The notes beneath the pieces were generated by a model. That model had not been told where the DNA came from. It searched no databases and saw nothing but the letters and a program-made list of their open reading frames with translations. A DNA stretch of 64,000 nucleotides from Niallia circulans (GTDB lineage: Bacteria > Bacillota > Bacilli > Bacillales > Cytobacillaceae). The translations under genes and the position numbers were made by a program. The stretch covers positions 62,001 through 126,000 of the forward strand of contig NZ_CP026031.1 in the NCBI RefSeq assembly GCF_003726095.1, read 5' to 3'. This document shows positions 1-64,000 of the stretch, one piece after another (position 1 is the stretch's first letter; each line of letters begins with the position of its first letter).

Positions 1-265
1 TCCTTAAAAATAACTCTGTTAAGTGACCAGAAAAGCTGTCCGCGGCAAAGGCACTGGCTAGAAATCCTGCTAAAGTAATTCCAATTTGGATTGTCGCCAG
101 AAATTTACTCGGCTCTGACAGCAATTTATGGACTATTATAGCCTTCTTATGACCTGTGTCAGCCATATGTTTAATTTTATTGTCATTTAAGGAAATGAGC
201 GCAATTTCTGCTGCAGCAAAGAAAGCGTTTAAAGCAATTAAGATGACCAGAACTAAAATGCCCAA
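1..265 (-). CDS. CNNM-domain (HlyC/CorC-type) membrane protein, N-terminal part
   Basis: Only the first 88 codons are present; the gene runs off the left edge. Reading leftwards from a TTG start at 265, preceded by AAAGGAG, the product opens with a hydrophobic helix (GILVLVILIALNAFFAAAE), then SLNDNKIKHMADTGHKKA and the stretch SKFLATIQIGITLAGFLASA. These are hallmarks of the DUF21/CNNM transmembrane domain of the hemolysin-C/CorC family (B. subtilis YhdP, YugS, YqhB), proteins linked to magnesium or cobalt efflux that normally continue into two CBS domains and a CorC domain. Those C-terminal domains lie outside the window. Family assignment is firm, the substrate is inference. Confidence 0.8.
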   Translation of the reverse strand, partial: MGILVLVILIALNAFFAAAEIALISLNDNKIKHMADTGHKKAIIVHKLLSEPSKFLATIQIGITLAGFLASAFAADSFSGHLTELFLR

Positions 266-381
266 ATCTTTCAGCTCCTTTCCGATGAGTATCTTTTATT
301 TGTTTTACCCTTTTTAAACGAAAGTATGCTTGTTAATAAGCAGCAGCTTATTGCATTAGCATAAAAAGAAATGACTGTAGT

Positions 382-399
382 AAATGACTATAGTCATTT
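382..399. promoter_or_regulatory. 18-bp perfect palindrome, candidate operator
   Basis: AAATGACTATAGTCATTT is a perfect palindrome about 80 bp before the ABC transporter operon that starts at 480. A related half-site (ATGACTGTAG) lies just upstream at 371-380. TGAC/GTCA-armed palindromes of this size are typical TetR-family operators, but no such regulator is encoded beside it. Confidence 0.4.
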
Positions 400-479
400 T
401 ATTTTTGGAAAAAAATGACCTTTAGGTATAGGAATGGAAGAGTCTTTTCTTTATTCTGTATATAGAAAGGATGATTGCC

Positions 480-1412
480 TTGTTAGAAATAATGAATTTA
501 TCTAAATCATTTAAAGGGAAGCAAGTTGTGAATTCTGTCAATTTATATTTAGAGCGTGGAGAAATTGTAGGCTTACTTGGACCGAATGGTGCAGGTAAAT
601 CTACAACAATATCTATGATATCTTCTTTGGTTTCTCCTCAAGAGGGGGACGTACGTTTAAATAATGAAAGTATTTTAAAAACACCGCAGGCTTTACGGAA
701 GGTTCTTGGAGTAGTACCACAAGAACTTGCTGTTTATATGGATTTATCTGCTCGAGAAAACTTACTATTTTTCGGTAAAATGCATCGTATTCCTAAAAAA
801 ATTTTACAGAAGAGAGTAGATGAAGTTCTTGAAATAATTGGTTTAAAAGAACGGGAAAAGGATTTGGTCAAAACCTTCTCAGGCGGAATGAAACGAAGAT
901 TAAATATTGGTGTTGCTTTAATCCATGAACCAGAAATTATTATTATGGATGAACCAACTGTTGGAATTGATCCACAATCCAGAAATTATATTTTAGAAAC
1001 AGTAAAAAGACTAAATAAGGAAAAGCAAATGACAGTTCTTTATACAAGTCATTATATGGAAGAAGTAGAGTTTCTTTGTAATCGAATTTATATTATGGAC
1101 CATGGTGAAATCATTGCTTCGGGAACGAAGGAGGATATTAAAAATATTCTTTCGGCAGAAACAGCCATTAACATTAAGGTGGAAATCGTCAAACATGAAT
1201 TTACAGAAGCCCTCCGTCATCTTGAAAGCATTAAGAATATCTCGATTCAACAATCAGTGATTACGGTTATTGTACCAAGGGAAGTGAATTTGTTAAAAGA
1301 TATATTGCGGATTGCCGAAGAACAGAAGACAAATGTACTCTCTGTAAATATTGAGGCGCCTACTTTAGAAGATGTGTTCTTGCATTTAACAGGCCGTCAA
1401 TTAAGAGATTAG
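480..1412 (+). CDS. ABC transporter ATP-binding protein (LnrL/YfiL-like)
   Basis: Cytoplasmic ATPase of an ABC-2 type exporter, 310 residues. Walker A GPNGAGKST lies at about 34-42, the signature FSGGM at 133-137, and Walker B IIIMDEP just after 152, followed by the H-loop in TSHYMEE. The extended C-terminal segment of about 90 residues is typical of drug or lipid exporters such as NatA and LnrL. An ATG at 471 sits inside the ribosome site (AGAAAGGATGAT, 464-475) and cannot be served by it; TTG at 480 has normal spacing and gives a length close to that of B. subtilis YfiL. Two permease genes follow, 11 nt downstream and then overlapping. The order ATPase, permease, permease resembles the linearmycin-resistance lnrLMN cluster, but no adjacent two-component system is seen, so the substrate is unknown. 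Confidence 0.85.
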   Translation: MLEIMNLSKSFKGKQVVNSVNLYLERGEIVGLLGPNGAGKSTTISMISSLVSPQEGDVRLNNESILKTPQALRKVLGVVPQELAVYMDLSARENLLFFGKMHRIPKKILQKRVDEVLEIIGLKEREKDLVKTFSGGMKRRLNIGVALIHEPEIIIMDEPTVGIDPQSRNYILETVKRLNKEKQMTVLYTSHYMEEVEFLCNRIYIMDHGEIIASGTKEDIKNILSAETAINIKVEIVKHEFTEALRHLESIKNISIQQSVITVIVPREVNLLKDILRIAEEQKTNVLSVNIEAPTLEDVFLHLTGRQLRD

Positions 1413-1423
1413 GAGGATTCCAG

Positions 1424-2680
1424 ATGCTTTGGCAAATGATAAAAAAAGAATTATTACTGATTTGGAGAAGACCCCGAGAGCTGGTTGTCTTGTTGTTAAT
1501 GCCATTTGTGCTTATCACGATTCTTGGCAGCGCATTAGGAGCTTTGGATAATGATAGCGAAGTGGAAGTAAAAGCGAAGCTAGCTGTGGTGGTAGAGGAT
1601 CAAGAACAGCAAGCCCAACAAGAAATAATAGAAAAAATAAACCAGTCTCCTTTAAGCAATCAAGAGAAAAATGCAAAAATAGCGCATATTCAGGCTCTGC
1701 AGCCGATAGCTACATTTATGAAAGCAGTCGGGGAAAGTCCTGATTTGAAGAAATTCCTTTCCGTTACGGAATATAATGACCGGACCAAAGTAAAGGAAAA
1801 GGATTTTGACGGTGTATTATTGATTCCCGAAGGATTTACTTCTGACTTTTATACGAATTTTTTAGAGGAAGAAACCGATCTTCCATCGTGGATAATAAAG
1901 ACAAAAAACCAAGAGTCCCTTCAGGCAACTATTATTGAGGATATTTTGGCGAATTATCAAAAAGAGTGGACGTATCTAAAGACAGCCCAAGATCTTCAAA
2001 TTGATTATTCAACATTAGTTAGCGAAAAAGCAAATGGACAAATCAAAAATATCGAAAAGAAAAAGGAAATCAGCGCTTTTGCTTATTATGGAGTGGGCAT
2101 GTCTGTGATGTTTGTATTCTATATATCTACAACGGTAGCAGGCTTTGCGTATCAGCAAAAAGAAGAGCTTTTGTATGAACGTATCTTACTAGCAAATGTT
2201 CCGAAAATCATGTTTTTTGCTGGTATTTTTATCTCAGCCTTTATTCTGTCTTTTTTACAGCAGACCATTCTGTTTAGCTTAATAGCATTGATTTATGGAG
2301 TCGTCTTTTCTAGTATGATAAATCAATTAATTGTTATTTTAACGGTAAATCTAATGGCAGCAGCATTTGCTACTATAGCAACTGCAATTTCCTTTGCTGC
2401 TAAGTCACGAAATGTGGAAAGTATTTTTTCTTCTTTAATTGTCCCTATTCTTGCGTTTATTGGCGGCAGCTTTTTTAATGTTAGTGCGATTGGTGGATTT
2501 ATGGAAACATTAGGCGAATATTCTCCAGGAGGAGCAGCACTTACTGCCTATTTAAAAGCATATCAAGGCTACCCATTGGTGGATTTATGGAGCCATCTTA
2601 AAGCAATCCTCCTATTTTCTCTTGCTTTGCTGTTGATTAGTGGGATTACCTTGAAAACAAGAGGAGGGGTTCGCCGATGA
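1424..2680 (+). CDS. ABC-2 type permease subunit (LnrM/YfiM-like)
   Basis: Membrane subunit of the exporter, 418 residues. There is one N-terminal membrane helix (about 20-40, LVVLLLMPFVLITILGSA), a long charged extracytoplasmic region (about 45-215), then five or six membrane helices to the C terminus, including the SPGGAALTAYLKA stretch shared by ABC-2 permeases. This is the ABC2_membrane_3 layout. The start is set by AGGAGGATTCCAG-ATG, 11 nt after the ATPase stop. It overlaps the next permease gene by 4 nt, so the two membrane subunits are probably translated together and form a heterodimer. Confidence 0.82.
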   Translation: MLWQMIKKELLLIWRRPRELVVLLLMPFVLITILGSALGALDNDSEVEVKAKLAVVVEDQEQQAQQEIIEKINQSPLSNQEKNAKIAHIQALQPIATFMKAVGESPDLKKFLSVTEYNDRTKVKEKDFDGVLLIPEGFTSDFYTNFLEEETDLPSWIIKTKNQESLQATIIEDILANYQKEWTYLKTAQDLQIDYSTLVSEKANGQIKNIEKKKEISAFAYYGVGMSVMFVFYISTTVAGFAYQQKEELLYERILLANVPKIMFFAGIFISAFILSFLQQTILFSLIALIYGVVFSSMINQLIVILTVNLMAAAFATIATAISFAAKSRNVESIFSSLIVPILAFIGGSFFNVSAIGGFMETLGEYSPGGAALTAYLKAYQGYPLVDLWSHLKAILLFSLALLLISGITLKTRGGVRR

Positions 2681-3771
2681 ATGCAATTTTATGGGGGAAA
2701 TGTAAGAAATTTATCAGACAGCCGGGTGGATTTATTATAACCTCCTTCATTTGTATCGTTTTTGCTTATTTAGTTGGAATCTCCTCTTTCACAAAAGTAG
2801 AAGTGCCAGTTTATACAGAACACTCGGAGAAAACAACTGATATTCTAGAATTTTTAAATCAAAGTGAAAGTTATTCGTTTGTTATGTATACAGAAAAAGA
2901 AGTAAAGGAACAGTTAGCAAAAGGAAAAACAGATATGGGAGTGGCGATAAATCCAGATACTTATACTATGTTTCGAGTAGCTGATACGTCCAATGTATTA
3001 ATGGTTCAAAATTATCTTCAAACCTATTATGCGAATATGCTTAAGGAAAAGGCGCTGATCAATGAAGCTGCGGATAAAGAAGAAGCTAAAAGGGTGCTTG
3101 CACATAATAAAGAGACACCAATTATACCTGTTGAAACAGAACAAACATTAACGGAAAAGGAAGCAAGCTATAATCAATCGCTCCAGTCGCTCTTTGGGTT
3201 TACTTTATTCTTTTGTATTTTTACCGTTTCCTTTACTGTTATTGAAATTCTAAGAGATAAACAAAATGGAATATGGGATCGATTTATCTTATCCTCTACT
3301 TCCAAAGCACAAATATATTTGGGGCATTTATTATTTAGTTTTTTAATAGGTTATGTCCAAATAATCATTATTTTTCTTCTTTTTAAGTATGGATTAAATA
3401 TTGATTTTAATGGAAATTTCCATCTGGTATTTGTTCTAATCATTCCATATTTGTACGCTATTGTAGCATTGACTATTCTCTTAACAGGTCTTCTGAAAAC
3501 ACCAAGCCAGTTTAATGCCTTCATTCCGTTGGTATCTGTGAGCTTTGCGATGCTAGGCGGAGCTTACTGGCCAATCGAAATTGTTACATCCAAAATAATG
3601 ATTTTGTTATCTAAAGTTGTTCCTATTACTTATGGAATGGAACTATTAAAAAAAGGTGTTATCGACAGTGCTTCTTGGAATGATATCATGGTTCCAGCAG
3701 GGATTCTTTGTTTGATGGGAACAATTATGCTAGGTATTGGTATTCAGCTTATAGAAAAAAGACATGTATAA
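2677..3771 (+). CDS. ABC-2 type permease subunit (LnrN/YfiN-like)
   Basis: Second membrane subunit of the same exporter, 364 residues, with the same plan as its neighbour: an N-terminal helix (about 16-36), an extracytoplasmic domain (about 40-165), then five or six helices that begin near LFGFTLFFCIFTVSFTVIEIL. The conserved GGAYWPIE motif before the last helices is typical of ABC-2 permeases. The ATG overlaps the stop of the preceding gene (ATGA) with GAGGAGG just upstream. The two permeases are paralogous in plan but differ in length. The transported molecule cannot be read from the sequence. Confidence 0.82.
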   Translation: MNAILWGKCKKFIRQPGGFIITSFICIVFAYLVGISSFTKVEVPVYTEHSEKTTDILEFLNQSESYSFVMYTEKEVKEQLAKGKTDMGVAINPDTYTMFRVADTSNVLMVQNYLQTYYANMLKEKALINEAADKEEAKRVLAHNKETPIIPVETEQTLTEKEASYNQSLQSLFGFTLFFCIFTVSFTVIEILRDKQNGIWDRFILSSTSKAQIYLGHLLFSFLIGYVQIIIIFLLFKYGLNIDFNGNFHLVFVLIIPYLYAIVALTILLTGLLKTPSQFNAFIPLVSVSFAMLGGAYWPIEIVTSKIMILLSKVVPITYGMELLKKGVIDSASWNDIMVPAGILCLMGTIMLGIGIQLIEKRHV

Positions 3772-3790
3772 GAAAATATAAAGTGGAATA

Positions 3791-3819
3791 TTTCGAAAAA
3801 ATAAAAAATAGTGTATAAT
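3791..3819 (+). promoter_or_regulatory. possible promoter before the small ORF at 3864
   Basis: A consensus -10 TATAAT lies at 3814-3819, with a poor -35 (TTTCGA, 3791-3796) 17 bp upstream. It would drive the small ORF at 3864 and possibly the methyltransferase. Confidence 0.35.
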
Positions 3820-3863
3820 AAAGGGAAAAGATTTCCAAGTTTAGGAAGAGGGAGCTGGAACAG

Positions 3864-3992
3864 TTGATCCGAAAAATAGTGAAAGGCTATTTATATGTTG
3901 TAGTTCTTCCTTTGACATTTTTAATCTCTGTTATTTTTGAGCCGAGTGGAAATCTTGTTTGGTTAACAAATGACACCATTAGAGATTTGTAG
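3864..3992 (+). CDS. possible 42-residue membrane peptide
   Basis: TTG start after GGAAGAGGGAG; the predicted peptide begins LIRKIVKGYLYVVVLPLTFL and has one hydrophobic helix (about residues 8-25) followed by a polar tail. A -10 TATAAT lies 45 bp upstream. After the TAG the same frame stays open for 24 more codons (to about 4072), so this may be a complete small protein or the remains of a longer gene broken by a stop. No family recognised; coding status is uncertain. Confidence 0.3.
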   Translation: MIRKIVKGYLYVVVLPLTFLISVIFEPSGNLVWLTNDTIRDL

Positions 3993-4117
3993 GGCTTAAT
4001 GGTAGTTGATAAGCTTCTGATAGTCTTTATAGAGATTAACAGAAGGAATAAAGGAGAGAATATGAGATTATGAAATCGCTGGAACATGAAATATAAAACC
4101 ATTATTGTAGAGGACCT

Positions 4118-4155
4118 CCTCCCTATTCTTTATTGAAAAATAAAAAATAGGGAGG
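4118..4155 (+). promoter_or_regulatory. hairpin enclosing the methyltransferase ribosome-binding site
   Basis: CCTCCCTATT (4118-4127) pairs with AATAGGGAGG (4146-4155). One C/A mismatch follows, then TTTATT (4129-4134) pairs with AATAAA (4139-4144) around a GAAA loop. The 3' arm contains GGGAGG, the ribosome site for the GTG start at 4164. No T-run follows on either strand, so it does not look like a terminator. It could hold translation of the next gene down until unfolded. Confidence 0.5.
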
Positions 4156-4163
4156 AATAAAAA

Positions 4164-4925
4164 GTGAAAGATATTAATTTTCATAGGTATTTAGAGGAAA
4201 TAAACGAGAAGTTTTCAGGATGGGACTTTTCTAGCATTTATGATACAGGCAGAATCCAAAACAGCATGATTTCTTGGTCTTACGGGAGCAAAGTGATTTC
4301 TGCGATGCAGGAGGCCACAGCTGTATTGGATATGGGAACGGGGGGAGGAGAGTTTCTTTCTTTATTGAAAGGCTATTTTCCAAGTACCATTTATGCGACT
4401 GAAGGGTATAAGCCGAACGTACCGATTGCCAAAAAGAAGCTAGAGTCTTTAGGAGTGAGAGTGATGGAAGTGGTTGATGATAATGAATTGCCATTTCCCG
4501 ATAATCATTTTGATTTAATCATTAATAGACATGAGTCTTACTCCGAGAAAGAAGTGAAAAGAATTTTAAAGCCAAAAGGTATTTTTCTTACCCAGCAAGT
4601 TGGAGGTTTAGATTGCAAGGAAATAAATGACTGGTTTGAAGTTCCGCTCAATCCTGAATTTAAAGAGTGGAAACTTTCCATTGCTCTCAACCAGTTTCCT
4701 AATGCTGAATGGGAGGTTCTGGAGCACCAGGAGGAGTTTCCTGTCCAGCGTTTCTATGACTTGGGCGCACTTATTTATTATTTAAAGGCGATACCTTGGC
4801 AAGTTCCTGATTTTAGTGTGGAAAAGTACCAAAATGAACTCTATCGTTTGCATCAGTACATCGAAAAAAACGGCTTTTTTGATGCCAGCCAATCTCGTTT
4901 TTATCTAAAGATGAGAAAGAAATAA
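4164..4925 (+). CDS. class I SAM-dependent methyltransferase
   Basis: Cytoplasmic methyltransferase of 253 residues. Motif I VLDMGTGGGEF (about 54-64) binds S-adenosylmethionine, Glu80 in YATEGYKPN ends strand 2, and LPFPDNHFDLIINRHE matches motif IV, followed by RILKPKGIFLTQQVGG as in Methyltransf_11 proteins. The GTG start follows GGGAGGAATAAAAA. The acceptor is not identifiable; the C-terminal half (about 140-253) resembles small-molecule rather than RNA methyltransferases. It stands alone between two ABC transporter systems and ends in a good terminator. The ribosome site lies in the hairpin just upstream. Confidence 0.8.
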   Translation: MKDINFHRYLEEINEKFSGWDFSSIYDTGRIQNSMISWSYGSKVISAMQEATAVLDMGTGGGEFLSLLKGYFPSTIYATEGYKPNVPIAKKKLESLGVRVMEVVDDNELPFPDNHFDLIINRHESYSEKEVKRILKPKGIFLTQQVGGLDCKEINDWFEVPLNPEFKEWKLSIALNQFPNAEWEVLEHQEEFPVQRFYDLGALIYYLKAIPWQVPDFSVEKYQNELYRLHQYIEKNGFFDASQSRFYLKMRKK

Positions 4926-4942
4926 CATAAGAACTATACGAG

Positions 4943-4983
4943 AAACTCAGTTAATACCTAAAAGGTTTAGCTGAGTTTTTTTT
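4943..4983 (+). terminator. Rho-independent terminator
   Basis: AAACTCAG (4943-4950) pairs with CTGAGTTT (4971-4978) and a T-run follows. It ends the methyltransferase transcript. Confidence 0.8.
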
Positions 4984-5009
4984 AGTTTTTCTAAAAAAAG
5001 GAAAATTTA

Positions 5010-5038
5010 TTACAAGGAGAATGGAGAAATGTTACAAT
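5010..5038 (+). promoter_or_regulatory. sigma-A promoter with extended -10
   Basis: TTACAA (5010-5015), 17 bp, then TACAAT (5033-5038) with TG one base before it. It precedes the ABC operon 5099-7503 and shows that the ATG at 5021 lies within promoter DNA, supporting the later GTG start. Confidence 0.6.
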
Positions 5039-5098
5039 AAAAGAAGGATTAATTCTTTTTTTGTAAATTGGAACAATTATGAAAAGGGAGGGGAGTTA

Positions 5099-5887
5099 GT
5101 GGCTGTGGAAGAAATCATTACGATAAAAGGACTATGGAAAAACTATGGTGCAAAGGAAGTTTTAAAAGGAATAGATCTTCATGTTTCTCGAGGGGAGATT
5201 ATTGGATATATTGGACCAAATGGGGCTGGGAAAAGTACCACTGTTAAGATTCTTCTTGGGATTGAAACGTATGTCAAAGGGGAAGTAAAACTTTTTGGTA
5301 AGGAGATTAACCAAAATTCTATCGAATATAAACGGAGAATTGGTTATGTGCCAGAGATAGCAGAGGTTTATGATAATTTAACTGCATATGAGTATTTAAC
5401 CTTTATTGGTCAATTGTATGGGATGAAGGTTGAATTTGTTGATCAAAAAGCCCAAAAGTTAATGGAACTCTTTGGAATTGGGGAGGTCTATCATTCAAGA
5501 ATATCTTCTTATTCAAAAGGAATGCGGCAAAAACTACTAATTATTTCTAGCGTTTTGCATAATCCGGATATTTTATTTCTAGATGAACCCATCAATGGGC
5601 TTGATGCCAATAGTGTGATGATATTTAAAGAAATTCTTGCACAGCTGGCATCCTCTGGCAAAACAATCTTTTATTCTTCGCATATTATGGATGTGGTAGA
5701 AAAGATAAGCAGTCGGATTATTTTATTAAATGACGGAAAGGTTGTAGTAGATGGAAGCTTTAAAGAGCTGCAGGCACAAAATCAACAAGGTAGTTTAGAA
5801 GGTATCTTTAACCAACTTACAGGCTTTTATAATCATAGAGAAATAGGTGAATCCTTTGTGTCTGTTGTGCAAGAGGTGCAGACATGA
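5099..5887 (+). CDS. ABC transporter ATP-binding protein
   Basis: ATPase of a second ABC-2 system, about 262 residues. It shows Walker A IGPNGAGKST, the Q-loop region RRIGYVPE, the signature-region SYSKGMRQKL (a degenerate LSGGQ), and Walker B ILFLDEPINGLD followed by SSHIMD. An upstream in-frame ATG at 5021 would add 26 residues but overlaps the promoter. GTG at 5099 follows GGGAGGGG at good spacing and gives the usual N terminus just before strand 1. It overlaps the permease gene by 4 nt (ATGA), so the two proteins form one transporter. The degenerate signature is seen in the EcsA/YthP group; the substrate is unknown. Confidence 0.82.
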   Translation: MAVEEIITIKGLWKNYGAKEVLKGIDLHVSRGEIIGYIGPNGAGKSTTVKILLGIETYVKGEVKLFGKEINQNSIEYKRRIGYVPEIAEVYDNLTAYEYLTFIGQLYGMKVEFVDQKAQKLMELFGIGEVYHSRISSYSKGMRQKLLIISSVLHNPDILFLDEPINGLDANSVMIFKEILAQLASSGKTIFYSSHIMDVVEKISSRIILLNDGKVVVDGSFKELQAQNQQGSLEGIFNQLTGFYNHREIGESFVSVVQEVQT

Positions 5888-7503
5888 CAGATTATAAGGT
5901 ATTAAAACTTCTTGATCACTTTAAAGCTTTTTTTCTGAAAATAGGCATCGATTATGAGGTGTTAAGAGCCATTTTGCAAGTAAAGCTTATAATGGATCAA
6001 CGGAAGCTGCCAACTATCTTTTCACAATCCATTCAAAAGAAAGAAAAAAAAGAGGATAAATACGCCTATATCAAATCTTTGTGGTTATATGCCTTAATGG
6101 GATTAATTCTTATTCCCTTTATGGCTTTCGGGGATAATTATCTTTTTCAAATGAGTATCTCTTTTGGAATCATTTTATTTCTTGTTATGACCTCTATGAT
6201 TTCCGATTTTTCTGCTGTCTTATTAGATGTTCGCGATAAGCATATTGTCCATTCGAAGCCAGTTAATAGAAAAACCATTAATGCAGCGAAAGTGTTGCAT
6301 ATAATGATTTATTTGTCACAACTAACGATTGCCATAACGCTTGTTCCGCTAATGGTAAGTTTGATCAAACAAGGAATCGTCTTTTTTCTATTAACCATTC
6401 TTCTTCTTGTGTTAGCCAATTTATTTATTGTTGTTATGACAGCATTATTATATTTGGCTATTTTGCGTTTTTTTGATGGGGAAAAGTTAAAAGATGTTAT
6501 TAACTATGTGCAGATCGGTCTATCTATCATGATTATGATAGGGTATCAGATTGTAATTCGAAGCTTTGAATTTGTTGATTTAAATATTATTTATGAAGTG
6601 CATTGGTGGCATCTATTCATTGTTCCTATGTGGTTTGCAGGACCGTATGAATGGGTTTTGAACGGAAATACGGAAATGATGATGATCCTTCTTGCGACAA
6701 TCGCCTTTGTTTTACCGATCCTCGCTATTATTATTTATGGAAGGCTAGTTCCTGTTTTTGAGAAAAGTTTAGAAAAATTAACAAGTCAAAGTAAGGCGAG
6801 AAAAAGAAAGATATTGAAGATTAAAGAGTGGGTATTATCGTTATATATAAAAAGCAGGGAAGAAAAAGCCTTTTATCATTTCACAGAGCAAATGATCAGC
6901 CAGGAAAGAGATTTTAAGCTAAAGGTTTATCCGTCAATCGGTTTTTCGATCGTTATTCCCTTTTTATTTCTTTATAGTGGAACGAATTTGGAGGATATCG
7001 ATTTTTCCACGAGTTCGGCTTATTTAACGATTTATTTTACCATGATTAATATCCCAACAATTATTTTTATGTTGAGGTTTTCCGGAAAATATAAAGGGGC
7101 TTGGATTTTTACTATTCTCCCCGTCGCTGACTTTTCTGCGTATTATAAAGGTTCATTAAAAGCAGTCATTAGCAAATTATATTTACCTATTTATTTTTTA
7201 TTAAGCTTTGTGTTTTTATTTCTGTTTGGAATAAGAATTATTCCTGATTTGCTAGTAGTCTTTCTATCTGCTTTCTTTTATGCTATTGTTTGTAATTTGT
7301 TATTAGATAAACAAATCCCTTTTTCACTGTCTTTTGAATCAGGTGGAAATCAACAAAGCTGGAGATTATTCCTTCTGCTCATTCCATTGCCGATTTTAGC
7401 AGGTATCCATTATATCAGTAGTACTTTTCCTTATGGTGTATATATTTACGCTCTGTTGCTTTTCTTTGTAAATCTTTTATTTTGGAAGAAATGGAAGCCT
7501 TAG
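5884..7503 (+). CDS. large multi-helix ABC transporter permease
   Basis: A 539-residue membrane protein, the only permease of this system. A soluble N terminus of about 65 residues is followed by about ten predicted helices in two groups (about 70-285 and 350-535), separated by a charged cytoplasmic stretch (about 290-340, SQSKARKRKILKIKE). The layout recalls long permeases paired with YthP/EcsA-type ATPases in Bacillaceae. It overlaps the ATPase gene by 4 nt and is followed by a bidirectional terminator. No conserved substrate-binding motif was recognised, so only the pairing is firm. Confidence 0.75.
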   Translation: MTDYKVLKLLDHFKAFFLKIGIDYEVLRAILQVKLIMDQRKLPTIFSQSIQKKEKKEDKYAYIKSLWLYALMGLILIPFMAFGDNYLFQMSISFGIILFLVMTSMISDFSAVLLDVRDKHIVHSKPVNRKTINAAKVLHIMIYLSQLTIAITLVPLMVSLIKQGIVFFLLTILLLVLANLFIVVMTALLYLAILRFFDGEKLKDVINYVQIGLSIMIMIGYQIVIRSFEFVDLNIIYEVHWWHLFIVPMWFAGPYEWVLNGNTEMMMILLATIAFVLPILAIIIYGRLVPVFEKSLEKLTSQSKARKRKILKIKEWVLSLYIKSREEKAFYHFTEQMISQERDFKLKVYPSIGFSIVIPFLFLYSGTNLEDIDFSTSSAYLTIYFTMINIPTIIFMLRFSGKYKGAWIFTILPVADFSAYYKGSLKAVISKLYLPIYFLLSFVFLFLFGIRIIPDLLVVFLSAFFYAIVCNLLLDKQIPFSLSFESGGNQQSWRLFLLLIPLPILAGIHYISSTFPYGVYIYALLLFFVNLLFWKKWKP

Positions 7504-7519
7504 CAGACAGTGTCGTTTT

Positions 7520-7560
7520 TAAATCCCCTAGTTTAACTATATTTAGACTAAGGGATTTTC
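7520..7560. terminator. bidirectional terminator
   Basis: AAATCCCCTAGT (7521-7532) pairs with ACTAAGGGATTT (7547-7558) with one unpaired position. T-rich flanks on both sides serve the permease gene and the converging RpiR gene. Confidence 0.7.
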
Positions 7561-7567
7561 TTATATT

Positions 7568-8422
7568 TTAAAAAGAAAAGCGATCTATTAATTCCGTACT
7601 TTTTCTTTGATGCTCTCTGTTCTGTGTGTAATTTATTTGATACAAGCTGGAAAATAAGACATTAAGTACATAATCAATGGATACTTGTGATGCAAAGGTA
7701 GCGATTTTGTCTGTTTCTTTCTTTTCTAAAGCTGGTATGGTTAAAACAACATCTGCCATTTTGGCTAATTTACTTTCAGGAAAGGCGGTTAACAATAAAA
7801 TCGGCACCTTTCTTTCTTTTAATATACGAGCAGCAATGAAGTCCTCATTTGATTTAGCTTCATAAGTAATAAAAAAGGCGCAGTCATTTCTTTCAATGTT
7901 AACAGTGTTGTTGGCAAATTCATTACGGGCCGTTGCGATTATGGCATATTTATTTATCTTCAAAAGTTTATTTTGGAAACTTTCGGCCCGAATTTGCGAA
8001 TCTCCTACAGCATACATAAAGATGCGGTTTGAATTGTATAGATACTTAGTCATTTTAAAAAGGGATTTTTCCTTTAAGAGCTCATAGCTTTCTTTGATGG
8101 CCTGTTGCGTTAAATACATCATATCCTGGCTGATTTTCATAAGAGAAGCATCATCCTCAAATGGGATATTCGGATTAATTTCAGATAAAACATGGTTTTT
8201 TTGCTCGATCGATTTAACAAGCATAATTTTAAAATCTTTAAAGCCCTTCATTCCTAACTTTTGTGCAAAGCGAATGATAGAAGTATGAGAAGTAAATGTT
8301 TTTTGTGCTAACTCTTGGATTGTCATTCTCTCAATTAAGTTAGCATTCTCCAAAATATATTTTGCAATATTTTTTTCTGCTGCTGTATAATCCGTTCTAT
8401 TGGCAATTTGTTTTAGCAACAA
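7568..8422 (-). CDS. MurR/RpiR family transcriptional regulator
   Basis: DNA-binding sugar sensor of 284 residues. The N-terminal HTH_6 domain (about 1-77) contains the helix-turn-helix TFTSHTSIIRFAQKLGMKGFKDFK. A SIS phosphosugar-binding domain follows at about 125-250 (YNSNRIFMYAVGDSQIRAESF, then VPILLLTAFPESKLAKMADVVLTIP). The TTG start at 8422 follows AAAGGGGTGAGC. It is divergent from two Gfo/Idh/MocA dehydrogenase genes, and an inverted repeat lies in the shared promoter region, so it probably controls them and itself in response to a sugar phosphate. Repressor or activator role cannot be told. Confidence 0.85.
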   Translation of the reverse strand: MLLKQIANRTDYTAAEKNIAKYILENANLIERMTIQELAQKTFTSHTSIIRFAQKLGMKGFKDFKIMLVKSIEQKNHVLSEINPNIPFEDDASLMKISQDMMYLTQQAIKESYELLKEKSLFKMTKYLYNSNRIFMYAVGDSQIRAESFQNKLLKINKYAIIATARNEFANNTVNIERNDCAFFITYEAKSNEDFIAARILKERKVPILLLTAFPESKLAKMADVVLTIPALEKKETDKIATFASQVSIDYVLNVLFSSLYQINYTQNREHQRKSTELIDRFSF

Positions 8423-8443
8423 ATCGGCTCACCCCTTTAAAAT

Positions 8444-8499
8444 TGAACATTTTGTTCATTAAATCAGCTTAATTTCAGATGGAAGCTTGAACATTTTAT
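8444..8499. promoter_or_regulatory. candidate RpiR operator: inverted repeat plus second half-site
   Basis: TGAACATTTTGTTCA (8444-8458) has perfect 5-bp arms, and TGAACATTTTAT recurs at 8488-8499. Both lie between the divergent RpiR gene and the dehydrogenase operon. Confidence 0.5.
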
Positions 8500-8588
8500 C
8501 CTAAATCCATTAATGCAAAAGCTTTACATGGAATTCTCTGTTATTCCATCCTATAATAATCCCATTAAGGAAAAAAGGAGTGCCTTTT

Positions 8589-9605
8589 ATGCTAACAATT
8601 GGATACATAGGAAATGGCAAAAGTACAAATCGGTATCATCTTCCTTTTACTTTACAAAGAGACCATATTAAGGTGAAAACAATTTATCGTAGAAACCCAG
8701 CTCGCGATACATGGAAGAAATATAAACATATTCATTATACTACGGATTTAAACGAGATACTCAATGATCAAGAGATTCAATTAATCGTAGTAACAACATC
8801 TCATGACTCTCATTATGCATTTGCTAAGTTAGCTTTAGATCATAATAAACATGTGCTAGTGGAAAAGCCATTTATGATGTCGGTAGAAGAAGCCGAAGAA
8901 ATATTCTTATATGCAAAAGAAAAAGGACTTGTTGTTCAATGCTATCAAAACCGCCGTTATGATTCAGATTTTCTGACAACAAAAAAAGTGATAGAGAGTG
9001 GTAAATTAGGAGATTTATTAGAAGTAGAATTGAATTATGACTATTATCGACCAGAAGTGCCAGAATCAGTCCAGGTTTATAATAATTATCGTAGCTTTAT
9101 GTACGGACATGGTACCCATACGATCGACCAGGTCATATCTTATTTTGGAAAACCGCAGCATGTTCATTATGATGTAAGACAATTACTAGGACAAGGACGA
9201 ATGAATGACTATTTTGACTTAGATTTTTATTATGATCAGTTAAAGGTTTCGATTAAGTCAAGTTACTTCCGTCTAAAAGAAAGACCAAGCTTTGTTGTTT
9301 ACGGTAAGAAGGGAAGCTTCATTAAACATTCGAAAGATAGACAAGAGGAACATTTAAAACTTTTCTATATGCCTGATGGAGAGAGTTTTGGGATAGACCA
9401 ACCAGAACATTATGGTACCCTAACTTATATAGATGAGAATGGAGATTACCATGAAGAAAAAGTTGTATCAAAGGCAGGGGATTATGGGCGAGTGTATGAT
9501 GGAATGTATAATACAATCATCCATGGGGAAGAAAAAATAATAAAAGATGAGGAAACGCTATTACAATTGGCAATTTTAGAAGCGGGAATGAAGGGATGTA
9601 AATAA
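8589..9605 (+). CDS. Gfo/Idh/MocA family oxidoreductase
   Basis: NAD(P)-dependent sugar or inositol-type dehydrogenase of 338 residues. The N-terminal Rossmann domain starts IGYIGNGKSTNRYHLP, the EKPFM motif (about 92-95) carries the conserved lysine, and the C-terminal alpha/beta domain contains GHGTHTIDQVISYFG with the conserved histidine. The frame could begin at GTG 8580, but that codon overlaps the ribosome site AAAGGAG; ATG 8589 has correct spacing. It is one nucleotide before the next dehydrogenase gene and divergent from the RpiR gene. The glycine motif (GNGKST) departs from the usual GxGxxG. It resembles B. subtilis YcjS/YrbE-type enzymes only at family level; the substrate is unknown. 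Confidence 0.82.
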   Translation: MLTIGYIGNGKSTNRYHLPFTLQRDHIKVKTIYRRNPARDTWKKYKHIHYTTDLNEILNDQEIQLIVVTTSHDSHYAFAKLALDHNKHVLVEKPFMMSVEEAEEIFLYAKEKGLVVQCYQNRRYDSDFLTTKKVIESGKLGDLLEVELNYDYYRPEVPESVQVYNNYRSFMYGHGTHTIDQVISYFGKPQHVHYDVRQLLGQGRMNDYFDLDFYYDQLKVSIKSSYFRLKERPSFVVYGKKGSFIKHSKDRQEEHLKLFYMPDGESFGIDQPEHYGTLTYIDENGDYHEEKVVSKAGDYGRVYDGMYNTIIHGEEKIIKDEETLLQLAILEAGMKGCK

Positions 9606-9606
9606 A

Positions 9607-10605
9607 ATGAAACTTGGAATAGTGGGAGCAGGAAAGATTGTTCAAGATTTATTACCTATGTTTAAATCTATTCCACAAATTGACTTGATGGCGATTTTTG
9701 GAAGACCTAATAAAAAGGGATTTTTGTTAGACTTACAAAAGGAATATCTTATAAACAAAATATATGTTGATTATAAAGAGATGCTTGCAGATACTGATAT
9801 AGATGTCGTTTATATAGCATTGCCTAATCAGCTTCATTATTCCTATACAAAACAAGCTTTAGAAGCCAGAAAACATGTGATTTGTGAGAAGCCTTTTACC
9901 TCTAATTTAAAGGAATTGCAGGAATTAGAAAAGATTGCCCAAAGGAATGATCTTTATTTAATAGAAGCAATTACTAATCAATATAGAGGAAATTTTTTAC
10001 AAATAAAAGAGTTACTTCCTAAGTTAGGAGATATCAAGGTGGTAGAAGCAAATTATTCTCAGTACTCCTCACGTTATGATGCTTTTAAAGAGGGAGACAT
10101 TTTACCAGCTTTTAATCCAGAGATGTCAGGTGGCGCCTTGATGGATATTAACAGTTACAATATTCATTTCGTTGTTGGATTATTTGGAAAACCAATGGCG
10201 GTGCAGTATTATCCCAATTTGTCACGAGGGATTGATACCTCTGGAGTCTTAGTTTTAGAGTATGAGCGATTTAAAGCGGTATGTATAGGTTCTAAAGATA
10301 GCAGGGGAGCATCATTTGCGACTATTCAAGGCGATAATGGCTTTTTGACAGTTGATGGGCCTGTTAACAGCATAGATTCATTTACTATCAGCAATGCAAG
10401 TAATGGAGAAGAGAAGATAAATAAAAATGAGCATAAACATCGAATGTATGAAGAATTTGTTGCATTTGAAAAAATAATACGCGAGAAAAACAAAAGTGAA
10501 ATGCTAAAAAGACTAGAACATAGTCTTCAAGTGATGGAGATTCTTACAATGGCAAGAAAAAAGGCAGGAATCATTTTTGCTGCCGATAAAGGGATAAACG
10601 AATAG
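9607..10605 (+). CDS. Gfo/Idh/MocA family oxidoreductase
   Basis: Second dehydrogenase of the operon, 332 residues. It has a classic GIVGAGKIVQ dinucleotide site (4-13), CEKPFTSN with the conserved lysine (95), and the C-terminal domain motif GGALMDINSYNIHFVVGLFG, where asparagine replaces the histidine often found in this family. Its ribosome site (AAGGGATG) is inside the end of the preceding gene, so the two are translationally linked. Two different family members in tandem suggest successive oxidation and reduction of one sugar derivative, which is inference. Confidence 0.82.
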   Translation: MKLGIVGAGKIVQDLLPMFKSIPQIDLMAIFGRPNKKGFLLDLQKEYLINKIYVDYKEMLADTDIDVVYIALPNQLHYSYTKQALEARKHVICEKPFTSNLKELQELEKIAQRNDLYLIEAITNQYRGNFLQIKELLPKLGDIKVVEANYSQYSSRYDAFKEGDILPAFNPEMSGGALMDINSYNIHFVVGLFGKPMAVQYYPNLSRGIDTSGVLVLEYERFKAVCIGSKDSRGASFATIQGDNGFLTVDGPVNSIDSFTISNASNGEEKINKNEHKHRMYEEFVAFEKIIREKNKSEMLKRLEHSLQVMEILTMARKKAGIIFAADKGINE

Positions 10606-10615
10606 GCTTGAAAGA

Positions 10616-10643
10616 AAGTCTTCTATTAATAGAGGACTTTTTT
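10616..10643 (+). terminator. Rho-independent terminator
   Basis: AAGTCTTCTATT pairs with AATAGAGGACTT (one G-T pair) and TTTT follows. It ends the dehydrogenase operon. Confidence 0.8.
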
Positions 10644-10672
10644 AATTGGGAAGGAAGCAACGAGGAAGGTAA

Positions 10673-10694
10673 GGGAAACAAGTGACTGTTTCCC
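10673..10694. repeat. palindrome downstream of the ArsR-type gene (shared element)
   Basis: GGGAAACA (10673-10680) and TGTTTCCC (10687-10694) flank AGTGAC. A close relative occurs at 29623-29642. Both lie just past the stop of a minus-strand gene and both read GAAACAGTCACT on that strand, so it may be a dispersed terminator-like element. Confidence 0.5.
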
Positions 10695-10718
10695 AATGCA
10701 TTAAAGTAAGTCCTTCTC

Positions 10719-11621
10719 TTATAAATAATAGACTTTGAAAATAATGTCCTGTGGGTGATTTCCGAATTTCTTCCCAAAAATAGTGGCACCTCCAACATAT
10801 TCAGCATCTTCTTTCACTTCAATTCGAAATGTCCAGCGATCACAATTGTCATCCAATTCATTGATGGTAACTGCGGATATTGGATCTCCATCAATATATG
10901 TACCATGGTTTGTAATTCGCAGTGTTTTAAGAAGCCCGTATTGATTTAGATTATGCGGCCACCATTCAGGTGTAAGTTTACCTCGTGTATCTGCAAAGTC
11001 TCCAGGACTTCTCCAGGTTCCAAGTTCTAATCCATTTAGTGAAAAGGTAATATCAGAAGGCCAATTATCATTAGAAAATGGAAATTCTGAACACACTTCT
11101 AAACTAATTTCAAATTGCTGGATTTTTTCTTCCTTTTTTAAAAAGTTTGGGATGGTGTATTGGATAAAGCCTTGAGTAAACCACAAAATTTCTGCTTCCA
11201 CTCTTTTTGGATCCATAAAGAGTTTTGGTTCATCTACTCTGCCAATAAAATCCTTTTCAGAAGCTAATCCACAGGTTGGTTTTAAATCATAATCTGTGTA
11301 ATGACCAATTGGAACAGAGGTTTCGTAAGAAGCAAAAGAATGATAGATTTTCTTTGGAAAATTGATTTCGATGTGGTCTACTTTTAACATGGAAATTTTT
11401 TGTAATCCGGACTTTCCTGGAATCTTTTCAGTCTTTATTAGACCTGCATCTTCTAATTTTTTTACATGCTTTGTTACAATTGCACTGCTGATGCCCAATT
11501 CTTTGGCAAGCTCTTTTATATTCATTTTATTTTTAGACAGTAACTGAATAATTGTCATTCGAACTTCACTTGCTAAAGCTTCGTACACGACTAAAGAGGA
11601 TTTATCGATCCCCAATTGCAT
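10719..11621 (-). CDS. ArsR-type HTH regulator with large C-terminal domain
   Basis: A 300-residue regulator. Residues 1-75 form an ArsR-like winged helix (VYEALASEVRMTIIQLLS, then IKELAKELGISSAIVTKHVKKLEDAGLI). The remaining 220 residues are a beta-rich domain unlike classical ArsR metal sensors (which are about 100 residues) and contain no obvious metal-binding cysteine cluster. ATG at 11621 follows a GAAGGGG ribosome site. It lies tail-to-tail with the dehydrogenase operon and upstream of the AraC and arabinofuranosidase genes. The long C-terminal part with WFTQGFIQYTIPNF and GTWRSPGDFADTRG may bind a carbohydrate; that is inference. Confidence 0.7.
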   Translation of the reverse strand: MQLGIDKSSLVVYEALASEVRMTIIQLLSKNKMNIKELAKELGISSAIVTKHVKKLEDAGLIKTEKIPGKSGLQKISMLKVDHIEINFPKKIYHSFASYETSVPIGHYTDYDLKPTCGLASEKDFIGRVDEPKLFMDPKRVEAEILWFTQGFIQYTIPNFLKKEEKIQQFEISLEVCSEFPFSNDNWPSDITFSLNGLELGTWRSPGDFADTRGKLTPEWWPHNLNQYGLLKTLRITNHGTYIDGDPISAVTINELDDNCDRWTFRIEVKEDAEYVGGATIFGKKFGNHPQDIIFKVYYL

Positions 11622-11732
11622 ATAGACCCCTTCTTTCAGTATGTTTGATTAACTGTAAAGTTTCTTTCTTATACAAAAAATAACACGGAAATTAATCTCT
11701 GTAAATGTTTTCTTTTAATCCAAAGAATGATT

Positions 11733-11750
11733 AATATTAATGTTAATATT
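11733..11750. promoter_or_regulatory. AT-rich palindrome upstream of the ArsR-type gene
   Basis: AATATTAA-TG-TTAATATT is a perfect inverted repeat between the AraC gene end and the ArsR-type gene start, about 115 bp before the latter. It is a possible autoregulatory site. Confidence 0.35.
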
Positions 11751-11789
11751 TTTATTGATAAAGTTTATTAAGTTTATAGTATCATTATC

Positions 11790-12653
11790 TTAAATATTAT
11801 TTAATTTAATATGCCTTAAGGCAGAACGGAAAGCAGTTGGGGTCATGTTTTCTGTTTGCTTAAATACTCTCATAAAATATTTCTCATCTTTAAAACCACA
11901 GTCGGCAGCAACTTTCGTAACAGTATCATTCGTGTTCAATAATAATGATTTTGCCTTCTCTAATCTAACTTGAAGAATAAATTGGCTAATTGTTGTTCCG
12001 ATATTTTTTGAAAAAGTATGTGATAAGTAAGCTTTATTATATCCAAAATGATTGGCGATTTCTTCTATTGTTAAGGGGTGATTGCTGTTCATCCGAATCC
12101 ATTCTTTTACATAGTGTAAGAAACGATTATGTGGTTCTCTCTCGGCAGAATCTTCATAGACACTACGGGCTTCCTCACTAAGCTCTAATAGGATAGCTGT
12201 TACTAAATAATCAAGAAAACCATTATTTGTTTGAGATGATTTCATGCTTGCGATTAATTGATTTAACAAAATGATGGTTTTAGAAAGATTCATTTCAGAT
12301 GAATACAAAGGTAAATATATTTCTGGAGAGGAGCTTTTTTGTGCGTAGGGATTTGAAACAGCCTTTTTTCCTTGTGGAAGATAAAAGTGGAACCAATAGA
12401 ATGATAGGCCCTTTTCTGAGTGTTTACTACCTTTAAAGGATGTGTTGGCAGGAATGAAAAGAAATTCATTTTCTTTTAATTCATATGCGGTATTATCTAC
12501 CTCTAAATAGAGAGTACCAGAAATACATAGGATAATTTCTTCATTTGGATTTTTTCTTGGTGCATGAGACCATGGAACATCTGACACAAATAAACCAGCT
12601 GAATGAAAGGGTACCGCTCCTGTTAGACGGGAAAGTATATACGTTTCTTGCAT
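11790..12653 (-). CDS. AraC family transcriptional regulator
   Basis: A 287-residue activator type. The N-terminal cupin-like sensor (about 20-150) includes PNEEIILCISGTLYLEVDN and ELKENEFLFIPANTSFKGS. The C-terminal pair of helix-turn-helix motifs (about 185-285) carries IEEIANHFGYNKAYLSHTF and TVTKVAADCGFKDEKYFMRVF followed by PTAFR. The frame is open 55 codons further upstream, but AAAGGAGG stands 7 nt before the ATG at 12653, which gives the normal family length. It is divergent from the GH127 gene and most likely activates it in response to an arabinose-containing sugar; the pairing is seen, the ligand is inferred. Confidence 0.85.
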   Translation of the reverse strand: MQETYILSRLTGAVPFHSAGLFVSDVPWSHAPRKNPNEEIILCISGTLYLEVDNTAYELKENEFLFIPANTSFKGSKHSEKGLSFYWFHFYLPQGKKAVSNPYAQKSSSPEIYLPLYSSEMNLSKTIILLNQLIASMKSSQTNNGFLDYLVTAILLELSEEARSVYEDSAEREPHNRFLHYVKEWIRMNSNHPLTIEEIANHFGYNKAYLSHTFSKNIGTTISQFILQVRLEKAKSLLLNTNDTVTKVAADCGFKDEKYFMRVFKQTENMTPTAFRSALRHIKLNNI

Positions 12654-12727
12654 CTTTTTTCCTCCTTTTGAAGATATGGTAGCACGATCATCTAGTTTAT
12701 GTCCACCACATCTATTTGTTATCCTAC

Positions 12728-12755
12728 TTACATCATACGTGAAACCAGTTAAACT
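12728..12755 (+). promoter_or_regulatory. possible promoter of the GH127 gene
   Basis: TTACAT (12728-12733), 16 bp, TAAACT (12750-12755). Imperfect boxes are in keeping with an AraC-activated promoter. It sits in the divergent gap before the start at 12793. Confidence 0.35.
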
Positions 12756-12792
12756 ATTGAAAACGGTGTCAAAAAGGAATGGAGGAAGTAAA

Positions 12793-14757
12793 TTGTTAAG
12801 TGAATTTGCCTTAAACAAGGTGCATATAAAGGATACATTTTGGAATTATTATGTCAAAAATATTAAGCACAAAACAATTCCCTTTCAATATAAAGTGATG
12901 GATAACGATATGGATATTAATATTGAGAGGGAAAGAGAGGATGAGAGTTTACCAGCAGAGAAAAGCAATGCTATCGAAAATTTTCGCATAGCAGCTGGAT
13001 TAAAAGGTGGAGAACATTACGGCTGGTTTTTTCAAGATAGTGATGTGTACAAATGGCTAGAAGCAGTTTCATACAGTTTGCAAATTTCTCCAGATAAGGA
13101 ATTAGAGGAGCTTGCTGACAGTGTCATTGATTTAATTGGCAAGGCACAAGAAAAAGATGGCTATTTACAAACTTTTTTTCAAGTGAAATTTCCTAATAGA
13201 AAATATCGTGAGCTGTACTATAGTCATGAATTATATTGCGCTGGACACTTAATTGAAGCGGCTATAGGCTATACAGAAGCTACAGGGAAAAGAGCATTAT
13301 TGCAGATTGCATTAAAGGTAGTAGACAATGTTGCAAAGTATTTTGGTTATGAAGAAGGAAAAATACAGGGAGCTGATGGTCACCAAGAAATTGAACTAGC
13401 GTTAGCAAAATTGTATGAGTTTACTGGGGAGAAGAAATATTTAGATTTAGCAGCCTTCTTTATAGATGTGAGAGGAAAAGATCCATTATTCTATGACAAG
13501 CAAGTAGAGCAAAACAATAAAGACGGAATAACAAATGATCATCCAAAGATTGATTTAAAGTATTTACAAGCATATATTCAGCCGAAAAAGCAGACAACAG
13601 CAGTTGGCCATGCAGTTCGAATGTTGTATATGGCAACTGGGATGGCAAGGATTGCAAAACATTCAAACGATGAACAACTATTTATAGCTTGTAAAGAAAT
13701 TTGGCGGGACGTTATCAAGAAGAAGATGTATATAACTGCTGGTGTTGGTTCTACTGTTCATGGGGAGGCATTTACAGGTGAATATGATTTGCCGAATGAC
13801 ACCATGTACTGTGAGACATGTGCCTCTATCGCTCTTATTTATTTTGCGTATGAGATGTTTAAAATAGAACAAAAGGCAGAATACATAGAGATTATGGAAC
13901 GGGCATTATATAATGGTGCTCTTTCTGGAGCATCTATTGATGGAGAACATTTTTTCTATGTGAATCCACTGGAAGTATATCCGTCCATAAGTAAGAATAA
14001 TCCTGGGCAAGGGCATGTGAAGTCTCAGCGGCCAAATTGGCTTGGTTGTGCTTGCTGTCCGCCAAACTTTGCGCGAACAATCGGTTCCATCCAGCGTTAC
14101 TTTTATACATGGGATGAAGAAAGACAAATCATTTACAGCAATCTATTTGTTTCTAGTAACCTAGACTTTCCGGGAGGAACCTTAGAGCAAATGACAGAAT
14201 TTCCGAAGCAAAATAGGGTGAAATATCGCCTCAAAACGGATGGGCAATTAGTTACTTTAAAAATTCGTATTCCCGAGTGGCTAAAAAATCCATTACTATA
14301 TGTGGAAGGAACTACAATCGAAATAAATATGATTGATGGCTATATGGAATTAAAAAGGAAGTGGAATGGAGAAATAGTGGAACTTGTCTTTGAGACACCA
14401 GTGTTGGCTGTCACGGCAAATCCTAACGTAGTTGCCGATGTTAATCGTATAGCTATACAAAGGGGCCCTTTTGTTTACTGTGCAGAATCGATAGATAATG
14501 AAGAGAAACTACAAACCTATCATATCAACCCCAAAAACCTTGAATGGGCAAAGGTATGCTATCAGCCAGGTGTATTAAATGGGATTACTCAACTTATGGT
14601 GGAAGCAGATCATGAACTAGTCGATAGAAGTTGGCAGGAAACATTATACCAATTTAATTTCAGGGGGAATACAGAAAAGAAAGAACTTACACTCATTCCT
14701 TATTATTCCTGGGGAAATAGAGGAGAATGTGAAATGGTTGTATGGCTATATAAGTAG
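12793..14757 (+). CDS. GH127 beta-L-arabinofuranosidase (DUF1680)
   Basis: Glycoside hydrolase of 654 residues, predicted cytoplasmic (no signal peptide). It releases L-arabinofuranose from beta-linked oligosaccharides. The active-site signatures known from Bifidobacterium HypBA1 are visible: Glu341 and Cys343 in YCETCASIAL, and Cys421/Cys422 in LGCACCPPNFAR, which bind zinc and include the cysteine nucleophile. The (alpha/alpha)6 barrel spans roughly 1-460 and beta domains follow. An upstream ATG at 12676 is open in frame, but TTG at 12793 follows TGGAGGAAGTAAA and gives the usual N terminus (LSEFALNKVHIKDTFW). It is regulated with the divergent AraC gene. No sugar transporter is adjacent, so uptake must be encoded elsewhere. 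Confidence 0.88.
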   Translation: MLSEFALNKVHIKDTFWNYYVKNIKHKTIPFQYKVMDNDMDINIEREREDESLPAEKSNAIENFRIAAGLKGGEHYGWFFQDSDVYKWLEAVSYSLQISPDKELEELADSVIDLIGKAQEKDGYLQTFFQVKFPNRKYRELYYSHELYCAGHLIEAAIGYTEATGKRALLQIALKVVDNVAKYFGYEEGKIQGADGHQEIELALAKLYEFTGEKKYLDLAAFFIDVRGKDPLFYDKQVEQNNKDGITNDHPKIDLKYLQAYIQPKKQTTAVGHAVRMLYMATGMARIAKHSNDEQLFIACKEIWRDVIKKKMYITAGVGSTVHGEAFTGEYDLPNDTMYCETCASIALIYFAYEMFKIEQKAEYIEIMERALYNGALSGASIDGEHFFYVNPLEVYPSISKNNPGQGHVKSQRPNWLGCACCPPNFARTIGSIQRYFYTWDEERQIIYSNLFVSSNLDFPGGTLEQMTEFPKQNRVKYRLKTDGQLVTLKIRIPEWLKNPLLYVEGTTIEINMIDGYMELKRKWNGEIVELVFETPVLAVTANPNVVADVNRIAIQRGPFVYCAESIDNEEKLQTYHINPKNLEWAKVCYQPGVLNGITQLMVEADHELVDRSWQETLYQFNFRGNTEKKELTLIPYYSWGNRGECEMVVWLYK

Positions 14758-14765
14758 AGTGCATA

Positions 14766-14801
14766 AAGCATAAGGATAGATAGACTTCCTTATGCTTTTT
14801 T
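14766..14801 (+). terminator. Rho-independent terminator
   Basis: AAGCATAAGGA pairs with TCCTTATGCTT and a T-run follows; it ends the GH127 transcript. Confidence 0.85.
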
Positions 14802-14974
14802 ACTTTTTTGGAGAAATAATGGATACATGGGAGAAGGCTTCCTTCTTTCTGGAAGCATGCTGACTATAACAATAGTAGTTGGTTTTAGAGAATGGAGTAA
14901 GCTTTTGAATTCTGATAAAATCAAGTTAATTATCTTTAGAAAGAGTGCAATCAAATGAATAGGGGGGGATAGGA

Positions 14975-15505
14975 TTGAAAGAAGAGAGAAAGTTTCATCG
15001 GCCGTTTGGGGTGTATGGGGTTAACACGGAAAATGATAAATTACTCGTAATACATAAGAAAAGAGGACCTTATGCTAATCGCTTTGATTTGCCAGGAGGA
15101 AGCTTGGAACCAGAGGAAAGTTTGGCGACAGCCATGAGGAGAGAGTTTCTCGAAGAGACGGGGATAAAGATTGCCATAGAGAAGCAAATAGGTATGGCTG
15201 ATTTTTTATTTCCTTGTATATGGAGAGAATATACTCATATTCATCATATCGCTGCTTTTTATACAGTAAGGAAAGTAGGCGGGGAAATTTCAATACCAAA
15301 GCAATTTGAAGGACAGGATTCGTTTGGTGCGGAATGGGTCTCCTTAAACGATCTGTCTATACATAATGCTTCTCCACTTGTGCTAAAGGCAATAGAGTGG
15401 ATACAAACAGGTTCAATTGGACTTGAAGTAACTTGGTTTGAGAAATGGGAAGTGAAGAAATCCCTCCAAATAGAAGGAAAAAAGGAGAGCACAGATGATT
15501 ATTAG
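14975..15505 (+). CDS. Nudix hydrolase
   Basis: Cytoplasmic pyrophosphohydrolase of 176 residues acting on nucleoside-diphosphate-linked compounds. The full Nudix box lies at 42-64: Gly42, Glu48, then REFLEETGI (56-64), with metal-binding glutamates at 60 and 61. TTG start at 14975 after AGGGGGGATAGGA. It overlaps the next gene (acetyltransferase) by 11 nt, so the two are co-translated. The C-terminal 45 residues are not part of the Nudix fold. The exact substrate cannot be assigned. Confidence 0.85.
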   Translation: MKEERKFHRPFGVYGVNTENDKLLVIHKKRGPYANRFDLPGGSLEPEESLATAMRREFLEETGIKIAIEKQIGMADFLFPCIWREYTHIHHIAAFYTVRKVGGEISIPKQFEGQDSFGAEWVSLNDLSIHNASPLVLKAIEWIQTGSIGLEVTWFEKWEVKKSLQIEGKKESTDDY

Positions 15506-15986
15506 AAAAGCGAAGGATGAGGATGCCAAAAGGATTGCAAAAGTACATGTAGATAGTTGGCGCACTACTTATAAAGGAATAGTTCCGGATTTATTTTTAG
15601 AAAGGCTTAATTATGAGGAAAGAGAAGAGATATGGAAGAAAGCAATCCCGACTGGAAGTGTCTTTGTTGCTGAAAATGAAACTGGAGAAATTATTGGTTT
15701 CGCTAATGGAGGAAAAGAAAGAAGCGGACAGTATCCAGGTTATGTTGGTGAGTTATACGCCATCTACCTTTTGGAAGCATTTCAAGGACAAGGGATTGGA
15801 AGCTTGTTAGTAAAAAAGGTAATGGAATATTTAAAGGAAATCGGTCTCTTCCCGATGATTATTTTGGCTTTAGCAGATAATCCGGCTTGTAAGTTTTATG
15901 AAGCCAATGGCGGGAAAAGAATCGGGACTGAAGAAGTTGAAATAGGCGGCAAAAAATTAACGGAAGTTGTTTTTGGATGGAAATAA
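15495..15986 (+). CDS. GNAT family N-acetyltransferase
   Basis: 163-residue acetyltransferase. The GNAT fold begins IIRKAKDEDAKRIAKVHVDSWRTTYKG, and the acetyl-CoA binding motif A is ELYAIYLLEAFQGQGIGSLLVKKV (about 84-107, the Q/RxxGxG/A signature is GQGIGS). Close in layout to B. subtilis YjcK/YkkB-type proteins. Ribosome site AAAGGAGAGC before ATG. It shares an operon with the Nudix gene and ends at a hairpin terminator. Acceptor unknown. Confidence 0.82.
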   Translation: MIIRKAKDEDAKRIAKVHVDSWRTTYKGIVPDLFLERLNYEEREEIWKKAIPTGSVFVAENETGEIIGFANGGKERSGQYPGYVGELYAIYLLEAFQGQGIGSLLVKKVMEYLKEIGLFPMIILALADNPACKFYEANGGKRIGTEEVEIGGKKLTEVVFGWK

Positions 15987-16015
15987 GGGAGCTTCGATTG
16001 CTTATCAGACAATGA

Positions 16016-16050
16016 AAACTGTCGGCAGGCATTCATTCTGTCGACAGTTT
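16016..16050. terminator. hairpin between converging genes
   Basis: AAACTGTCG (16016-16024) pairs with CGACAGTTT (16042-16050). It separates the acetyltransferase gene from the converging gene at 16064. Confidence 0.65.
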
Positions 16051-16063
16051 ATTCAGATCATTT

Positions 16064-16627
16064 TTAAGAAGTCAATTTTTCCACAATCATTCGTTTTCCA
16101 GTATTTAAGGTGAATTCAAAGCGGTCTGTGCTTTTTTCATTATAAAAGAAATGATGATTAACACTACAAAGTCCTTCTTCATTATCAAAAATCATCATAT
16201 TAACCCCGTTCTTTCGTTTTTCATCCTTTAAAAAAGTAAGATGATTATAACAGTATATACAATCGTATATGGAGAACTTCATCGAATTTAAAGTAGTGAT
16301 AAACTGATAAAAGCTATCGTCGCTTAAGTCGTCTAATAATTCTTCTAAAGCAAACACAAGGTGTTTTCTTATGCGGATAGGATCTTCGTGCTCTAGAAAA
16401 TGAATGGTACCAGAAACATTTACTTTGCCATCCTCTAGGAGAATGCCTTTTCGCCAGCGATTGAAAGAACGTATCTCAATTTCTTGGTGTAAATATTCAT
16501 CCAGCATGGCTGCTTCTTCTGTTTCTTCATCAAAAAAAATCCATTGATTATTTATATATTCGACTGTACCTTTCGTAAAGGCACGTGTTTGAAATTCAAT
16601 AAGTTTTGATCTATGCTGATTGTTCAT
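16064..16627 (-). CDS. conserved hypothetical protein, DUF2777-like
   Basis: 187-residue cytoplasmic protein with features of the Bacillus-specific DUF2777 family: RAFTKGTVEYINNQWIFFDEETEEAAMLDEY near the N terminus and RKGILLEDGKVN in the middle. The open frame extends 18 codons upstream, but GGGAGGTTTACA-ATG sets the start at 16627. A CIYCYN motif (about residues 136-141) is the only cysteine pair. No function is known for the family, and the assignment is from memory of its sequence pattern. Confidence 0.6.
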   Translation of the reverse strand: MNNQHRSKLIEFQTRAFTKGTVEYINNQWIFFDEETEEAAMLDEYLHQEIEIRSFNRWRKGILLEDGKVNVSGTIHFLEHEDPIRIRKHLVFALEELLDDLSDDSFYQFITTLNSMKFSIYDCIYCYNHLTFLKDEKRKNGVNMMIFDNEEGLCSVNHHFFYNEKSTDRFEFTLNTGKRMIVEKLTS

Positions 16628-16869
16628 TGTAAACCTCCCAAAGATTACACGCCCATAAATTCTTTTTAGACAGATAAACAAAATTTTATAACTAATCCTT
16701 CTTTTTCCTTCCTTAAAACATTGAAAACGATTAATTTCTCTTTTTTGAATGGAACATATATAAACCTGTTATGGACAAATAACCATTTTTGATTTGGTGC
16801 ATAGAATACCTCATACTACTGATTGATTGGTATCTAATCATAAGTTCCACGAAAGAAAGGATGATAATC

Positions 16870-18717
16870 ATGTGTGGAATAACAGGTTGGGTTGATTACA
16901 AAAAAGATTTAAGAAACGAGTCGGAAATTTTATCGGCTATGGCTGAAACATTGGCAAAAAGAGGCCCTGATGATACAAATGTTTGGACTGCATTACATGC
17001 AGGATTCGGTCATAAACGCTTAGTGGTAGTAGATCCGCTAAATGGTATTCAACCAATGACAAAAGAAAAACAAGAATTTCACTACACTATTTGCTACAAT
17101 GGCGAGTTGTATAATACTGAAGACATAAGAAAAGAATTACTAATAAAAGGATATTCATTTCAAGGTCATTCTGATACAGAAGTTTTACTTACTTCCTATA
17201 TGGAGTGGGGAGAAGATTGTCTGCAATACTTAAACGGAATATTTGCTTTTGCTGTTTGGGATGAGAAACGGAACTCCTTATTTATTGGAAGAGATCGTTT
17301 AGGAGTGAAACCATTATTTTACACGGAAATTAGCACTGGTTTTATTTTTGGGTCGGAATTGAAGGCATTACTAGCCCATCCAAATGTGAAAGCAGAGCTG
17401 GATAGAGAAGGGTTAGCTGAGGTGTTTGCACTTGGACCTTCTCATACACCAGGAAGTGGTATTTTCAAAGGGATTAAAGAGCTTCGGCCAGGGCATGCAT
17501 TAAAATTTACTCAGGATGGACTTAAAGTATGGCGTTATTGGAATGTGAAGAGTGAAGAACATACGGATACTTTTGAGGAAACGGTCGAAAAAGTACGCTT
17601 TCTTTTTAAAGATGCTGTGACAAGACAATTAGTATCAGATGTACCATTAAGCACGTTTCTTTCAGGTGGAGTGGATTCAAGTGCTATCACAGCAATTGCT
17701 TCCATGGAATATAAAAGAACAGGGAAAGGACCGCTTCATACGTATTCCATCGATTATGAAGGCAATGATAAGTTCTTTAAAGCAAATGAATTTCAGCCAA
17801 ATTCAGATGGTGTGTATATAAAAAAAATGACAGATACATTTGGAACCATTCACCATAATTGTATCATCACCCAAGAGACATTAGCTGACTTTTTACATGA
17901 GGCAGTAACAGTCAGAGATGTGCCTGGTATGGCAGATGTAGATTCTTCCCTTTTATGGTTTTGTCGAGAAATAAAAAAAGACTTTGTCGTTAGCTTATCT
18001 GGGGAATGCGCAGATGAAATTTTTGGAGGCTATCCATGGTTTAGAAGAGAGGCCGATTTGCAAAGAGGAGGCTTTCCATGGATGAGATCGATCCAAGAAC
18101 GACAAAACTTATTGAAAGATTCGTGGAGCAATAAATTGCAATTAGAAGATTATATGATGGATAAATATAATCAAACCATTGCAGAAACACCAAAGTTAGC
18201 AGGAGAAAGTAAAGAAGATGCTAAGCGTCGAGAATTGTTTTATCTCAATCAATTATGGTTTATGACTACTTTATTAGAGCGGAAAGATAGAATGAGTATG
18301 GGAGCAAGCCTAGAGGTGCGTGTACCATTTGCTGACCATCGTTTAGTTGAATATGTGTGGAATGTACCATGGGAAATGAAAAATTACATGGGAAGAGAGA
18401 AAGGATTATTACGGAAAGCGTTAGAAGGAATCCTACCAGATGAAGTGCTCTATCGCAAAAAAAGTCCATATCCTAAAACACATAATCCCATTTACACAAA
18501 AACAGTAAGTGATATGCTGAAAAGTGCTTTAGCAGATAAAAGTTCTGTTTTATATGAATTCTTTGATAAGGAAAGTCTCACCGAAATTATTGAAACAGAA
18601 GGCTCTGCATTTAAAGAACCATGGTTCGGCCAATTGATGACAGGTCCACAATTACTTGCCCATTTAGTACAAATCCATTATTGGTTTAAAGACTATCAGA
18701 TTAATATTGTCGAATAA
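16870..18717 (+). CDS. asnO: asparagine synthetase, glutamine-hydrolysing (AsnO type)
   Basis: Makes asparagine from aspartate, ATP and glutamine. 615 residues, close to B. subtilis AsnO (614) and shorter than AsnH. The protein starts MCGITGWVDY, so Cys2 is free to act as the class II glutaminase nucleophile. The glutaminase domain covers about 1-210 with RGPDD and YNGELYN. The synthetase domain carries the PP-loop LSGGVDSS and the SGECADEIFGGYPW motif. An upstream ATG at 16789 would bury the catalytic cysteine, so the start after AAAGGATGATAATC is certain. In B. subtilis asnO is sporulation-linked; a convincing sigma-E promoter is not seen here. Confidence 0.9.
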   Translation: MCGITGWVDYKKDLRNESEILSAMAETLAKRGPDDTNVWTALHAGFGHKRLVVVDPLNGIQPMTKEKQEFHYTICYNGELYNTEDIRKELLIKGYSFQGHSDTEVLLTSYMEWGEDCLQYLNGIFAFAVWDEKRNSLFIGRDRLGVKPLFYTEISTGFIFGSELKALLAHPNVKAELDREGLAEVFALGPSHTPGSGIFKGIKELRPGHALKFTQDGLKVWRYWNVKSEEHTDTFEETVEKVRFLFKDAVTRQLVSDVPLSTFLSGGVDSSAITAIASMEYKRTGKGPLHTYSIDYEGNDKFFKANEFQPNSDGVYIKKMTDTFGTIHHNCIITQETLADFLHEAVTVRDVPGMADVDSSLLWFCREIKKDFVVSLSGECADEIFGGYPWFRREADLQRGGFPWMRSIQERQNLLKDSWSNKLQLEDYMMDKYNQTIAETPKLAGESKEDAKRRELFYLNQLWFMTTLLERKDRMSMGASLEVRVPFADHRLVEYVWNVPWEMKNYMGREKGLLRKALEGILPDEVLYRKKSPYPKTHNPIYTKTVSDMLKSALADKSSVLYEFFDKESLTEIIETEGSAFKEPWFGQLMTGPQLLAHLVQIHYWFKDYQINIVE

Positions 18718-18732
18718 AATAGTGAATAATTA

Positions 18733-18778
18733 AACAATCCCTAGCTAGCAGGAATGACTCTGCTAGCTAGGGATTGTT
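18733..18778. terminator. 19-bp perfect hairpin between converging genes
   Basis: AACAATCCCTAGCTAGCAG (18733-18751) is perfectly complementary to 18760-18778 around an 8-nt loop. It lies after asnO and contains the stop codon of the GerAB-like gene. Long stem but no strong T-run on either side. Confidence 0.7.
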
Positions 18779-19866
18779 ATGTGATTTAACCTTCTTGATT
18801 AATAGAATAAATAATAAATAGCAAGGGAAGGCAAATTGCAAAGGTATATATAGGAGATACGGAACAACCACTGCACCTTCTCGAACATGGTCATTTATTT
18901 CCATACTAATGAAAATAGAAAACATCGAAATAAGACAAATAATAGGTACAACATAGAAGCGATAGGGCTGTTTAAAAATATATTCTAATCCCTTTAAGCC
19001 GGAATAAATAAAGATAGAGCTCTTGATAACTATTCCTAATATGATAATAAAAACAGCTAGAGCATCTATTCTTTCAATAAACTCTCCAATTGAAATAAGT
19101 CTTGTCGTACTTAAAAGGGGAAATGTAGCCCTGGAGGAAGTATTAATCCCTAATGATAAAATAATAATTAATGTAGCAATGGCGAGCAAAAAACCTGATA
19201 CAGCTACGGAAGCTAGAATAGATTTTTTTCTCCATTTTACATTCGTTATGAGAGGAAATATACACGTCATAACAAGCATTTCTCCATAAGGTCTACTCAC
19301 TTCGATTGGAAATATAGCCTTCACTACTGGTAGTATCCCTCTTGCTAATACAGGTTGAATCTTTGTAATAGACAGATTGCCACTAGCAAATAAAAAGATA
19401 ATAAGCAAGAACAGAAATACTGCTGAGTATGGAGTGAATATTTCTGTTGTCCGCCCTAAGATTTCAATTCCCAAATACAAAATATAGCCAATAATAAGCA
19501 TTAAAGTAATAACGATGATTTCAATAGGAGTTAAAGGAAGGATAAAGGTAGATGTTAATTCCCCAAAATCCCTGATCGTTCTTGCGGCTAGATAAAAAAA
19601 TAAAGGGAATAGACGAGGGTAATAGGGATTGCCATAAATCTATTGAATCCAAACTCAATAATTTCAAACAAATTTTTAGAAGGTACTAGCTCATTTATAT
19701 GAAGAAAAAAGGAGGACACTATTAAGCCGATAATGGTAGATAGAAGAACGGTAATCCAAGCATCCTCTTTTGCTGTAATACCAAGCACCACCACAAGCGT
19801 TGTCCCTAAGTTAAAGCCTATAATAATGGCAAATAACTGACTTAAAGATAGATTTTCTTTTAGCAT
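18767..19866 (-). pseudogene. GerAB-like spore germination permease, frameshifted
   Basis: Two reading frames make up one GerAB/YndE-type amino-acid-permease-like protein. The first (19866 to 19588, 92 residues) begins LSLSQLFAIIIGFNLGTTLVV and ends early after VYSLYFF. The second continues with YLAARTIRDFGELTSTFIL and runs to 18767 with the remaining helices. Restoring one T in the seven-T run (A7 at 19594-19600 on the plus strand) joins them into about 366 codons, the normal GerAB length with ten helices. GerAB proteins sit in the spore inner membrane within GerA receptors. No gerAA or gerAC gene is adjacent. The break may be a true mutation, a slippage site, or a sequencing error in the homopolymer. 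Confidence 0.8.
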
Positions 19867-19908
19867 GAAAAAGAATCTCCTAATTAGAAATATGGTATAT
19901 GCTTAAAG

Positions 19909-19938
19909 TAGTATTTGCTAATTTACTAGGAATATGCA
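19909..19938 (-). promoter_or_regulatory. sigma-G-like promoter before the GerAB-like gene
   Basis: On the minus strand TGCATA (19938-19933), 17 bp, AATACTA (19915-19909), close to the forespore sigma-G consensus TGAATA-N17/18-CATACTA. It lies 43 bp before the gene start. Confidence 0.55.
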
Positions 19939-19990
19939 GAAGAGGAAAAGATTTTTGCGATTTTTAAAAGATTGATTGGTGAGGTTTGGA

Positions 19991-20021
19991 AAGAAAAAGG
20001 GCCGGAATAATATTTCCGGCC
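19991..20021 (-). terminator. Rho-independent terminator (minus strand)
   Basis: GGCCGGAA (20000-20007) pairs with TTCCGGCC (20014-20021), and on the minus strand CTTTTTCTTT follows. It ends the EamA transporter transcript. Confidence 0.8.
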
Positions 20022-20121
20022 TAAGATTTACACTATTATCTATTGCACTTAAATATATTGAATAGCTCGCCTTATAAAAATCATATTTGATTATATTCTA
20101 GTCTTGCTGTTTCTTGTTAAT

Positions 20122-21027
20122 CTAACCAATTGGTTTTTCTTGCGTAATGGTAGATTTAGGTTGCTTTTGTAGGAGGAAAAAGAACACCCCGAACAAAACG
20201 AGTAATCCACCTAAAAGTTGTGCGAAGATTAATTGCTCATTCAATAGTAAAACAGCTAAAAGCGTGGCTCCGACTGGCTCACCGAGAATACTCATGGAAA
20301 TAGTTGTTGCATTAACATAATTAAGTAACCAATTATTAATGACATGTGCAAGTGTTGGAACAATCGCAAGCAAAACAAATATACCCCATTCTCTGCCAGA
20401 ATAGCCTGTTAATGCCTCACCAGCCAATAGATTATAAACGGTTAACAAACAAGCAGCGAAAAAGAAAACAGTAAACGTATAGATCCAGTGAGTCATTTTT
20501 TTGATAATATTTTGACCGATTAATAAGTAGCCGACTACAGCAATTACACTTAAGAAAGAAAGAACATCTCCTATAATAGCATTGCTGTCTAATCCAATGT
20601 CTCCCCAGCCAATCATCATCGCCCCAATAATGGCAATCCCCATAGTCATAATAGCAGTAGAGGTAGTTCTCTCCCGAAAGAAAATAAACCCGCCAAGAAG
20701 AGAAACAATAGGCTGTAAAGCCAATATAATCGTAGAGCTGGCTACCGTAGTAAACTTTAGAGAACTAAACCATAGGGCAAAATGCAAGGCCAAAAAAGAG
20801 CCTGAAAAAAATAAGAATGCCCAATCTCTTTTTGTTAGTTTTTTAAAATCATTTCGATGGATGTAGACCATAGGAATCATAATAAGACAGGCAAGCCACA
20901 TCCTGTACATACTTAAAATAGTGGCAGGTGCCTCCGACCATTTTACGAAAATCGCAGAAAATGAGATAGCGATAATCGATATAAGGAGTGGAATCCCAAT
21001 GGATTTAGGTGCTGTTTGCTGATTCAC
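20122..21027 (-). CDS. EamA/DMT family transporter
   Basis: Ten-helix drug/metabolite transporter of 301 residues with two EamA repeats (about 10-145 and 155-290). Typical elements are FSAIFVKWSEAPATILSMYRMW in helix 1-2, ALQPIVSLLGGFIFFRERTT at the end of repeat 1 and SILGEPVGATLLAVLLLNEQL in repeat 2. The frame extends 9 codons upstream, but the GTG at 21027 follows CAGGGGG at normal spacing. The substrate cannot be inferred; relatives export amino acids or metabolites. A single-gene transcript by its terminator. Confidence 0.85.
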   Translation of the reverse strand: MNQQTAPKSIGIPLLISIIAISFSAIFVKWSEAPATILSMYRMWLACLIMIPMVYIHRNDFKKLTKRDWAFLFFSGSFLALHFALWFSSLKFTTVASSTIILALQPIVSLLGGFIFFRERTTSTAIMTMGIAIIGAMMIGWGDIGLDSNAIIGDVLSFLSVIAVVGYLLIGQNIIKKMTHWIYTFTVFFFAACLLTVYNLLAGEALTGYSGREWGIFVLLAIVPTLAHVINNWLLNYVNATTISMSILGEPVGATLLAVLLLNEQLIFAQLLGGLLVLFGVFFFLLQKQPKSTITQEKPIG

Positions 21028-21118
21028 TTTGTTTCCCCCTGACAATTGTAACAATTCGATATAATAGTAAATATAGTACGTTCAAAGATAGGAAACAATC
21101 ATTATTTTGCATCTTTTG

Positions 21119-21161
21119 GAAAAAAGAATCAGGTGATCATCTTAATCGATGTTCGCCTGAT
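21119..21161 (-). terminator. terminator of the neopullulanase gene
   Basis: ATCAGG..GA (from 21128) pairs imperfectly with TC..CCTGAT (to 21161), and the minus strand continues into TTTTTT. Confidence 0.65.
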
Positions 21162-21164
21162 AGA

Positions 21165-22955
21165 TTACCTTGTATGGATATATTCATAATTCATATTGAA
21201 ACGAAGGATACTGCATTCATATGGTCCTAGTATTACGGCAAGATCATCTGATTCAGCAGCATACTCTTCTTCTGTTAATAAAAGAGAGATTTTTTTTCCG
21301 CGTAATGGAAAGGGGAGAAGAAATTGTGCTTCCTTGTCACTCTTATTGATAACCGTTAAAAGAATTTCCTCTTCCTCTTTTGTATAATAGGCTAAACAGG
21401 AATCAGACTGGGATAGAAAATAAAAAGTGCCATTATTGATAAGAGGGGAACTTTGTTTGCGTACTTGAATCAATCGCTTAACAAATTCTTTTAGCTCCGT
21501 ATCATGCTCTTCTGTATTCCAAGGCATACATTTTCGACATCCAGGATCGCTGCCGCCACCTAAGCCGATTTCATCTCCATAATATATACAAGGGGTGCCA
21601 GGGTAGGTGAAAAGAAAGGTAAATAAAAGCCTCACTCGTTCTTTCCGGTAGCTGCATTCATGAAGAATTCGTGGTGTATCATGACTGCCGATAATATTAA
21701 ATAATACATTATTGACTGTATCTGGATAGGCTTGTAAGGTTGTGGTCATTTCTTCCATAAATTGTTGAGGGGAAATCATATCATATGCAAAAAATTGTAA
21801 TGCTTTTGTTAGTAATGGATAATTCATTACCGAATCAAATTGATCTCCTCTTAACCACGGTAAGGAATCATGCCAAATTTCCCCGAGAATGAAAATGTCA
21901 GGCTTTAGTGATTTTACAACAGATCGGAAGGAACGCCAAAATTCATGGTCAATCTCATTGGCAACATCTAAGCGCCAGCCATCAATATCACATTCTGTAA
22001 TCCAATATTTCGCTACATGAAGTAGATATTCTTTTACTTCTGGATTGGCTGTATTAAATTTAGGCATGGCTTCATAGAAACCGAATGTTTCATAATGCAG
22101 CATATCATTTTCTTTTAACGGAAATTTATGTATATGGAACCAATCTTTATAGCGTGAACGCTCTTCATTCTTTAGTACATCTTGAAAGGGCGGAAAATGA
22201 TAGCCGCAATGATTGAAAACGGCATCAAGCATCACTCGAATTCCTCGATTATGACATTCTTTCACAAGGTACTTAAGCATCTCCCTATCGCCAAATTGCG
22301 GGTCTACTTCTAAATAGTTAATCGTATCGTATTTATGATTGCTTTTAGCGTGAAAAATTGGAGTAAGATAAATCCCCGTAATCCCAAGGTCTGTAAGATA
22401 GTCTAGGGAGTCCATAATACCTTGAAAGTCTCCGCCGAAGAAATTATATAAGCCAGGCTCCTCTTGTCCCCATTGTGCAGTATCAACTGGATTTAAAGAG
22501 CTATCCCCATTGCGGAAACGCTCTGGAAAAATTTGATACCAAATCGTTTGTGATACCCAAGATGGTGGAGTAAAAACGTCTTTCAGATGAAGATATGGCA
22601 AGCAAAAGTAAAAGCCAGCATCTTCTGGAATAAATGGAAAGAATCCCTTTTCGGTATAAGTTACTTGCTGTTCCGAATCTCGGAGAATAAAGCCATAGCG
22701 AACTCTTTTTTTATTTGTTATCGTACAATGCCAATAATCAAATAGAGAATCAGAACCGCTTTTTTCCATCGATAACCGCTGGGATACCCACTGATAGTCG
22801 ACTATTTCGTATTGATCTCCATAGATTAATTCTATTTCAGTGACATTTGCCTTTTTTGTCCGGATCCGGATATGGAGAGCGTCTTTATTTTGTAAATAAC
22901 AGTAATTATCTCCACTGCGATGGTAAATAGAGGCTAAATCAATCACTTTTCTCAC
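21165..22955 (-). CDS. GH13 neopullulanase / cyclomaltodextrinase-type alpha-glycosidase
   Basis: Cytoplasmic alpha-1,4 (and 1,6) glucan hydrolase of 596 residues, in the size class of B. subtilis YvdF (GH13_20). An N-terminal carbohydrate domain (about 1-125) precedes the (beta/alpha)8 barrel. All GH13 regions are visible: DAVFNH (244-249), GWRLDVANE with nucleophile Asp330, LGEIWHD with acid/base Glu359, and IGSHDTPR with Asp426. A beta C-domain ends the protein. GTG start after AAGGGAGT. It would degrade maltodextrins or cyclodextrins taken up by a transporter not present here. It is monocistronic by its terminator. Confidence 0.9.
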   Translation of the reverse strand: MRKVIDLASIYHRSGDNYCYLQNKDALHIRIRTKKANVTEIELIYGDQYEIVDYQWVSQRLSMEKSGSDSLFDYWHCTITNKKRVRYGFILRDSEQQVTYTEKGFFPFIPEDAGFYFCLPYLHLKDVFTPPSWVSQTIWYQIFPERFRNGDSSLNPVDTAQWGQEEPGLYNFFGGDFQGIMDSLDYLTDLGITGIYLTPIFHAKSNHKYDTINYLEVDPQFGDREMLKYLVKECHNRGIRVMLDAVFNHCGYHFPPFQDVLKNEERSRYKDWFHIHKFPLKENDMLHYETFGFYEAMPKFNTANPEVKEYLLHVAKYWITECDIDGWRLDVANEIDHEFWRSFRSVVKSLKPDIFILGEIWHDSLPWLRGDQFDSVMNYPLLTKALQFFAYDMISPQQFMEEMTTTLQAYPDTVNNVLFNIIGSHDTPRILHECSYRKERVRLLFTFLFTYPGTPCIYYGDEIGLGGGSDPGCRKCMPWNTEEHDTELKEFVKRLIQVRKQSSPLINNGTFYFLSQSDSCLAYYTKEEEEILLTVINKSDKEAQFLLPFPLRGKKISLLLTEEEYAAESDDLAVILGPYECSILRFNMNYEYIHTR

Positions 22956-23043
22956 ACTCCCTTTGTAATCTTGCTATCTCTTTTGCCACTAGTGTTGCCA
23001 GTTTAGCTAGATTTTAAAAGGAGAGAAGCGAATTGTTTACATT

Positions 23044-23078
23044 AAAAAAAATCGCTCGCAAAATGCATGCGAGCGATT
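23044..23078 (-). terminator. Rho-independent terminator (minus strand)
   Basis: AATCGCTCGCA (23050-23060) pairs with TGCGAGCGATT (23068-23078) and eight Ts follow on the minus strand. It ends the stress dehydrogenase gene. Confidence 0.9.
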
Positions 23079-23101
23079 CTGAGTGAATTTATATAAAAAG
23101 A

Positions 23102-23977
23102 TTAGCCGTTAACAATCGTACCGCCGTTGACATGGATAACCTGTCCAGTTACATAGGTAGAATCATTGCTAGCTAAATATACATACGCTGGGGCAAGTTC
23201 ACAAGGTTGGCCAGCACGTTTAAAAGGAGTATTTCCTCCAAAAGAAGCAACTTGCTCACTATCAAAAGTAGATGGGATAAGTGGCGTCCAAATTGGCCCT
23301 GGTGCTACCCCATTGACTCGAATTCCTTGTTCCGCAAGAGAGCCTGATAAGGAACGAGTGAAAGCCGTAATAGCTCCTTTTGTTGCGGAATAATCAATTA
23401 ATGTCTCATTACCTTTATACGCAGTAATAGACGTTGTATTAATAATCGCATCTCCTTTTTGTAAGTGGGGCAGAGTGGCTTTTGTTAAGTGAAACATTGA
23501 GAAAATATTGGTGCGGAAAGTTTTTTCTAATTGTTCTGACGTGATATCTAGAATGCTTGATTGTGGATGTTGCTCTGCAGCATTATTTACAAGAATATTA
23601 ACCTTGCCAAATTCTGAAACGGTCTTTTTTACAACCTCTTTACAGAAGCTTTCATCACCAATATCCCCAGCAAGCAGTAAGCATTTTACTCCTTCAGCTT
23701 CGACTAATTCTTTCGTCTTTTGGGCATCGTCATGCTCATCTAAGTATACGATAGTGATATCAGCACCTTCTTTTGCATAATAGATAGCAACAGAACGGCC
23801 AATCCCACTATCGCCTCCAGTGATGATGGCAGTTTTTCCTTTTAATTTTTCAGAGCCTCTATAAGAGGGATCGACATCTTTAGGTATAGGATTCATCTCT
23901 GTCTGAATGCCTGGCTGCTGATCTTGATGCTGTGGTGGAAATGTTTGTTGTAATTGTTCCTTATTACTATTAGTCAA
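23102..23977 (-). CDS. short-chain dehydrogenase of the YdaD/YhdF general-stress group
   Basis: NAD(P)-dependent oxidoreductase of 291 residues. The N-terminal extension rich in Gln and Pro (about 1-45, FPPQHQDQQPG, then MNPIP) is typical of this group. The Rossmann motif is TGGDSGIGRSVA, NNAAEQHP replaces NNAG, and the catalytic YSATK is present. The frame opens at GTG 23986, which overlaps the ribosome site GAAGGAG; TTG at 23977 has correct spacing. A SigB-type promoter lies 40-63 bp upstream, matching the stress role of B. subtilis relatives. Its substrate is unknown. Confidence 0.85.
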   Translation of the reverse strand: MTNSNKEQLQQTFPPQHQDQQPGIQTEMNPIPKDVDPSYRGSEKLKGKTAIITGGDSGIGRSVAIYYAKEGADITIVYLDEHDDAQKTKELVEAEGVKCLLLAGDIGDESFCKEVVKKTVSEFGKVNILVNNAAEQHPQSSILDITSEQLEKTFRTNIFSMFHLTKATLPHLQKGDAIINTTSITAYKGNETLIDYSATKGAITAFTRSLSGSLAEQGIRVNGVAPGPIWTPLIPSTFDSEQVASFGGNTPFKRAGQPCELAPAYVYLASNDSTYVTGQVIHVNGGTIVNG

Positions 23978-24016
23978 TTCAATCACTCCTTCTAATTCTG
24001 TACATGTTTACTTATT

Positions 24017-24040
24017 TTTCCCAAATTCTTTTAAATAAAC
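24017..24040 (-). promoter_or_regulatory. sigma-B-type promoter
   Basis: On the minus strand GTTTAT (24040-24035), 12 bp, GGGAAA (24022-24017) fits the SigB pattern GTTTWW-N12/15-GGGWAW. It precedes the stress dehydrogenase. Confidence 0.6.
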
Positions 24041-24115
24041 ATGGTAAAAATAGGGTTGAGTGATATGGAGTTGTGGAAATGAAGGGGTAAGCATGATGAA
24101 AGTTGTTTGATTAAA

Positions 24116-24517
24116 GTGGTGTTCCTTTGTTTAATGAACACCATAAATATCTTGTTTTGAAAGAAAAGTGGTGTTCATCCGCCTGATGAACGCTATAAAA
24201 ACCTTTTTTTGAAAGAAAAGGGGCGTTCATCCGCCTGATGAACGCCATAAATACCTTGTTTTGAAAGAAAAGGGGCGTTCATCCGCCTGATGAACGCCAT
24301 AAAAACCTTTTTTTGAAAGAAAAGTGGTGTTCATCCGCCTGATGAACGCTATAAATATCTTGTTTTGAAAGAAAAGTGGTGTTCATCCGCCTGATGAACG
24401 CCATAAAAACCTTTTTTTGAAAGAAAAGTGGTGTTCATACACATGATGAGCACCATAAATATCTTGTGCTGAAAGAAAAGTGGCGTTCACCAGCTTGGTG
24501 TCCGCTGTTATTTTTCA
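24116..24517. repeat. tandem array: seven 52-bp units plus a partial unit, each with an inverted repeat
   Basis: Units start at 24116, 24168, 24220, 24272, 24324, 24376 and 24428, each exactly 52 bp; a diverged partial unit begins at 24480. Each has GGYGTTCAT, a short spacer (mostly CCGCCTG), ATGAACGCY, then ATAAA, an AT-rich stretch and GAAAGAAAA. Arm changes in the outer positions are mostly compensated (C-G, U-A or G-U pairs), so a hairpin is conserved. Units alternate between tails with CTTGTTTT and CCTTTTTTT. On the minus strand each hairpin is followed by a CTTTTCTTTC tract. The array fills the gap downstream of yajQ; 52 is not a multiple of three and it is not coding. The rest of the gap, 23978-24115, holds only the SigB promoter. 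Confidence 0.92.
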
Positions 24518-25012
24518 TTAACGATAATTGACAAACTGTACATCAATCGTAATTTTTGATTCTTCTTTCACAGCAGCAATAATTTTTTGTAAATCATCAC
24601 GGCTTTTAGCAGTAACCCGAATTTGATCGTCCTGTTGTTGAGTTTTCACTTTTAAGCCACTGTTTTTAATTAATGAATTAATAATTTTGGCATTATCTCG
24701 ATCAATTCCCTGCACTAATTTCGCTCTTTGACGAACTGTACCGCCGGAAGCACCTTCGATTTTGCCATAATCCAAGTTTTTAATAGGAATACCACGTTTA
24801 AACATTTTGCTAATAAGAACATCTTTAAGCTGTTCTAATTTATATTCATCATCTGAAACAAGAACCAATTCTTCTTTATCCAGCGTCACATTACTCTTGC
24901 TACCTTTAAAATCATACCGATTTTGAATTTCTTTCATTGCAAGCTGGACAGCATTCGTAACCTCTGAAAAATCTACCTTGGATACAATGTCAAATGAACT
25001 TTCTTTTGCCAT
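24518..25012 (-). CDS. yajQ: YajQ family nucleotide-binding protein (YitK)
   Basis: 164-residue cytoplasmic UPF0234/YajQ protein; family members bind RNA or cyclic-di-GMP. The start [32 protein letters not shown] is the family hallmark, and [23 protein letters not shown] lies in the middle. The length matches B. subtilis YitK. ATG at 25012 follows AGGAGG. It is divergent from cvfB/yitL, as in B. subtilis, and its 3' end abuts the 52-bp repeat array, whose hairpins are the only candidate terminators. Function in Gram-positives is not settled. Confidence 0.92.
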
Positions 25013-25089
25013 ATTTACCTCCTGATTAATTGGAATTTAACACAAATTAAAAGCAACTCTGTAGTAAATCCAATTTCTTTTATGCTTGT

Positions 25090-25118
25090 ATTATAGTAAA
25101 ATGTAGCAGTTGTAACAA
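25090..25118 (-). promoter_or_regulatory. sigma-A promoter of yajQ
   Basis: Minus strand: TTGTTA (25118-25113), 17 bp, TATAAT (25095-25090), in the gap between yajQ and cvfB. Confidence 0.65.
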
Positions 25119-25211
25119 CTTTAGGCATGAAGTATTCGTTAATAAGGGAATAATTAGGATAGCAGAATATAGATAAAGTTGAAATAGACAAGAATTTAAG
25201 GAGGAAACAAA

Positions 25212-26093
25212 ATGTCGTTAAGAGATTATATGGGACGCGTAGAAATATTAACAGTTGCTAGGATTGCATCTTTTGGGTATTTTTTGACAATTGAAGAGGA
25301 AGACGAAGATGTGCTTTTACACTTCAGTGAAACTGATCAAAAATTTGAAGAGGGGGATGAAGTCCGCGTTTTTATATATAGTGATTCACAGGGAAGAGCT
25401 TGCTCAAGTACCTTTATTCCGTCCATTGCAGTAGGTAAATACGATTGGGTGAAAGTAACAGACCGCAAAGAAGGAATTGGCTGTTTCTTTGATATAGGGC
25501 TAAAAAAGGACATGCTATTAGGGGAAGATGATTTACCAGTACATGAAGAGGTATGGCCAGAAGTGGGCGATATGCTTTATATAACATTAAAGGTAAATAA
25601 GAATAACTATTTATATGTAAAACCAGCAACGGATCCTATTATTGAAGAAATGGCAGCAAAAGCAACAAGAGAAGATTTTAATAAAAATATTCATGGGTAT
25701 ATTTATCGAACAGCAAAAGTAGGAAGCTGGATTTATACAGCAGAAGGCTTTAAAGGATTTATTCATGAATCTGAGCGAGGCAAGGAACCAAGATTAGGGG
25801 AAAAAGTAAATGGGCGTATCATTGATGTTAAGCTAGATGGAACTGTAAATGTTTCATTATTGCCGAGAAAAGAAGAAGCGCTTGATAAAGATTCCCAACT
25901 AATCTTAGACTATTTAATAACTCGTAAAGGCGCAATGCCTTATGGGGATAAGAGTATGCCTGAGGACATTAAGGAACGTTTTAATTTAAGTAAAGGTTCG
26001 TTCAAACGAGCGCTTGGGAGACTAATGAAAGAAAATAAAGTGTACCAAGAAGAAGGCTGGACGTATTTAAAGGAAGATAATCAAAATAATTAA
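25212..26093 (+). CDS. cvfB: CvfB family S1-domain RNA-binding protein (YitL)
   Basis: 293-residue protein of the conserved virulence factor B group. Three S1-like beta-barrels occupy about 1-65, 70-140 and 150-215 (GRVEILTVARIASFGYFL, VGSWIYTAEGFKGFIHESERG, NGRIIDVKLDGTVNVSL), and a C-terminal winged helix covers about 225-290 (AMPYGDKSMPEDIKERFNLSKGSFKRALGRLMKE). S. aureus CvfB binds RNA and affects virulence gene expression. AAGGAGG precedes the ATG. It is divergent from yajQ and ends in a terminator before the second repeat array. Confidence 0.9.
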   Translation: MSLRDYMGRVEILTVARIASFGYFLTIEEEDEDVLLHFSETDQKFEEGDEVRVFIYSDSQGRACSSTFIPSIAVGKYDWVKVTDRKEGIGCFFDIGLKKDMLLGEDDLPVHEEVWPEVGDMLYITLKVNKNNYLYVKPATDPIIEEMAAKATREDFNKNIHGYIYRTAKVGSWIYTAEGFKGFIHESERGKEPRLGEKVNGRIIDVKLDGTVNVSLLPRKEEALDKDSQLILDYLITRKGAMPYGDKSMPEDIKERFNLSKGSFKRALGRLMKENKVYQEEGWTYLKEDNQNN

Positions 26094-26111
26094 AATGTAG
26101 GCGGATATAAG

Positions 26112-26151
26112 GGGATTTCAAAGTGGTTATAGCTTTGGAATGCCTTTTTTA
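26112..26151 (+). terminator. Rho-independent terminator
   Basis: GGGATTTCAAAG pairs with CTTTGGAATGCC (two mismatches), then TTTTTT. It ends cvfB. Confidence 0.75.
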
Positions 26152-26180
26152 TTTAGAAAGATCTAGGAATTCAGGAGGTG

Positions 26181-26476
26181 CTCGCCTCAGAGCCCGTTTC
26201 GGCAGTAGAGAACGATAAAAGGGAAGAGAGAAGCAATCTCAGAGCCCGTTTTGGGAAAGAGAAAGCTAAAAGGGAACAGAGAACTCGCCTCAGAGCCCGT
26301 TTTGGGAAAAGAGAAAGCTAAAAGGGAACAGAGAACTCGCCTCAGAGCCCGTTTTGGGAAAAGAGAAAGCTAAAAGGGAACAGAGAACTCGCCTCAGAGC
26401 CTGTTTGGTAAAAGAGAAAGCTAAAACGGGAACAGAGAAACCACCTCAGAGCCCTTTTCCGCAAAACGGAATAGAG
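26181..26476. repeat. second tandem array: five 52-bp units plus a partial unit
   Basis: Units start at 26181, 26233 (51 bp), 26284, 26336 and 26388, with a diverged partial unit from 26440. The units at 26284 and 26336 are identical. Consensus begins CTCGCCTCAGAGCCCG, continues TTTTGGGAAAAGAG and AAAGCTAAAAGGG, and ends AACAGAGAA, so the plus strand is purine-rich. Small CCC/GGG hairpins are possible, but pairing is far weaker than in the array at 24116. Only the period is the same. An open frame at 26354-26587 passes through it but shifts frame from unit to unit, so it is not regarded as a gene. The array and a terminator fill the gap 26152-26598. Confidence 0.9.
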
Positions 26477-26540
26477 TATGATTTCGATAACTTTCCATCA
26501 GCTAGAGGTAGTGCCAAAACTGAACTGAAATCTTTCAATC

Positions 26541-26577
26541 AAAAAGAACTGCCTATAATCTGGCAGCTCTTTTTCTT
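26541..26577. terminator. bidirectional terminator
   Basis: AAAAAGAACTGCC pairs with GGCAGCTCTTTTT (one mismatch) around TATAATCT. It serves the minus-strand gene at 26599 and anything arriving from the left. Confidence 0.7.
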
Positions 26578-26598
26578 ATTCATCTAGCAACCATCTTC

Positions 26599-26730
26599 TT
26601 ACAAATGATCTGTCTTTTTACTGTATTGATGTTTGCCTTTTTTGCGGTTTTTTTCACGCATCATGTTCTTTTCATGACGCAATGCATTATTGTCTTTTGC
26701 TTTTTTATCATTATCAGAAGTATGTGGCAT
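26599..26730 (-). CDS. small DUF3941-like protein
   Basis: 43-residue, highly charged protein: MPHTSDNDKKAKDNNALRHE at the start and a KGKHQYSKKTDHL end, matching my recollection of the small Bacillus DUF3941 family. AAAGGAGT lies 9 nt before the ATG. A sigma-G-type promoter is found upstream, so it may be made in the forespore. Function unknown. Confidence 0.8.
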   Translation of the reverse strand: MPHTSDNDKKAKDNNALRHEKNMMREKNRKKGKHQYSKKTDHL

Positions 26731-26778
26731 AAAAAAATACTCCTTTCAACGTCAGCTTTTGTTCAGTTAGAACATTGT

Positions 26779-26808
26779 TAGTATGAGTGAAAGAAGTAAA
26801 TTTTATAC
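26779..26808 (-). promoter_or_regulatory. sigma-G-type promoter
   Basis: Minus strand: GTATA (26808-26804), 18 bp, CATACTA (26785-26779), an exact match to GHATR-N18-CATNHTA. It lies about 50 bp before the DUF3941-like gene. Confidence 0.55.
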
Positions 26809-26820
26809 TTTTTACCGTGC

Positions 26821-27687
26821 TTATTCAGGTAGCTTATTTAAGAAGAAAATAGCGATTGTTCCAGCACCAGTGTGTGAGCCTACAGATGCGCCGATAGAGG
26901 AAATGAATACATCTTTTGGTTGGAATTTTTCCATAATCATTTCTTTTACTTCCACAGCTGTTGCTTCATCATCTGCGTGACTGATCGCGAACACTTGTTG
27001 ATCCAGCTTATCTCCTCGTTCTGCTATTAGGTCAATCATTCTGCGCAGGAGTTTCTTTTTCCCGCGGATTTTTTCAAGAGGAACGAGTTTCCCGTCTTCT
27101 ACATGTAATAAAGGCTTTATATTTAGTAATCCGCCAAGGAATGCAGAGGCCTTCGAAACACGTCCGCCTTTTGCTAAATATTCTAGATCTTCGACAGTAA
27201 ATAAGTGCTCCATATGCTCGCATAAGAATTGGAGTCGTGGTATAATTTCACTTACGTCTTTACCTTGATCGCGGAGTTTCACTGCTTCTTGAACCACTAA
27301 ACCAGCACCTAATGATGCACATTTGCTATCAATGATGGTTAAAGCAAAGTCGGGATATTCCTCCTTTACTTGCTCTGAAATCATTACTGCTGTTTGGTAT
27401 GTTCCAGATAATTGCGAAGAAAAAGCAATATAAATACCTTTTTCATTATTTTGAGCTAATGTTGTAAAAACATCTTTAAATAAAGCTGGCGAAACTTGTG
27501 ATGTTTTTGGAACTTGTCCACTGCGTATAGCATTATAAACAGTAGCTGGTTCAATCGTTTTTAAATCCTCGTATTCTTTACCGTCTAAGTTAACCTTTAG
27601 CGGTAATAGTGTAACCTCGTTCTTCTCATAATAGGATAGAGGTAAATCACTCGCACTATCTGCTAGGATTTTAAAAGTCATATTCAT
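26821..27687 (-). CDS. yitS: DegV family fatty-acid-binding protein (YitS)
   Basis: 288-residue DegV/FakB-type protein that binds a fatty acid and presents it to the FakA kinase. Family marks: KILADSASDLPLSYYEKNEVTLLPLKV, KTSQVSPALFKDVF (the T-S-Q-V/P-S loop), FSSQLSGTYQTAVM, DSKCASLGAGLVV, and the C-terminal HADDEATA, SIGASVGSHTGAGTIA in the lipid-headgroup site. The ATG has only a weak ribosome site; a second ATG two codons on is equally possible. In B. subtilis yitS also precedes yitT. The ligand specificity is unknown. Confidence 0.88.
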   Translation of the reverse strand: MNMTFKILADSASDLPLSYYEKNEVTLLPLKVNLDGKEYEDLKTIEPATVYNAIRSGQVPKTSQVSPALFKDVFTTLAQNNEKGIYIAFSSQLSGTYQTAVMISEQVKEEYPDFALTIIDSKCASLGAGLVVQEAVKLRDQGKDVSEIIPRLQFLCEHMEHLFTVEDLEYLAKGGRVSKASAFLGGLLNIKPLLHVEDGKLVPLEKIRGKKKLLRRMIDLIAERGDKLDQQVFAISHADDEATAVEVKEMIMEKFQPKDVFISSIGASVGSHTGAGTIAIFFLNKLPE

Positions 27688-27765
27688 TCCACTTCTTTCT
27701 TTTTTTTATAAAAACATATGGTTATTGGAGTACGGTTATGATAAATAACGATAATCTCTTTGAAA

Positions 27766-27792
27766 ATGCCTTGTTTTTTGAAAACAAGGCAT
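27766..27792. promoter_or_regulatory. 12-bp perfect inverted repeat in the yitS/yitT divergent gap
   Basis: ATGCCTTGTTTT and AAAACAAGGCAT flank TTG. No T-run follows and it lies between two divergent gene starts, so a regulator site or leader hairpin is more likely than a terminator. Confidence 0.4.
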
Positions 27793-27850
27793 ACTTATTT
27801 GTAGTTTATAAAACTTTTAGAGAAAAAACAAATGAATAGTTAAAGTAAAA

Positions 27851-27867
27851 ATAGTAAAAATTACTAT
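27851..27867. promoter_or_regulatory. inverted repeat just before the yitT ribosome site
   Basis: ATAGTAA-AAA-TTACTAT, perfect 7-bp arms, ending about 9 bp before the TTGGAGG of yitT. Possible operator. Confidence 0.35.
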
Positions 27868-27888
27868 ATATCGTATTGGAGGACACTT

Positions 27889-28713
27889 ATGTATTGGTTA
27901 TTAACAAAAAAATTAATCGTTGTTATCTTTGGAGCGCTATTAAATGCGATTGCTATGAATTTTTTCTTGATACCTGCTGATGTATATGCCAGCGGTTTTG
28001 CAGGAGTGGCTCAGCTTATATCCAAAATTACGCCTATTTCTACAGGGCTTTTACTATTTATCCTGAATGTTCCAATTGCAATAGTTGGTTGGATTAAAGT
28101 CGGAAAATCATTTACCTTCTTTAGTTTTTTAAGTGTTGCTTTTATGTCTTTATTTATGGAAATCATTCCGGAAACAAGCTATTCCCATGATATATTGTTA
28201 AATGCTGTATTTGGCGGTGTCATTGCGGCTGTGGGGGTTGGATTAACGTTAAAGTGGGGTGCATCAACAGGAGGCATGGACATTATCGCTATGATTCTGT
28301 CCCGTGTACAGGATAAGCCTGTCGGTACTTATTTCTTTATTCTAAATGGAGCTATTATTATCACAGCAGGTGCTATGTTCGGATGGGAAAAAGCGTTATA
28401 TACGCTCGTTAATCTATATGCAGCAACGAAAGTGATTGATACGATACATACAGCCCATCAAAAATTAACGGTAATGATTATTACGAAGAAAACAGCTGAG
28501 CTAAAAGTAGCAATCCATGAAAAATTAGTAAGAGGAATTACGATTTTGCCAGCAAGAGGAGCATTTTCCAATGAGCCAAAGGAAATGCTAATGATTGTCG
28601 TGACTCGTTATGAGCTATTTGATATCGAACGAATCATTAAAGAAGTGGATCCCCAAGCATTTACAAATGTTGTGCAAACAACAGCCGTACTAGGTTTCTT
28701 TAGAAAAGCTTAA
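27889..28713 (+). CDS. yitT: YitT family membrane protein (DUF161/DUF2179)
   Basis: 274-residue integral membrane protein. Five or six helices occupy about 1-185 (start KKLIVVIFGALLNAIAMNFFLIPADVYASG, then GGMDIIAMILSR), and a C-terminal cytoplasmic DUF2179 domain of about 85 residues starts at VMIITKKTAELKVAI and holds RGITILPARGAFS. The arrangement matches B. subtilis YitT and its paralogs. TTGGAGG lies before ATG. The next gene is 13 nt downstream. Substrate or function is not established for the family. Confidence 0.88.
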   Translation: MYWLLTKKLIVVIFGALLNAIAMNFFLIPADVYASGFAGVAQLISKITPISTGLLLFILNVPIAIVGWIKVGKSFTFFSFLSVAFMSLFMEIIPETSYSHDILLNAVFGGVIAAVGVGLTLKWGASTGGMDIIAMILSRVQDKPVGTYFFILNGAIIITAGAMFGWEKALYTLVNLYAATKVIDTIHTAHQKLTVMIITKKTAELKVAIHEKLVRGITILPARGAFSNEPKEMLMIVVTRYELFDIERIIKEVDPQAFTNVVQTTAVLGFFRKA

Positions 28714-28726
28714 AGGAGGAACGATA

Positions 28727-29089
28727 TTGAAAAAAACGACTGTCGTATTCTTATGCATGTTAATTAGCAGCTTCCTGCCGTTTCTTACCATAACAGCAGC
28801 AGCTAACTCAGGAAAAGAGCAAGTCAAGATAGAAGATGTAACTGTTAGTGGTACAAGAGGGAATTATCTTGTGGAAGGAAAAGCAACTACGACAGGCACC
28901 ATTTTTTATTCTGTCGAAGATGGTCACAATGAATTCATCGCAAACCAGAAATTACAAGTTAGTAATAACCAATTCTCACTGCAAATTCATATAGAGGAAA
29001 AAGATTTACCGACGAATGGAACAATCATTATATTTTTTTCTGAAGAGGGAAGAGATCCCTATTCCGTAGTGCTAGAAACATTTTCGTAA
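28727..29089 (+). CDS. secreted beta-rich hypothetical protein
   Basis: 120 residues with a signal peptide (MKKTTVVFLCMLISSFLPFL, then a likely cut in TITAAANS near 27). The mature part is predicted all-beta and reads like a single Ig-like domain. TTG start after AAAGGAGGAACGATA, 13 nt behind yitT, so it is co-transcribed. In B. subtilis this slot holds ipi, an intracellular protease inhibitor of similar length, but no clear sequence match is visible and this one is exported. Function unknown. Confidence 0.7.
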   Translation: MKKTTVVFLCMLISSFLPFLTITAAANSGKEQVKIEDVTVSGTRGNYLVEGKATTTGTIFYSVEDGHNEFIANQKLQVSNNQFSLQIHIEEKDLPTNGTIIIFFSEEGRDPYSVVLETFS

Positions 29090-29137
29090 TTGGTATAAAA
29101 AAGCGAATTGCTACTCCGGAGTAAACTTTCGGTAATG

Positions 29138-29220
29138 AAAAAGCAGCCCCTAAAAGGCCGTTCTCCCAAGCATTTGTTTTTCTATCGCTTATGGAGGGTT
29201 CCTTCTTGGACTGCTTTTTT
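29138..29220. terminator. long bidirectional terminator structure
   Basis: AAAAAGCAG (29138-29146) pairs with CTGCTTTTTT (29211-29220), with inner CTCC/GGAG pairing. It separates the converging genes at 29089 and 29222. Confidence 0.65.
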
Positions 29221-29221
29221 A

Positions 29222-29407
29222 TTAGTGTGTCTGAATTTGCTCTAGCTCTTTTTGTAATGCAGCTAATTGGTGTTGTTCGGCTGATGTGGTATTTGCGTAA
29301 GCAGAGCTTATGGCATTTTTTGCTTTATCCACTAAGCCATCATTACCATTTCCATATTTAGCTGCCTCAACTGCTTGTCTGGCTTCTTGAAAAAGTCTAT
29401 TTCCCAT
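29222..29407 (-). CDS. yizC: DUF3813 small protein (YizC-like)
   Basis: 61-residue soluble, mostly helical protein. MGNRLFQEARQAVEAA at the start and AKNAISSAYANTTSAEQHQL in the middle fit the Bacillus DUF3813 family, which occupies this place between yitT and yitU in B. subtilis. Its ATG directly follows the stop of the upstream 50-residue gene (TAA-ATG), with GGAGG just before. Function unknown. Confidence 0.78.
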   Translation of the reverse strand: MGNRLFQEARQAVEAAKYGNGNDGLVDKAKNAISSAYANTTSAEQHQLAALQKELEQIQTH

Positions 29408-29560
29408 TTATTCTAATCCTCCATGAGACTGTCTTTCATTTGACATTTTATAGCTCTCAGCTTCAGCATATGTCATATGATAAGGGATACGTTCGGAATG
29501 CTTGGATACGGAATCTACTCCTTGTTGTACGAAGCGTTTCGATTTATTTCGTTTTCCCAT
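29408..29560 (-). CDS. small 50-residue hypothetical protein
   Basis: MGKRNKSKRFVQQGVDSVSK at the start and ERIPYHMTYAEAESYKMSNE later; basic N terminus, hydrophilic throughout. ATG at 29560 has CGGAGGGATCATCA before it, and its stop touches the start of the DUF3813 gene, so they are translated together. No family recognised with certainty. Good ribosome site and coupling make it a real gene. Confidence 0.72.
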   Translation of the reverse strand: MGKRNKSKRFVQQGVDSVSKHSERIPYHMTYAEAESYKMSNERQSHGGLE

Positions 29561-29622
29561 TGATGATCCCTCCGAGTGTTAGAGTATAATTGGAAAGACA
29601 GAAAGAAGCATTGATTTTCCCG

Positions 29623-29642
29623 GAAACAGTAGTGACTGTTTC
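29623..29642. repeat. palindrome downstream of yitU (shared element)
   Basis: GAAACAGT-AGTG-ACTGTTTC, perfect 8-bp arms. It resembles the element at 10673-10694 and, like it, sits just beyond a minus-strand stop codon. Confidence 0.5.
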
Positions 29643-29695
29643 GCTTATAGTATGGACGATATTTTAGTCTTTAAAGACGGTAATGATAACCAGCT

Positions 29696-30514
29696 TTAGC
29701 GAACACGAAGATTTAAAGCTTCGTTTAAATATACAGCAATTCCGTCTTCTTCATTGGATAAAGTAACATCCTTAGCAAGGGTCTTTAGTTCATCAATCGC
29801 ATTTCCCATAGCAACACCTTTACCGGCATACTCAATCATTTCAAAATCATTGTCTTCATCGCCGAATGCGATAATATTTCTTTGTGGGATTTGGTAGTAA
29901 TCAGAAACTTTTTGTAAGCCAATCGCTTTATTTATTCCTAATTTAACAATTTCGATTACATGAAATGGATCTGCCCAGCGGCGATGTTCAATTAGATCGG
30001 CGTGAACTTCAGATAAATGCTTGCGAATGGCTGCAACATGTTCTTCCTCCGCATGAATAAGGATAGAAGTAGGTGCTGCTTCTAAAAATTCTAATAAATT
30101 TCCGACAGTTACTTTTGGATTTCCTAATGAAAAAATATCAATCAATTTCTCATCGTGATAATGATAATAAACCTCATCCATTACTTCCGCAATAATATTG
30201 TGAAATGAGTAATCATTGCAGGCGGCGACAATATCCCTTGCTGTTTGTATATCAAGGGGAGAATGATAAAATCCCCAATCGGTATCCTTTGGATGATGAA
30301 TAAAAGCTCCATTAAAGTTAACGATAGGAGTATGTAAATTTAATTCATGATAAATCGCTTCACTTGCGCGGAAGGGTCTCCCTGTTGCAATCATTACTTC
30401 ATGACCATCCTCCATTGCTTTTTGGATGACTTTTTTGGTAAGAGGAGAAATAGTTTTATCGTCTTTTAATAACGTTCCGTCAAGGTCTAAGGCAATTAGA
30501 TGTTTTTCTGTCAT
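29696..30514 (-). CDS. yitU: Cof-type HAD phosphatase (YitU)
   Basis: 272-residue haloacid-dehalogenase-family phosphatase. Motif I DLDGTLLKDDK (10-20) has the nucleophile Asp10 and Asp12, motif II is IATGRPF, the type IIB cap lies at about 85-185, motif III Lys is in KLGINKAIGLQ, and motif IV is FGDEDNDFEMIEYAG. It follows the B. subtilis yitU position. In B. subtilis YitU has been connected with dephosphorylation of a flavin precursor (from memory); the substrate here is not proven. ATG at 30514. Confidence 0.88.
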   Translation of the reverse strand: MTEKHLIALDLDGTLLKDDKTISPLTKKVIQKAMEDGHEVMIATGRPFRASEAIYHELNLHTPIVNFNGAFIHHPKDTDWGFYHSPLDIQTARDIVAACNDYSFHNIIAEVMDEVYYHYHDEKLIDIFSLGNPKVTVGNLLEFLEAAPTSILIHAEEEHVAAIRKHLSEVHADLIEHRRWADPFHVIEIVKLGINKAIGLQKVSDYYQIPQRNIIAFGDEDNDFEMIEYAGKGVAMGNAIDELKTLAKDVTLSNEEDGIAVYLNEALNLRVR

Positions 30515-30726
30515 AATGTCTCCTTTAGTGTCAATATAGTAATTTTTATTCTAGCTTTAAGGGGCGTAATTTTCGAAAAAAAAGCCACTTCATGTTACAC
30601 TTACTTATACATATAAAATATTATTACACTTTATTCGTTAATTCTACTTTCACTTATGTTAAGTTATGTAAAATCAATGATAGAGATAAATCCCTTTCTA
30701 TTCTTTGCCGTTTTTTCGCTTATGGC

Positions 30727-30778
30727 ATGATTAGGGGGAAATAACAGTCCTTAAAGTCCGATTGGTTTCCCTAATCAT
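30727..30778. promoter_or_regulatory. inverted repeat upstream of yitV
   Basis: ATGATTAGGGGGAAA (30727-30741) pairs with TTTCCCTAATCAT (30766-30778) with a bulge, enclosing 24 nt. No T-run follows. It lies 67 bp before yitV in a 330-bp gap (30515-30844) where nothing else was recognised. Confidence 0.45.
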
Positions 30779-30844
30779 CAAAGAGGAAGTTATCCTTTAT
30801 TTTACATGAATCATTTATTTTTTTCCAAAAAGGAGGGCTGAACG

Positions 30845-31633
30845 ATGATTTTGGTTGAAAAATTACATATAGAGGAAATACCTGTACTGCATATTGTAAA
30901 AAAAGACCACTATGATCAAAAACGACCATATATTCAATTTACCCATGGCTTCACTAGTGCAAAGGAACACAATCTTCATTTCGCTTATCATTTAGCAGAG
31001 AAGGGGTTTCGTGTTGTATTGCCTGATTGTTTGTATCATGGAGAGCGAGACCAAGGATTATCAGCGATGGAATTAAACATGCATTTCTGGAATATCGTGA
31101 TGAAAACGATTGAGGAAATAGAAGTGATAAAAGATTATTTCAGCGAAAAAGAGCTAATCGATGAACAATATATTGGGATTGTAGGAACAAGTATGGGGGG
31201 AATCGTTACATTAGGTGCATTAAGAAAGTATCCTTGGATTAATACGGCAGTAAGCTTGATGGGAATGCCATATTATGAGAAATTTGCCCATTATACCATT
31301 TCGGAAGTAAAGAAGAGGGGCTACGAGCTTCCATTAAGTGATTATGAAATTGAAGATTTAATTAAACAGTTAGAGGAATTGGACCTAAGTAAGGCACCAG
31401 AAATGTTACAAAAACGTCCTCTTATGTTCTGGCATGGTAAAAAAGATGAAGTTGTTCCTTATGCTTATTCCCACCAATTTTATGAGCATATAAAACCTTT
31501 ATATAAAGATGCGCCAGATCGCCTAAAATACCTTTCTGAAGATAATACTGGCCATAAGGTAAGCAGAAGAGCCATGCTGAAAACGGTGGAATGGTTTGAG
31601 AAACATTTAGCAGAAGGATTAGTAAAAGCGTGA
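30845..31633 (+). CDS. yitV: alpha/beta hydrolase (YitV)
   Basis: 262-residue serine hydrolase of the dienelactone hydrolase/prolyl-oligopeptidase-like group, cytoplasmic. FTHGFTSAKEHN forms the oxyanion loop, GTSMGG (about 118-123) carries the nucleophile serine, the acid is in WHGKKDEVVP, and the histidine is in TGHKVSRRAM. AAGGAGG precedes ATG. It keeps the B. subtilis order yitU-yitV-yitW. Natural ester substrate unknown. Confidence 0.87.
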   Translation: MILVEKLHIEEIPVLHIVKKDHYDQKRPYIQFTHGFTSAKEHNLHFAYHLAEKGFRVVLPDCLYHGERDQGLSAMELNMHFWNIVMKTIEEIEVIKDYFSEKELIDEQYIGIVGTSMGGIVTLGALRKYPWINTAVSLMGMPYYEKFAHYTISEVKKRGYELPLSDYEIEDLIKQLEELDLSKAPEMLQKRPLMFWHGKKDEVVPYAYSHQFYEHIKPLYKDAPDRLKYLSEDNTGHKVSRRAMLKTVEWFEKHLAEGLVKA

Positions 31634-31752
31634 TTCAAATCCTTTTTTTAAATCATAATTATTTGTTATAGTGTAACTATAAAGATAAAGCTTCCTTTTT
31701 AGAAGATAGATAAATACGTTTTACCATAAATAAAAATAAGGGGTGCCTTTGA

Positions 31753-32061
31753 ATGAATGAAGAATTAAAAGACAGTATAATGGGTGCACTAGAGCTTGTT
31801 ATCGATCCGGAGCTTGGAATTGATATTGTAAACTTAGGATTAGTTTATGACTTAGAACTGAATGATGAGGGATTATTGGTTGTAACCATGACGCTAACTG
31901 CAATGGGATGTCCGCTCGCAGGCGTTATTGTGGATCAAGTAAAAGCAGCTTTAACAGATATTCCAGAAGTTAAAGATACAGAAGTAAATATCGTTTGGTC
32001 GCCAGCTTGGACAAAAGATAGAATGTCCAGATATGCAAAAATTGCCTTAGGCGTACGATAA
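31753..32061 (+). CDS. yitW: MIP18/SufT-like iron-sulfur assembly protein (YitW)
   Basis: 102-residue DUF59 protein. IMGALELVIDPELGIDIVNLGLVYDLEL is the family start, and the single conserved cysteine is in TAMGCPLAG. Relatives (PaaD, SufT, MIP18) help insert Fe-S clusters into target proteins. GGGGTGCC precedes ATG. It ends in a strong terminator. Confidence 0.9.
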   Translation: MNEELKDSIMGALELVIDPELGIDIVNLGLVYDLELNDEGLLVVTMTLTAMGCPLAGVIVDQVKAALTDIPEVKDTEVNIVWSPAWTKDRMSRYAKIALGVR

Positions 32062-32074
32062 ACCGTGAGTGAGG

Positions 32075-32097
32075 AAGAAGGGAAACCTTCTTTTTTT
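32075..32097 (+). terminator. Rho-independent terminator
   Basis: AAGAAGG-GAAA-CCTTCTT followed by a T-run; ends yitW. Confidence 0.9.
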
Positions 32098-32194
32098 CTT
32101 TGTTTTTAATATACTGTATATTATGAAAAATGGTATGATAAAAAGATAAATGTGAAACTTTGGTGAATGTATAGGGAAAGGGAGTAAGCATGAT

Positions 32195-33196
32195 ATGAAG
32201 GATCTTTTAAATCGCCCATTGAGAGATTTGCGCATTAGTGTGATTGATCGTTGCAATTTAAGGTGTCAATACTGCATGCCGAAAGAAATTTTTGGTCCAG
32301 ATTATCCCTTTCTTCCTCCAAGTGAATTATTAACTTATGATGAGATAGAAAGAATAGCTAGGATATTTGTAAAATTGGGAGTCGAGAAGATTAGGTTAAC
32401 TGGTGGAGAACCATTGTTACGCAAGGACTTGCCAGTGCTAATTGCCAGACTTATTCAACTAGAAGGTCTAGAGGATATTGCATTGACTACAAATGGAATT
32501 TTTCTTCCTAAATATGCCCGTGATTTAAAGCAGGCTGGTCTTAAGCGAGTAAATATTAGTTTAGATAGTATAAATGATGAATTATTTGGTCAGATGAATG
32601 GACGCAATGTAGGGGTAGCTCCCGTAAAAAAAGGAATAGAGGCAGCGCAAAATGCTGGCTTAAGTATAAAAATAAACATGGTAATCAAAAAAGGAATGAA
32701 CGATTCCGAAATAATTCCAATGGCAACCTATTGTAAAGAAAATGAGCTAGAACTTCGCTTTATTGAATATATGGATGTTGGCAGTACTAACGGATGGAAA
32801 ATGAAGGATGTTATTACCAAAAAAGAAATATATGCGAAATTACAAGAGTCTTTTGAATTGGAGCCTGTAGAGGCTGATTATTTTGGGGAAGTAGCTAAAA
32901 AGTATAAATATAAGGATGCAAGTGTGCTGGTCGGCTTCATTACCTCCGTTTCCGAATCGTTTTGCTCTAGCTGTACAAGAGCGCGGCTCTCTGCAAATGG
33001 CCAACTATATACCTGTCTTTTTAATGGGAATGGCCATAATATTCGTGATTTTCTTAGAGAAGGAGCAGATGATCCAGCTTTAGAAGGCTTTATAAAAAAC
33101 ATTTGGGAACAAAGAAGGGATCGTTATTCCGATGAAAGAACGGAAGAAACAGTAAAACAGCGAAAAAAAGTCGAAATGTCTTATATAGGCGGATAA
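32195..33196 (+). CDS. moaA: GTP 3',8-cyclase MoaA
   Basis: Radical-SAM enzyme of molybdenum cofactor synthesis, converting GTP to 3',8-cyclo-GTP. The N-terminal 4Fe-4S site is Cys20, Cys24 and Cys27 in [12 protein letters not shown]; the second cluster is bound by Cys257, Cys260 and Cys274 ([10 protein letters not shown], then LYTC). The GTGGEP-type segment is [12 protein letters not shown]. The C terminus ends in GG, as needed for activity in this family. 333 residues, standard length. moeA follows 103 nt later; moaB, moaC, moaD/E and mobA are not in the window. Confidence 0.95.
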
Positions 33197-33299
33197 AATG
33201 CCACAAATTAAATGACAAAATCAACAGAAGAGATTTGGAGGAATGGTGGAAGGATATACATCATTCTTTTTGGTTCATGGAAATAAGGAGTGAAAGTCG

Positions 33300-34565
33300 A
33301 TGACAGTGGAAAATAGAGTTCCTATCCTAATAGAAGAGGCAATAAGCAGAGTGATGGAACACAAGAGAGAAGGAGAAAAGGAATATGTTTCAATCTATCA
33401 TTGCAATGGCCGTTATTTAAGTGAAGATATAAAAGCAATACATGATGTGCCTAAATTTAATCGTTCCAGCTATGATGGATTTGCAATACGAGCAAAAGAT
33501 ACAAATGGAGCATCATGTGAAATGCCTGTTGAGTTTGAAATAATTGATGAAATTGGTGCTGGGCAAGTTTCGACCAAAAAAATAGGTGAGTACCAAGCAA
33601 TCAGGATTATGACAGGAGCCATGTTACCACGTGATGCCGATGCAGTAGTTATGCTTGAGAAGACGGTAGAGCGGAAAAAAAATGGCCAAACATATATAAA
33701 AATAGATCATATGTTACATAAAGGAGAAAATATCTCTTTTCAAGGAGAGGATGTAAAAAAGGGGGAAGTCTTATTAAAAAAAGGAACTAAAATCAATCCA
33801 GGAGTAGTGGCGGTTTTAGCAACATTTGGTATAGAACAAGTTCCAGTTGCCAAAAAACCAACTATAGGTTTATTTGCAACTGGAACGGAATTATTGGAAG
33901 TGCATGAGGAACTGGAGGAAGGAAAAATAAGGAACAGCAATGCCTATATGATACTAGCACAAATTGAACGAGCAGGAGCGGTTCCTCGCTATTTCGGCAA
34001 GTTGCCAGATGTCATGGAAACAAGTTTTGAAGCTATTCGCCAAAAAATAGATTCGGTTGACATGTTGATAACAACAGGTGGTGTTTCAGTTGGCGATTAT
34101 GATTTATTGCCAGAAATTTACCGTAAGCTTGGAGCAGAAGTTCTTTTTAATAAAATTGCGATGAGGCCTGGCAGTGTCACTACGGTAGCGAATTTAAATG
34201 GAAAATTATTATTTGGACTTTCAGGGAACCCATCTGCTTGCTATGTTGGTTTTGAGTTATTTACAAATCCGATCATAAAAAGCCTTTTATTTATAGAAAA
34301 CCCGCGCTTACCTATTGTGGACGCGGTATTAAAAGAGAATTTCCCAGATGCCAATTCCTTTACTCGACTTATTAGAAGTAAGGTATCTATTGTAAATGGA
34401 AAGATAGAAACTCGGACTAGCGGTATGGACAAATCAAATATTGTTAGTAGTTTGGCATCTGCCAATGGGCTTACAATTTTGCCAGGAGGGGAATCTGGAT
34501 ACAAATGTGGGGATATAGTAAAGGTAATACTGTTGGAAGAGGTTCAGAATCAATTATTATTGTAG
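33300..34565 (+). CDS. moeA: molybdopterin molybdenumtransferase MoeA
   Basis: Inserts molybdate into adenylated molybdopterin. 421 residues; domains: N-terminal (about 1-180; RSSYDGFAIRA, then IMTGAMLPRDADAVVMLEKT), MoCF_biosynth domain (about 180-320) with TGTELLE and TTGGVSVGDYD, LSGNPSACYVGFELF, and the C-terminal beta domain. AAGGAGTG precedes ATG. With moaA it forms a partial cofactor gene pair inserted between yitW and the lut locus. Confidence 0.94.
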   Translation: MTVENRVPILIEEAISRVMEHKREGEKEYVSIYHCNGRYLSEDIKAIHDVPKFNRSSYDGFAIRAKDTNGASCEMPVEFEIIDEIGAGQVSTKKIGEYQAIRIMTGAMLPRDADAVVMLEKTVERKKNGQTYIKIDHMLHKGENISFQGEDVKKGEVLLKKGTKINPGVVAVLATFGIEQVPVAKKPTIGLFATGTELLEVHEELEEGKIRNSNAYMILAQIERAGAVPRYFGKLPDVMETSFEAIRQKIDSVDMLITTGGVSVGDYDLLPEIYRKLGAEVLFNKIAMRPGSVTTVANLNGKLLFGLSGNPSACYVGFELFTNPIIKSLLFIENPRLPIVDAVLKENFPDANSFTRLIRSKVSIVNGKIETRTSGMDKSNIVSSLASANGLTILPGGESGYKCGDIVKVILLEEVQNQLLL

Positions 34566-34573
34566 ATCGGAAA

Positions 34574-34613
34574 AAGAAGAGCATTTTCATCTAAGAGACT
34601 GCTCTTCTTTTTA
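34574..34613. terminator. bidirectional terminator
   Basis: AAGAAGAGC (34574-34582) pairs with GCTCTTCTT (34601-34609); T-rich on both outer flanks. It serves moeA and lutP. Confidence 0.85.
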
Positions 34614-34619
34614 ATTTTT

Positions 34620-36305
34620 TTAAGGGATCATCCAAGAAAGTACATTGTGTTGCAGGAAAGTAATGAGACATACTATTAATAGTAGGAATACACTATGTTT
34701 TAAGGTAAAGCGTAGTAGCTCGGATTCTTTACCAGCAAGACCAACAGCTGCACAAGCTACAGCGATAGATTGTGGAGATATCATTTTTCCAGTAACTCCT
34801 CCACTTGAGTTAGCTGCAATAGCAAGGACAGGATCCATACCAACAGACATTGAAGTTACTTTTTGCAGATTTCCAAACATTAAATTGGCAGATGTGTCAG
34901 ATCCAGTAATAAATACACCAAGCCACCCCAATACGGGAGAAAAAAATGGAAATAAAGCTCCTGTCTTAGCTAAGGTCATTCCAAGTGTTGTAGACATACC
35001 AGAGGCATTTGTTACATAGGCAAAACCGACTACAGATGAAATGGTTAAAATTGGAAATTTCAACTCATGAAGGGTCTCCTTTGCTGTTGCATACACATCT
35101 TTCCAAGAAAGGCGGGCAATATATTTTGTTACAATACAAGAAAATAAAATGGCAGTTCCGGCAGCTCCTAACACTTCTAATTTGAAAATAGCTGCAACTG
35201 CTTCACCAGTGCCATTAATAATTTTATTGTTAAGTAATGGAACTTCTGGCAGAAAAGTCAATCGTTCCCCCAACCCATTAATACCTTTTAAAATAAAATT
35301 TGTCCCTTCATAATGGCCAGTTAGTGCATTTTTTATAACAGGTATCCCCCAAAGGGAAATGAAAGCAGTTAATACTAAAAAAGGAGACCATGCATGAAAA
35401 ATCTGACCAGGAGAGTATGTAGGATCTGGAGCTTTTTTTATCTCAGCTGAAGCGGCTGTTTCTAATTCACCTTTAAATCGGAAAATTGTTTTTGGTTTCC
35501 AGAACTTTAGTAAAATAACTAATGCAAATAAGGAAACTAACGCAGATAAAATATCAGGCAATTCAGGTCCGAGGAAGTTAGAAGATAAATATTGTGTAAG
35601 TGCAAATGATATACCTGATACTAAAATAGCAGGAAGTACTTCCCATACACGTTTAAAACCCGCCATAATAATGACAAGATAAAACGGAATGAATACGGAA
35701 ATAAAAGGCAATTGTCGACCAACCATTTTTGATATTTCAAAAGCCGGAATACCAGTTGGTCCCTCAACAGCAGTAATTGGGATACCTATCGCTCCGAATG
35801 CAACAGGTGCCGTGTTAGCTAATAAACAGATGCCTGCAGCATATAATGGATTAAAGCCTAATCCAGCTAAAAGAGCAGCAGAAATAGCAACAGGTGCTCC
35901 AAAGCCAGCAGCGCCTTCTAAAAATGCCCCAAATGAGAAAGCTACAAGCAATGCTTGAAGTCTACGATCCTCTGTAATAGACAAAATAAAATTTCGTATG
36001 ATAGAAAATTGTCCGCTTTTCACTGTTAATTTATATAAAAGCACTGACGTGACAATAATCCAGCCAATAGGTAATAAGCCATAAACAATGCCTTGGCTCG
36101 CAGACATAATACTCATTCCAACAGGCATATTGAAAGCGGTTACGGAAAGGAGTAAAGCAAGAAGCAGGGTTGTAATTCCAGCCATATGTCCCTTCATGCG
36201 TTTGATGGCAAGTGCCCAAAAAAAATATAAGATTGGAATTACGGCAGCTATCGCGGATAATGCTAAATTGTCGCCAACAGCAGTGAAGTCTTGAGTAAAC
36301 GTCAT
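34620..36305 (-). CDS. lutP: L-lactate permease LutP/LctP
   Basis: 561-residue integral membrane lactate transporter with about 12-14 helices. Family marks are FGAFLEGAAGFGAPVAISAALL, FGAIGIPITAVEGPTG, and FITGSDTSANLMFGNLQ, SSGGVTGKMISPQSIA near the C terminus. ATG at 36305 follows AAGGGGGC. It is divergent from lutR, and an exact LutR-type operator lies 107 bp upstream, so it imports the substrate of LutABC under LutR control. Confidence 0.94.
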   Translation of the reverse strand: MTFTQDFTAVGDNLALSAIAAVIPILYFFWALAIKRMKGHMAGITTLLLALLLSVTAFNMPVGMSIMSASQGIVYGLLPIGWIIVTSVLLYKLTVKSGQFSIIRNFILSITEDRRLQALLVAFSFGAFLEGAAGFGAPVAISAALLAGLGFNPLYAAGICLLANTAPVAFGAIGIPITAVEGPTGIPAFEISKMVGRQLPFISVFIPFYLVIIMAGFKRVWEVLPAILVSGISFALTQYLSSNFLGPELPDILSALVSLFALVILLKFWKPKTIFRFKGELETAASAEIKKAPDPTYSPGQIFHAWSPFLVLTAFISLWGIPVIKNALTGHYEGTNFILKGINGLGERLTFLPEVPLLNNKIINGTGEAVAAIFKLEVLGAAGTAILFSCIVTKYIARLSWKDVYATAKETLHELKFPILTISSVVGFAYVTNASGMSTTLGMTLAKTGALFPFFSPVLGWLGVFITGSDTSANLMFGNLQKVTSMSVGMDPVLAIAANSSGGVTGKMISPQSIAVACAAVGLAGKESELLRFTLKHSVFLLLIVCLITFLQHNVLSWMIP

Positions 36306-36411
36306 TATTTCAGCCCCCTTAATTTTTTACTTACGATTTCTTTCTAATGAATGTTTGATCTAAATTATCAGATGAAGTAATCGTTATCATAAATAAATTG
36401 TAAAATATTAG

Positions 36412-36424
36412 GTCATCTGATGAC
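36412..36424. promoter_or_regulatory. LutR operator upstream of lutP/lutR
   Basis: GTCATCTGATGAC is a perfect 13-bp palindrome, identical to the one before lutA, and contains the B. subtilis LutR core TCATC-N-GATGA. A weaker copy, TTATCAGATGA, lies at 36365-36375, closer to lutP. Confidence 0.8.
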
Positions 36425-36559
36425 TCGATGAACCTATTATAAAATGAGAGTTTTTAAAAAACAACATAAAATTGACAATATTATGTCTTTTTTTATGCAA
36501 AATGTAACTTTTAGCAGTATAATAACAATAAAAAGGATGAACGCGTTGGAGGTAGAACG

Positions 36560-37288
36560 ATGGAATTTAAGCAGATCCGTCCAAAAAAAATTTATGAAGA
36601 AATTGCAGAAGCCTTGCATGAAGGAATTCGCTCAGGAGCTTTAAAGCCTGGAGAAAAGTTGGCATCTGTACAGCAGCTTGCCGAAAACTTCCAAGTAAGC
36701 CGTTCAGCCGTAAGGGAAGCACTTTCCGCATTAAAAGCTAAAGGGTTAATTGAAATGAAGCAAGGGGAAGGTACTTATGTGAAAAGGTTTGAAGCCGATC
36801 AAATTTCTTTTTCTTTTCCTACAGCAATTTTGATGAAGGAAAAAGATCTAAATCACCTCCTTGAAGTAAGAAGGATTATGGAGGTAGGTGCTGCAGCTGC
36901 AGCAGCGAATAAACGTACAAACGAAGATTTGCAAAAAATGAAACAGGCGCTAGAAGAAATGAAACAGGCAAATGGAGTAGAAGAATTAGGTGAAAAGTCA
37001 GATTTAAACTTCCATTTAGGCGTAGCAGCAGCTTCACAAAATCCTTTGCTGGTAAATTTATTGCTCAACGTTTCTGATATAATGCAGGAAGCAATGAAAG
37101 AAACAAGACGTTTATGGCTGTTTTCTAAACAAACAACAACGGAACGACTTTATGAGGAACATCTTACTATTTATGAGTCTATTTTAGAAAAAAACGCGGA
37201 AAAAGCGAGTGAGGCGATGCTTTATCATTTACAAAAGGTAGAAGCAGTGCTTCAAAAGTATTTTGCTGAAAAAGAACAGAAGGTATGA
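36560..37288 (+). CDS. lutR: LutR, GntR/FadR-type lactate-responsive repressor
   Basis: 242-residue regulator. The GntR winged helix (about 1-75) reads KIYEEIAEALHEGIRSGALKPG and ENFQVSRSAVREALSALKAKGLI; the FCD ligand domain (about 95-230) has LLEVRRIMEVGAAAAAA and DLNFHLGVAAASQNPLL, whose histidines and aspartate bind metal. ATG follows TTGGAGG. It lies between lutP (divergent) and lutABC, with identical palindromes before both. In B. subtilis LutR represses lutABC and is relieved by L-lactate. Confidence 0.92.
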   Translation: MEFKQIRPKKIYEEIAEALHEGIRSGALKPGEKLASVQQLAENFQVSRSAVREALSALKAKGLIEMKQGEGTYVKRFEADQISFSFPTAILMKEKDLNHLLEVRRIMEVGAAAAAANKRTNEDLQKMKQALEEMKQANGVEELGEKSDLNFHLGVAAASQNPLLVNLLLNVSDIMQEAMKETRRLWLFSKQTTTERLYEEHLTIYESILEKNAEKASEAMLYHLQKVEAVLQKYFAEKEQKV

Positions 37289-37296
37289 TCCGCTAT

Positions 37297-37325
37297 TGCA
37301 AAATTGATATTTGCATTTTTTATTC
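37297..37325 (+). terminator. weak Rho-independent terminator
   Basis: TGCAAA-ATTGATA-TTTGCA followed by TTTTT-A-TT; short stem after lutR. Confidence 0.5.
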
Positions 37326-37356
37326 TTGCAAATTTTAGCGACAAAGTCTATATTAA

Positions 37357-37369
37357 TGAAAGCGCTTCA
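37357..37369. promoter_or_regulatory. candidate cre (CcpA) site
   Basis: TGAAAGCGCTTCA is one base shorter than the perfect cre palindrome. It lies in the 433-bp gap between lutR and lutA, and could place lactate use under carbon catabolite control. Confidence 0.4.
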
Positions 37370-37644
37370 TGGAAATATTTATTTAAAATTACTGTAATGA
37401 GGATGGAACATAAAATATATAGGACTTGGTATAAACCGCTGTTTATTTAGACATACATAATCTCAAATGTCTCACTAATCCCAGCTGAGTATGCTTGTGT
37501 TCTGGTTGTTCCAACCTTCCAACTAATTCATTTTTCTAAAATCTACTAATTTTTAGGAAGTAGTCTAAATAAGCAAAATCAAATAGGGGGGAAGTATGTA
37601 ACTCTTTTTATCTATTTATCGTGAGCCAGTCTTATTGTAAACAA
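37370..37644. other. lutR-lutA intergenic DNA, nothing recognised
   Basis: No gene, RNA or clear promoter was identified between the cre-like site and the LutR operator. The transcription start of lutABC presumably lies near the right end. Confidence 0.5.
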
Positions 37645-37657
37645 GTCATCTGATGAC
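37645..37657. promoter_or_regulatory. LutR operator upstream of lutABC
   Basis: GTCATCTGATGAC, identical to 36412-36424, flanked by AACA and TGTT so that the dyad extends further. It lies 65 bp before the lutA start. Confidence 0.82.
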
Positions 37658-37721
37658 CTGTTCATAGGAATATAAACATCAAATGGGTAGTACATTTATT
37701 CTTAAAAAGGGGATATTTAGG

Positions 37722-38441
37722 ATGAAAGTGACATTATTTGCTACATGTCTAGTTGATATGTTTCAAAGTGATGTGGGAAAAGCAACGGTGGAATTATTAG
37801 AAAGACTAGGATGTGAAATCGATTTTCCTGCGACACAAATATGCTGTGGCCAGCCATCTTATAATAGTGGGTATGTAAAGGAAACAAAGGAAGTGATGAA
37901 AACAATGATGAAATCCTTCCAAGATGCAGAATATATTGTCTGCCCTTCTGGTTCTTGTGCCTATATGTTCCATGAGTATCAGCATATTTTTAAAGGGGAT
38001 CCAGTATGGGAGCCCATTGCAAAAGAACTTGCTGCTAAAACATTTGAACTAACACAGTTTATTGTTGATGTTTTAAAAGTGGAAGATGTGGGAGCAACTT
38101 TCAATGGGAAGGTCACCTATCATACATCCTGCCATATGACGAGATTACTAGGGGTAAAAGAGGCTCCTATTAAGCTATTAAAAAATGTAAAAGGAGTAGA
38201 GTATACTGAATTACCATTAAAAGAGAATTGCTGTGGTTTTGGAGGAACTTTTTCTGTGAAAATGGGGCAAATATCTGAGCAGATGGTGGACGAAAAGGTA
38301 GCTTGTGTAGAATCAACAAATGCCGAGTATGTAGTTAGTGCAGATGCAGGCTGCTTAATGAATATTGGGGGAAGAATTACTCGCAAGGGTAAACCAATTA
38401 AAGCTTTACATATAGCAGAAATTTTAAATAGTCGAGCCTAA
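37722..38441 (+). CDS. lutA: lactate utilization protein A
   Basis: Iron-sulfur oxidoreductase subunit of the LutABC complex that oxidises L-lactate to pyruvate. 239 residues (238 in B. subtilis). Two cysteine-rich CCG domains are visible: [12 protein letters not shown] and [12 protein letters not shown], with the partner cysteines in PSGSCAYM and [12 protein letters not shown] and [11 protein letters not shown]. The frame opens 13 codons earlier, but ATG 37722 gives the family N terminus [13 protein letters not shown]. It lies 17 nt before lutB. Confidence 0.93.
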
Positions 38442-38458
38442 CAGGGGGATGAAAAGCT

Positions 38459-39886
38459 ATGTCGATGAAAACAAGTTCACAAAAATTTAAAGATAGGGTG
38501 TCTACAGAACTAGGAAATGACTTTATGCGTGGAGCTGTCTCCAAAGCACAGCAAACGATTCAAACGAGAAAAAACAATGTGACAGAGGCAATGGGAAACT
38601 GGGAGGATTGGCGTTCGCACGGGGAAGAAATTCGCCAGCATGTTTTAGAAAATTTAGATTATTATTTATATGAATTAAGCGAACAGGTGGCAAAACGTGG
38701 CGGTCATGTCTATTTTGCTAAAACGGCAGAAGAGGCAAGTGCCTATATTGAACAAGTGGCAAGAGATAAAAACGTGAAAAAAGTAGTAAAAGCAAAGTCT
38801 ATGGTAACGGAGGAAATCTCGTTAAATCAAAAGTTAGAAGAGGCAGGCTGTGAAGTAATTGAAACAGATTTAGGAGAATATATTCTGCAAGTAGATGACC
38901 ATGATCCTCCATCTCATATTGTGGTTCCGGCCTTGCATAAAAATAAAGAACAAATCCGGGATGTATTCACAAAAAAATTAAACTATACAAATACTGAAAA
39001 GCCAGAAGAATTAGCATGGCATGCAAGACAAGTGCTTCGAAATCAATATTTAACGGCAGATATGGGAATTACAGGCTGCAATTTTGCTGTAGCAGAAACA
39101 GGCTCGATTACACTCGTAACAAATGAAGGTAACGCTGATTTAGTTGCAGCACTTCCGAAAACACAAGTTGTCGTAATGGGAATGGAGCGCATTGTTCCCA
39201 CGTTTAATGAAATGGAAGTATTAGTGGGGATGTTGACAAGAAGTGCCGTTGGCCAAAAGCTTACAAGTTATGTAACAACATTAACGGGTCCAAAAGAAGC
39301 TGGGGATGTGGACGGACCAGAGGACTTTCATCTAGTGATTGTAGATAATGGTCGTTCAGATATTTTAGGTGGAGCGTTTCAATCTGTTCTCCAATGTATT
39401 CGCTGTGCAGCATGTGTAAATGTTTGCCCTGTATATAGACAGGTTGGTGGACATTCCTATGGCTCTATTTACTCTGGACCAATTGGAGCAGTACTTTCTC
39501 CACTATTAGGTGGATATGAAGAATATAAAGAGCTTCCCTATGCTTCTACTCTTTGTGCTGCATGTACAGATGCATGCCCAGTTAAAATCCCGCTTCATGA
39601 GCTGCTGCATAAGCATCGACAAGTAATAGTCGAAAAGGAAGGGAAAGCCCCAATCTCTGAAAAAATGATATTCAAAGCATTTGGCATCGGTGCTTCTTCG
39701 CCAAAGCTGTATAATATAGGCTCGAAAATCGCACCAGCTATGACGAAACCATTAGTAAAAGGAGACAAGATTACAAAAGGGATCGGAATGTTAAAAGAAT
39801 GGACAGATATTCGTGATCTTCCTGCCCCAAATAAAGAGAGATTTCGTGATTGGTTCAAGAATCGAGAGAAGGAGGAGGAAAAATAA
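38459..39886 (+). CDS. lutB: lactate utilization protein B
   Basis: 475-residue subunit with a LUD domain (about 70-295; [25 protein letters not shown]) and two 4Fe-4S ferredoxin motifs ([14 protein letters not shown] and [11 protein letters not shown], about 310-375), the wiring for electrons from lactate. The C-terminal DUF3390 segment ([15 protein letters not shown], then KERFRDWF) is present. AGGGGGATGAAAAGCT precedes ATG. Its stop overlaps the lutC start (TAATG), so the two are translated together. Confidence 0.94.
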
Positions 39887-40602
39887 TGACAGGAACAATC
39901 CATAACAGAGATGCTTTTCTTGAAACCATTGCGTCGAGATTGGGCAGACAAAGAAAAATAAAACTTGAAAAGCCAAAATGGAATTATTGCCCACAAGAAG
40001 AAGTGCTTAAAGATGCGTCAAAGGATGAGTTAGTTGAAGTATTAAAATCCCAATGTACACTTATTCATACTGATTTAGTCATTACTTCACAAAAGGAATT
40101 GAACCATACACTTCATCATTTAATAAAAGAATTTGGTGGCGGGAAGATTGTTACTTGGAAAGATCCACGTTATCAGCAATATGGATTAGAACCACTATTA
40201 AAAGAGAAACTGCCTGATGAGAATATCGATGTCTTTGAATGGGATGCCTCCTTAGGAAAAGAAAATATTTCTAAAGCAGAACAAGCGAATATAGGGATTA
40301 CCATAAGTGAACTTACGTTAGCGGAATCAGGTACTGTTGTTGTGTATAGTGGAAAAGATCGTGGCAGAACAGTTAGTTTTTTACCTATAAATAGTATTGT
40401 AATCGTTCCAAAAAGTACAATTGTGCCAAGAATGACGCAAGCAGCAAAAGTTTTACGGGAAAAAGTACAAAACGGAGAAGTACTCCCATCTTGTATTAAT
40501 TATATCACGGGGCCAAGTAACTCAGCAGATATTGAAATGGATTTAGTAGTTGGTGTTCACGGACCTGTAAAAGCTGCCTATATTGTGGTAGAAGATCTAT
40601 AG
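39886..40602 (+). CDS. lutC: lactate utilization protein C
   Basis: 238-residue LUD-domain protein (240 in B. subtilis). DRDAF-like start NRDAFLETIASRLGR, AEQANIGITISELTLAESGTVVV in the LUD core, and GPSNSADIEMDLVVGVHGP near the end. The frame opens 12 codons earlier, but ATG 39886 follows GGAGGAGG. Third gene of the lactate oxidase operon; no clear terminator was seen after it. Confidence 0.93.
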   Translation: MTGTIHNRDAFLETIASRLGRQRKIKLEKPKWNYCPQEEVLKDASKDELVEVLKSQCTLIHTDLVITSQKELNHTLHHLIKEFGGGKIVTWKDPRYQQYGLEPLLKEKLPDENIDVFEWDASLGKENISKAEQANIGITISELTLAESGTVVVYSGKDRGRTVSFLPINSIVIVPKSTIVPRMTQAAKVLREKVQNGEVLPSCINYITGPSNSADIEMDLVVGVHGPVKAAYIVVEDL

Positions 40603-41060
40603 ATAAGCATTTTGTGAAAATTTCTGACACCACGAGATAAAACCCTCATATGATGATGTTGTTAAATGAATTTCTATTGACGGAAATTTTAGGAAGAGAA
40701 TGAGAGATGGATATTTGATTAGATTGTTTTTATAAATTTTGCTGTTTAGTGCCTGCAGTCTGAATACACTTCCCTTTCGACAGTCACTCGAGTATTTGCA
40801 AGAAGTAGAATGTCCCTTAAGCTTTTACAGGAGGCTAAGTGTATTTTGGCTGCTTTGTTTTTGATGAATTTTGTATTTTTATAAAAGGCATATATTGTGC
40901 AGGCTTAAAAATTTTTATGAAATTTCTGCTGATAATATCCTTTATTCTAATCATTTTCGTTTTGTTAAGTCTCTCTCATCGCTAATTATGGAAATGTTAT
41001 CCTCAAATACCTTGTTAATTATCAGAAAAATGAGAAAACTATTACTTTTATGAAAAAGTG
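40603..41060. other. lutC-argC intergenic DNA, nothing recognised
   Basis: About 460 bp without a convincing gene, RNA or terminator before the argC promoter. A 60-codon frame at 40871-41053 has no ribosome site and looks random. Confidence 0.5.
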
Positions 41061-41089
41061 TTGATTTTATATGAAGTAGTTTTTATAAT
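41061..41089 (+). promoter_or_regulatory. sigma-A promoter of the arginine operon
   Basis: TTGATT (41061-41066), 17 bp, TATAAT (41084-41089). The next 50 bp (41100-41150) are AT-rich with imperfect dyads such as ATAAATAAAAATGA, the usual character and position of ArgR/AhrC boxes, but no exact consensus box could be assigned. Confidence 0.75.
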
Positions 41090-41160
41090 AAGAGAATCTT
41101 AGATTAATAAATATAAATAAAAATGATTAAATATACATTTATACTCGGAAGGAGGAAGTT

Positions 41161-42195
41161 ATGAAAGTATCTATAATTGGTACAACAGGATATGGTGGTG
41201 CAGAATTAATCAGAATTTTGCATAGTCATCCTTCATTCACAATTAAGTCTGTACATACAACAAGAGATGAAGTCCCAGTATGGAATGAATATCCTCATTT
41301 ATTTAATATAATGGACAACAAACTAGAACCAATTAATCCAGAAAAAATAGCAAAAGAATGCGATATTGTTTTTTTTGCTACTCCTACAGGTGTATCCGGA
41401 AAGCTCGTTCAAGAATTCGCAGATAAAGAGATTCAAATGGTTGATTTATCTGGGGATCTGCGCTTAAGGAGTACAGGTGATTATCAGACATGGTATAAAA
41501 AGGAGCCTGTTTCCACTGACCTTATTGATAGCTTTGTTTATGGGCTTTCTGAATGGAATAAAGAAAAAATTGCTACCAGCACGAGAATTTCCAATCCGGG
41601 ATGTTATCCGACTGCCACCCTCTTAGGATTAGCACCCCTAGTAAAAGAAAACTTGATATTGCCAAATAGTATTATTGTGGATGCTAAATCTGGTATTTCA
41701 GGAGCGGGTAGGAGTCCCTCAAGAGCTAATATGTTTGCTGAGATGAGCGAAAATTTTAAAATTTATAAAGTGAATGAACATCAGCATATTCCAGAAATAG
41801 AACAACAATTAGCTGATTGGAATTCTGAATCGAAAGCTATTACTTTTTCTACCCATCTTATGCCGACAAGCAGAGGATTAATGGCAACCATATATGCTAC
41901 CTTAAATAAAAGTGTCACAAATGAACAAATTCATGATTTATATACAGAAATTTATGCAAACAGTCCTTTTGTGCGGGTGAGACCACTTTTTACCTATCCT
42001 TCGATAAAAGAAGTTAAAGGCTCTAATTTTTGTGATATTGGAATAAATGTGGATGAACGGACTAGCAGGATAACGATCGTATCGGTTATTGATAATTTAA
42101 TGAAAGGGGCTGCGGGTCAGGCTGTTCAAAACGCAAATATTATGAATGGCTATGAGGAAACAGCTGGTTTGCAGTTTCTGCCGCTTTACCCATAA
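41161..42195 (+). CDS. argC: N-acetyl-gamma-glutamyl-phosphate reductase
   Basis: NADPH-dependent reduction of N-acetylglutamyl phosphate to the semialdehyde. 344 residues. The Rossmann motif is IIGTTGYGGAEL (5-16), catalytic Cys148 sits in SNPGCYPTA, and the active-site histidine is in VNEHQHIPEI. GGAGGAAGTT precedes ATG. First gene of argCJBD-carAB-argF, in the B. subtilis order. Confidence 0.96.
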   Translation: MKVSIIGTTGYGGAELIRILHSHPSFTIKSVHTTRDEVPVWNEYPHLFNIMDNKLEPINPEKIAKECDIVFFATPTGVSGKLVQEFADKEIQMVDLSGDLRLRSTGDYQTWYKKEPVSTDLIDSFVYGLSEWNKEKIATSTRISNPGCYPTATLLGLAPLVKENLILPNSIIVDAKSGISGAGRSPSRANMFAEMSENFKIYKVNEHQHIPEIEQQLADWNSESKAITFSTHLMPTSRGLMATIYATLNKSVTNEQIHDLYTEIYANSPFVRVRPLFTYPSIKEVKGSNFCDIGINVDERTSRITIVSVIDNLMKGAAGQAVQNANIMNGYEETAGLQFLPLYP

Positions 42196-42207
42196 GGAGG
42201 AGCCAAC

Positions 42208-43443
42208 GTGCAGATTATGAATAATATTCAATCCCATATAGAGGAGATAAAGGATGGGAATATCGTATCACCAATTGGCTATAAAGCTGCCGGTGTCCAT
42301 GCTGGACTTCGATACAATAAGAAAGATATTGGCGCAATAGTAAGTGCCGTTCCAGCAAATTGTGCCGCTGTATACACAGCAAGTCACTTTCAAGCTGCAC
42401 CATTAAAAGTAACGCAGGAATCTATTGCCAAAGAAAAACGAATTCAAGCAATTGTCGTAAATAGTGCTTGTGCAAATGCATGTACAGGGGAAAAAGGCTT
42501 AAAGGATGCCTATGAAATGAGAAAGATCATGGCCAATTATCTTCAAATAAAGGAAGAATATGTGGCAGTTTCTTCAACAGGTGTGATTGGTGAATATCTG
42601 CAAATGGATAAAATGGAAAAAGGAATTAATCAATTAATCTTTCATTCTACTCCCCAAAATGCAGAAGCATTTCAAGAAGCCATTTTAACGACTGATACAG
42701 TAATGAAAAAATGTTGCTATTCTGCAACTATTGCGGGGGTAACTGTTACGATGGGAGGAACAGCAAAGGGATCTGGCATGATTCATCCTAACATGGCAAC
42801 AATGCTTGGATTTATTACGACAGATGCAGCCATCCCATCGGAAGTTCTTCAAGCTGCGTTAAGTAAGGTGATTCCTACTACCTTTAATCAAATTACAGTA
42901 GACGGAGATACTTCTACAAATGATACAGTCCTTGTACTGGCAAATGGCATGGCAAAAAACGAACCTCTTACCGAAGAGCATCCGGATTATCCGGTCTTTG
43001 TGGAGCTTTTATCTACAACATGTGAGAGTCTGGCTAAACAGATTGCTAAAGATGGTGAAGGTGCAACAAAGCTAATTGAAGTAAAGGTTTCAGGAAGCAA
43101 TAATGACGAAGAAGCACGCATTATTGCGAAACAAATAGTAGGCTCTAATTTAGTGAAAACTGCAATTTATGGATCAGATGCTAACTGGGGAAGAATTATC
43201 ACCGCTATCGGTCAAACAAAAACAGCCGTTAATCCATCAAGAGTAGACATAGCGATTGGCGATATCCTTATGCTTAAGGAAAGTGAACCACAGTCGTTTT
43301 CAGAACAAACGGCAATCGAGTATTTAAACCAAGATTTTATTCAGATATTTGTAGATTTGCATAATGGCAAGGGCGAAGGAAAAGCCTGGGGCTGCGATTT
43401 ATCTTATGATTATGTCAAGATAAATGCCAGCTACAGAACTTGA
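42208..43443 (+). CDS. argJ: bifunctional ornithine acetyltransferase/N-acetylglutamate synthase
   Basis: Recycles the acetyl group between ornithine and glutamate. 411 residues. It self-cleaves before Thr198 in HPNMATMLGFITTDA, giving alpha and beta chains; the oxyanion pair appears in SSTGVIGE. The extreme C terminus AWGCDLSYDYVKINASYRT is the family end. GTG at 42208 follows AAGGAGG with seven nucleotides between; an ATG three codons on is an alternative. Confidence 0.95.
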   Translation: MQIMNNIQSHIEEIKDGNIVSPIGYKAAGVHAGLRYNKKDIGAIVSAVPANCAAVYTASHFQAAPLKVTQESIAKEKRIQAIVVNSACANACTGEKGLKDAYEMRKIMANYLQIKEEYVAVSSTGVIGEYLQMDKMEKGINQLIFHSTPQNAEAFQEAILTTDTVMKKCCYSATIAGVTVTMGGTAKGSGMIHPNMATMLGFITTDAAIPSEVLQAALSKVIPTTFNQITVDGDTSTNDTVLVLANGMAKNEPLTEEHPDYPVFVELLSTTCESLAKQIAKDGEGATKLIEVKVSGSNNDEEARIIAKQIVGSNLVKTAIYGSDANWGRIITAIGQTKTAVNPSRVDIAIGDILMLKESEPQSFSEQTAIEYLNQDFIQIFVDLHNGKGEGKAWGCDLSYDYVKINASYRT

Positions 43444-43455
43444 GGTGATACTGTA

Positions 43456-44229
43456 GTGAAAACCATTGTTATAAAATGTGGCGGAAGTGTAATCGATCAA
43501 CTAACATCAGAATTTTTTACTAGTTTAAAAAGGTTAAAGAATAAAGGCTATCAACTAGTTTTCGTCCATGGAGGCGGTCCTGATATCAATGAAATGCTTG
43601 ATTATTTTCAAGTGAAAGCTGCCTTTCACAATGGACTTCGTAAAACGACGAAAGAGGCGTTGGAAATAGTCGAAATGGTCCTGTCTGGCAAAACAAATCG
43701 TAAGCTTGTTCAGTTATTAAGAGAACATGATTTGAATGGGATTGGACTCAATGGAACGGATAATAATTGCATAAATGCTTCTCTTATTGATGAAGAAAAG
43801 CTTGGACTAGTCGGAGAGGTATCCCAAGTTAATATCAGGTTGCTTTCCTCCCTTTTAGAAGAAAATTTGATTCCCGTCCTAACACCATTAGGGATTACAG
43901 AAGACGGAAGAAAATTAAATATTAATGCAGATTATGTAGCATCGGCAGTTGCGAAGTATTTACATGCCGAACAATGCCTTTTTGTAACAGACGTGGCAGG
44001 AATTTTAATAGATGGAGAACTTCAAGCAAGAATGGCACAAGAGGAAATCACTCATTACATCAATACTGGACAGATCAATGGAGGCATGATTCCGAAGGTT
44101 ACCTCTGCTATCGCAGCACTGGAAAGTGGGTTAAATAGTGTCATGATTATATCAGGAAAAAAACAGTTTTTTGATGGTGAAGAATTAATCGGAACAAAAA
44201 TTGTTGTGAAAGAAGGGATTGTAGAATGA
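43456..44229 (+). CDS. argB: acetylglutamate kinase
   Basis: Phosphorylates N-acetylglutamate. 257 residues. KCGGS (8-12) binds ATP phosphate, FVHGGGPDIN binds substrate, and NINADYVASAVAKYLHAEQC and INGGMIPKVTSAIAAL are conserved family segments. It lacks the N-terminal extension of arginine-inhibited kinases. GTG start after GAGGTGATACTGTA; overlaps argD by 4 nt. Confidence 0.95.
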   Translation: MKTIVIKCGGSVIDQLTSEFFTSLKRLKNKGYQLVFVHGGGPDINEMLDYFQVKAAFHNGLRKTTKEALEIVEMVLSGKTNRKLVQLLREHDLNGIGLNGTDNNCINASLIDEEKLGLVGEVSQVNIRLLSSLLEENLIPVLTPLGITEDGRKLNINADYVASAVAKYLHAEQCLFVTDVAGILIDGELQARMAQEEITHYINTGQINGGMIPKVTSAIAALESGLNSVMIISGKKQFFDGEELIGTKIVVKEGIVE

Positions 44230-45383
44230 GTCATTTATTCCCAACCTACTCAAAATGGGAAATAGAGCCAGAATCTGCACAGGGGAGTTATTTGTATAGT
44301 AAAAATGGTGGCGTTTATTTAGATTTTACTTCAGGAATAGGAGTATGTAATTTAGGGCATTGCCATCCAGAAGTAAAAGATGCTGTTGAACAACAGTTAA
44401 ATAAATTTTGGCATGTTTCGAATCTTTTTCCATTAGAAGTGCAGGAAAAGGCAGCAGAAATATTGACGAAGGCATCAGGGTTAGATCTTGTTTTCTTTGC
44501 GAATAGTGGGGCAGAGGCAAATGAGGCAGCCATTAAACTAGCTAGAAAAGCAACAGGAAAAACAAAAATTCTTACTTTCCAGCAATCCTTTCATGGCAGA
44601 ACCTTTGCAACAATGTCAGCAACAGGTCAGGATAAAATAAAGCAAGGCTATGGACCGATGCTGGAGACATTTGAGTATATTCCATTTAACGATTTAAATG
44701 CATTAAAAGAACAATTAACAGAAGACGTAGCTGCCGTAATGCTTGAAATAGTACAAGGAGAAGGCGGTATATATGTAGCTTCTCAAGAATTTTTACAAGG
44801 TGTTGAAGCAATTTGCAAAGAAAAGGGTGTCTTGCTGCTAATTGATGAAATTCAAACAGGAATGGGTAGAACAGGAAAAGCTTTTGCCTTTCAACACTTT
44901 GGTATTAAACCTGATATTATTAGTGTGGCAAAAGGAATGGCAAATGGAATTCCAACAGGAGCTATTGTGGCAGATGGAAAGCTAAAGGAGTTCTTTGGTC
45001 CAGGAAGCCATGGCACCACATTTGGAGGGAATCCTTTAGCGATGGCAGCAGCTGTTAAAACGATGGAAATAATCTTTGAACCAGCTTTCTTAGAAGAAGT
45101 AAAGAAAAAAAGTGAATGGGTATTTAGCCTTTTAAAAGAAAAATTAGCCGGAAATCAACATGTAAAGGACATTCGAGGTTTAGGATTGATGATTGGAATT
45201 GAATTGGATATACCCGTTGCTTCGATATTAGGAGAATTAAGAAGAGAAGGCTTAATCGTTTTAAATGCTGGGGAAAAGGTTATACGTTTATTGCCAAGTC
45301 TTAATACTTCACAGGAAGATTTTATTAAGGGAATGGAAATAATACAAAAAAGTTTAAATATTCATGCAAAAGTAACAATCTAA
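44226..45383 (+). CDS. argD: acetylornithine aminotransferase
   Basis: PLP-dependent transaminase, 385 residues, making N-acetylornithine. The PLP lysine is Lys236 in SVAKGMANG, NSGAEANEAAIKLARK binds the phosphate, and LLIDEIQTGMGRTG carries the conserved aspartate. ATGA overlap with argB. 78 nt separate it from carA. Confidence 0.95.
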   Translation: MSHLFPTYSKWEIEPESAQGSYLYSKNGGVYLDFTSGIGVCNLGHCHPEVKDAVEQQLNKFWHVSNLFPLEVQEKAAEILTKASGLDLVFFANSGAEANEAAIKLARKATGKTKILTFQQSFHGRTFATMSATGQDKIKQGYGPMLETFEYIPFNDLNALKEQLTEDVAAVMLEIVQGEGGIYVASQEFLQGVEAICKEKGVLLLIDEIQTGMGRTGKAFAFQHFGIKPDIISVAKGMANGIPTGAIVADGKLKEFFGPGSHGTTFGGNPLAMAAAVKTMEIIFEPAFLEEVKKKSEWVFSLLKEKLAGNQHVKDIRGLGLMIGIELDIPVASILGELRREGLIVLNAGEKVIRLLPSLNTSQEDFIKGMEIIQKSLNIHAKVTI

Positions 45384-45461
45384 CATGTATTTTTTTGCAT
45401 GATGATGTATAATTATAAGAAATAAAGAGTAACTATACATTCATTATAGAGGTGTTAACAA

Positions 45462-46544
45462 ATGGAAGGTTATCTTCACTTAAGCAATGGTGTGAAATAT
45501 AAAGGTGAGTTCGTTACAACTAGCGATGCCAAAGAAATAAAGGGAGAAATCGTATTTTTCACTGGAATGACAGGATATCAGGAAGTACTAACAGATCCCT
45601 CCTATAAAGATCAAATTATTGTTTTTACGTACCCGTTAATTGGAAACTATGGCATAAACAAAGAAGATTTTGAAAGTAAAAAGCCACATGTTGCAGGAGT
45701 TATTGTATATGAATCGAATAGTGACGCATTCCATTATCAAGCTGAATATTCCTTACAGCAATATTTAAATAAATGGAATATTCCAATGCTAGCACATGTT
45801 GATACCCGTTCTATTGTAAAAAATATAAGACAATCTGGTTCTATGCCTGCCGTTATCACAGGAGAAAAAGAGATTTCCATCCCTGCATTTTCTTTAAAGG
45901 AGGATGTCAAAGTAGCAAAGGTTTCGGAAATGAACTTTCAAACGTATGGACAGGGTGAATATCATATTGTCCTTGTTGATTTTGGAAAAAAGGAAAGTAT
46001 GTTAACAGCATTATTAGAGCGTGAGTGTAAAGTCACGGTTGTTCCCTATAATACACCATTTACTAGCATTAAATCACTGCAGCCTGATGGCATTCTCTTA
46101 TCAAATGGACCTGGGAATCCAAAGGAGTTAATCAGTATTTTACCAACGATTAAAGCGATGATTAAGCATTACCCAACTCTTGGTATTTGTTTAGGACATC
46201 AGCTTGCAGCATTAGCTTTAGGGGCAGAAACTACCAAACTATCATTTGGACATAGAGGAGCCAATCATCCTGTAATGGATCGGAAGAAAAAGAAAGTGAT
46301 TATGTCCTCTCAAAATCATAGCTATGTAGTAAAAGAAGAAAGTCTATCTGCTACAGGTTGTGAAGCAAGATTTTATAATCTTCACGATGGATCAGTAGAA
46401 GGGCTGTCTCACAGCATTTATCCACTGCAAACGGTACAGTTTCATCCAGAGGCAAATCCAGGTCCTTCAGAAGGATGTTATATATTTGATGAATTTATAG
46501 AAAATGTTAAAGCAAATAATGGGAGAGTTTTCGCATATGCCTAA
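45462..46544 (+). CDS. carA: carbamoyl-phosphate synthase, arginine-specific, small chain
   Basis: Glutaminase subunit supplying ammonia to CarB. 360 residues. The N-terminal CPSase domain begins YLHLSNGVKYKGEF; the class I amidotransferase triad is Cys243 (GICLGHQ), His328 and Glu330 (QFHPEANPGP). Being inside the arginine operon marks it as the arginine-specific form (B. subtilis carA), distinct from pyrAA. The ATG has only a GAGGTGTTAACA site. It overlaps carB by 8 nt. Confidence 0.95.
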   Translation: MEGYLHLSNGVKYKGEFVTTSDAKEIKGEIVFFTGMTGYQEVLTDPSYKDQIIVFTYPLIGNYGINKEDFESKKPHVAGVIVYESNSDAFHYQAEYSLQQYLNKWNIPMLAHVDTRSIVKNIRQSGSMPAVITGEKEISIPAFSLKEDVKVAKVSEMNFQTYGQGEYHIVLVDFGKKESMLTALLERECKVTVVPYNTPFTSIKSLQPDGILLSNGPGNPKELISILPTIKAMIKHYPTLGICLGHQLAALALGAETTKLSFGHRGANHPVMDRKKKKVIMSSQNHSYVVKEESLSATGCEARFYNLHDGSVEGLSHSIYPLQTVQFHPEANPGPSEGCYIFDEFIENVKANNGRVFAYA

Positions 46545-49500
46545 AGACACGACGATAAAAACCATACTTGTAATAGGATCAGGACCAATTGTAATTGGTC
46601 AGGCAGCTGAATTTGATTATGCTGGCACACAAGCATGCATGGCTTTGAAAGAAGAAGGATATAAAGTCATCCTTGTAAATAATAATCCGGCTACGATAAT
46701 GACAGATGAAACTTTTGCTGATTCGATTTATTTTGAACCATTGACAGTAGATGTATTAGAAAAGGTTATTCAAAAAGAAAAGCCTGATGGAATTCTTGCT
46801 ACTTTAGGAGGTCAAACGGGATTAAATCTGGCATTTCAATTAAGTGAACAAGGCATCTTAGAAAAGTATCAAGTGAAATTGCTGGGAAGCTCTATTGAAT
46901 CAATCAAAAAGGGAGAAGATAGAGAAGCATTTAGAGAATTAATGTATCAATTAAATGAACCAGTACCAGAAAGTAAAATTGTGCATAAAGTCGATGAAGC
47001 GATAGAATTTGCAAATGAAATTGGCTTTCCTATCATTGTTCGTCCTGCCTATACCTTAGGTGGAACAGGCGGTGGTATCGCTGGGGATATGGAAGAATTC
47101 ATTAGTCTAGTATCTGGCGGTTTGAAGGAAAGTGCCATTGGTCAATGCTTAGTGGAAAGAAGTATTGCTGGCTTTAAGGAAGTAGAATATGAGGTAATGC
47201 GTGATAGTATGAATACATGTATTACCATTTGCAATATGGAAAACATCGATCCAGTCGGAATTCACACGGGGGATAGTATCGTTATTGCTCCGTCTCAAAC
47301 ATTAACAGATGTAGAATATCAAATGCTTCGTTCTGCTTCTATTAAAATCATTTCCGCCCTAGGAATTATAGGTGGATGCAATATCCAATTTGCATTAGAT
47401 CCGAACAGTAAGAAATATTATTTAATTGAAGTAAATCCAAGGGTGAGTAGATCATCCGCCCTTGCATCAAAAGCTACTGGGTATCCGATTGCTAGAATGG
47501 CTGCAAAACTGGCAGTTGGTTATTGTCTCAATGAGCTAATTAATCCAGTAACAGGAGATACATTTGCAAGCTTTGAACCGGCATTAGATTATGTCGTAGT
47601 AAAAATACCAAAGTGGCCATTTGATAAATTTCCTACTGTATCAAGAAAACTCGGCACGCAAATGAAGGCGACAGGAGAAGTAATGGGAATAGACCGCAAT
47701 CTGGAGCGGGCCTTGCTAAAAGCAATCCATTCTCTTGAGATAAAAGGAAATGATTTAATTCTTCGAGAATTAAAAGATATGTCAGTGGAAGTATTATACG
47801 AGAAAATGCTGGAACAAACGGATGAAAGATTTTTTATCATTTTAGAACTAATTAGGAAAGAGGAACCAATTGCTAAAATACATGATTTAACAAAAATCGA
47901 TTTATTCTTCCTTCATCGATTTAAAAGATTGATTGAGATGGAGAAAGAAATATTCCATACTTCCCTCCAAACAGTAACAAAAGAGAGTTTGCTGCAATGG
48001 AAAGAAAAAGGGTTTAGTGATGCTTTCTTAGCAAATGCGTGGAATTGCTTTGAAAAAGAGGTAAGAGAAAAACGCAAACAGTTACAAGTGATGCCTATTT
48101 ATAAAATGGTTGATACTTGTGCAGCAGAATTTAAAGCAAAAACTAATTACTACTATTCCAGCTATTATGGTGAAAATGAGCAAAATAAAAGTGCTAAACG
48201 AAAAGTACTTGTTATCGGCAGTGGTCCCATCAGAATTGGTCAAGGAATAGAGTTCGACTATTGCTCGGTTCATGGCGTATTTGCCTTAAAAGATGAAGGT
48301 CTGGAAACAATCCTTATTAATAATAATCCAGAGACCGTGAGTACAGATTTTGCCACGGCAGATCGTTTGTATTTTGAACCATTAAGCGTGGAAGATATTA
48401 TGAATGTTATCGAATCAGAAGGGATAGAAGATGTCATTGTCCAATTAGGAGGTCAAACTGCTCTTAATGTAGCAAAAGAACTGGAATCCTATGGTGTCCA
48501 TATACTTGGAACAAACAGTGACACAATCGATGTTTTAGAAGATAGAGATTTATTTTATAAGCTATTGGAAGAAGAAGATATTCCTCATATCCAAGGAGAT
48601 AACGCAGAAAATGAGCAGCAGGTTATTGCTTCAGTCAAGAAGATAGGCTATCCAGTTCTTATCCGTCCATCTTATGTGATTGGCGGCAAGGGAATGGAAC
48701 GGATAAATAATGAAGCAGAATTACAATCCTATTTACGAACGGATGTACCTTACCCTGTCCTTGTTGATCAGTTTATGGAAGCTTCAGAAGCAGAGTTGGA
48801 CTTAGCAACAGATGGAATCGATATTTGTGTCCCGACGATTATGGAACATATCGAGAAAACGGGCGTACATTCGGGAGATAGTTTATCTATATTGCCTGCT
48901 AAAAATTTATCAGTAAGCGTAAAAGAAAAAATGATCACTTACGCAAAAAAAATTGTTCAGCATACAGGCTATAAAGGACTAATGAACATCCAGTATATTA
49001 TCAATAAAGAAGAGGTATATGTATTGGAAGTAAATCCTCGCGCTAGTCGAACAGTACCGATTGTAAGCAAAGTAACTGGTGTACCATTAGTACAAATTGC
49101 GACAAAAATATTGCTTGGGAAATATACATTGACTGAAAAAGAAAAAACATATTCGGATGATATAGAATTTACTTGTATTAAGTATCCTGTTTATTCCAAT
49201 TATGCTTTAAAAGGGCTAGATTCTAAATTGGGACCAGAAATGCGTTCTACAGGAGAAGGCATTGCACTTGCAGAAACGGTAGAAGATGCGTTGAGAAAAG
49301 TATTTCACCCTACTTTAAAGAAAATGCCAAAACAGGAGATGAAAATTGTTTTAAAAACAACAGAAGATCTAGCAGATCTTTATGAAAAAGCAGACCAAGT
49401 CCAATTATCAGTTGAAATCGCTGATAGCCAGACTGTCGAATCGTTATTAGCAGATAAGAGTACAGTTGCCTTTTATAATCCAACAAACTTACAAGAAGAT

Positions 49501-49659
49501 CGACAATCTCGCGAATTAGCAACGAGAAATCGTATTATTACCTTCACGCAAAAAGAAAGTCTCGAAGCATTTATTTCCTCTTTTAAAGGAAAAGACATAA
49601 CCGTTCATTCGATTCAGGAATGGCATACAAATATAAGAAAAGGAGTGAGTACAGTATGA
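46537..49659 (+). CDS. carB: carbamoyl-phosphate synthase, arginine-specific, large chain
   Basis: Synthetase of 1040 residues with two homologous ATP-grasp halves (about 1-400 and 550-930). The paired start motifs [19 protein letters not shown] and [19 protein letters not shown] show the internal duplication; [14 protein letters not shown] and [14 protein letters not shown] are the ATP-grasp loops. A frame extension of 11 codons is possible, but ATG 46537 gives the correct N terminus. The C-terminal allosteric domain (after about 940) is short and weakly conserved, as in arginine-type enzymes. Overlaps argF by 4 nt. Confidence 0.95.
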
Positions 49660-50603
49660 TGATTACATCTAATCTAGATTTAAAGGGAAAAGATTTATTA
49701 ACATTGGCTGACTATTCAAAAGAAACAATCCTTGAATTATTAGATAAGGCGAAGGCAATAAAAGAATCACACTTAAAGGGAGAAATAATAGCCCCTCTAA
49801 AAGGAAAGACATTAGGAATGATTTTTGAGAAATCATCAACGCGAACAAGAGTCTCCTTTGAAGCGGGGATGACTCAGCTCGGAGGGCATGCACTATATTT
49901 AAATAGTCGAGATCTGCAAATTGGCAGAGGGGAAACTATATCAGACACCGCAAAAGTGTTATCCCAATATGTAGATGCCATTATGATACGTACTTTTTCT
50001 CATGATATTGTCGAAGAATTAGCAGAGCATGCAACCATACCTATTATCAACGGATTAACGGACTTATATCATCCATGTCAAGCATTAGCAGATTTACTTA
50101 CTTTATTGGAAGTAAAAGGGAGTTTGGAAGGTCTAAAGCTTGCGTATATCGGGGACGGAAATAATGTGGCTCATTCTTTACTTATCGCTTGCTCGAAAGT
50201 AGGAGTCGATATTTCCATTGCGACACCACCAAATTATGAAGTCGATAAAAAAGTGGCGGAACTTGCCTATTCTTTTGCAAAAATAAGTGGCAGTAAAATT
50301 GTCCTTACTCATAATCCTATAGAAGCTGTTCGGGAGGCCGATGCTATCTACTCAGATGTATGGACCAGTATGGGGCAAGAAGCGGAAAATGAGCAGCGTT
50401 TAAAAGATTTCCAAGGCTTTCAAATTAATGCAGAATTAGTGAGCCATGCAAAATCGGATTACATTTTTTTACACTGTTTACCAGCCCATCGTGAAGAAGA
50501 AGTAACATCAGAAATTATCGATGGAAGTCATTCCTACGTCTTTCAGCAGGCCGGCAATAGATTACATGCACAAAAGGCATTATTGGTGGAAATTTTAAAA
50601 TAA
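49656..50603 (+). CDS. argF: ornithine carbamoyltransferase
   Basis: Makes citrulline from ornithine and carbamoyl phosphate. 315 residues. [13 protein letters not shown] binds carbamoyl phosphate, [11 protein letters not shown] and [16 protein letters not shown] carry the ornithine-side histidine and cysteine. ATG 49656 after AAAGGAGTGAGTACAGT; an adjacent second ATG is equivalent. Anabolic type, last gene of the operon, ending in a strong terminator. Confidence 0.95.
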
Positions 50604-50610
50604 TTTTTGT

Positions 50611-50650
50611 GAAGACTGTTAACAGATACATGTTTGTTAACAGTCTTTTT
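50611..50650 (+). terminator. terminator of the arginine operon
   Basis: AAGACTGTTAACA (50611-50623) pairs with TGTTAACAGTCTT (50634-50646) and Ts follow. Confidence 0.9.
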
Positions 50651-50840
50651 AGTTTTTTTTATAGGTATGTACTTATAGCATGCTCGAATGAAAATGTATT
50701 TATCTAATAAAAAGCCAGTCATTATTTTCCGTAATGTTCACTTTGAAAAAAGGTAATACTAATAAGCAGTTAAGTAACACGTTTTTTGCTTCGTGTTTAC
50801 TTAGCATTTGAATTGGTAATGGATAAAGGAGGAGTTTATT

Positions 50841-51020
50841 TTGGGTCAAAATAGACAGTTTCGTCCAGGGCAAAAGGCACCAAACAATGGATTGTATATA
50901 GAAATTGGTGAAACCGGAAGTAACGTAAATAATCCTCAAATGCTAAAACTGAAAGCTGGAGACCGCTTTCCAGAAACATCGAATCATAATCGATTATGGA
51001 CATATCAAAGAAAACCATAA
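50841..51020 (+). CDS. yjzC: small conserved protein YjzC
   Basis: 59 residues, the length of B. subtilis YjzC, hydrophilic: GQNRQFRPGQKAPNNGLYIE, then KAGDRFPETSNHNRLWTYQR. TTG start after AAAGGAGGAGTTTATT. It sits after argF exactly as in B. subtilis. Function unknown. Confidence 0.88.
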   Translation: MGQNRQFRPGQKAPNNGLYIEIGETGSNVNNPQMLKLKAGDRFPETSNHNRLWTYQRKP

Positions 51021-51035
51021 TAAGGTAACCCCAAT

Positions 51036-51065
51036 ATTATACGATGATACCAATACTCGTATAAT
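51036..51065. other. hairpin after yjzC
   Basis: ATTATACGA (51036-51044) and TCGTATAAT (51057-51065) form a perfect 9-bp stem. No T-run follows; possible terminator or processing site. Confidence 0.45.
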
Positions 51066-51072
51066 GATTTAA

Positions 51073-51163
51073 AAAGGGATTTCTCTAAAGAGTCTGCTTC
51101 ATGATGATTATCTCCTTGAGATCATTGTTTTGAATATACTCTTTGTCCAAGAGAGATCCCTTT
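51073..51163. other. long imperfect hairpin (91 bp) between yjzC and clpB
   Basis: AAAGGGATTTCTCT (51073-51086) pairs with AGAGAGATCCCTTT (51150-51163), AAAGAGT (51087-51093) with ACTCTTT (51138-51144), and an inner ATGATTATCTC/GAGATCAT stem caps it. It ends at the -35 of clpB, so it is not part of the clpB transcript made from that promoter. It may end the yjzC transcript, or be the remains of a small inverted-repeat element. Confidence 0.55.
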
Positions 51164-51214
51164 ACATATGGATAAATTATACTATAATAAAAACAAAGGT
51201 CAAAAAAGGTCAAA
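51161..51214 (+). promoter_or_regulatory. clpB promoter with CtsR operator
   Basis: TTTACA (51161-51166), 16 bp, TATAAT (51183-51188), then the exact CtsR heptad pair GGTCAAA-AAA-GGTCAAA at 51198-51214. The operator lies over the expected transcription start, so clpB is repressed by CtsR and released by heat. Confidence 0.88.
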
Positions 51215-51230
51215 AAAGGAGTCTTGTAAA

Positions 51231-53831
51231 ATGAACGTAGAGCAGATGACAGAAAGAGTCCAATTAGCCATAACTGAAGCACAATCCCTTGCAAGAAAAG
51301 AAAGTCATCAAGAAATAGATGATATTCATTTATTTATGGCAATTCTTCATCAACAGGATAATTTAATGACGGCCATTTTAAACAAGTTACAAAAAGATCC
51401 AAATAGAGTGAGCGATAAATTAGCGGAAGAATTAAAGAAAAAGCCACAAGTATCATTTAGTGGTTCTCAACAAGGTACGGTATATATAACTGCTGGTTTG
51501 CAGCAGCTTTTAATGAAAGCAGAAGAAGAGATGCGGGAATGGGAAGATGAATACTTATCTGTAGAGCATCTTATACTGTCAGCCTATAAAGTAGAATCCT
51601 CTGCAATAGGAAGAATATTGAAAGAGGAAGATATTTCATTAGCGGAAATAAAGAAAGTAATAAAAGAGATAAGGGGGACACAGAGAGTGACAAGCAAAAA
51701 TCCCGAAGCGACATATGAAGTACTTAGTAAATATGGACGAGACTTAGTAGAAGAAGTAAAGTTGGGCAAGCTTGACCCAGTGATTGGTCGTGATAATGAA
51801 ATTCGTAATGTAATCCGTATACTATCAAGAAAGACCAAAAATAATCCTGTTTTAATTGGGGAACCGGGAGTGGGAAAAACGGCTATTGTAGAAGGTTTAG
51901 CACAAAGGATCGTTCGAAAAGATGTCCCAGAAGGCCTAAAAGATAAAACTATTTTTTCTTTAGATATGGGGGCATTAGTAGCAGGAGCCAAATTTAGAGG
52001 CGAATTTGAAGAACGTTTAAAAGCTGTTTTACAAGAAGTGAAAAATAGTGATGGCAGAATCATTTTATTTATTGATGAATTGCATACAATTGTCGGGGCA
52101 GGAAAAACAGATGGTGCAATGGATGCAGGAAATATGCTTAAACCGATGCTGGCAAGAGGAGAGCTTCACTGTATTGGTGCCACAACATTAGATGAACATC
52201 GTCAATATATTGAAAAAGATCCTGCACTTGAACGCCGCTTTCAGCAGGTTTTAGTCTCAGAGCCGACAGTGGAAGATACGATTGCTATACTAAGAGGACT
52301 CAAAGAAAGATTTGAAATTCATCATGGTGTAAATATTCAAGATCGTTCTATTATTGCAGCTGCAACTTTATCGGACAGGTATATAACAGAACGCTTCTTG
52401 CCGGATAAAGCTATCGATTTAATAGACGAAGCTTGCGCGATGATTCGTACAGAAATCGATTCGATGCCAATTGAAATAGATGAACTAACAAGAAAAATTA
52501 TGCAGCTTGAAATTGAGGAAGCGGCATTGCATGGAGAAGAGGATGAGCAAAGTAAAGCGAGACTTGCGGTTATTGCAAAGGAATTAGCTAATCACAGAGA
52601 ACGTTCTAATGTCTTAAAAGCAAAATGGCAGCAGGAAAAGGATGCTTTACAATCCATCCATGAGAAAAAAGAACAGCTTGAACGAAAAAAGAGAGAGTTA
52701 GAGGATGCAGAAAATAATTATGATTTAAATAAAGCAGCTGAGCTAAGACATGGCAGCATTCCAAAATTAGAAAAAGAAATTAAGAAGATGGAAGAAAAGA
52801 TAAAACAAGGACAAGAGAACCGTCTCCTTCGAGAAGAAGTGACAGAAGAGGAAATTGCCAATATTGTTGCAAGGTGGACTGGGATTCCTGTATCCAAGCT
52901 AGTGGAGAAAGAGAGAGAAAAATTATTACGCTTAGAAGCAATTCTGCAAGAAAGAGTGGTTGGCCAAGCAGAGGCAGTGCAGTTAGTCAGTGATGCAGTA
53001 TTAAGAGCGAGAGCAGGAATAAAAGACCCAAACAGACCAATTGGCTCCTTCTTATTTTTGGGACCTACAGGTGTTGGGAAAACGGAACTTGCAAAAACCT
53101 TAGCGGCAACGCTTTTTGATAGTGAAGAGCAAATGATTCGTATCGATATGTCCGAGTATATGGAAAAACATGCTGTGTCTCGTTTAATCGGTGCTCCTCC
53201 AGGATATATAGGCTATGAAGAAGGGGGACAATTAACAGAAGCAATCAGAAGAAAACCATATTCTGTTGTCCTATTAGATGAAGTAGAGAAAGCTCATCCA
53301 GAAGTATTCAATATTCTGCTTCAAGTTCTTGATGATGGCAGGATTACAGATTCGAGAGGACGAACAGTGGACTTTAAAAATACAGTCATCATCATGACAT
53401 CCAATATTGGTTCCCATCTTTTATTAGAAACGGGAGAAGCAGAGGAAATACCCGAAGTAATAAGAGAAGGCGTTATGAATCAATTAAATGGACATTTTAG
53501 ACCAGAATTTTTAAACAGAATTGATGAAGTTATTTTATTCAAACCATTATCACTCGGAAATATTAAAGATATAGTATCCAAGCTAGTTGTTCAATTACAA
53601 GCACGCCTTACAGATCAGCATATCACTATTGATATGACGGAAAAGGCGAAAGAATTTGTTGCAAGAAATGGATTTGATCCAAAATTTGGAGCAAGACCAC
53701 TTCGTAGATATTTACAGAAAACAATTGAAACACTGCTGGCAAAAGATATAATTGCTGGTAAAGTAAAAGAAAATGATCATGTCTTAATTGATGAAGAAGA
53801 GGAACAAATAATTTTAAAACATACTTTGTAA
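51231..53831 (+). CDS. clpB: ATP-dependent disaggregase ClpB
   Basis: Cytoplasmic AAA+ disaggregase working with DnaK, 866 residues. The Clp N-domain is at about 1-145; the first AAA module has Walker A GEPGVGKT (210-217); the coiled-coil middle domain is at about 405-530 (long charged helices); the second has GPTGVGKT (611-618); the C-terminal D2-small domain follows. Aromatic pore loops are in [12 protein letters not shown] and [10 protein letters not shown] 21-codon upstream extension overlaps the promoter and CtsR box, so ATG 51231 is right. B. subtilis 168 lacks clpB; other bacilli carry it. Confidence 0.96.
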
Positions 53832-53857
53832 TTTTCGACTATTAAGTGTTTGTAACA

Positions 53858-53907
53858 GCCTGAATACAATTGGACAAACGAGTAAATATTTGTATTCAGG
53901 CATGTTT
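53858..53907 (+). terminator. terminator of clpB
   Basis: GCCTGAATACAA (53858-53869) pairs perfectly with TTGTATTCAGGC (53890-53901); TTTTT comes shortly after. Confidence 0.8.
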
Positions 53908-53920
53908 TTATGGCTGCAAT

Positions 53921-53984
53921 AAAAAAGGTGATTAAACAAAATACACGAATAGTATTCCCCTATTAGTGCATATATTTAATCACC
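53921..53984 (-). terminator. terminator of yjzD (minus strand)
   Basis: GGTGATTAAA (53927-53936) pairs with TTTAATCACC (53975-53984); six Ts follow on the minus strand. Confidence 0.8.
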
Positions 53985-54006
53985 CAATCTTACAATATAC
54001 AGATTT

Positions 54007-54198
54007 TTAATGAGAACCTTTTTCATGAGCAGGTTCATCTGGAATAATTGCTGATAAAATGAAAACTAGTACGGAAAAGACAGCTGTCAGAATTAGCCCC
54101 ATTGAAAAATTAAAAGGAACCCCATTCATTGAACCCACAACATAAACTAACATTTGAGCAAGTAAAAATGTCCAAAAAATTGTCATTATGTAACGCAA
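54007..54198 (-). CDS. yjzD: small membrane protein YjzD (DUF2929)
   Basis: 63 residues with two membrane helices (about 3-22 and 29-50): IMTIFWTFLLAQMLVYVVGS and LILTAVFSVLVFILSAII, with a charged tail EPAHEKGSH. TTG start after AGAGGTGATTTCGG. Same place relative to yjaU as in B. subtilis. Function unknown. Confidence 0.82.
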   Translation of the reverse strand: MRYIMTIFWTFLLAQMLVYVVGSMNGVPFNFSMGLILTAVFSVLVFILSAIIPDEPAHEKGSH

Positions 54199-54482
54199 CC
54201 GAAATCACCTCTTTATAGCTTGCTTATCATAACCATCTTACCACATCGAAGCTAAATAATAAATGTGAATGATAGAGCTTTCTTAAATTCTTCACTTTTT
54301 CCATTATAAATAGTATTTCCGATTCTGTTAATATGTCATTCCTTTAACAGAAATAGATAAAAAATCTGATTATTTTCTGAGATGACTCCGCATTTCTTCT
54401 TGAAATATAGGCAAACTCCCTTACGTTTTAATAAAAGAGACATACATTATTAGAAGGAAAATGCTAAAAAGGAGTTTTTAAG

Positions 54483-55220
54483 ATGGAGAACCGGAACTTC
54501 CTGTTAGATACCGAATGGAACATGATACATTATCCTCATCGACCTAATGGTTTCGGTATCTTAATAATTGGAGACGAAAGAAATTATGTAACCGACAGTA
54601 ATAGTTTTTGGAACCAAAATGAAGGAAAGCGGAATTTAATTGAATCGTTACGGGATAATGGATATACGATATTTTATTCCAATCTATATGGAAAGAACTG
54701 GGGCAGTGAAAAAGCTTTGCAATTGGCGAAAAGATTATATGAACATATTATTCGAACAGAAATATTAAACCAGAGAATTCATATAATTGCTGAAGGAATG
54801 GGGGCACTGACAGCGATCCAATTAATGATGGAGATGAAAGACAATATTCGATCTGTTGTTTTGCTAAACCCAATTTTATCTTTAAAAGAACATTTAGATA
54901 GAGAGAAAGAGCATAAGTTTTTTATAAAAAAGTTAACGAATGAGATAAGTATCGCTTTTAATACGAATAAGCAGGAGTTATTCGAAATGGTAAAGGAGAA
55001 AAAGGAGTATCAGTTAGATGAGGCAGACATCCCAACAAAAATTATTCACATTTTGCATAACGGTAGATCCTATTACCAATCAAATGGATTAAAAAAAGCT
55101 TCTGTAATTTGGGAAGAAAAAGACCTGCCTATTTTTGTTTCTTATGTATTACCGGAGAAAAGGAGTGCCATTCCGAAACAAATTGCTACGTTTTTTAAAA
55201 AATATGAAAAGTCGCTTTGA
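54483..55220 (+). CDS. yjaU: alpha/beta-hydrolase-like protein YjaU
   Basis: 245-residue protein with an alpha/beta-hydrolase-like outline: a strand-turn start GFGILIIGDERN and IIAEGMGALTAIQLMME at the nucleophile elbow. The elbow reads GxGxG in the form EGMGA, with glycine-methionine in place of a serine, so a catalytic nucleophile seems to be missing. AAAGGAG precedes ATG. First of the yjaU-yjaV-med series. Biochemical role unknown. Confidence 0.75.
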   Translation: MENRNFLLDTEWNMIHYPHRPNGFGILIIGDERNYVTDSNSFWNQNEGKRNLIESLRDNGYTIFYSNLYGKNWGSEKALQLAKRLYEHIIRTEILNQRIHIIAEGMGALTAIQLMMEMKDNIRSVVLLNPILSLKEHLDREKEHKFFIKKLTNEISIAFNTNKQELFEMVKEKKEYQLDEADIPTKIIHILHNGRSYYQSNGLKKASVIWEEKDLPIFVSYVLPEKRSAIPKQIATFFKKYEKSL

Positions 55221-55224
55221 GAGA

Positions 55225-55272
55225 AAAGATGGTGTCCAAGTAGCATAGGCTATATTAGGCACCATCTTTTTT
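55225..55272 (+). terminator. terminator after yjaU
   Basis: AAAGATGGTG (55225-55234) pairs with CACCATCTTT (55260-55269), then Ts. Confidence 0.8.
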
Positions 55273-55383
55273 GAATTTTTCATAGAAGAATGGGTACTAA
55301 ATCAAGCTTTTATTAAGCATATGAAATAATTGTCTTTTTTATTGCATATGATACATTAAGTAATTTTAATGGGAGGCTTTTTC

Positions 55384-56169
55384 ATGAAGAAAGCTGTAAT
55401 ATTTGGCGTTTATCAGTTTGTGGGCTTTCATATATGCTCCGCATTATTAGAAGAAGGAGAGAAAATAATCGGCATCTCCTATCCGGAAGTTTCGATAGAA
55501 GATTTAGAAGATAAGAAAATGGAAATTGGGCGCAATGCGAATTTTAGTGAGAAAAGCTTGGATAAGCTCCCTTTTATTCTCCAAGATTCAAATGTACAAC
55601 ATATATATTTTGACCTTTATACATTAAAACAAATATCAATATACGAAAAGGTCCAAAGTCTGTTTTCAAATTTTCGAGATAAAGAAAAGAGCTGCGGTAA
55701 AAAGTTGATTTTTTTAGTGAATATTACTTCTATAGAGTCAGAAAGAGAGTTTGCAACCTTTTTAAAAGATAATTTAGTTGACCATGATATACAAGTAATT
55801 CATCTACCAACACTTTATGGTCCGTGGCAGCCAAATGATTTTTTATTTCAACAGATTGTAGAGGGAAAAGAGAAGAACGATATTCAGTTAAATGTACGCG
55901 AGTATACAATGGATGCAATTTTTATTGAAGATGCGGTAAGGGAAGTAGTAAAAATGACAACGAAAGGAAAAAATAATGATATTCTATTAAAGAGTAAGGA
56001 AATAAACCATTGGCAAAGATGCTTAGAACAATTACAATGGGATATACCAAAAACAAATAAGACATTGCAATTATCTCGAAATTTACAAGAAGTAATCATT
56101 GAAAACAAAGGGACGATAGAGGATAACATAGAAAAGCAAAAAAGGCATTACTTATTTAATAGAATTTAG
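55384..56169 (+). CDS. yjaV: NAD-dependent epimerase-like protein YjaV
   Basis: 261 residues. The N-terminal Rossmann start KKAVIFGVYQFVGFHICSALLEEG has a degraded glycine motif (GVYQFVG), and the later LPTLYGPWQPNDF is the substrate-side segment of extended SDR/epimerases. The YxxxK catalytic pair is not evident. The ATG at 55384 follows GGGAGG; the frame is open five codons earlier. It precedes med by 22 nt. Probably a non-catalytic relative; function unknown. Confidence 0.72.
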   Translation: MKKAVIFGVYQFVGFHICSALLEEGEKIIGISYPEVSIEDLEDKKMEIGRNANFSEKSLDKLPFILQDSNVQHIYFDLYTLKQISIYEKVQSLFSNFRDKEKSCGKKLIFLVNITSIESEREFATFLKDNLVDHDIQVIHLPTLYGPWQPNDFLFQQIVEGKEKNDIQLNVREYTMDAIFIEDAVREVVKMTTKGKNNDILLKSKEINHWQRCLEQLQWDIPKTNKTLQLSRNLQEVIIENKGTIEDNIEKQKRHYLFNRI

Positions 56170-56191
56170 CAGTATTATAGGAGTAAATACA

Positions 56192-57211
56192 ATGAAAAGT
56201 GCATGGATGAACATTCGTAAATCAATAATTAGGGGAAAGCTTTTTTTTATCCTTCCTCTAATGGCGTGTGTTCTTTTCCTTTTTCTATTCTTTAATAGTT
56301 CACTGGAGAAACAAGGGAAAATAGAAAAAGTTGGTCTTCTTGTAGTTGGAACAGTAAATGATCAGGCATGGGGGACGCAAGGATATAAAGGATTATTAAA
56401 TATACATACGAAACTTGGGGTAGATGTGTTTTATAAAGAGTCTATTGATTCTTACACAGTTGCAGAAAGAGCAGTGAAGGAATTACAGGGAAAAGGGGTC
56501 AATTTAATTTTTGGCCACGGCGGAAACTTTGTGCAGTATTTTAACATTCTTTCTCATAAATTTCCCTCCATCCATTTTGTTAGTTTAAATGGAAGAGAAC
56601 CTGCAACACAACCGAATACAAGTAATATTAGACTAGAGAATTATCCGATGGGCTTTTTTGGCGGGATGGTTGCTGGACATATGACAAGAACAAATAAGGT
56701 TGGGGTTATTGGTGCATACGAATGGCAAGAGGAAGCCACTGGTTTTGAAGCAGGCGTCCACTATATCAATAAGGATGTAGATGTCTTGAAAGAATTCGTT
56801 AATGATTGGGATAACCGTGAAAGGGCAATGAACCTGTTAGATAAGGAGATCAGTCAACATGTAGACGTGGTTTATCCAGTTGGTGATAGTTTTCATGTGG
56901 GGATCCTGGAAAAAATGAAAGAAAATGGTTTATACGCGATTGGATATATTTCAGATCAGTCCACTATTGGGAAGTATGCTGTCTTAACAAGCACCATTCA
57001 AGATATCCCCAAGCTTTATGGGCAAATTGCTCAAGCATTTGATGAAGGCAAACTAAAGTCTGGAAATCGCTCCTGTGGGATTAGAGATGATACCATTTTT
57101 CTAGGGAAATATAGCCCCAATGTAGATAAAGAGTTTATAGAACGATTGGAAAAAGACTTAGACCGCTATAAGAATACAGGCAAGTTGCCAGATGAAATTA
57201 AATTAAAATAG
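56192..57211 (+). CDS. med: Med, BMP-family membrane-anchored lipoprotein-like competence regulator
   Basis: 339 residues; an N-terminal membrane anchor (about 18-35, LFFILPLMACVLFLFLFF) without a lipobox cysteine of canonical form, then a BMP/Bmp-type periplasmic-binding fold: KVGLLVVGTVNDQAWGTQGYKGL, GMVAGHMTRTNKVGVIGA and PVGDSFHVGILE. B. subtilis Med raises comK expression and is co-transcribed with comZ; here no comZ follows, and the sorbitol block starts instead. Confidence 0.85.
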   Translation: MKSAWMNIRKSIIRGKLFFILPLMACVLFLFLFFNSSLEKQGKIEKVGLLVVGTVNDQAWGTQGYKGLLNIHTKLGVDVFYKESIDSYTVAERAVKELQGKGVNLIFGHGGNFVQYFNILSHKFPSIHFVSLNGREPATQPNTSNIRLENYPMGFFGGMVAGHMTRTNKVGVIGAYEWQEEATGFEAGVHYINKDVDVLKEFVNDWDNRERAMNLLDKEISQHVDVVYPVGDSFHVGILEKMKENGLYAIGYISDQSTIGKYAVLTSTIQDIPKLYGQIAQAFDEGKLKSGNRSCGIRDDTIFLGKYSPNVDKEFIERLEKDLDRYKNTGKLPDEIKLK

Positions 57212-57217
57212 AAAATC

Positions 57218-57272
57218 AAAAACAATTTCTCGAAAGAAAGCTTGATATCTTTTGAAAAATTGTTTTTTTTTT
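57218..57272 (+). terminator. terminator of med
   Basis: AAAAACAATTT (57218-57228) pairs with AAATTGTTTTT (57257-57267) and a long T-run follows. Confidence 0.8.
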
Positions 57273-57362
57273 GAACAAAAAAATTTAAAAAATGACTAGG
57301 AATACTCGCAGCTTTAGCTGAAATGGAAGGAAATCATACATTTTTAAATTAATACAGGAGTC

Positions 57363-57378
57363 TGCACAATTATGTGCA
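57363..57378. promoter_or_regulatory. candidate GutR activator site
   Basis: TGCACA-ATTA-TGTGCA, perfect 6-bp arms, ending 10 bp before the putative -35 of srlD. This is the position expected for a MtlR/GutR-type activator. Confidence 0.45.
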
Positions 57379-57388
57379 AATAAAGGTA

Positions 57389-57445
57389 TTAATGTAATAA
57401 AGAATGAGCTTTATACTAAAAAACATAGAAATGAAAACGCTTAAT
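57389..57445 (+). promoter_or_regulatory. srl operon promoter with candidate cre site
   Basis: TTAATG (57389-57394), 17 bp, TATACT (57412-57417). TGAAAACGCTTAAT at 57432-57445 matches the cre core (TGNAANCGNT) and lies just after the expected start, where CcpA would block transcription. Confidence 0.5.
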
Positions 57446-57464
57446 AATGAGGAGGGAAATTTAA

Positions 57465-58265
57465 ATGAATAATTCATGGTTAGACCTGGAAGGGAAAGTT
57501 GCCATTGTAACAGGTGGATCTTCTGGGATTGGTTTTGCTATTGCAAAAGAGTTAGTTAATAATGGTGCGAAGGTGATTATCTCTGATTTAGTAGGAGAAG
57601 AGGGACAGCAAGCAGACGGTTCTTTTCTTATTAAATGTGATGTCACCAATAAAGAAAGTATTGATCGAATGATTAATAAAGTTGTTGAACAATATGGAAA
57701 GATTGACATTTTAGTTAATAATGCTGGTGTGAACTTACCAAGATTGCTAGTTGATATAAAAGGAGAAAAACCACAATATGAATTAAATGAAAAAGACTTT
57801 GACTTTATGGTTGCGGTTAATCAAAAAGGTCCATATCTTTGTGCACAAGCGGCAGCAAAGGAAATGCTGAAGCAAGGTAAAGGGGTAATTATTAATGTTG
57901 CTTCTGAAGCTGGTCAAGAAGGATCGGCAGGTCAGAGTTGTTATTCTGCTACCAAAGGAGCGCTAATCTCATTTTCTCGCGCATGGGCAAAAGAGTTAGG
58001 GACATATAATATTCGCGTAGTTGCTATTGCTCCAGGAATATTAGAGAAAACAGGTTTACGCACGAGTGCTTACAATGAAGCTTTAGCTTATACTCGAGGT
58101 GTTACTGTAGACGATCTATCAACTGATTACAGTAAATCAATTCCGATTGGCAGGGAGGGGAAATTAAAAGAGGTTGGTGATTTAGTATCCTATCTTGCTT
58201 CAGATAGAGCTAGTTATATTACAGGGACAACCTTTAATATATCAGGTGGAAAATCACGTGGCTAA
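57465..58265 (+). CDS. srlD: sorbitol-6-phosphate 2-dehydrogenase
   Basis: Short-chain dehydrogenase of 266 residues converting sorbitol-6-phosphate to fructose-6-phosphate with NAD. Cofactor motif TGGSSGIGFAIA, NNAGVNLPRLLVD, catalytic CYSATKGAL and the C-terminal YITGTTFNISGGKSRG, as in Lactobacillus and Streptococcus GutF/SrlD. GGAGGGAAATTTAA precedes ATG. First gene of the sorbitol operon. Confidence 0.9.
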   Translation: MNNSWLDLEGKVAIVTGGSSGIGFAIAKELVNNGAKVIISDLVGEEGQQADGSFLIKCDVTNKESIDRMINKVVEQYGKIDILVNNAGVNLPRLLVDIKGEKPQYELNEKDFDFMVAVNQKGPYLCAQAAAKEMLKQGKGVIINVASEAGQEGSAGQSCYSATKGALISFSRAWAKELGTYNIRVVAIAPGILEKTGLRTSAYNEALAYTRGVTVDDLSTDYSKSIPIGREGKLKEVGDLVSYLASDRASYITGTTFNISGGKSRG

Positions 58266-58342
58266 TAACTAACCATTTAATGAATAAATCAGTTAATATA
58301 CCAATGCTTTATGATATATTTAGTGAATTGAATATAAGCATA

Positions 58343-58356
58343 GTTCATATATGAAC
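58343..58356. promoter_or_regulatory. 14-bp palindrome before gutR
   Basis: GTTCATATATGAAC, perfect, in the 118-bp gap between srlD and gutR. Possible operator or processing site. Confidence 0.35.
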
Positions 58357-58383
58357 AACAGGATATAAGGGTGTGGTAATTAA

Positions 58384-60318
58384 ATGGCTGATTTAAATTC
58401 CAGTAGTCGCATAGGGAAAATTATAGAATTAACAGCTAAAAAAATGTATTGTCCTTTAGATTATCTTGCGCAACAAATGGGGATAAGTGCAAGAACAGTT
58501 CGGCTAGTTATTAAGCAATTTAATAAAGAATTAGAAGGAATAGCTGAATTGATTAATGAAAGAGGGAAAGGTTTTTTTTTGAAAATCCACAATCAGGAAA
58601 AGCTTAATAGGGTTATAGAGCAGTTTAATAAACTCTCTCAAATGGTTGATTCACCTCAAAGAAGAATCGCAACTGTTATCGATATGTTATTGAATGATGA
58701 TGGAATAATAACTATGGATGAAATGGCCTTTGAGCTAAATTTAGGAAGAACAACATTAGTGAATGAATTAAAAAAAGCTTCAGTGGCTCTTGAAACGTAT
58801 AATCTTGCCATCAAAGGAAAACAGAACAAGGGAATGTACTTAAAAGGTAGAGAAATAGATTTGCGATTTTTTATACTGGATAATTTATTTCCATATCTTT
58901 TCACCGAAGATTCATTGGATAAAGATATTAAAGAAGCAATTATAGAAGTGGCCAATCATTATGACTTTGAGATAAGTACGAAAGATAGATTACTTCATTC
59001 TATTATTATTATGCTTGATCGTTTTTTAAAAGGTCACTCTATAAAAGAAATGGATGATAACTACCATAAGATAGTAAATTCACCTGATTTCAATATAGCC
59101 TTAGAAATAGGCAAAGTTCTTGAAAGGAAATTATCTATAAACCTACCTAGATGTGAGATTCTTTTTATTGCATTGCCAATCGTCGGGAGAAGGACACCAA
59201 TTAATAGTCATTCCATTGAAGGTATTATAGTAACAAAGGAAATCACGAATCTTTTGGATAATAGCATCACTTATTTAGGGTTTAATTTAAATAAGGTAAA
59301 AGAAAGTGGAGATTTTTATAAGGATTTACAATATCATCTTACTTTTATGATAAATCGATTAATGTTTAATATCCAGTTGAAAAATCCTTTATTAGAAGAT
59401 ATCAAAGGAAAGTACCCCTTGGCATATCAAATGTCAGAAATAGTTGGAGAAAGTATTTTCAAAGAATATGGAATGAAAGTTTCAGAAGAAGAACTAGGAT
59501 ATATCGCATTATACTTTGGTATTTTCATTGAGAATAACAAGGACAATCTAAAGAAATTAGAACAGGTAGTAGTGGTATGTGGAACTGGTAGAGGGACAGC
59601 AAAAATTGTCGCAATGCAGCTGAAAAAAATACTCGACCCCCATACTAAAATAGATATCTTTTCTGAAAATGAATTAAGTAAGAATACATTAGATAAGTAT
59701 GATATTGTCTTTTCGACAGTTAATATACCCTATGCCATTCAAACGCCGTTAGTTATCCTTAATGAAATCTTTGATGAGAAAAAGGTTCTGCAACAAATCG
59801 AACATATTAGTTACTTAGATAAATTTAAAATAAAAGAAAATAGTAGTACAAGTTTCCATTCTGTTATTAAACTACTGCTAAATAAACAAAAATTCTTTAT
59901 TTTAGATAAATCGTTAAGTTACTCAGAAAATCTAAATTGGATGGTTGATCAGCTAACTTTAAATGGTTATGTGGATGATGGCTTCAAACAGCGCTTGCAA
60001 ATAAGAGAAGAAAAAGGGTCGATGATATTTGATAAATATATTGCACTTCCACATACCCTCAATTATCAGTCAGACAAAATAGAGCTGGCGGTAGGGATTT
60101 TTCCAGAAACAGTCTGGCAGGATAATCATGCGTTAAAGTTAGTGTTTTTGTTAGCTTTACCAGAACATACAGAATATGATGCTAGTTTATTAGTGAAAAT
60201 TTATGATGAAATTATTAATATATCTTCTAATACAAAATTAGTGAATAAATTAATTCAAGTTAAAAAATATGAAGATTTATGTCTTTATCTCGAGGATGGA
60301 ATAGAGAAGGATATTTAG
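58384..60318 (+). CDS. gutR: GutR/MtlR-type PRD transcriptional activator
   Basis: 644-residue PTS-controlled regulator. Two N-terminal helix-turn-helix domains (about 5-60 with LDYLAQQMGISARTVRLVIK, and 100-125 with EMAFELNLGRTTLVNELKKA), two PRD domains (about 185-290 and 300-395), an EIIB-like domain with Cys399 in VVVCGTGRG, and an EIIA-like domain with His557 in ALPHTLNYQ. Phosphorylation of these sites by HPr and EIIs sets activity. Its place inside the operon points to autogenous sorbitol control. Confidence 0.87.
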   Translation: MADLNSSSRIGKIIELTAKKMYCPLDYLAQQMGISARTVRLVIKQFNKELEGIAELINERGKGFFLKIHNQEKLNRVIEQFNKLSQMVDSPQRRIATVIDMLLNDDGIITMDEMAFELNLGRTTLVNELKKASVALETYNLAIKGKQNKGMYLKGREIDLRFFILDNLFPYLFTEDSLDKDIKEAIIEVANHYDFEISTKDRLLHSIIIMLDRFLKGHSIKEMDDNYHKIVNSPDFNIALEIGKVLERKLSINLPRCEILFIALPIVGRRTPINSHSIEGIIVTKEITNLLDNSITYLGFNLNKVKESGDFYKDLQYHLTFMINRLMFNIQLKNPLLEDIKGKYPLAYQMSEIVGESIFKEYGMKVSEEELGYIALYFGIFIENNKDNLKKLEQVVVVCGTGRGTAKIVAMQLKKILDPHTKIDIFSENELSKNTLDKYDIVFSTVNIPYAIQTPLVILNEIFDEKKVLQQIEHISYLDKFKIKENSSTSFHSVIKLLLNKQKFFILDKSLSYSENLNWMVDQLTLNGYVDDGFKQRLQIREEKGSMIFDKYIALPHTLNYQSDKIELAVGIFPETVWQDNHALKLVFLLALPEHTEYDASLLVKIYDEIINISSNTKLVNKLIQVKKYEDLCLYLEDGIEKDI

Positions 60319-60329
60319 GATGTGAATGA

Positions 60330-60779
60330 ATGGAACTAATTATAATTATGCTTTTAATAGCAGGAGCATTTGTTATTCAAATGGGATTGGGATTTTTACA
60401 GATTAAACATTTTACTAAAGGTTATTCGGAACTAAGAAGAATGGGAAAAGTAGCGATTGGGAAGAAACCTGGTCGGATTAAAGCAGGCACAATTGTTTTG
60501 TTTGCAATCAATAAAAATGGCAGAATCCTTGCCGCAAAAAAAATGCAAGGAGTCACCGTAATGGCGAAATTTCGAGATTTGCCAGGTTTTCTTGATAAGA
60601 ATATTAGAAATTTAAAAGAAGAAGATTTAAAGCATTGCAATAAATTACTAAGAGATGCAATTTTAGATGCCTCGAATAATTACAAGATAATTATGAATGG
60701 TGGAGTCGTGCCAGAAAAAGATAGTTTCTTTAAAAGAATGATGATACGAGCAGAAAATGCCGTTTCATTTAAAAAATAA
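60330..60779 (+). CDS. gutM: GutM, sorbitol operon regulator
   Basis: 149 residues. One N-terminal membrane helix (about 3-22, IIIMLLIAGAFVIQMGLGFL) is followed by a cytoplasmic part with FTKGYSELRRMGKVAIGKKPGRI and GRILAAKKMQGVTVMAKF. GutM proteins accompany gut/srl PTS genes and affect their expression; the mechanism is not settled. 11 nt after gutR and 15 nt before srlA. Confidence 0.87.
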   Translation: MELIIIMLLIAGAFVIQMGLGFLQIKHFTKGYSELRRMGKVAIGKKPGRIKAGTIVLFAINKNGRILAAKKMQGVTVMAKFRDLPGFLDKNIRNLKEEDLKHCNKLLRDAILDASNNYKIIMNGGVVPEKDSFFKRMMIRAENAVSFKK

Positions 60780-60794
60780 GAAGAGGTGTAATTC

Positions 60795-61346
60795 ATGGAT
60801 TATATCATAAAGTTTGCTGAAGGATTTAGAAATTTATTTGATACAGGAGCAGAGACGTTCATTTCCTGGATGACAGGTATAGTTCCAGTAGTGTTATTAC
60901 TACTGGTAGCGATGAATACTATCATTCAATTAATAGGTGAAAATCGCATTAATCGTTTAGCGTCGGCTTCTTCCAAAAATCCATTATTAAGATATTTAGT
61001 TTTGCCATTATTAGGGACATTTATGTTAGGTAATCCAATGGGATTATCGTTAGGAAGATTTTTACCAGAGAAATATAAACCTAGTTATTATGCATCTGCA
61101 TCTTACTTCTGTCACACAAGTAATGGACTATTTCCTCATATTAATCCAGGAGAGCTATTTATTTTCCTAGGAATTGCTGCAGGAATAGAACAATTAGGCT
61201 TTAGCACGGCTGATTTAGCGGTTAGGTACTTCCTTGTGGGATTAGTTATGAATTTCTTCGCAGGTTGGATTACGGATTTTACAACGAAAATGGTAGAAAA
61301 ACAGCAAGGAATAAAATTAAATTCCGAAGTGAATTTAAATCATTAA
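60795..61346 (+). CDS. srlA: sorbitol PTS IIC2 component
   Basis: 183-residue membrane subunit EIIC of the glucitol/sorbitol phosphotransferase. Helices at about 25-45 and 70-180; [34 protein letters not shown] and [14 protein letters not shown] are family marks. GAAGAGGTG precedes ATG. It forms the membrane channel with SrlE. Confidence 0.92.
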
Positions 61347-61362
61347 GATGGAGGATACCGAT

Positions 61363-62385
61363 ATGGCACATTATCGAACGATAAAAATAAAAAAAGGGAA
61401 TGGTGGATTTGGTGGTCCGCTGATAGTTACTCCAACGGAGCAAAGAAATAAAATTGTATATATTACTGGTGGAGGAGCAAAGCCAGATATAGTTGATAAA
61501 ATTGTGGAATTAACAGGAGTGGAGGCGGTTAATGGATTTAAAACCTCTGTACCTGATGAGCAAATTGCCATTGCAATTATTGATTGTGGTGGGACATTAA
61601 GATGTGGGATTTATCCACAAAAAAGAATACCAACGATTAATATAATGCCTACAGGGAAAAGTGGTCCTTTAGCAAAATTTATCACAGAAGATATTTATGT
61701 GTCTGCGGTAGGATTAAATCAAATTGAACTTATGGAAAACGAAGCTGTCTTGGAGAATGCGAGTTCAGTAGATAAGGAAGATAATATACCTAAGAAAGAA
61801 TATAAATATAGTACAGACAAAAAAATCTCTCAAACATTGGCTGAAAATCATAAACAAGGACTTCTTACAAAAATAGGGCTTGGAGCAGGGAAAGTAATCA
61901 GTACTTTTTATCAAGCTGGTCGTGAAGCAGTTCAAACATTAATTAATACAATTATTCCATTTATGGCATTTGTATCATTATTAATTGGTATCATTCAAGG
62001 TTCCGGAATTGGAAGCGTATTCGCTAATTTAATGTCTCCATTAGCAGGAAACATTATCGGTCTCTTATTAATCGGTTTAATATGCTCTTTACCATTTCTA
62101 TCACCGTTATTAGGACCTGGGGCGGTAATTGCCCAAATTATCGGAACTTTAATAGGTGTTGAAATTGGTAAGGGGAATATCCCACCGAACTTAGCGTTAC
62201 CTGCAGTTTTTGCTATAAATACACAATGTGCAGCAGATTTTATTCCTGTCGGGTTAGGTCTAGCAGAGGCAGAAGCAGAAACAGTAGAAGTAGGGGTACC
62301 GTCCGTTTTATATTCAAGATTTTTAATAGGGGTACCACGAGTATTCGTTGCTTGGTTAGCAAGTTTTGGATTATATAGTAATTAA
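61363..62385 (+). CDS. srlE: sorbitol PTS IIBC1 component
   Basis: 340 residues. The N-terminal EIIB domain (about 1-120, [11 protein letters not shown], then [22 protein letters not shown]) carries the phosphocysteine, Cys75 or Cys81; a membrane part (about 185-338) with FSGL-type helices completes EIIC, including [18 protein letters not shown] and [26 protein letters not shown] 61363 after GATGGAGG; an earlier in-frame ATG five codons upstream overlaps this site. Moves phosphate to sorbitol during uptake. Confidence 0.9.
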
Positions 62386-62418
62386 GAAAGAGGATAATAA
62401 AACAACTAATGGAGGCGA

Positions 62419-62442
62419 ATGGCATCTCAATATGCCGGTTAA
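62419..62442 (+). other. possible seven-codon leader ORF coupled to srlB
   Basis: GGAGG at 62411-62415 stands before ATG 62419, which opens the frame M-A-S-Q-Y-A-G ending in TAA at 62440-62442. The srlB ATG at 62444 is one base beyond and has no ribosome site of its own, so re-initiation may start srlB. Confidence 0.35.
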
Positions 62443-62443
62443 G

Positions 62444-62809
62444 ATGAAAACAATTTACGAAAACACAATTAATAGTATAGGGCCATTAGCCACAAGCTTT
62501 GTAGAAGAAAAGATGATCATTCTCTTTGGAGAGGGAGCACCTAAAGAATTAGCAGAATTTTGCTACGGAATTGAAGTAGTTGGTGTCAAGGATAGGATAA
62601 AAACAGGTCAGAAAGTAATGATAAATAATGAATCATATGAAATAACATCTGTTGGCGAAATTGTAGAACAAAATTTAACATCTATGGGACATATTACTTT
62701 ACGCTTTAATGGGGCCACAACTCCTGAACTTCCTGGTACTCTTTATATAGAAGATAAAGACATGCCAGTTTTAGAAATTGGTACGAAAATACGAATTGTT
62801 TCCGAGTAA
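62444..62809 (+). CDS. srlB: sorbitol PTS IIA component
   Basis: 121-residue cytoplasmic EIIA that passes phosphate to SrlE. KTIYENTINSIGPLATSF, LFGEGAPKELAEFC and GHITLRFNG are the family pattern. The start is unclear: ATG 62432 or 62444 have no close ribosome site; the track of the reading frame to 62366 is a non-coding extension. The position aligned, from memory, to E. coli His43 is not histidine; His83 in GHITLRF is the only histidine left. Gene order srlA-srlE-srlB is the standard one. Confidence 0.85.
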   Translation: MKTIYENTINSIGPLATSFVEEKMIILFGEGAPKELAEFCYGIEVVGVKDRIKTGQKVMINNESYEITSVGEIVEQNLTSMGHITLRFNGATTPELPGTLYIEDKDMPVLEIGTKIRIVSE

Positions 62810-62955
62810 AAGATTCGATAGGAGATTTCCAATTAGAATTTATAAACATTGCAATGAGTTAAGTAAAAATAAGGTGCATGTTGATAATGAATTGGGAATC
62901 TTCTATTTTTAATTTTTTGCTAAATTTTTTTAAAAGAAAAGAGGAGAATCTTTCC

Positions 62956-63633
62956 ATGAGACTATATATTGATTCAGCAAATTATGAGCAAATTGAAAGA
63001 ATAAATGAATATTATCCCATTTCTGGTGTGACTACTAATCCTTCTATTCTCGTAAAGGAAAAAAAGCCCTATATTCAAGTTCTTCAAGATATTCGGAAAA
63101 TAATAGGAGAAGAGAAAGAGCTTTTTATTCAAGTTATCGCAGATAATGCAAGTGAAATAGTAAAGGAAGCTGAGTATTTCCAAACAAGGATTTCAGGGAA
63201 GATAATTATAAAAATTCCTGTTACGGAAGAAGGGATAAAAGCAATAAAAGCGTTGACTGCTAAAAAAATACCAACGTTAGCCACAACGATATATACTCCA
63301 TTTCAAGCATTAATCGCGGCAAAAGCAGGTGCAAAGTATGTTGCTCCTTATGTTAATCGGATTGATGATTTATCTGGAGATGGCATTCGTGTAGTGAGTG
63401 AAATAATTACTCTGTTTACCACACATAAAATTAGTACAGAGGTGTTAGCGGCAAGTTTTAAAAACGTACAACAGGTCTATGAAGCATGTTTAACTGGAGC
63501 TCATACTATAACTGTAGCTCCTGAAATAATTGAAAAATTAATTGATTTTCCAGCAACTACTAGAGATGTTAGGGTCTTTCAGAGTCAGTGGAAGGATACG
63601 TTTGGAAAGGGTGGAAATCCCCTTCTTAAGTAA
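62956..63633 (+). CDS. fsa: fructose-6-phosphate aldolase / small transaldolase
   Basis: 225-residue TIM-barrel class I aldolase, 220 in E. coli FsaA. Starts RLYIDSANYEQIERI; Schiff-base Lys86 in IIIKIPVTEEG; GVTTNPSIL, PTLATTIYTPFQALIAAKAGAKYVAPYVNRID and VLAASFKN follow the FSA/TalC family. ATG 62956 after GAGGAGAATCTTTCC; 26 codons upstream are open but implausible. In a sorbitol operon it could cleave fructose-6-phosphate, the product of SrlD, into dihydroxyacetone and glyceraldehyde-3-phosphate, or act as a transaldolase. Which one is inference. Confidence 0.87.
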   Translation: MRLYIDSANYEQIERINEYYPISGVTTNPSILVKEKKPYIQVLQDIRKIIGEEKELFIQVIADNASEIVKEAEYFQTRISGKIIIKIPVTEEGIKAIKALTAKKIPTLATTIYTPFQALIAAKAGAKYVAPYVNRIDDLSGDGIRVVSEIITLFTTHKISTEVLAASFKNVQQVYEACLTGAHTITVAPEIIEKLIDFPATTRDVRVFQSQWKDTFGKGGNPLLK

Positions 63634-63654
63634 ATGAATGGGAGCGAAACAAAT

Positions 63655-64000
63655 ATGGAAACGAACAAAATTGTATTTTTTGATTTAGACGGAACACTTC
63701 TGACGAGTGAGCTTACTGTGTCAGATAGTTCTATTGCGGCAATTAAAAAATTAATGGAAAACGAGATTGAGCCTATTATAGCTACAGGTAGAACATTAAT
63801 GGAAATAGGATATATATTAGAAGCAACAGGTATTAATTCAGTAGTTGCTATGAATGGACAGTATGTAGTGTATAAAGGAACAACGATTTATGAAAATCCA
63901 TTAGAAGTAAGTGTAGTAAAAGAACTTCATCTGGATACAATTAAAAATAGGCATGAAATGGCGTTCTATAATGCGGAAAAGATTTGTGTTACAAATGAGG
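63655..64000 (+). CDS. Cof-type HAD phosphatase, N-terminal part
   Basis: The first 115 codons of a gene that leaves the window. Motif I is VFFDLDGTLLTSE, motif II IIATGRT, and VAMNGQYVVYKG begins the cap. The ATG at 63655 follows GGGAGCGAAACAAAT, 21 nt after the aldolase, so it is a probable last member of the sorbitol operon. Perhaps it removes a sugar-phosphate; substrate not known. Confidence 0.82.
   Translation, partial: METNKIVFFDLDGTLLTSELTVSDSSIAAIKKLMENEIEPIIATGRTLMEIGYILEATGINSVVAMNGQYVVYKGTTIYENPLEVSVVKELHLDTIKNRHEMAFYNAEKICVTNE

Follow-up and report, generated by a model that had tools for sequence, protein, structure and literature searches.

A 52-bp tandem array downstream of yajQ in Niallia circulans looks like one of a widespread class of fixed-pitch, replication-oriented repeats

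The locus and its two arrays

The window analysed here is a stretch of 64,000 nucleotides of the Niallia circulans chromosome, corresponding to positions 62001-126000 of the 5.18-Mb single contig of its genome (G000). A yajQ-type gene and a short-chain dehydrogenase gene flank a tandem array of 52-bp units, which we call family A, and a second array of a different unit type, family B, lies further on between a CvfB-like gene and a DegV-family gene (Table 1). Families C, D and E denote further unit types found elsewhere.

Table 1. Positions of the arrays, their parts and the neighbouring genes in the window
Feature	Position	Strand	Remarks
Short-chain dehydrogenase gene	23102..23986	-	other flank of the family-A array
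Seven full 52-bp family-A units	24116..24479	+ (leading strand)	A-run precedes left arm
Dyad of unit 1, 10-7-10	24117..24143	.	27 bp; arms 10 bp, spacer 7 bp
Further dyads (27 bp each)	starts 24169, 24221, 24273, 24325, 24377, 24429; diverged one 24481
Example of a 25-bp linker between dyads	24144..24168	+	ends in AAAAG run
Diverged partial eighth unit	24480..24517	+	yajQ side; same edge unit in strain NBRC 13626 (G012)
yajQ-type gene, PF04461 (DUF520)	24518..25012	-	lagging-strand gene; 3' end abuts array
CvfB-like gene	25212..26093	+	upstream of family-B array
Family-B array, GGGAACAGAG N7 CTCAGAGCCC	26181..26458	+	period 52, 5.4 copies; single unit at the G012 site
DegV-family gene	26821..27687	-	convergent with CvfB-like gene across family-B array

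TRF reports the family-A array at 24113-24489 with a period of 52, 7.2 copies and 0% indels, and alignment of the units over 24116-24517 bears out the seven exact 52-bp units and the partial eighth given in a preliminary description of this DNA. The inverted repeat in each unit, which had been assigned 9-bp arms, actually consists of 10 + 7 + 10 bp (27 bp, from 24117 + 52n). The heptamer CCGCCTG, said to lie mostly at its centre, is found there in five of the seven full units, and the arm letters reported for the individual units are correct except that unit 6 has a T.G pair too. The array has a uniform centre, diverged edges and higher-order repeats of 104 bp.

The family-B unit is unrelated in sequence to family A and has an identical 52-bp period. 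Its dyad is weak in the window (p 0.09) and reaches p<=0.05 in 2 of 10 family-B arrays; the family is present in 4 of 41 genomes, one of them from another genus. Both window arrays can be compared with those of N. circulans NBRC 13626 (G012, locus L084), which around yajQ has a mean identity of 95% to the window's genome over 21.7 kb of summed BLAST alignment (overlapping array alignments counted). The yajQ array has five units in that strain and eight in G000, with the same diverged edge units, and the family-B site holds one unit and about five units, respectively. Since unit number varies between such close strains, the arrays are usable as typing loci; they may also disturb genome assemblies.

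Distribution, pitch and dyad architecture

When the array unit was sought in other genomes, BLAST returned matches in 5 of 41, all of the window's genus. With 16 candidates per genome scored, the family-A array has matches in at least 13 places in G000 and at least 20 in another species of Niallia (G001). The core pattern TGGNNTTCAT N7 ATGAANNCCA is identical to its reverse complement; G000 contains 187 occurrences at up to two mismatches (0 for the reversed control), and every one of the first 20 loci fetched, which include two overlapping pairs, contains a period-52 tandem array. The stretches of G000 examined amount to 1.26 Mb, partly selected for holding matches, and contain 18 period-52 arrays, six of which lie in a near-contiguous 704 kb. 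For 15 of the 18 there is no overlapping open reading frame of at least 80 aa, and the other three overlap mechanically called frames of 84, 111 and 302 aa; mechanical frames of 81-302 aa overlap 6 of 23 G000 arrays of all periods and 3 of 18 of period 52/104. A coding repeat was considered and rejected, the period of 52 not being a multiple of three and the overlapping mechanical frames not being taken as genes.

Beyond the genus we used two samples. The first consists of the surroundings of yajQ in 80 named Bacillus-group records (1.55 Mb), 19 of which hold arrays of period 51-53 with unrelated unit sequences. The array-holding records belong to Niallia, Robertmurraya, Mesobacillus, Cytobacillus, Fredinandcohnia, Peribacillus glennii and several Bacillus, together with one record titled Chryseobacterium, a title that looks wrong. 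At a score of at least 120 the period is 52 in 22 arrays, 51 in two and 53 in one. The second sample covers 400 kb of a second genus (g3) in 20 stretches (L271-L290), each selected for a family-C match; here the period is 52 in 28 arrays, 53 in three and 51 in one, and these 32 come out of 37 arrays with period 24-110 and score at least 120. By eye, 12 of the 32 are not family C but of other 52-bp unit types, for example with TATGTGCCC, TGTCTA/TAGACA and TCAATCGGC. Another 20 stretches from other genera of the family, four of them only 1.3-2.7 kb long, yielded one 52-bp array (L296, genome G021). Two unit types are present in G000, three in G021 and, on visual inspection of 140 kb, at least four in G147. 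In the sampled stretches there is roughly one array for every 30-120 kb of chromosome.

The pitch is nearly invariant also when measured between neighbouring family-A cores: in the G000 stretches 113 of 119 such neighbours lie exactly 52 bp apart, and in those of G001 112 of 125 do. No neighbour spacing near 42 or 62 was seen in these stretches, which argues against helical phase alone as the reason for the pitch, since helical phase would predict such spacings. That one unit length and one dyad geometry recur across unrelated sequences in several genera calls for a common cause, whether a protein assembly or an enzyme that amplifies the units.

In the named sample, arrays that begin within 500 bp downstream of yajQ are confined to 2 of 80 loci, so any role at the yajQ locus is dispensable. 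A 51-bp array with an unrelated unit lies 71 bp after yajQ in Cytobacillus purgationiresistens (L102, 10560-10905). A further locus (L147, 6430-6507) carries GAACACATGGTGTTC within three perfect units of 26 bp, which is half of 52.

The dyad architecture was assessed in 94 arrays with periods of 51-53 or 104, by comparing the best 10-bp dyad with a 7-bp spacer to shuffles of the same unit. The 10-7-10 dyad has p<=0.05 in 72 of the 94 arrays and p<=0.01 in 53, leaving 22 in which it is not significant; kinship within families means that the arrays do not count as independent. Odd spacers exceed the shuffles, with a peak at 7 (8.01 against 5.27 matches), and even spacers stay within about 0.2 of the shuffles except in a few single arrays; the 51-bp array of L102 has an even, 6-bp spacer. 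The arms themselves are unrelated between families (TGGYGTTCAT, GGGAACAGAG, TGTCCGATAG, TGTCCGTCAT, TGTCAACCAA, GGTAAAAGCA and others). On the purine-rich strand, families A, B, C and E have an A-run, mostly AAAAG, immediately before the left arm; family D and arrays L052, L090 and L117 lack it.

A constant pitch with conserved half-sites and freer linkers is seen in families A and C. Within family-A arrays the arms vary about half as much as the linkers. The difference per site, in 31 arrays of G000 and G001 with units picked by the core pattern, is 0.094/0.103 in the two arms and 0.22-0.27 in the loop and linkers; such picking makes the arms look more conserved than they are, and in 239 unfiltered, re-anchored units from 29 arrays the values are 0.122/0.142 and 0.24-0.27. 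The A-run, which lies outside the search pattern, differs by 0.138 in core-picked and 0.177 in unfiltered units. Plain 52-bp cuts of 20 indel-free family-A arrays, partly out of register, give 0.12-0.13 against 0.14-0.18. Between family-A arrays the difference is 0.57-0.63 in the loop and linkers and 0.095/0.147 in the arms, the latter figure being helped by the core-based picking of units. The linkers and loops of family A are rich in purines on the leading strand (70-78% and 81%, respectively) compared to 54% in the surrounding DNA.

Arm pairing, folding and termination

The preliminary description held that changes in the arms are compensated and that the fold, not just the sequence, has been kept. 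We examined pairing by redealing the right-arm letters among the units of each array and comparing the pair count with that observed. The window array has 67 Watson-Crick and G-T pairs against a shuffle mean of 66.4, a count reached in 461 of 1000 shuffles, so the letters of its arms do not bear out compensation. The same holds for homologous arrays, where covariation shows no clear excess over background in families A and C. For 281 core-picked units from 34 family-A arrays the Watson-Crick count is 2181 against 2179.3 in shuffles (216 of 500 reach it), and for 110 units from 20 family-C arrays, which belong to another genus, it is 965 against 964.0 (185 of 500). Cutting 22 indel-free family-A arrays into plain 52-bp steps does give an excess (1222 against 1197.2, reached by 0 of 500 shuffles). 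We attribute this excess to units out of register, and it is gone after re-anchoring: 239 unfiltered units from 29 arrays, with four further arrays of out-of-phase consensus set aside, give 1813 against 1808.8 (118 of 500). A narrow count, of cells changed on both sides yet still paired, shows a weak excess of covariation (14 against 9.8 expected, reached in 18 of 300 shuffles), six of these cells coming from one array. With arm pairing at the level of within-array shuffles in both families, an RNA fold kept by covariation is not supported.

Individual arm positions point the same way. Position 4 of family A, the site of the GGTG/CACC versus GGCG/CGCC difference, shows no positive association (T-A 53, C-G 43, T.G 131, C.A 33). 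Position 5 is anti-paired, G standing opposite A in 171 units and T opposite C in 37, against 55 G-C and 9 T-A; the Fisher p of this anti-pairing is 1e-12 by unit and 0.048 by array. Arm pairing equal to shuffles, together with the preference for a mismatch at position 5, indicates that each half-site is kept as sequence. Each half-site has a set of permitted letters of its own, which is more in keeping with recognition of DNA half-sites than with an RNA helix. On the purine strand G.T pairs outnumber A.C (133 against 54), which would suit a hairpin on that strand too, and the unit may form a hairpin with a kept mismatch. Odd spacers are not something a hairpin loop would need, and shared ancestry within families contributes to their prevalence as well.

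An effect on transcription has to be weighed here, namely that the units serve as serial intrinsic terminators or as a structured RNA and affect transcription directed against the fork, many units being, on the pyrimidine strand, a hairpin followed by CTTTTC or a similar run. At yajQ some units may act as terminators, since each full unit on the gene's strand reads as a hairpin closely followed by CTTTTC. In five array-less loci of the Niallia group (L085-L088 and L120) yajQ is directly followed, as judged by eye, by a canonical terminator, and in G000 and N. circulans the array stands in place of that terminator. Folding of 11 single-unit stretches gives -8.3 to -17.9 kcal/mol, with z below -1.7 in 10 of the 11 and down to -3.5 on the yajQ strand, and 2 of 8 units are terminator-like on that strand; the weak both-changed excess given above is a further point in favour. 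However, terminator-like sites across the region are not above shuffles (3 against 2.3), 28 of 50 gene ends that face an array already have their own canonical-type terminator between gene and array (11 of 20 lagging, 17 of 30 leading), and no T-run follows the hairpin in family D, L052, L090 or L117. Rfam families at gathering score are absent from the whole window. The lack of clear covariation, the anti-paired position 5 and the odd spacers also speak against a transcript-level role, and a terminator requires neither a 52-bp pitch nor repetition. We consider this minor rival improbable, the least credible of the explanations discussed. Among the three candidates named in the preliminary description (terminators, a structured RNA and sites for a dimeric protein), it is the dimer sites that fit best, and the argument from a kept fold fails.

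Orientation, turnover and origin

Leading strands were assigned from GC skew in G000 and, in G001, from the halves of the contig taken as replichores. In G000, 17 of 18 arrays have their purine-rich strand as leading strand and the remaining one is neutral at 0.49; the polarity of the window array is weak (0.53). The corresponding count in G001 is 18 of 19 by replichore and 16 of 19 by local 6-kb skew; because at least eight arrays are orthologous between G000 and G001, the counts of the two genomes are not independent. Local skew gives 30 of 32 arrays in g3 and, over 20 kb, 21 of 25 in the named loci. Exceptions are the arrays at 3241178 in G001 and 3817873 in G147. Five arrays lie between two lagging-strand genes, and all five follow the replichore rather than transcription, one of them being weak (0.53) and two being orthologues. 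The link with the direction of replication, independent of neighbouring gene direction in these few discordant cases, provides a handle on how direction is read or recorded.

The recognition sequences of SpoIIIE and FtsK, SRS and KOPS, are scattered octamers whose orientation follows the replichores. The orientation of the 52-bp arrays does so too, but these are arrays and not scattered octamers. Clustered SpoIIIE (SRS) or AddAB Chi sites were rejected as an explanation: 16,043 bp of array sequence contain no GAGAAGGG, and all 18 occurrences of GAGCAGGG fall within one array, at 3452256. AGCGG is about twofold enriched in arrays.

With genes called mechanically in G000 and G001, 37 arrays are distributed over 15 convergent gaps, 15 co-directional leading, 5 co-directional lagging and 2 divergent, and the other 553 gaps of at least 100 bp in G000 over 72, 294, 52 and 135, respectively. 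Convergent gaps are thus enriched (15/37 against 72/553, p 6.6e-5) and divergent gaps avoided (2/37 against 135/553, p 0.005). Eight orthologous arrays of G000 and G001, with surroundings about 80-93% identical, differ in unit number. The pairs L173/L236, L183/L247, L175/L242 and L176/L232, also tested as orthologues, proved not to be orthologous and were left uncounted. Differences in unit number at orthologous places imply that the arrays grow and shrink in place and outlive species divergence.

Such turnover is also what minisatellites display. Those of the MIRU/VNTR type are tandem repeats dispersed over the chromosome with strain-variable unit numbers, and the 52-bp arrays are like them in both respects. 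The arrays could accordingly be ordinary minisatellites, with a polarity that reflects survival only: tandem duplications would form everywhere, and it would be mostly those with a purine-rich lagging-strand template that are stable enough to be observed. Diverged edges, a uniform centre and 104-bp repeats are what slippage or unequal exchange yields, the stability of repeats is known to depend on orientation, as established for trinucleotide repeats, and the surrounding leading strand is already purine-biased (0.54). This explanation leaves the conservation of the arms, the odd-spacer dyad and the single pitch unaccounted for; unlike MIRU/VNTR repeats, 52-bp arrays of unrelated sequence share unit length, often a dyad, and replication polarity, and the only other common class that looks non-coding has a step of about 20.5 bp. 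We regard it as unlikely, though somewhat less so than a string of terminators.

The main rival is a selfish repeat made by a transposase. REP/BIME-type repeats would be seeded and multiplied by an enzyme acting on single-stranded DNA (RAYT, another HUH/Y1 enzyme, or a different one) from imperfect hairpins in the lagging-strand template, with little use to the host. Single-strand transposition, as in IS200/IS605, gives a replication-linked orientation, so the orientation of the arrays is expected under this explanation. Also in agreement with it are the A-run preceding a hairpin that is imperfect and retains a mismatch, and the avoidance of divergent gaps. A RAYT/REPtron system was considered because matches to PF01797 track family A inside the genus, being present in 5 of 5 family-A genomes and lacking in 5 of 8 other members. 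Genes termed RAYT-like here are defined by PF01797 score and length only. One of them, in genome G052, has GGGGGACGGTTC repeats beside it that are oriented too (nine places on the plus strand at 507-774 kb, four on the minus strand at 4.69-4.78 Mb), and 52-bp arrays are found about 6 kb away from RAYT-like genes in two genomes from outside the genus (G021 and G047). Against this, family-A or family-B units are absent from 16-kb stretches round 11 of the listed RAYT-like genes in six genomes of the genus, with isolated four-mismatch matches only; G014 has 20 family-C hits and 0 PF01797 matches; and arrays near the RAYT-like genes of G048 and G052 have periods of 31-50, not 52. A Y1/RAYT transposase as a requirement was therefore rejected, on the grounds of G014 and of the units missing beside the 11 genes. 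The selfish explanation is also opposed by the persistence of the eight arrays at orthologous places and by the absence of matches to the window array in plasmid and phage collections. Plasmid- or phage-borne spread was rejected on the latter result; two single pattern hits in viral contigs (L269 and L270) lie in contigs without a 52-bp array by TRF, the L269 hit within an open reading frame. We think the selfish explanation rather doubtful, less so than the minisatellite one.

According to PMC3733652, REPs are 20-40 bp long, carry a GTAG or CGTC tag and have partners mostly 20-100 bp apart, arranged head-head, tail-tail or head-tail. The 52-bp arrays are like REPs with RAYT (PMC3733652) and like BIMEs in being dispersed imperfect palindromes, many per genome, sometimes tandem and mostly downstream of coding regions. 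They are unlike those REPs in running head-to-tail at a fixed pitch, with no RAYT beside family-A or family-B units, and no GTAG or CGTC tag was seen beside the arms in aligned units of families A-E inspected by eye.

From its sequence the window array looks like one of a class widespread among Bacillus relatives, and more like a row of protein-binding sites than a folded RNA. Taking together the fixed pitch, the dyad of most arrays, the lower variation of arms than of linkers, the lack of clear covariation, the orientation, the preference for convergent gaps and the turnover, we assign a probability of about one half to the reading that these are fixed-pitch, replication-oriented arrays of candidate dyad DNA-binding sites, gaining and losing units in place. 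The units run head-to-tail at 52 bp. Most carry a single imperfect dyad (10-bp half-sites, 7-bp spacer), often led by an A-run, and the sequence of the purine-biased linker is free. A putative dimer would bind each dyad as double-stranded DNA and read its half-sites separately, and adjacent dimers would touch across the linker, the pitch corresponding to about five helical turns; such contacts would hold the pitch while the letters of the linker drift. Tandem duplication, slippage or unequal exchange would let arrays grow and keep them uniform. The assembled array could then act in a direction-dependent manner on something travelling with the fork, be it the replisome, a DNA translocase or opposing transcription. 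Several unit types occur per genome, more than a single protein could read, so the pitch would be either common to several proteins or set by whatever makes the arrays.

A bolder version is offered tentatively. By extrapolation, dozens to more than 100 nucleoprotein arrays per genome might mark direction on the chromosome for the fork, a DNA translocase or transcription running head-on, the specificity of the half-sites having switched repeatedly, both within genomes and from one genome to another, while the 52-bp, odd-spaced 10-7-10 geometry stayed fixed.

In form, the arrays are also reminiscent of the sopC centromere of plasmid F, a tandem array of 43-bp units in which SopB binds the inverted repeat that each unit contains; both have fixed-length tandem units with one dyad each. 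sopC is one plasmid locus with one sequence, whereas the 52-bp arrays are many per chromosome, have several unit types and implicate no partition gene. Their regular repeats and fixed-length intervals recall CRISPR as well, but CRISPR spacers are unique and the linkers here are shared within an array, and the window has no Rfam match. No description of the 52-bp class was found in the literature searched, one search being dominated by clinical papers, nor in the available portions of PMC3733652, PMC2267715 and PMC4666352, the subject of the last being intrastrand triplex.

Other repeat classes were seen alongside the 52-bp arrays. Four arrays in G000 have a step of about 20.5 bp (period 41-42 = 2 x 20.5), at 239179-239518, 249389-250122, 3443080-3443685 and 3480792-3481065 (L072, L073, L178 and L200), and the first three share by eye the motif TTTGGCTGA. 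Those at 239 and 249 kb have opposite orientations within one replichore, so this class does not look replication-oriented. Arrays with a 20-20.7-bp step occur in other genera (L093 11551-12046, L107 11561-12052, L112 18360-19048 and L118 3761-4404), with the motifs CTATTTGCC/CTATTGTCCG, CGCAAG and GTTGCC and periods of 40, 61, 82, 101, 103 and 124. Palindrome arrays of the GGGGACGGTTC type, with periods of 38-50, lie near RAYT-like genes in other genera (L225 7820-7999 and 13002-13239; L223 7729-8044 and 11445-11571); in G052 their orientation differs on either side of the contig start, and these palindromes may be the cognate REPs of Firmicute RAYTs. Finally, longer repeats of 125-153 bp are found in L097 (1210-1509), L102 (18180-18432) and G000 (152585-152940, L068, a 153-bp repeat), and those of L097 and L102 have CTCAGGGGCGACAAGC and CTCGAGCCCCTAG parts in common.
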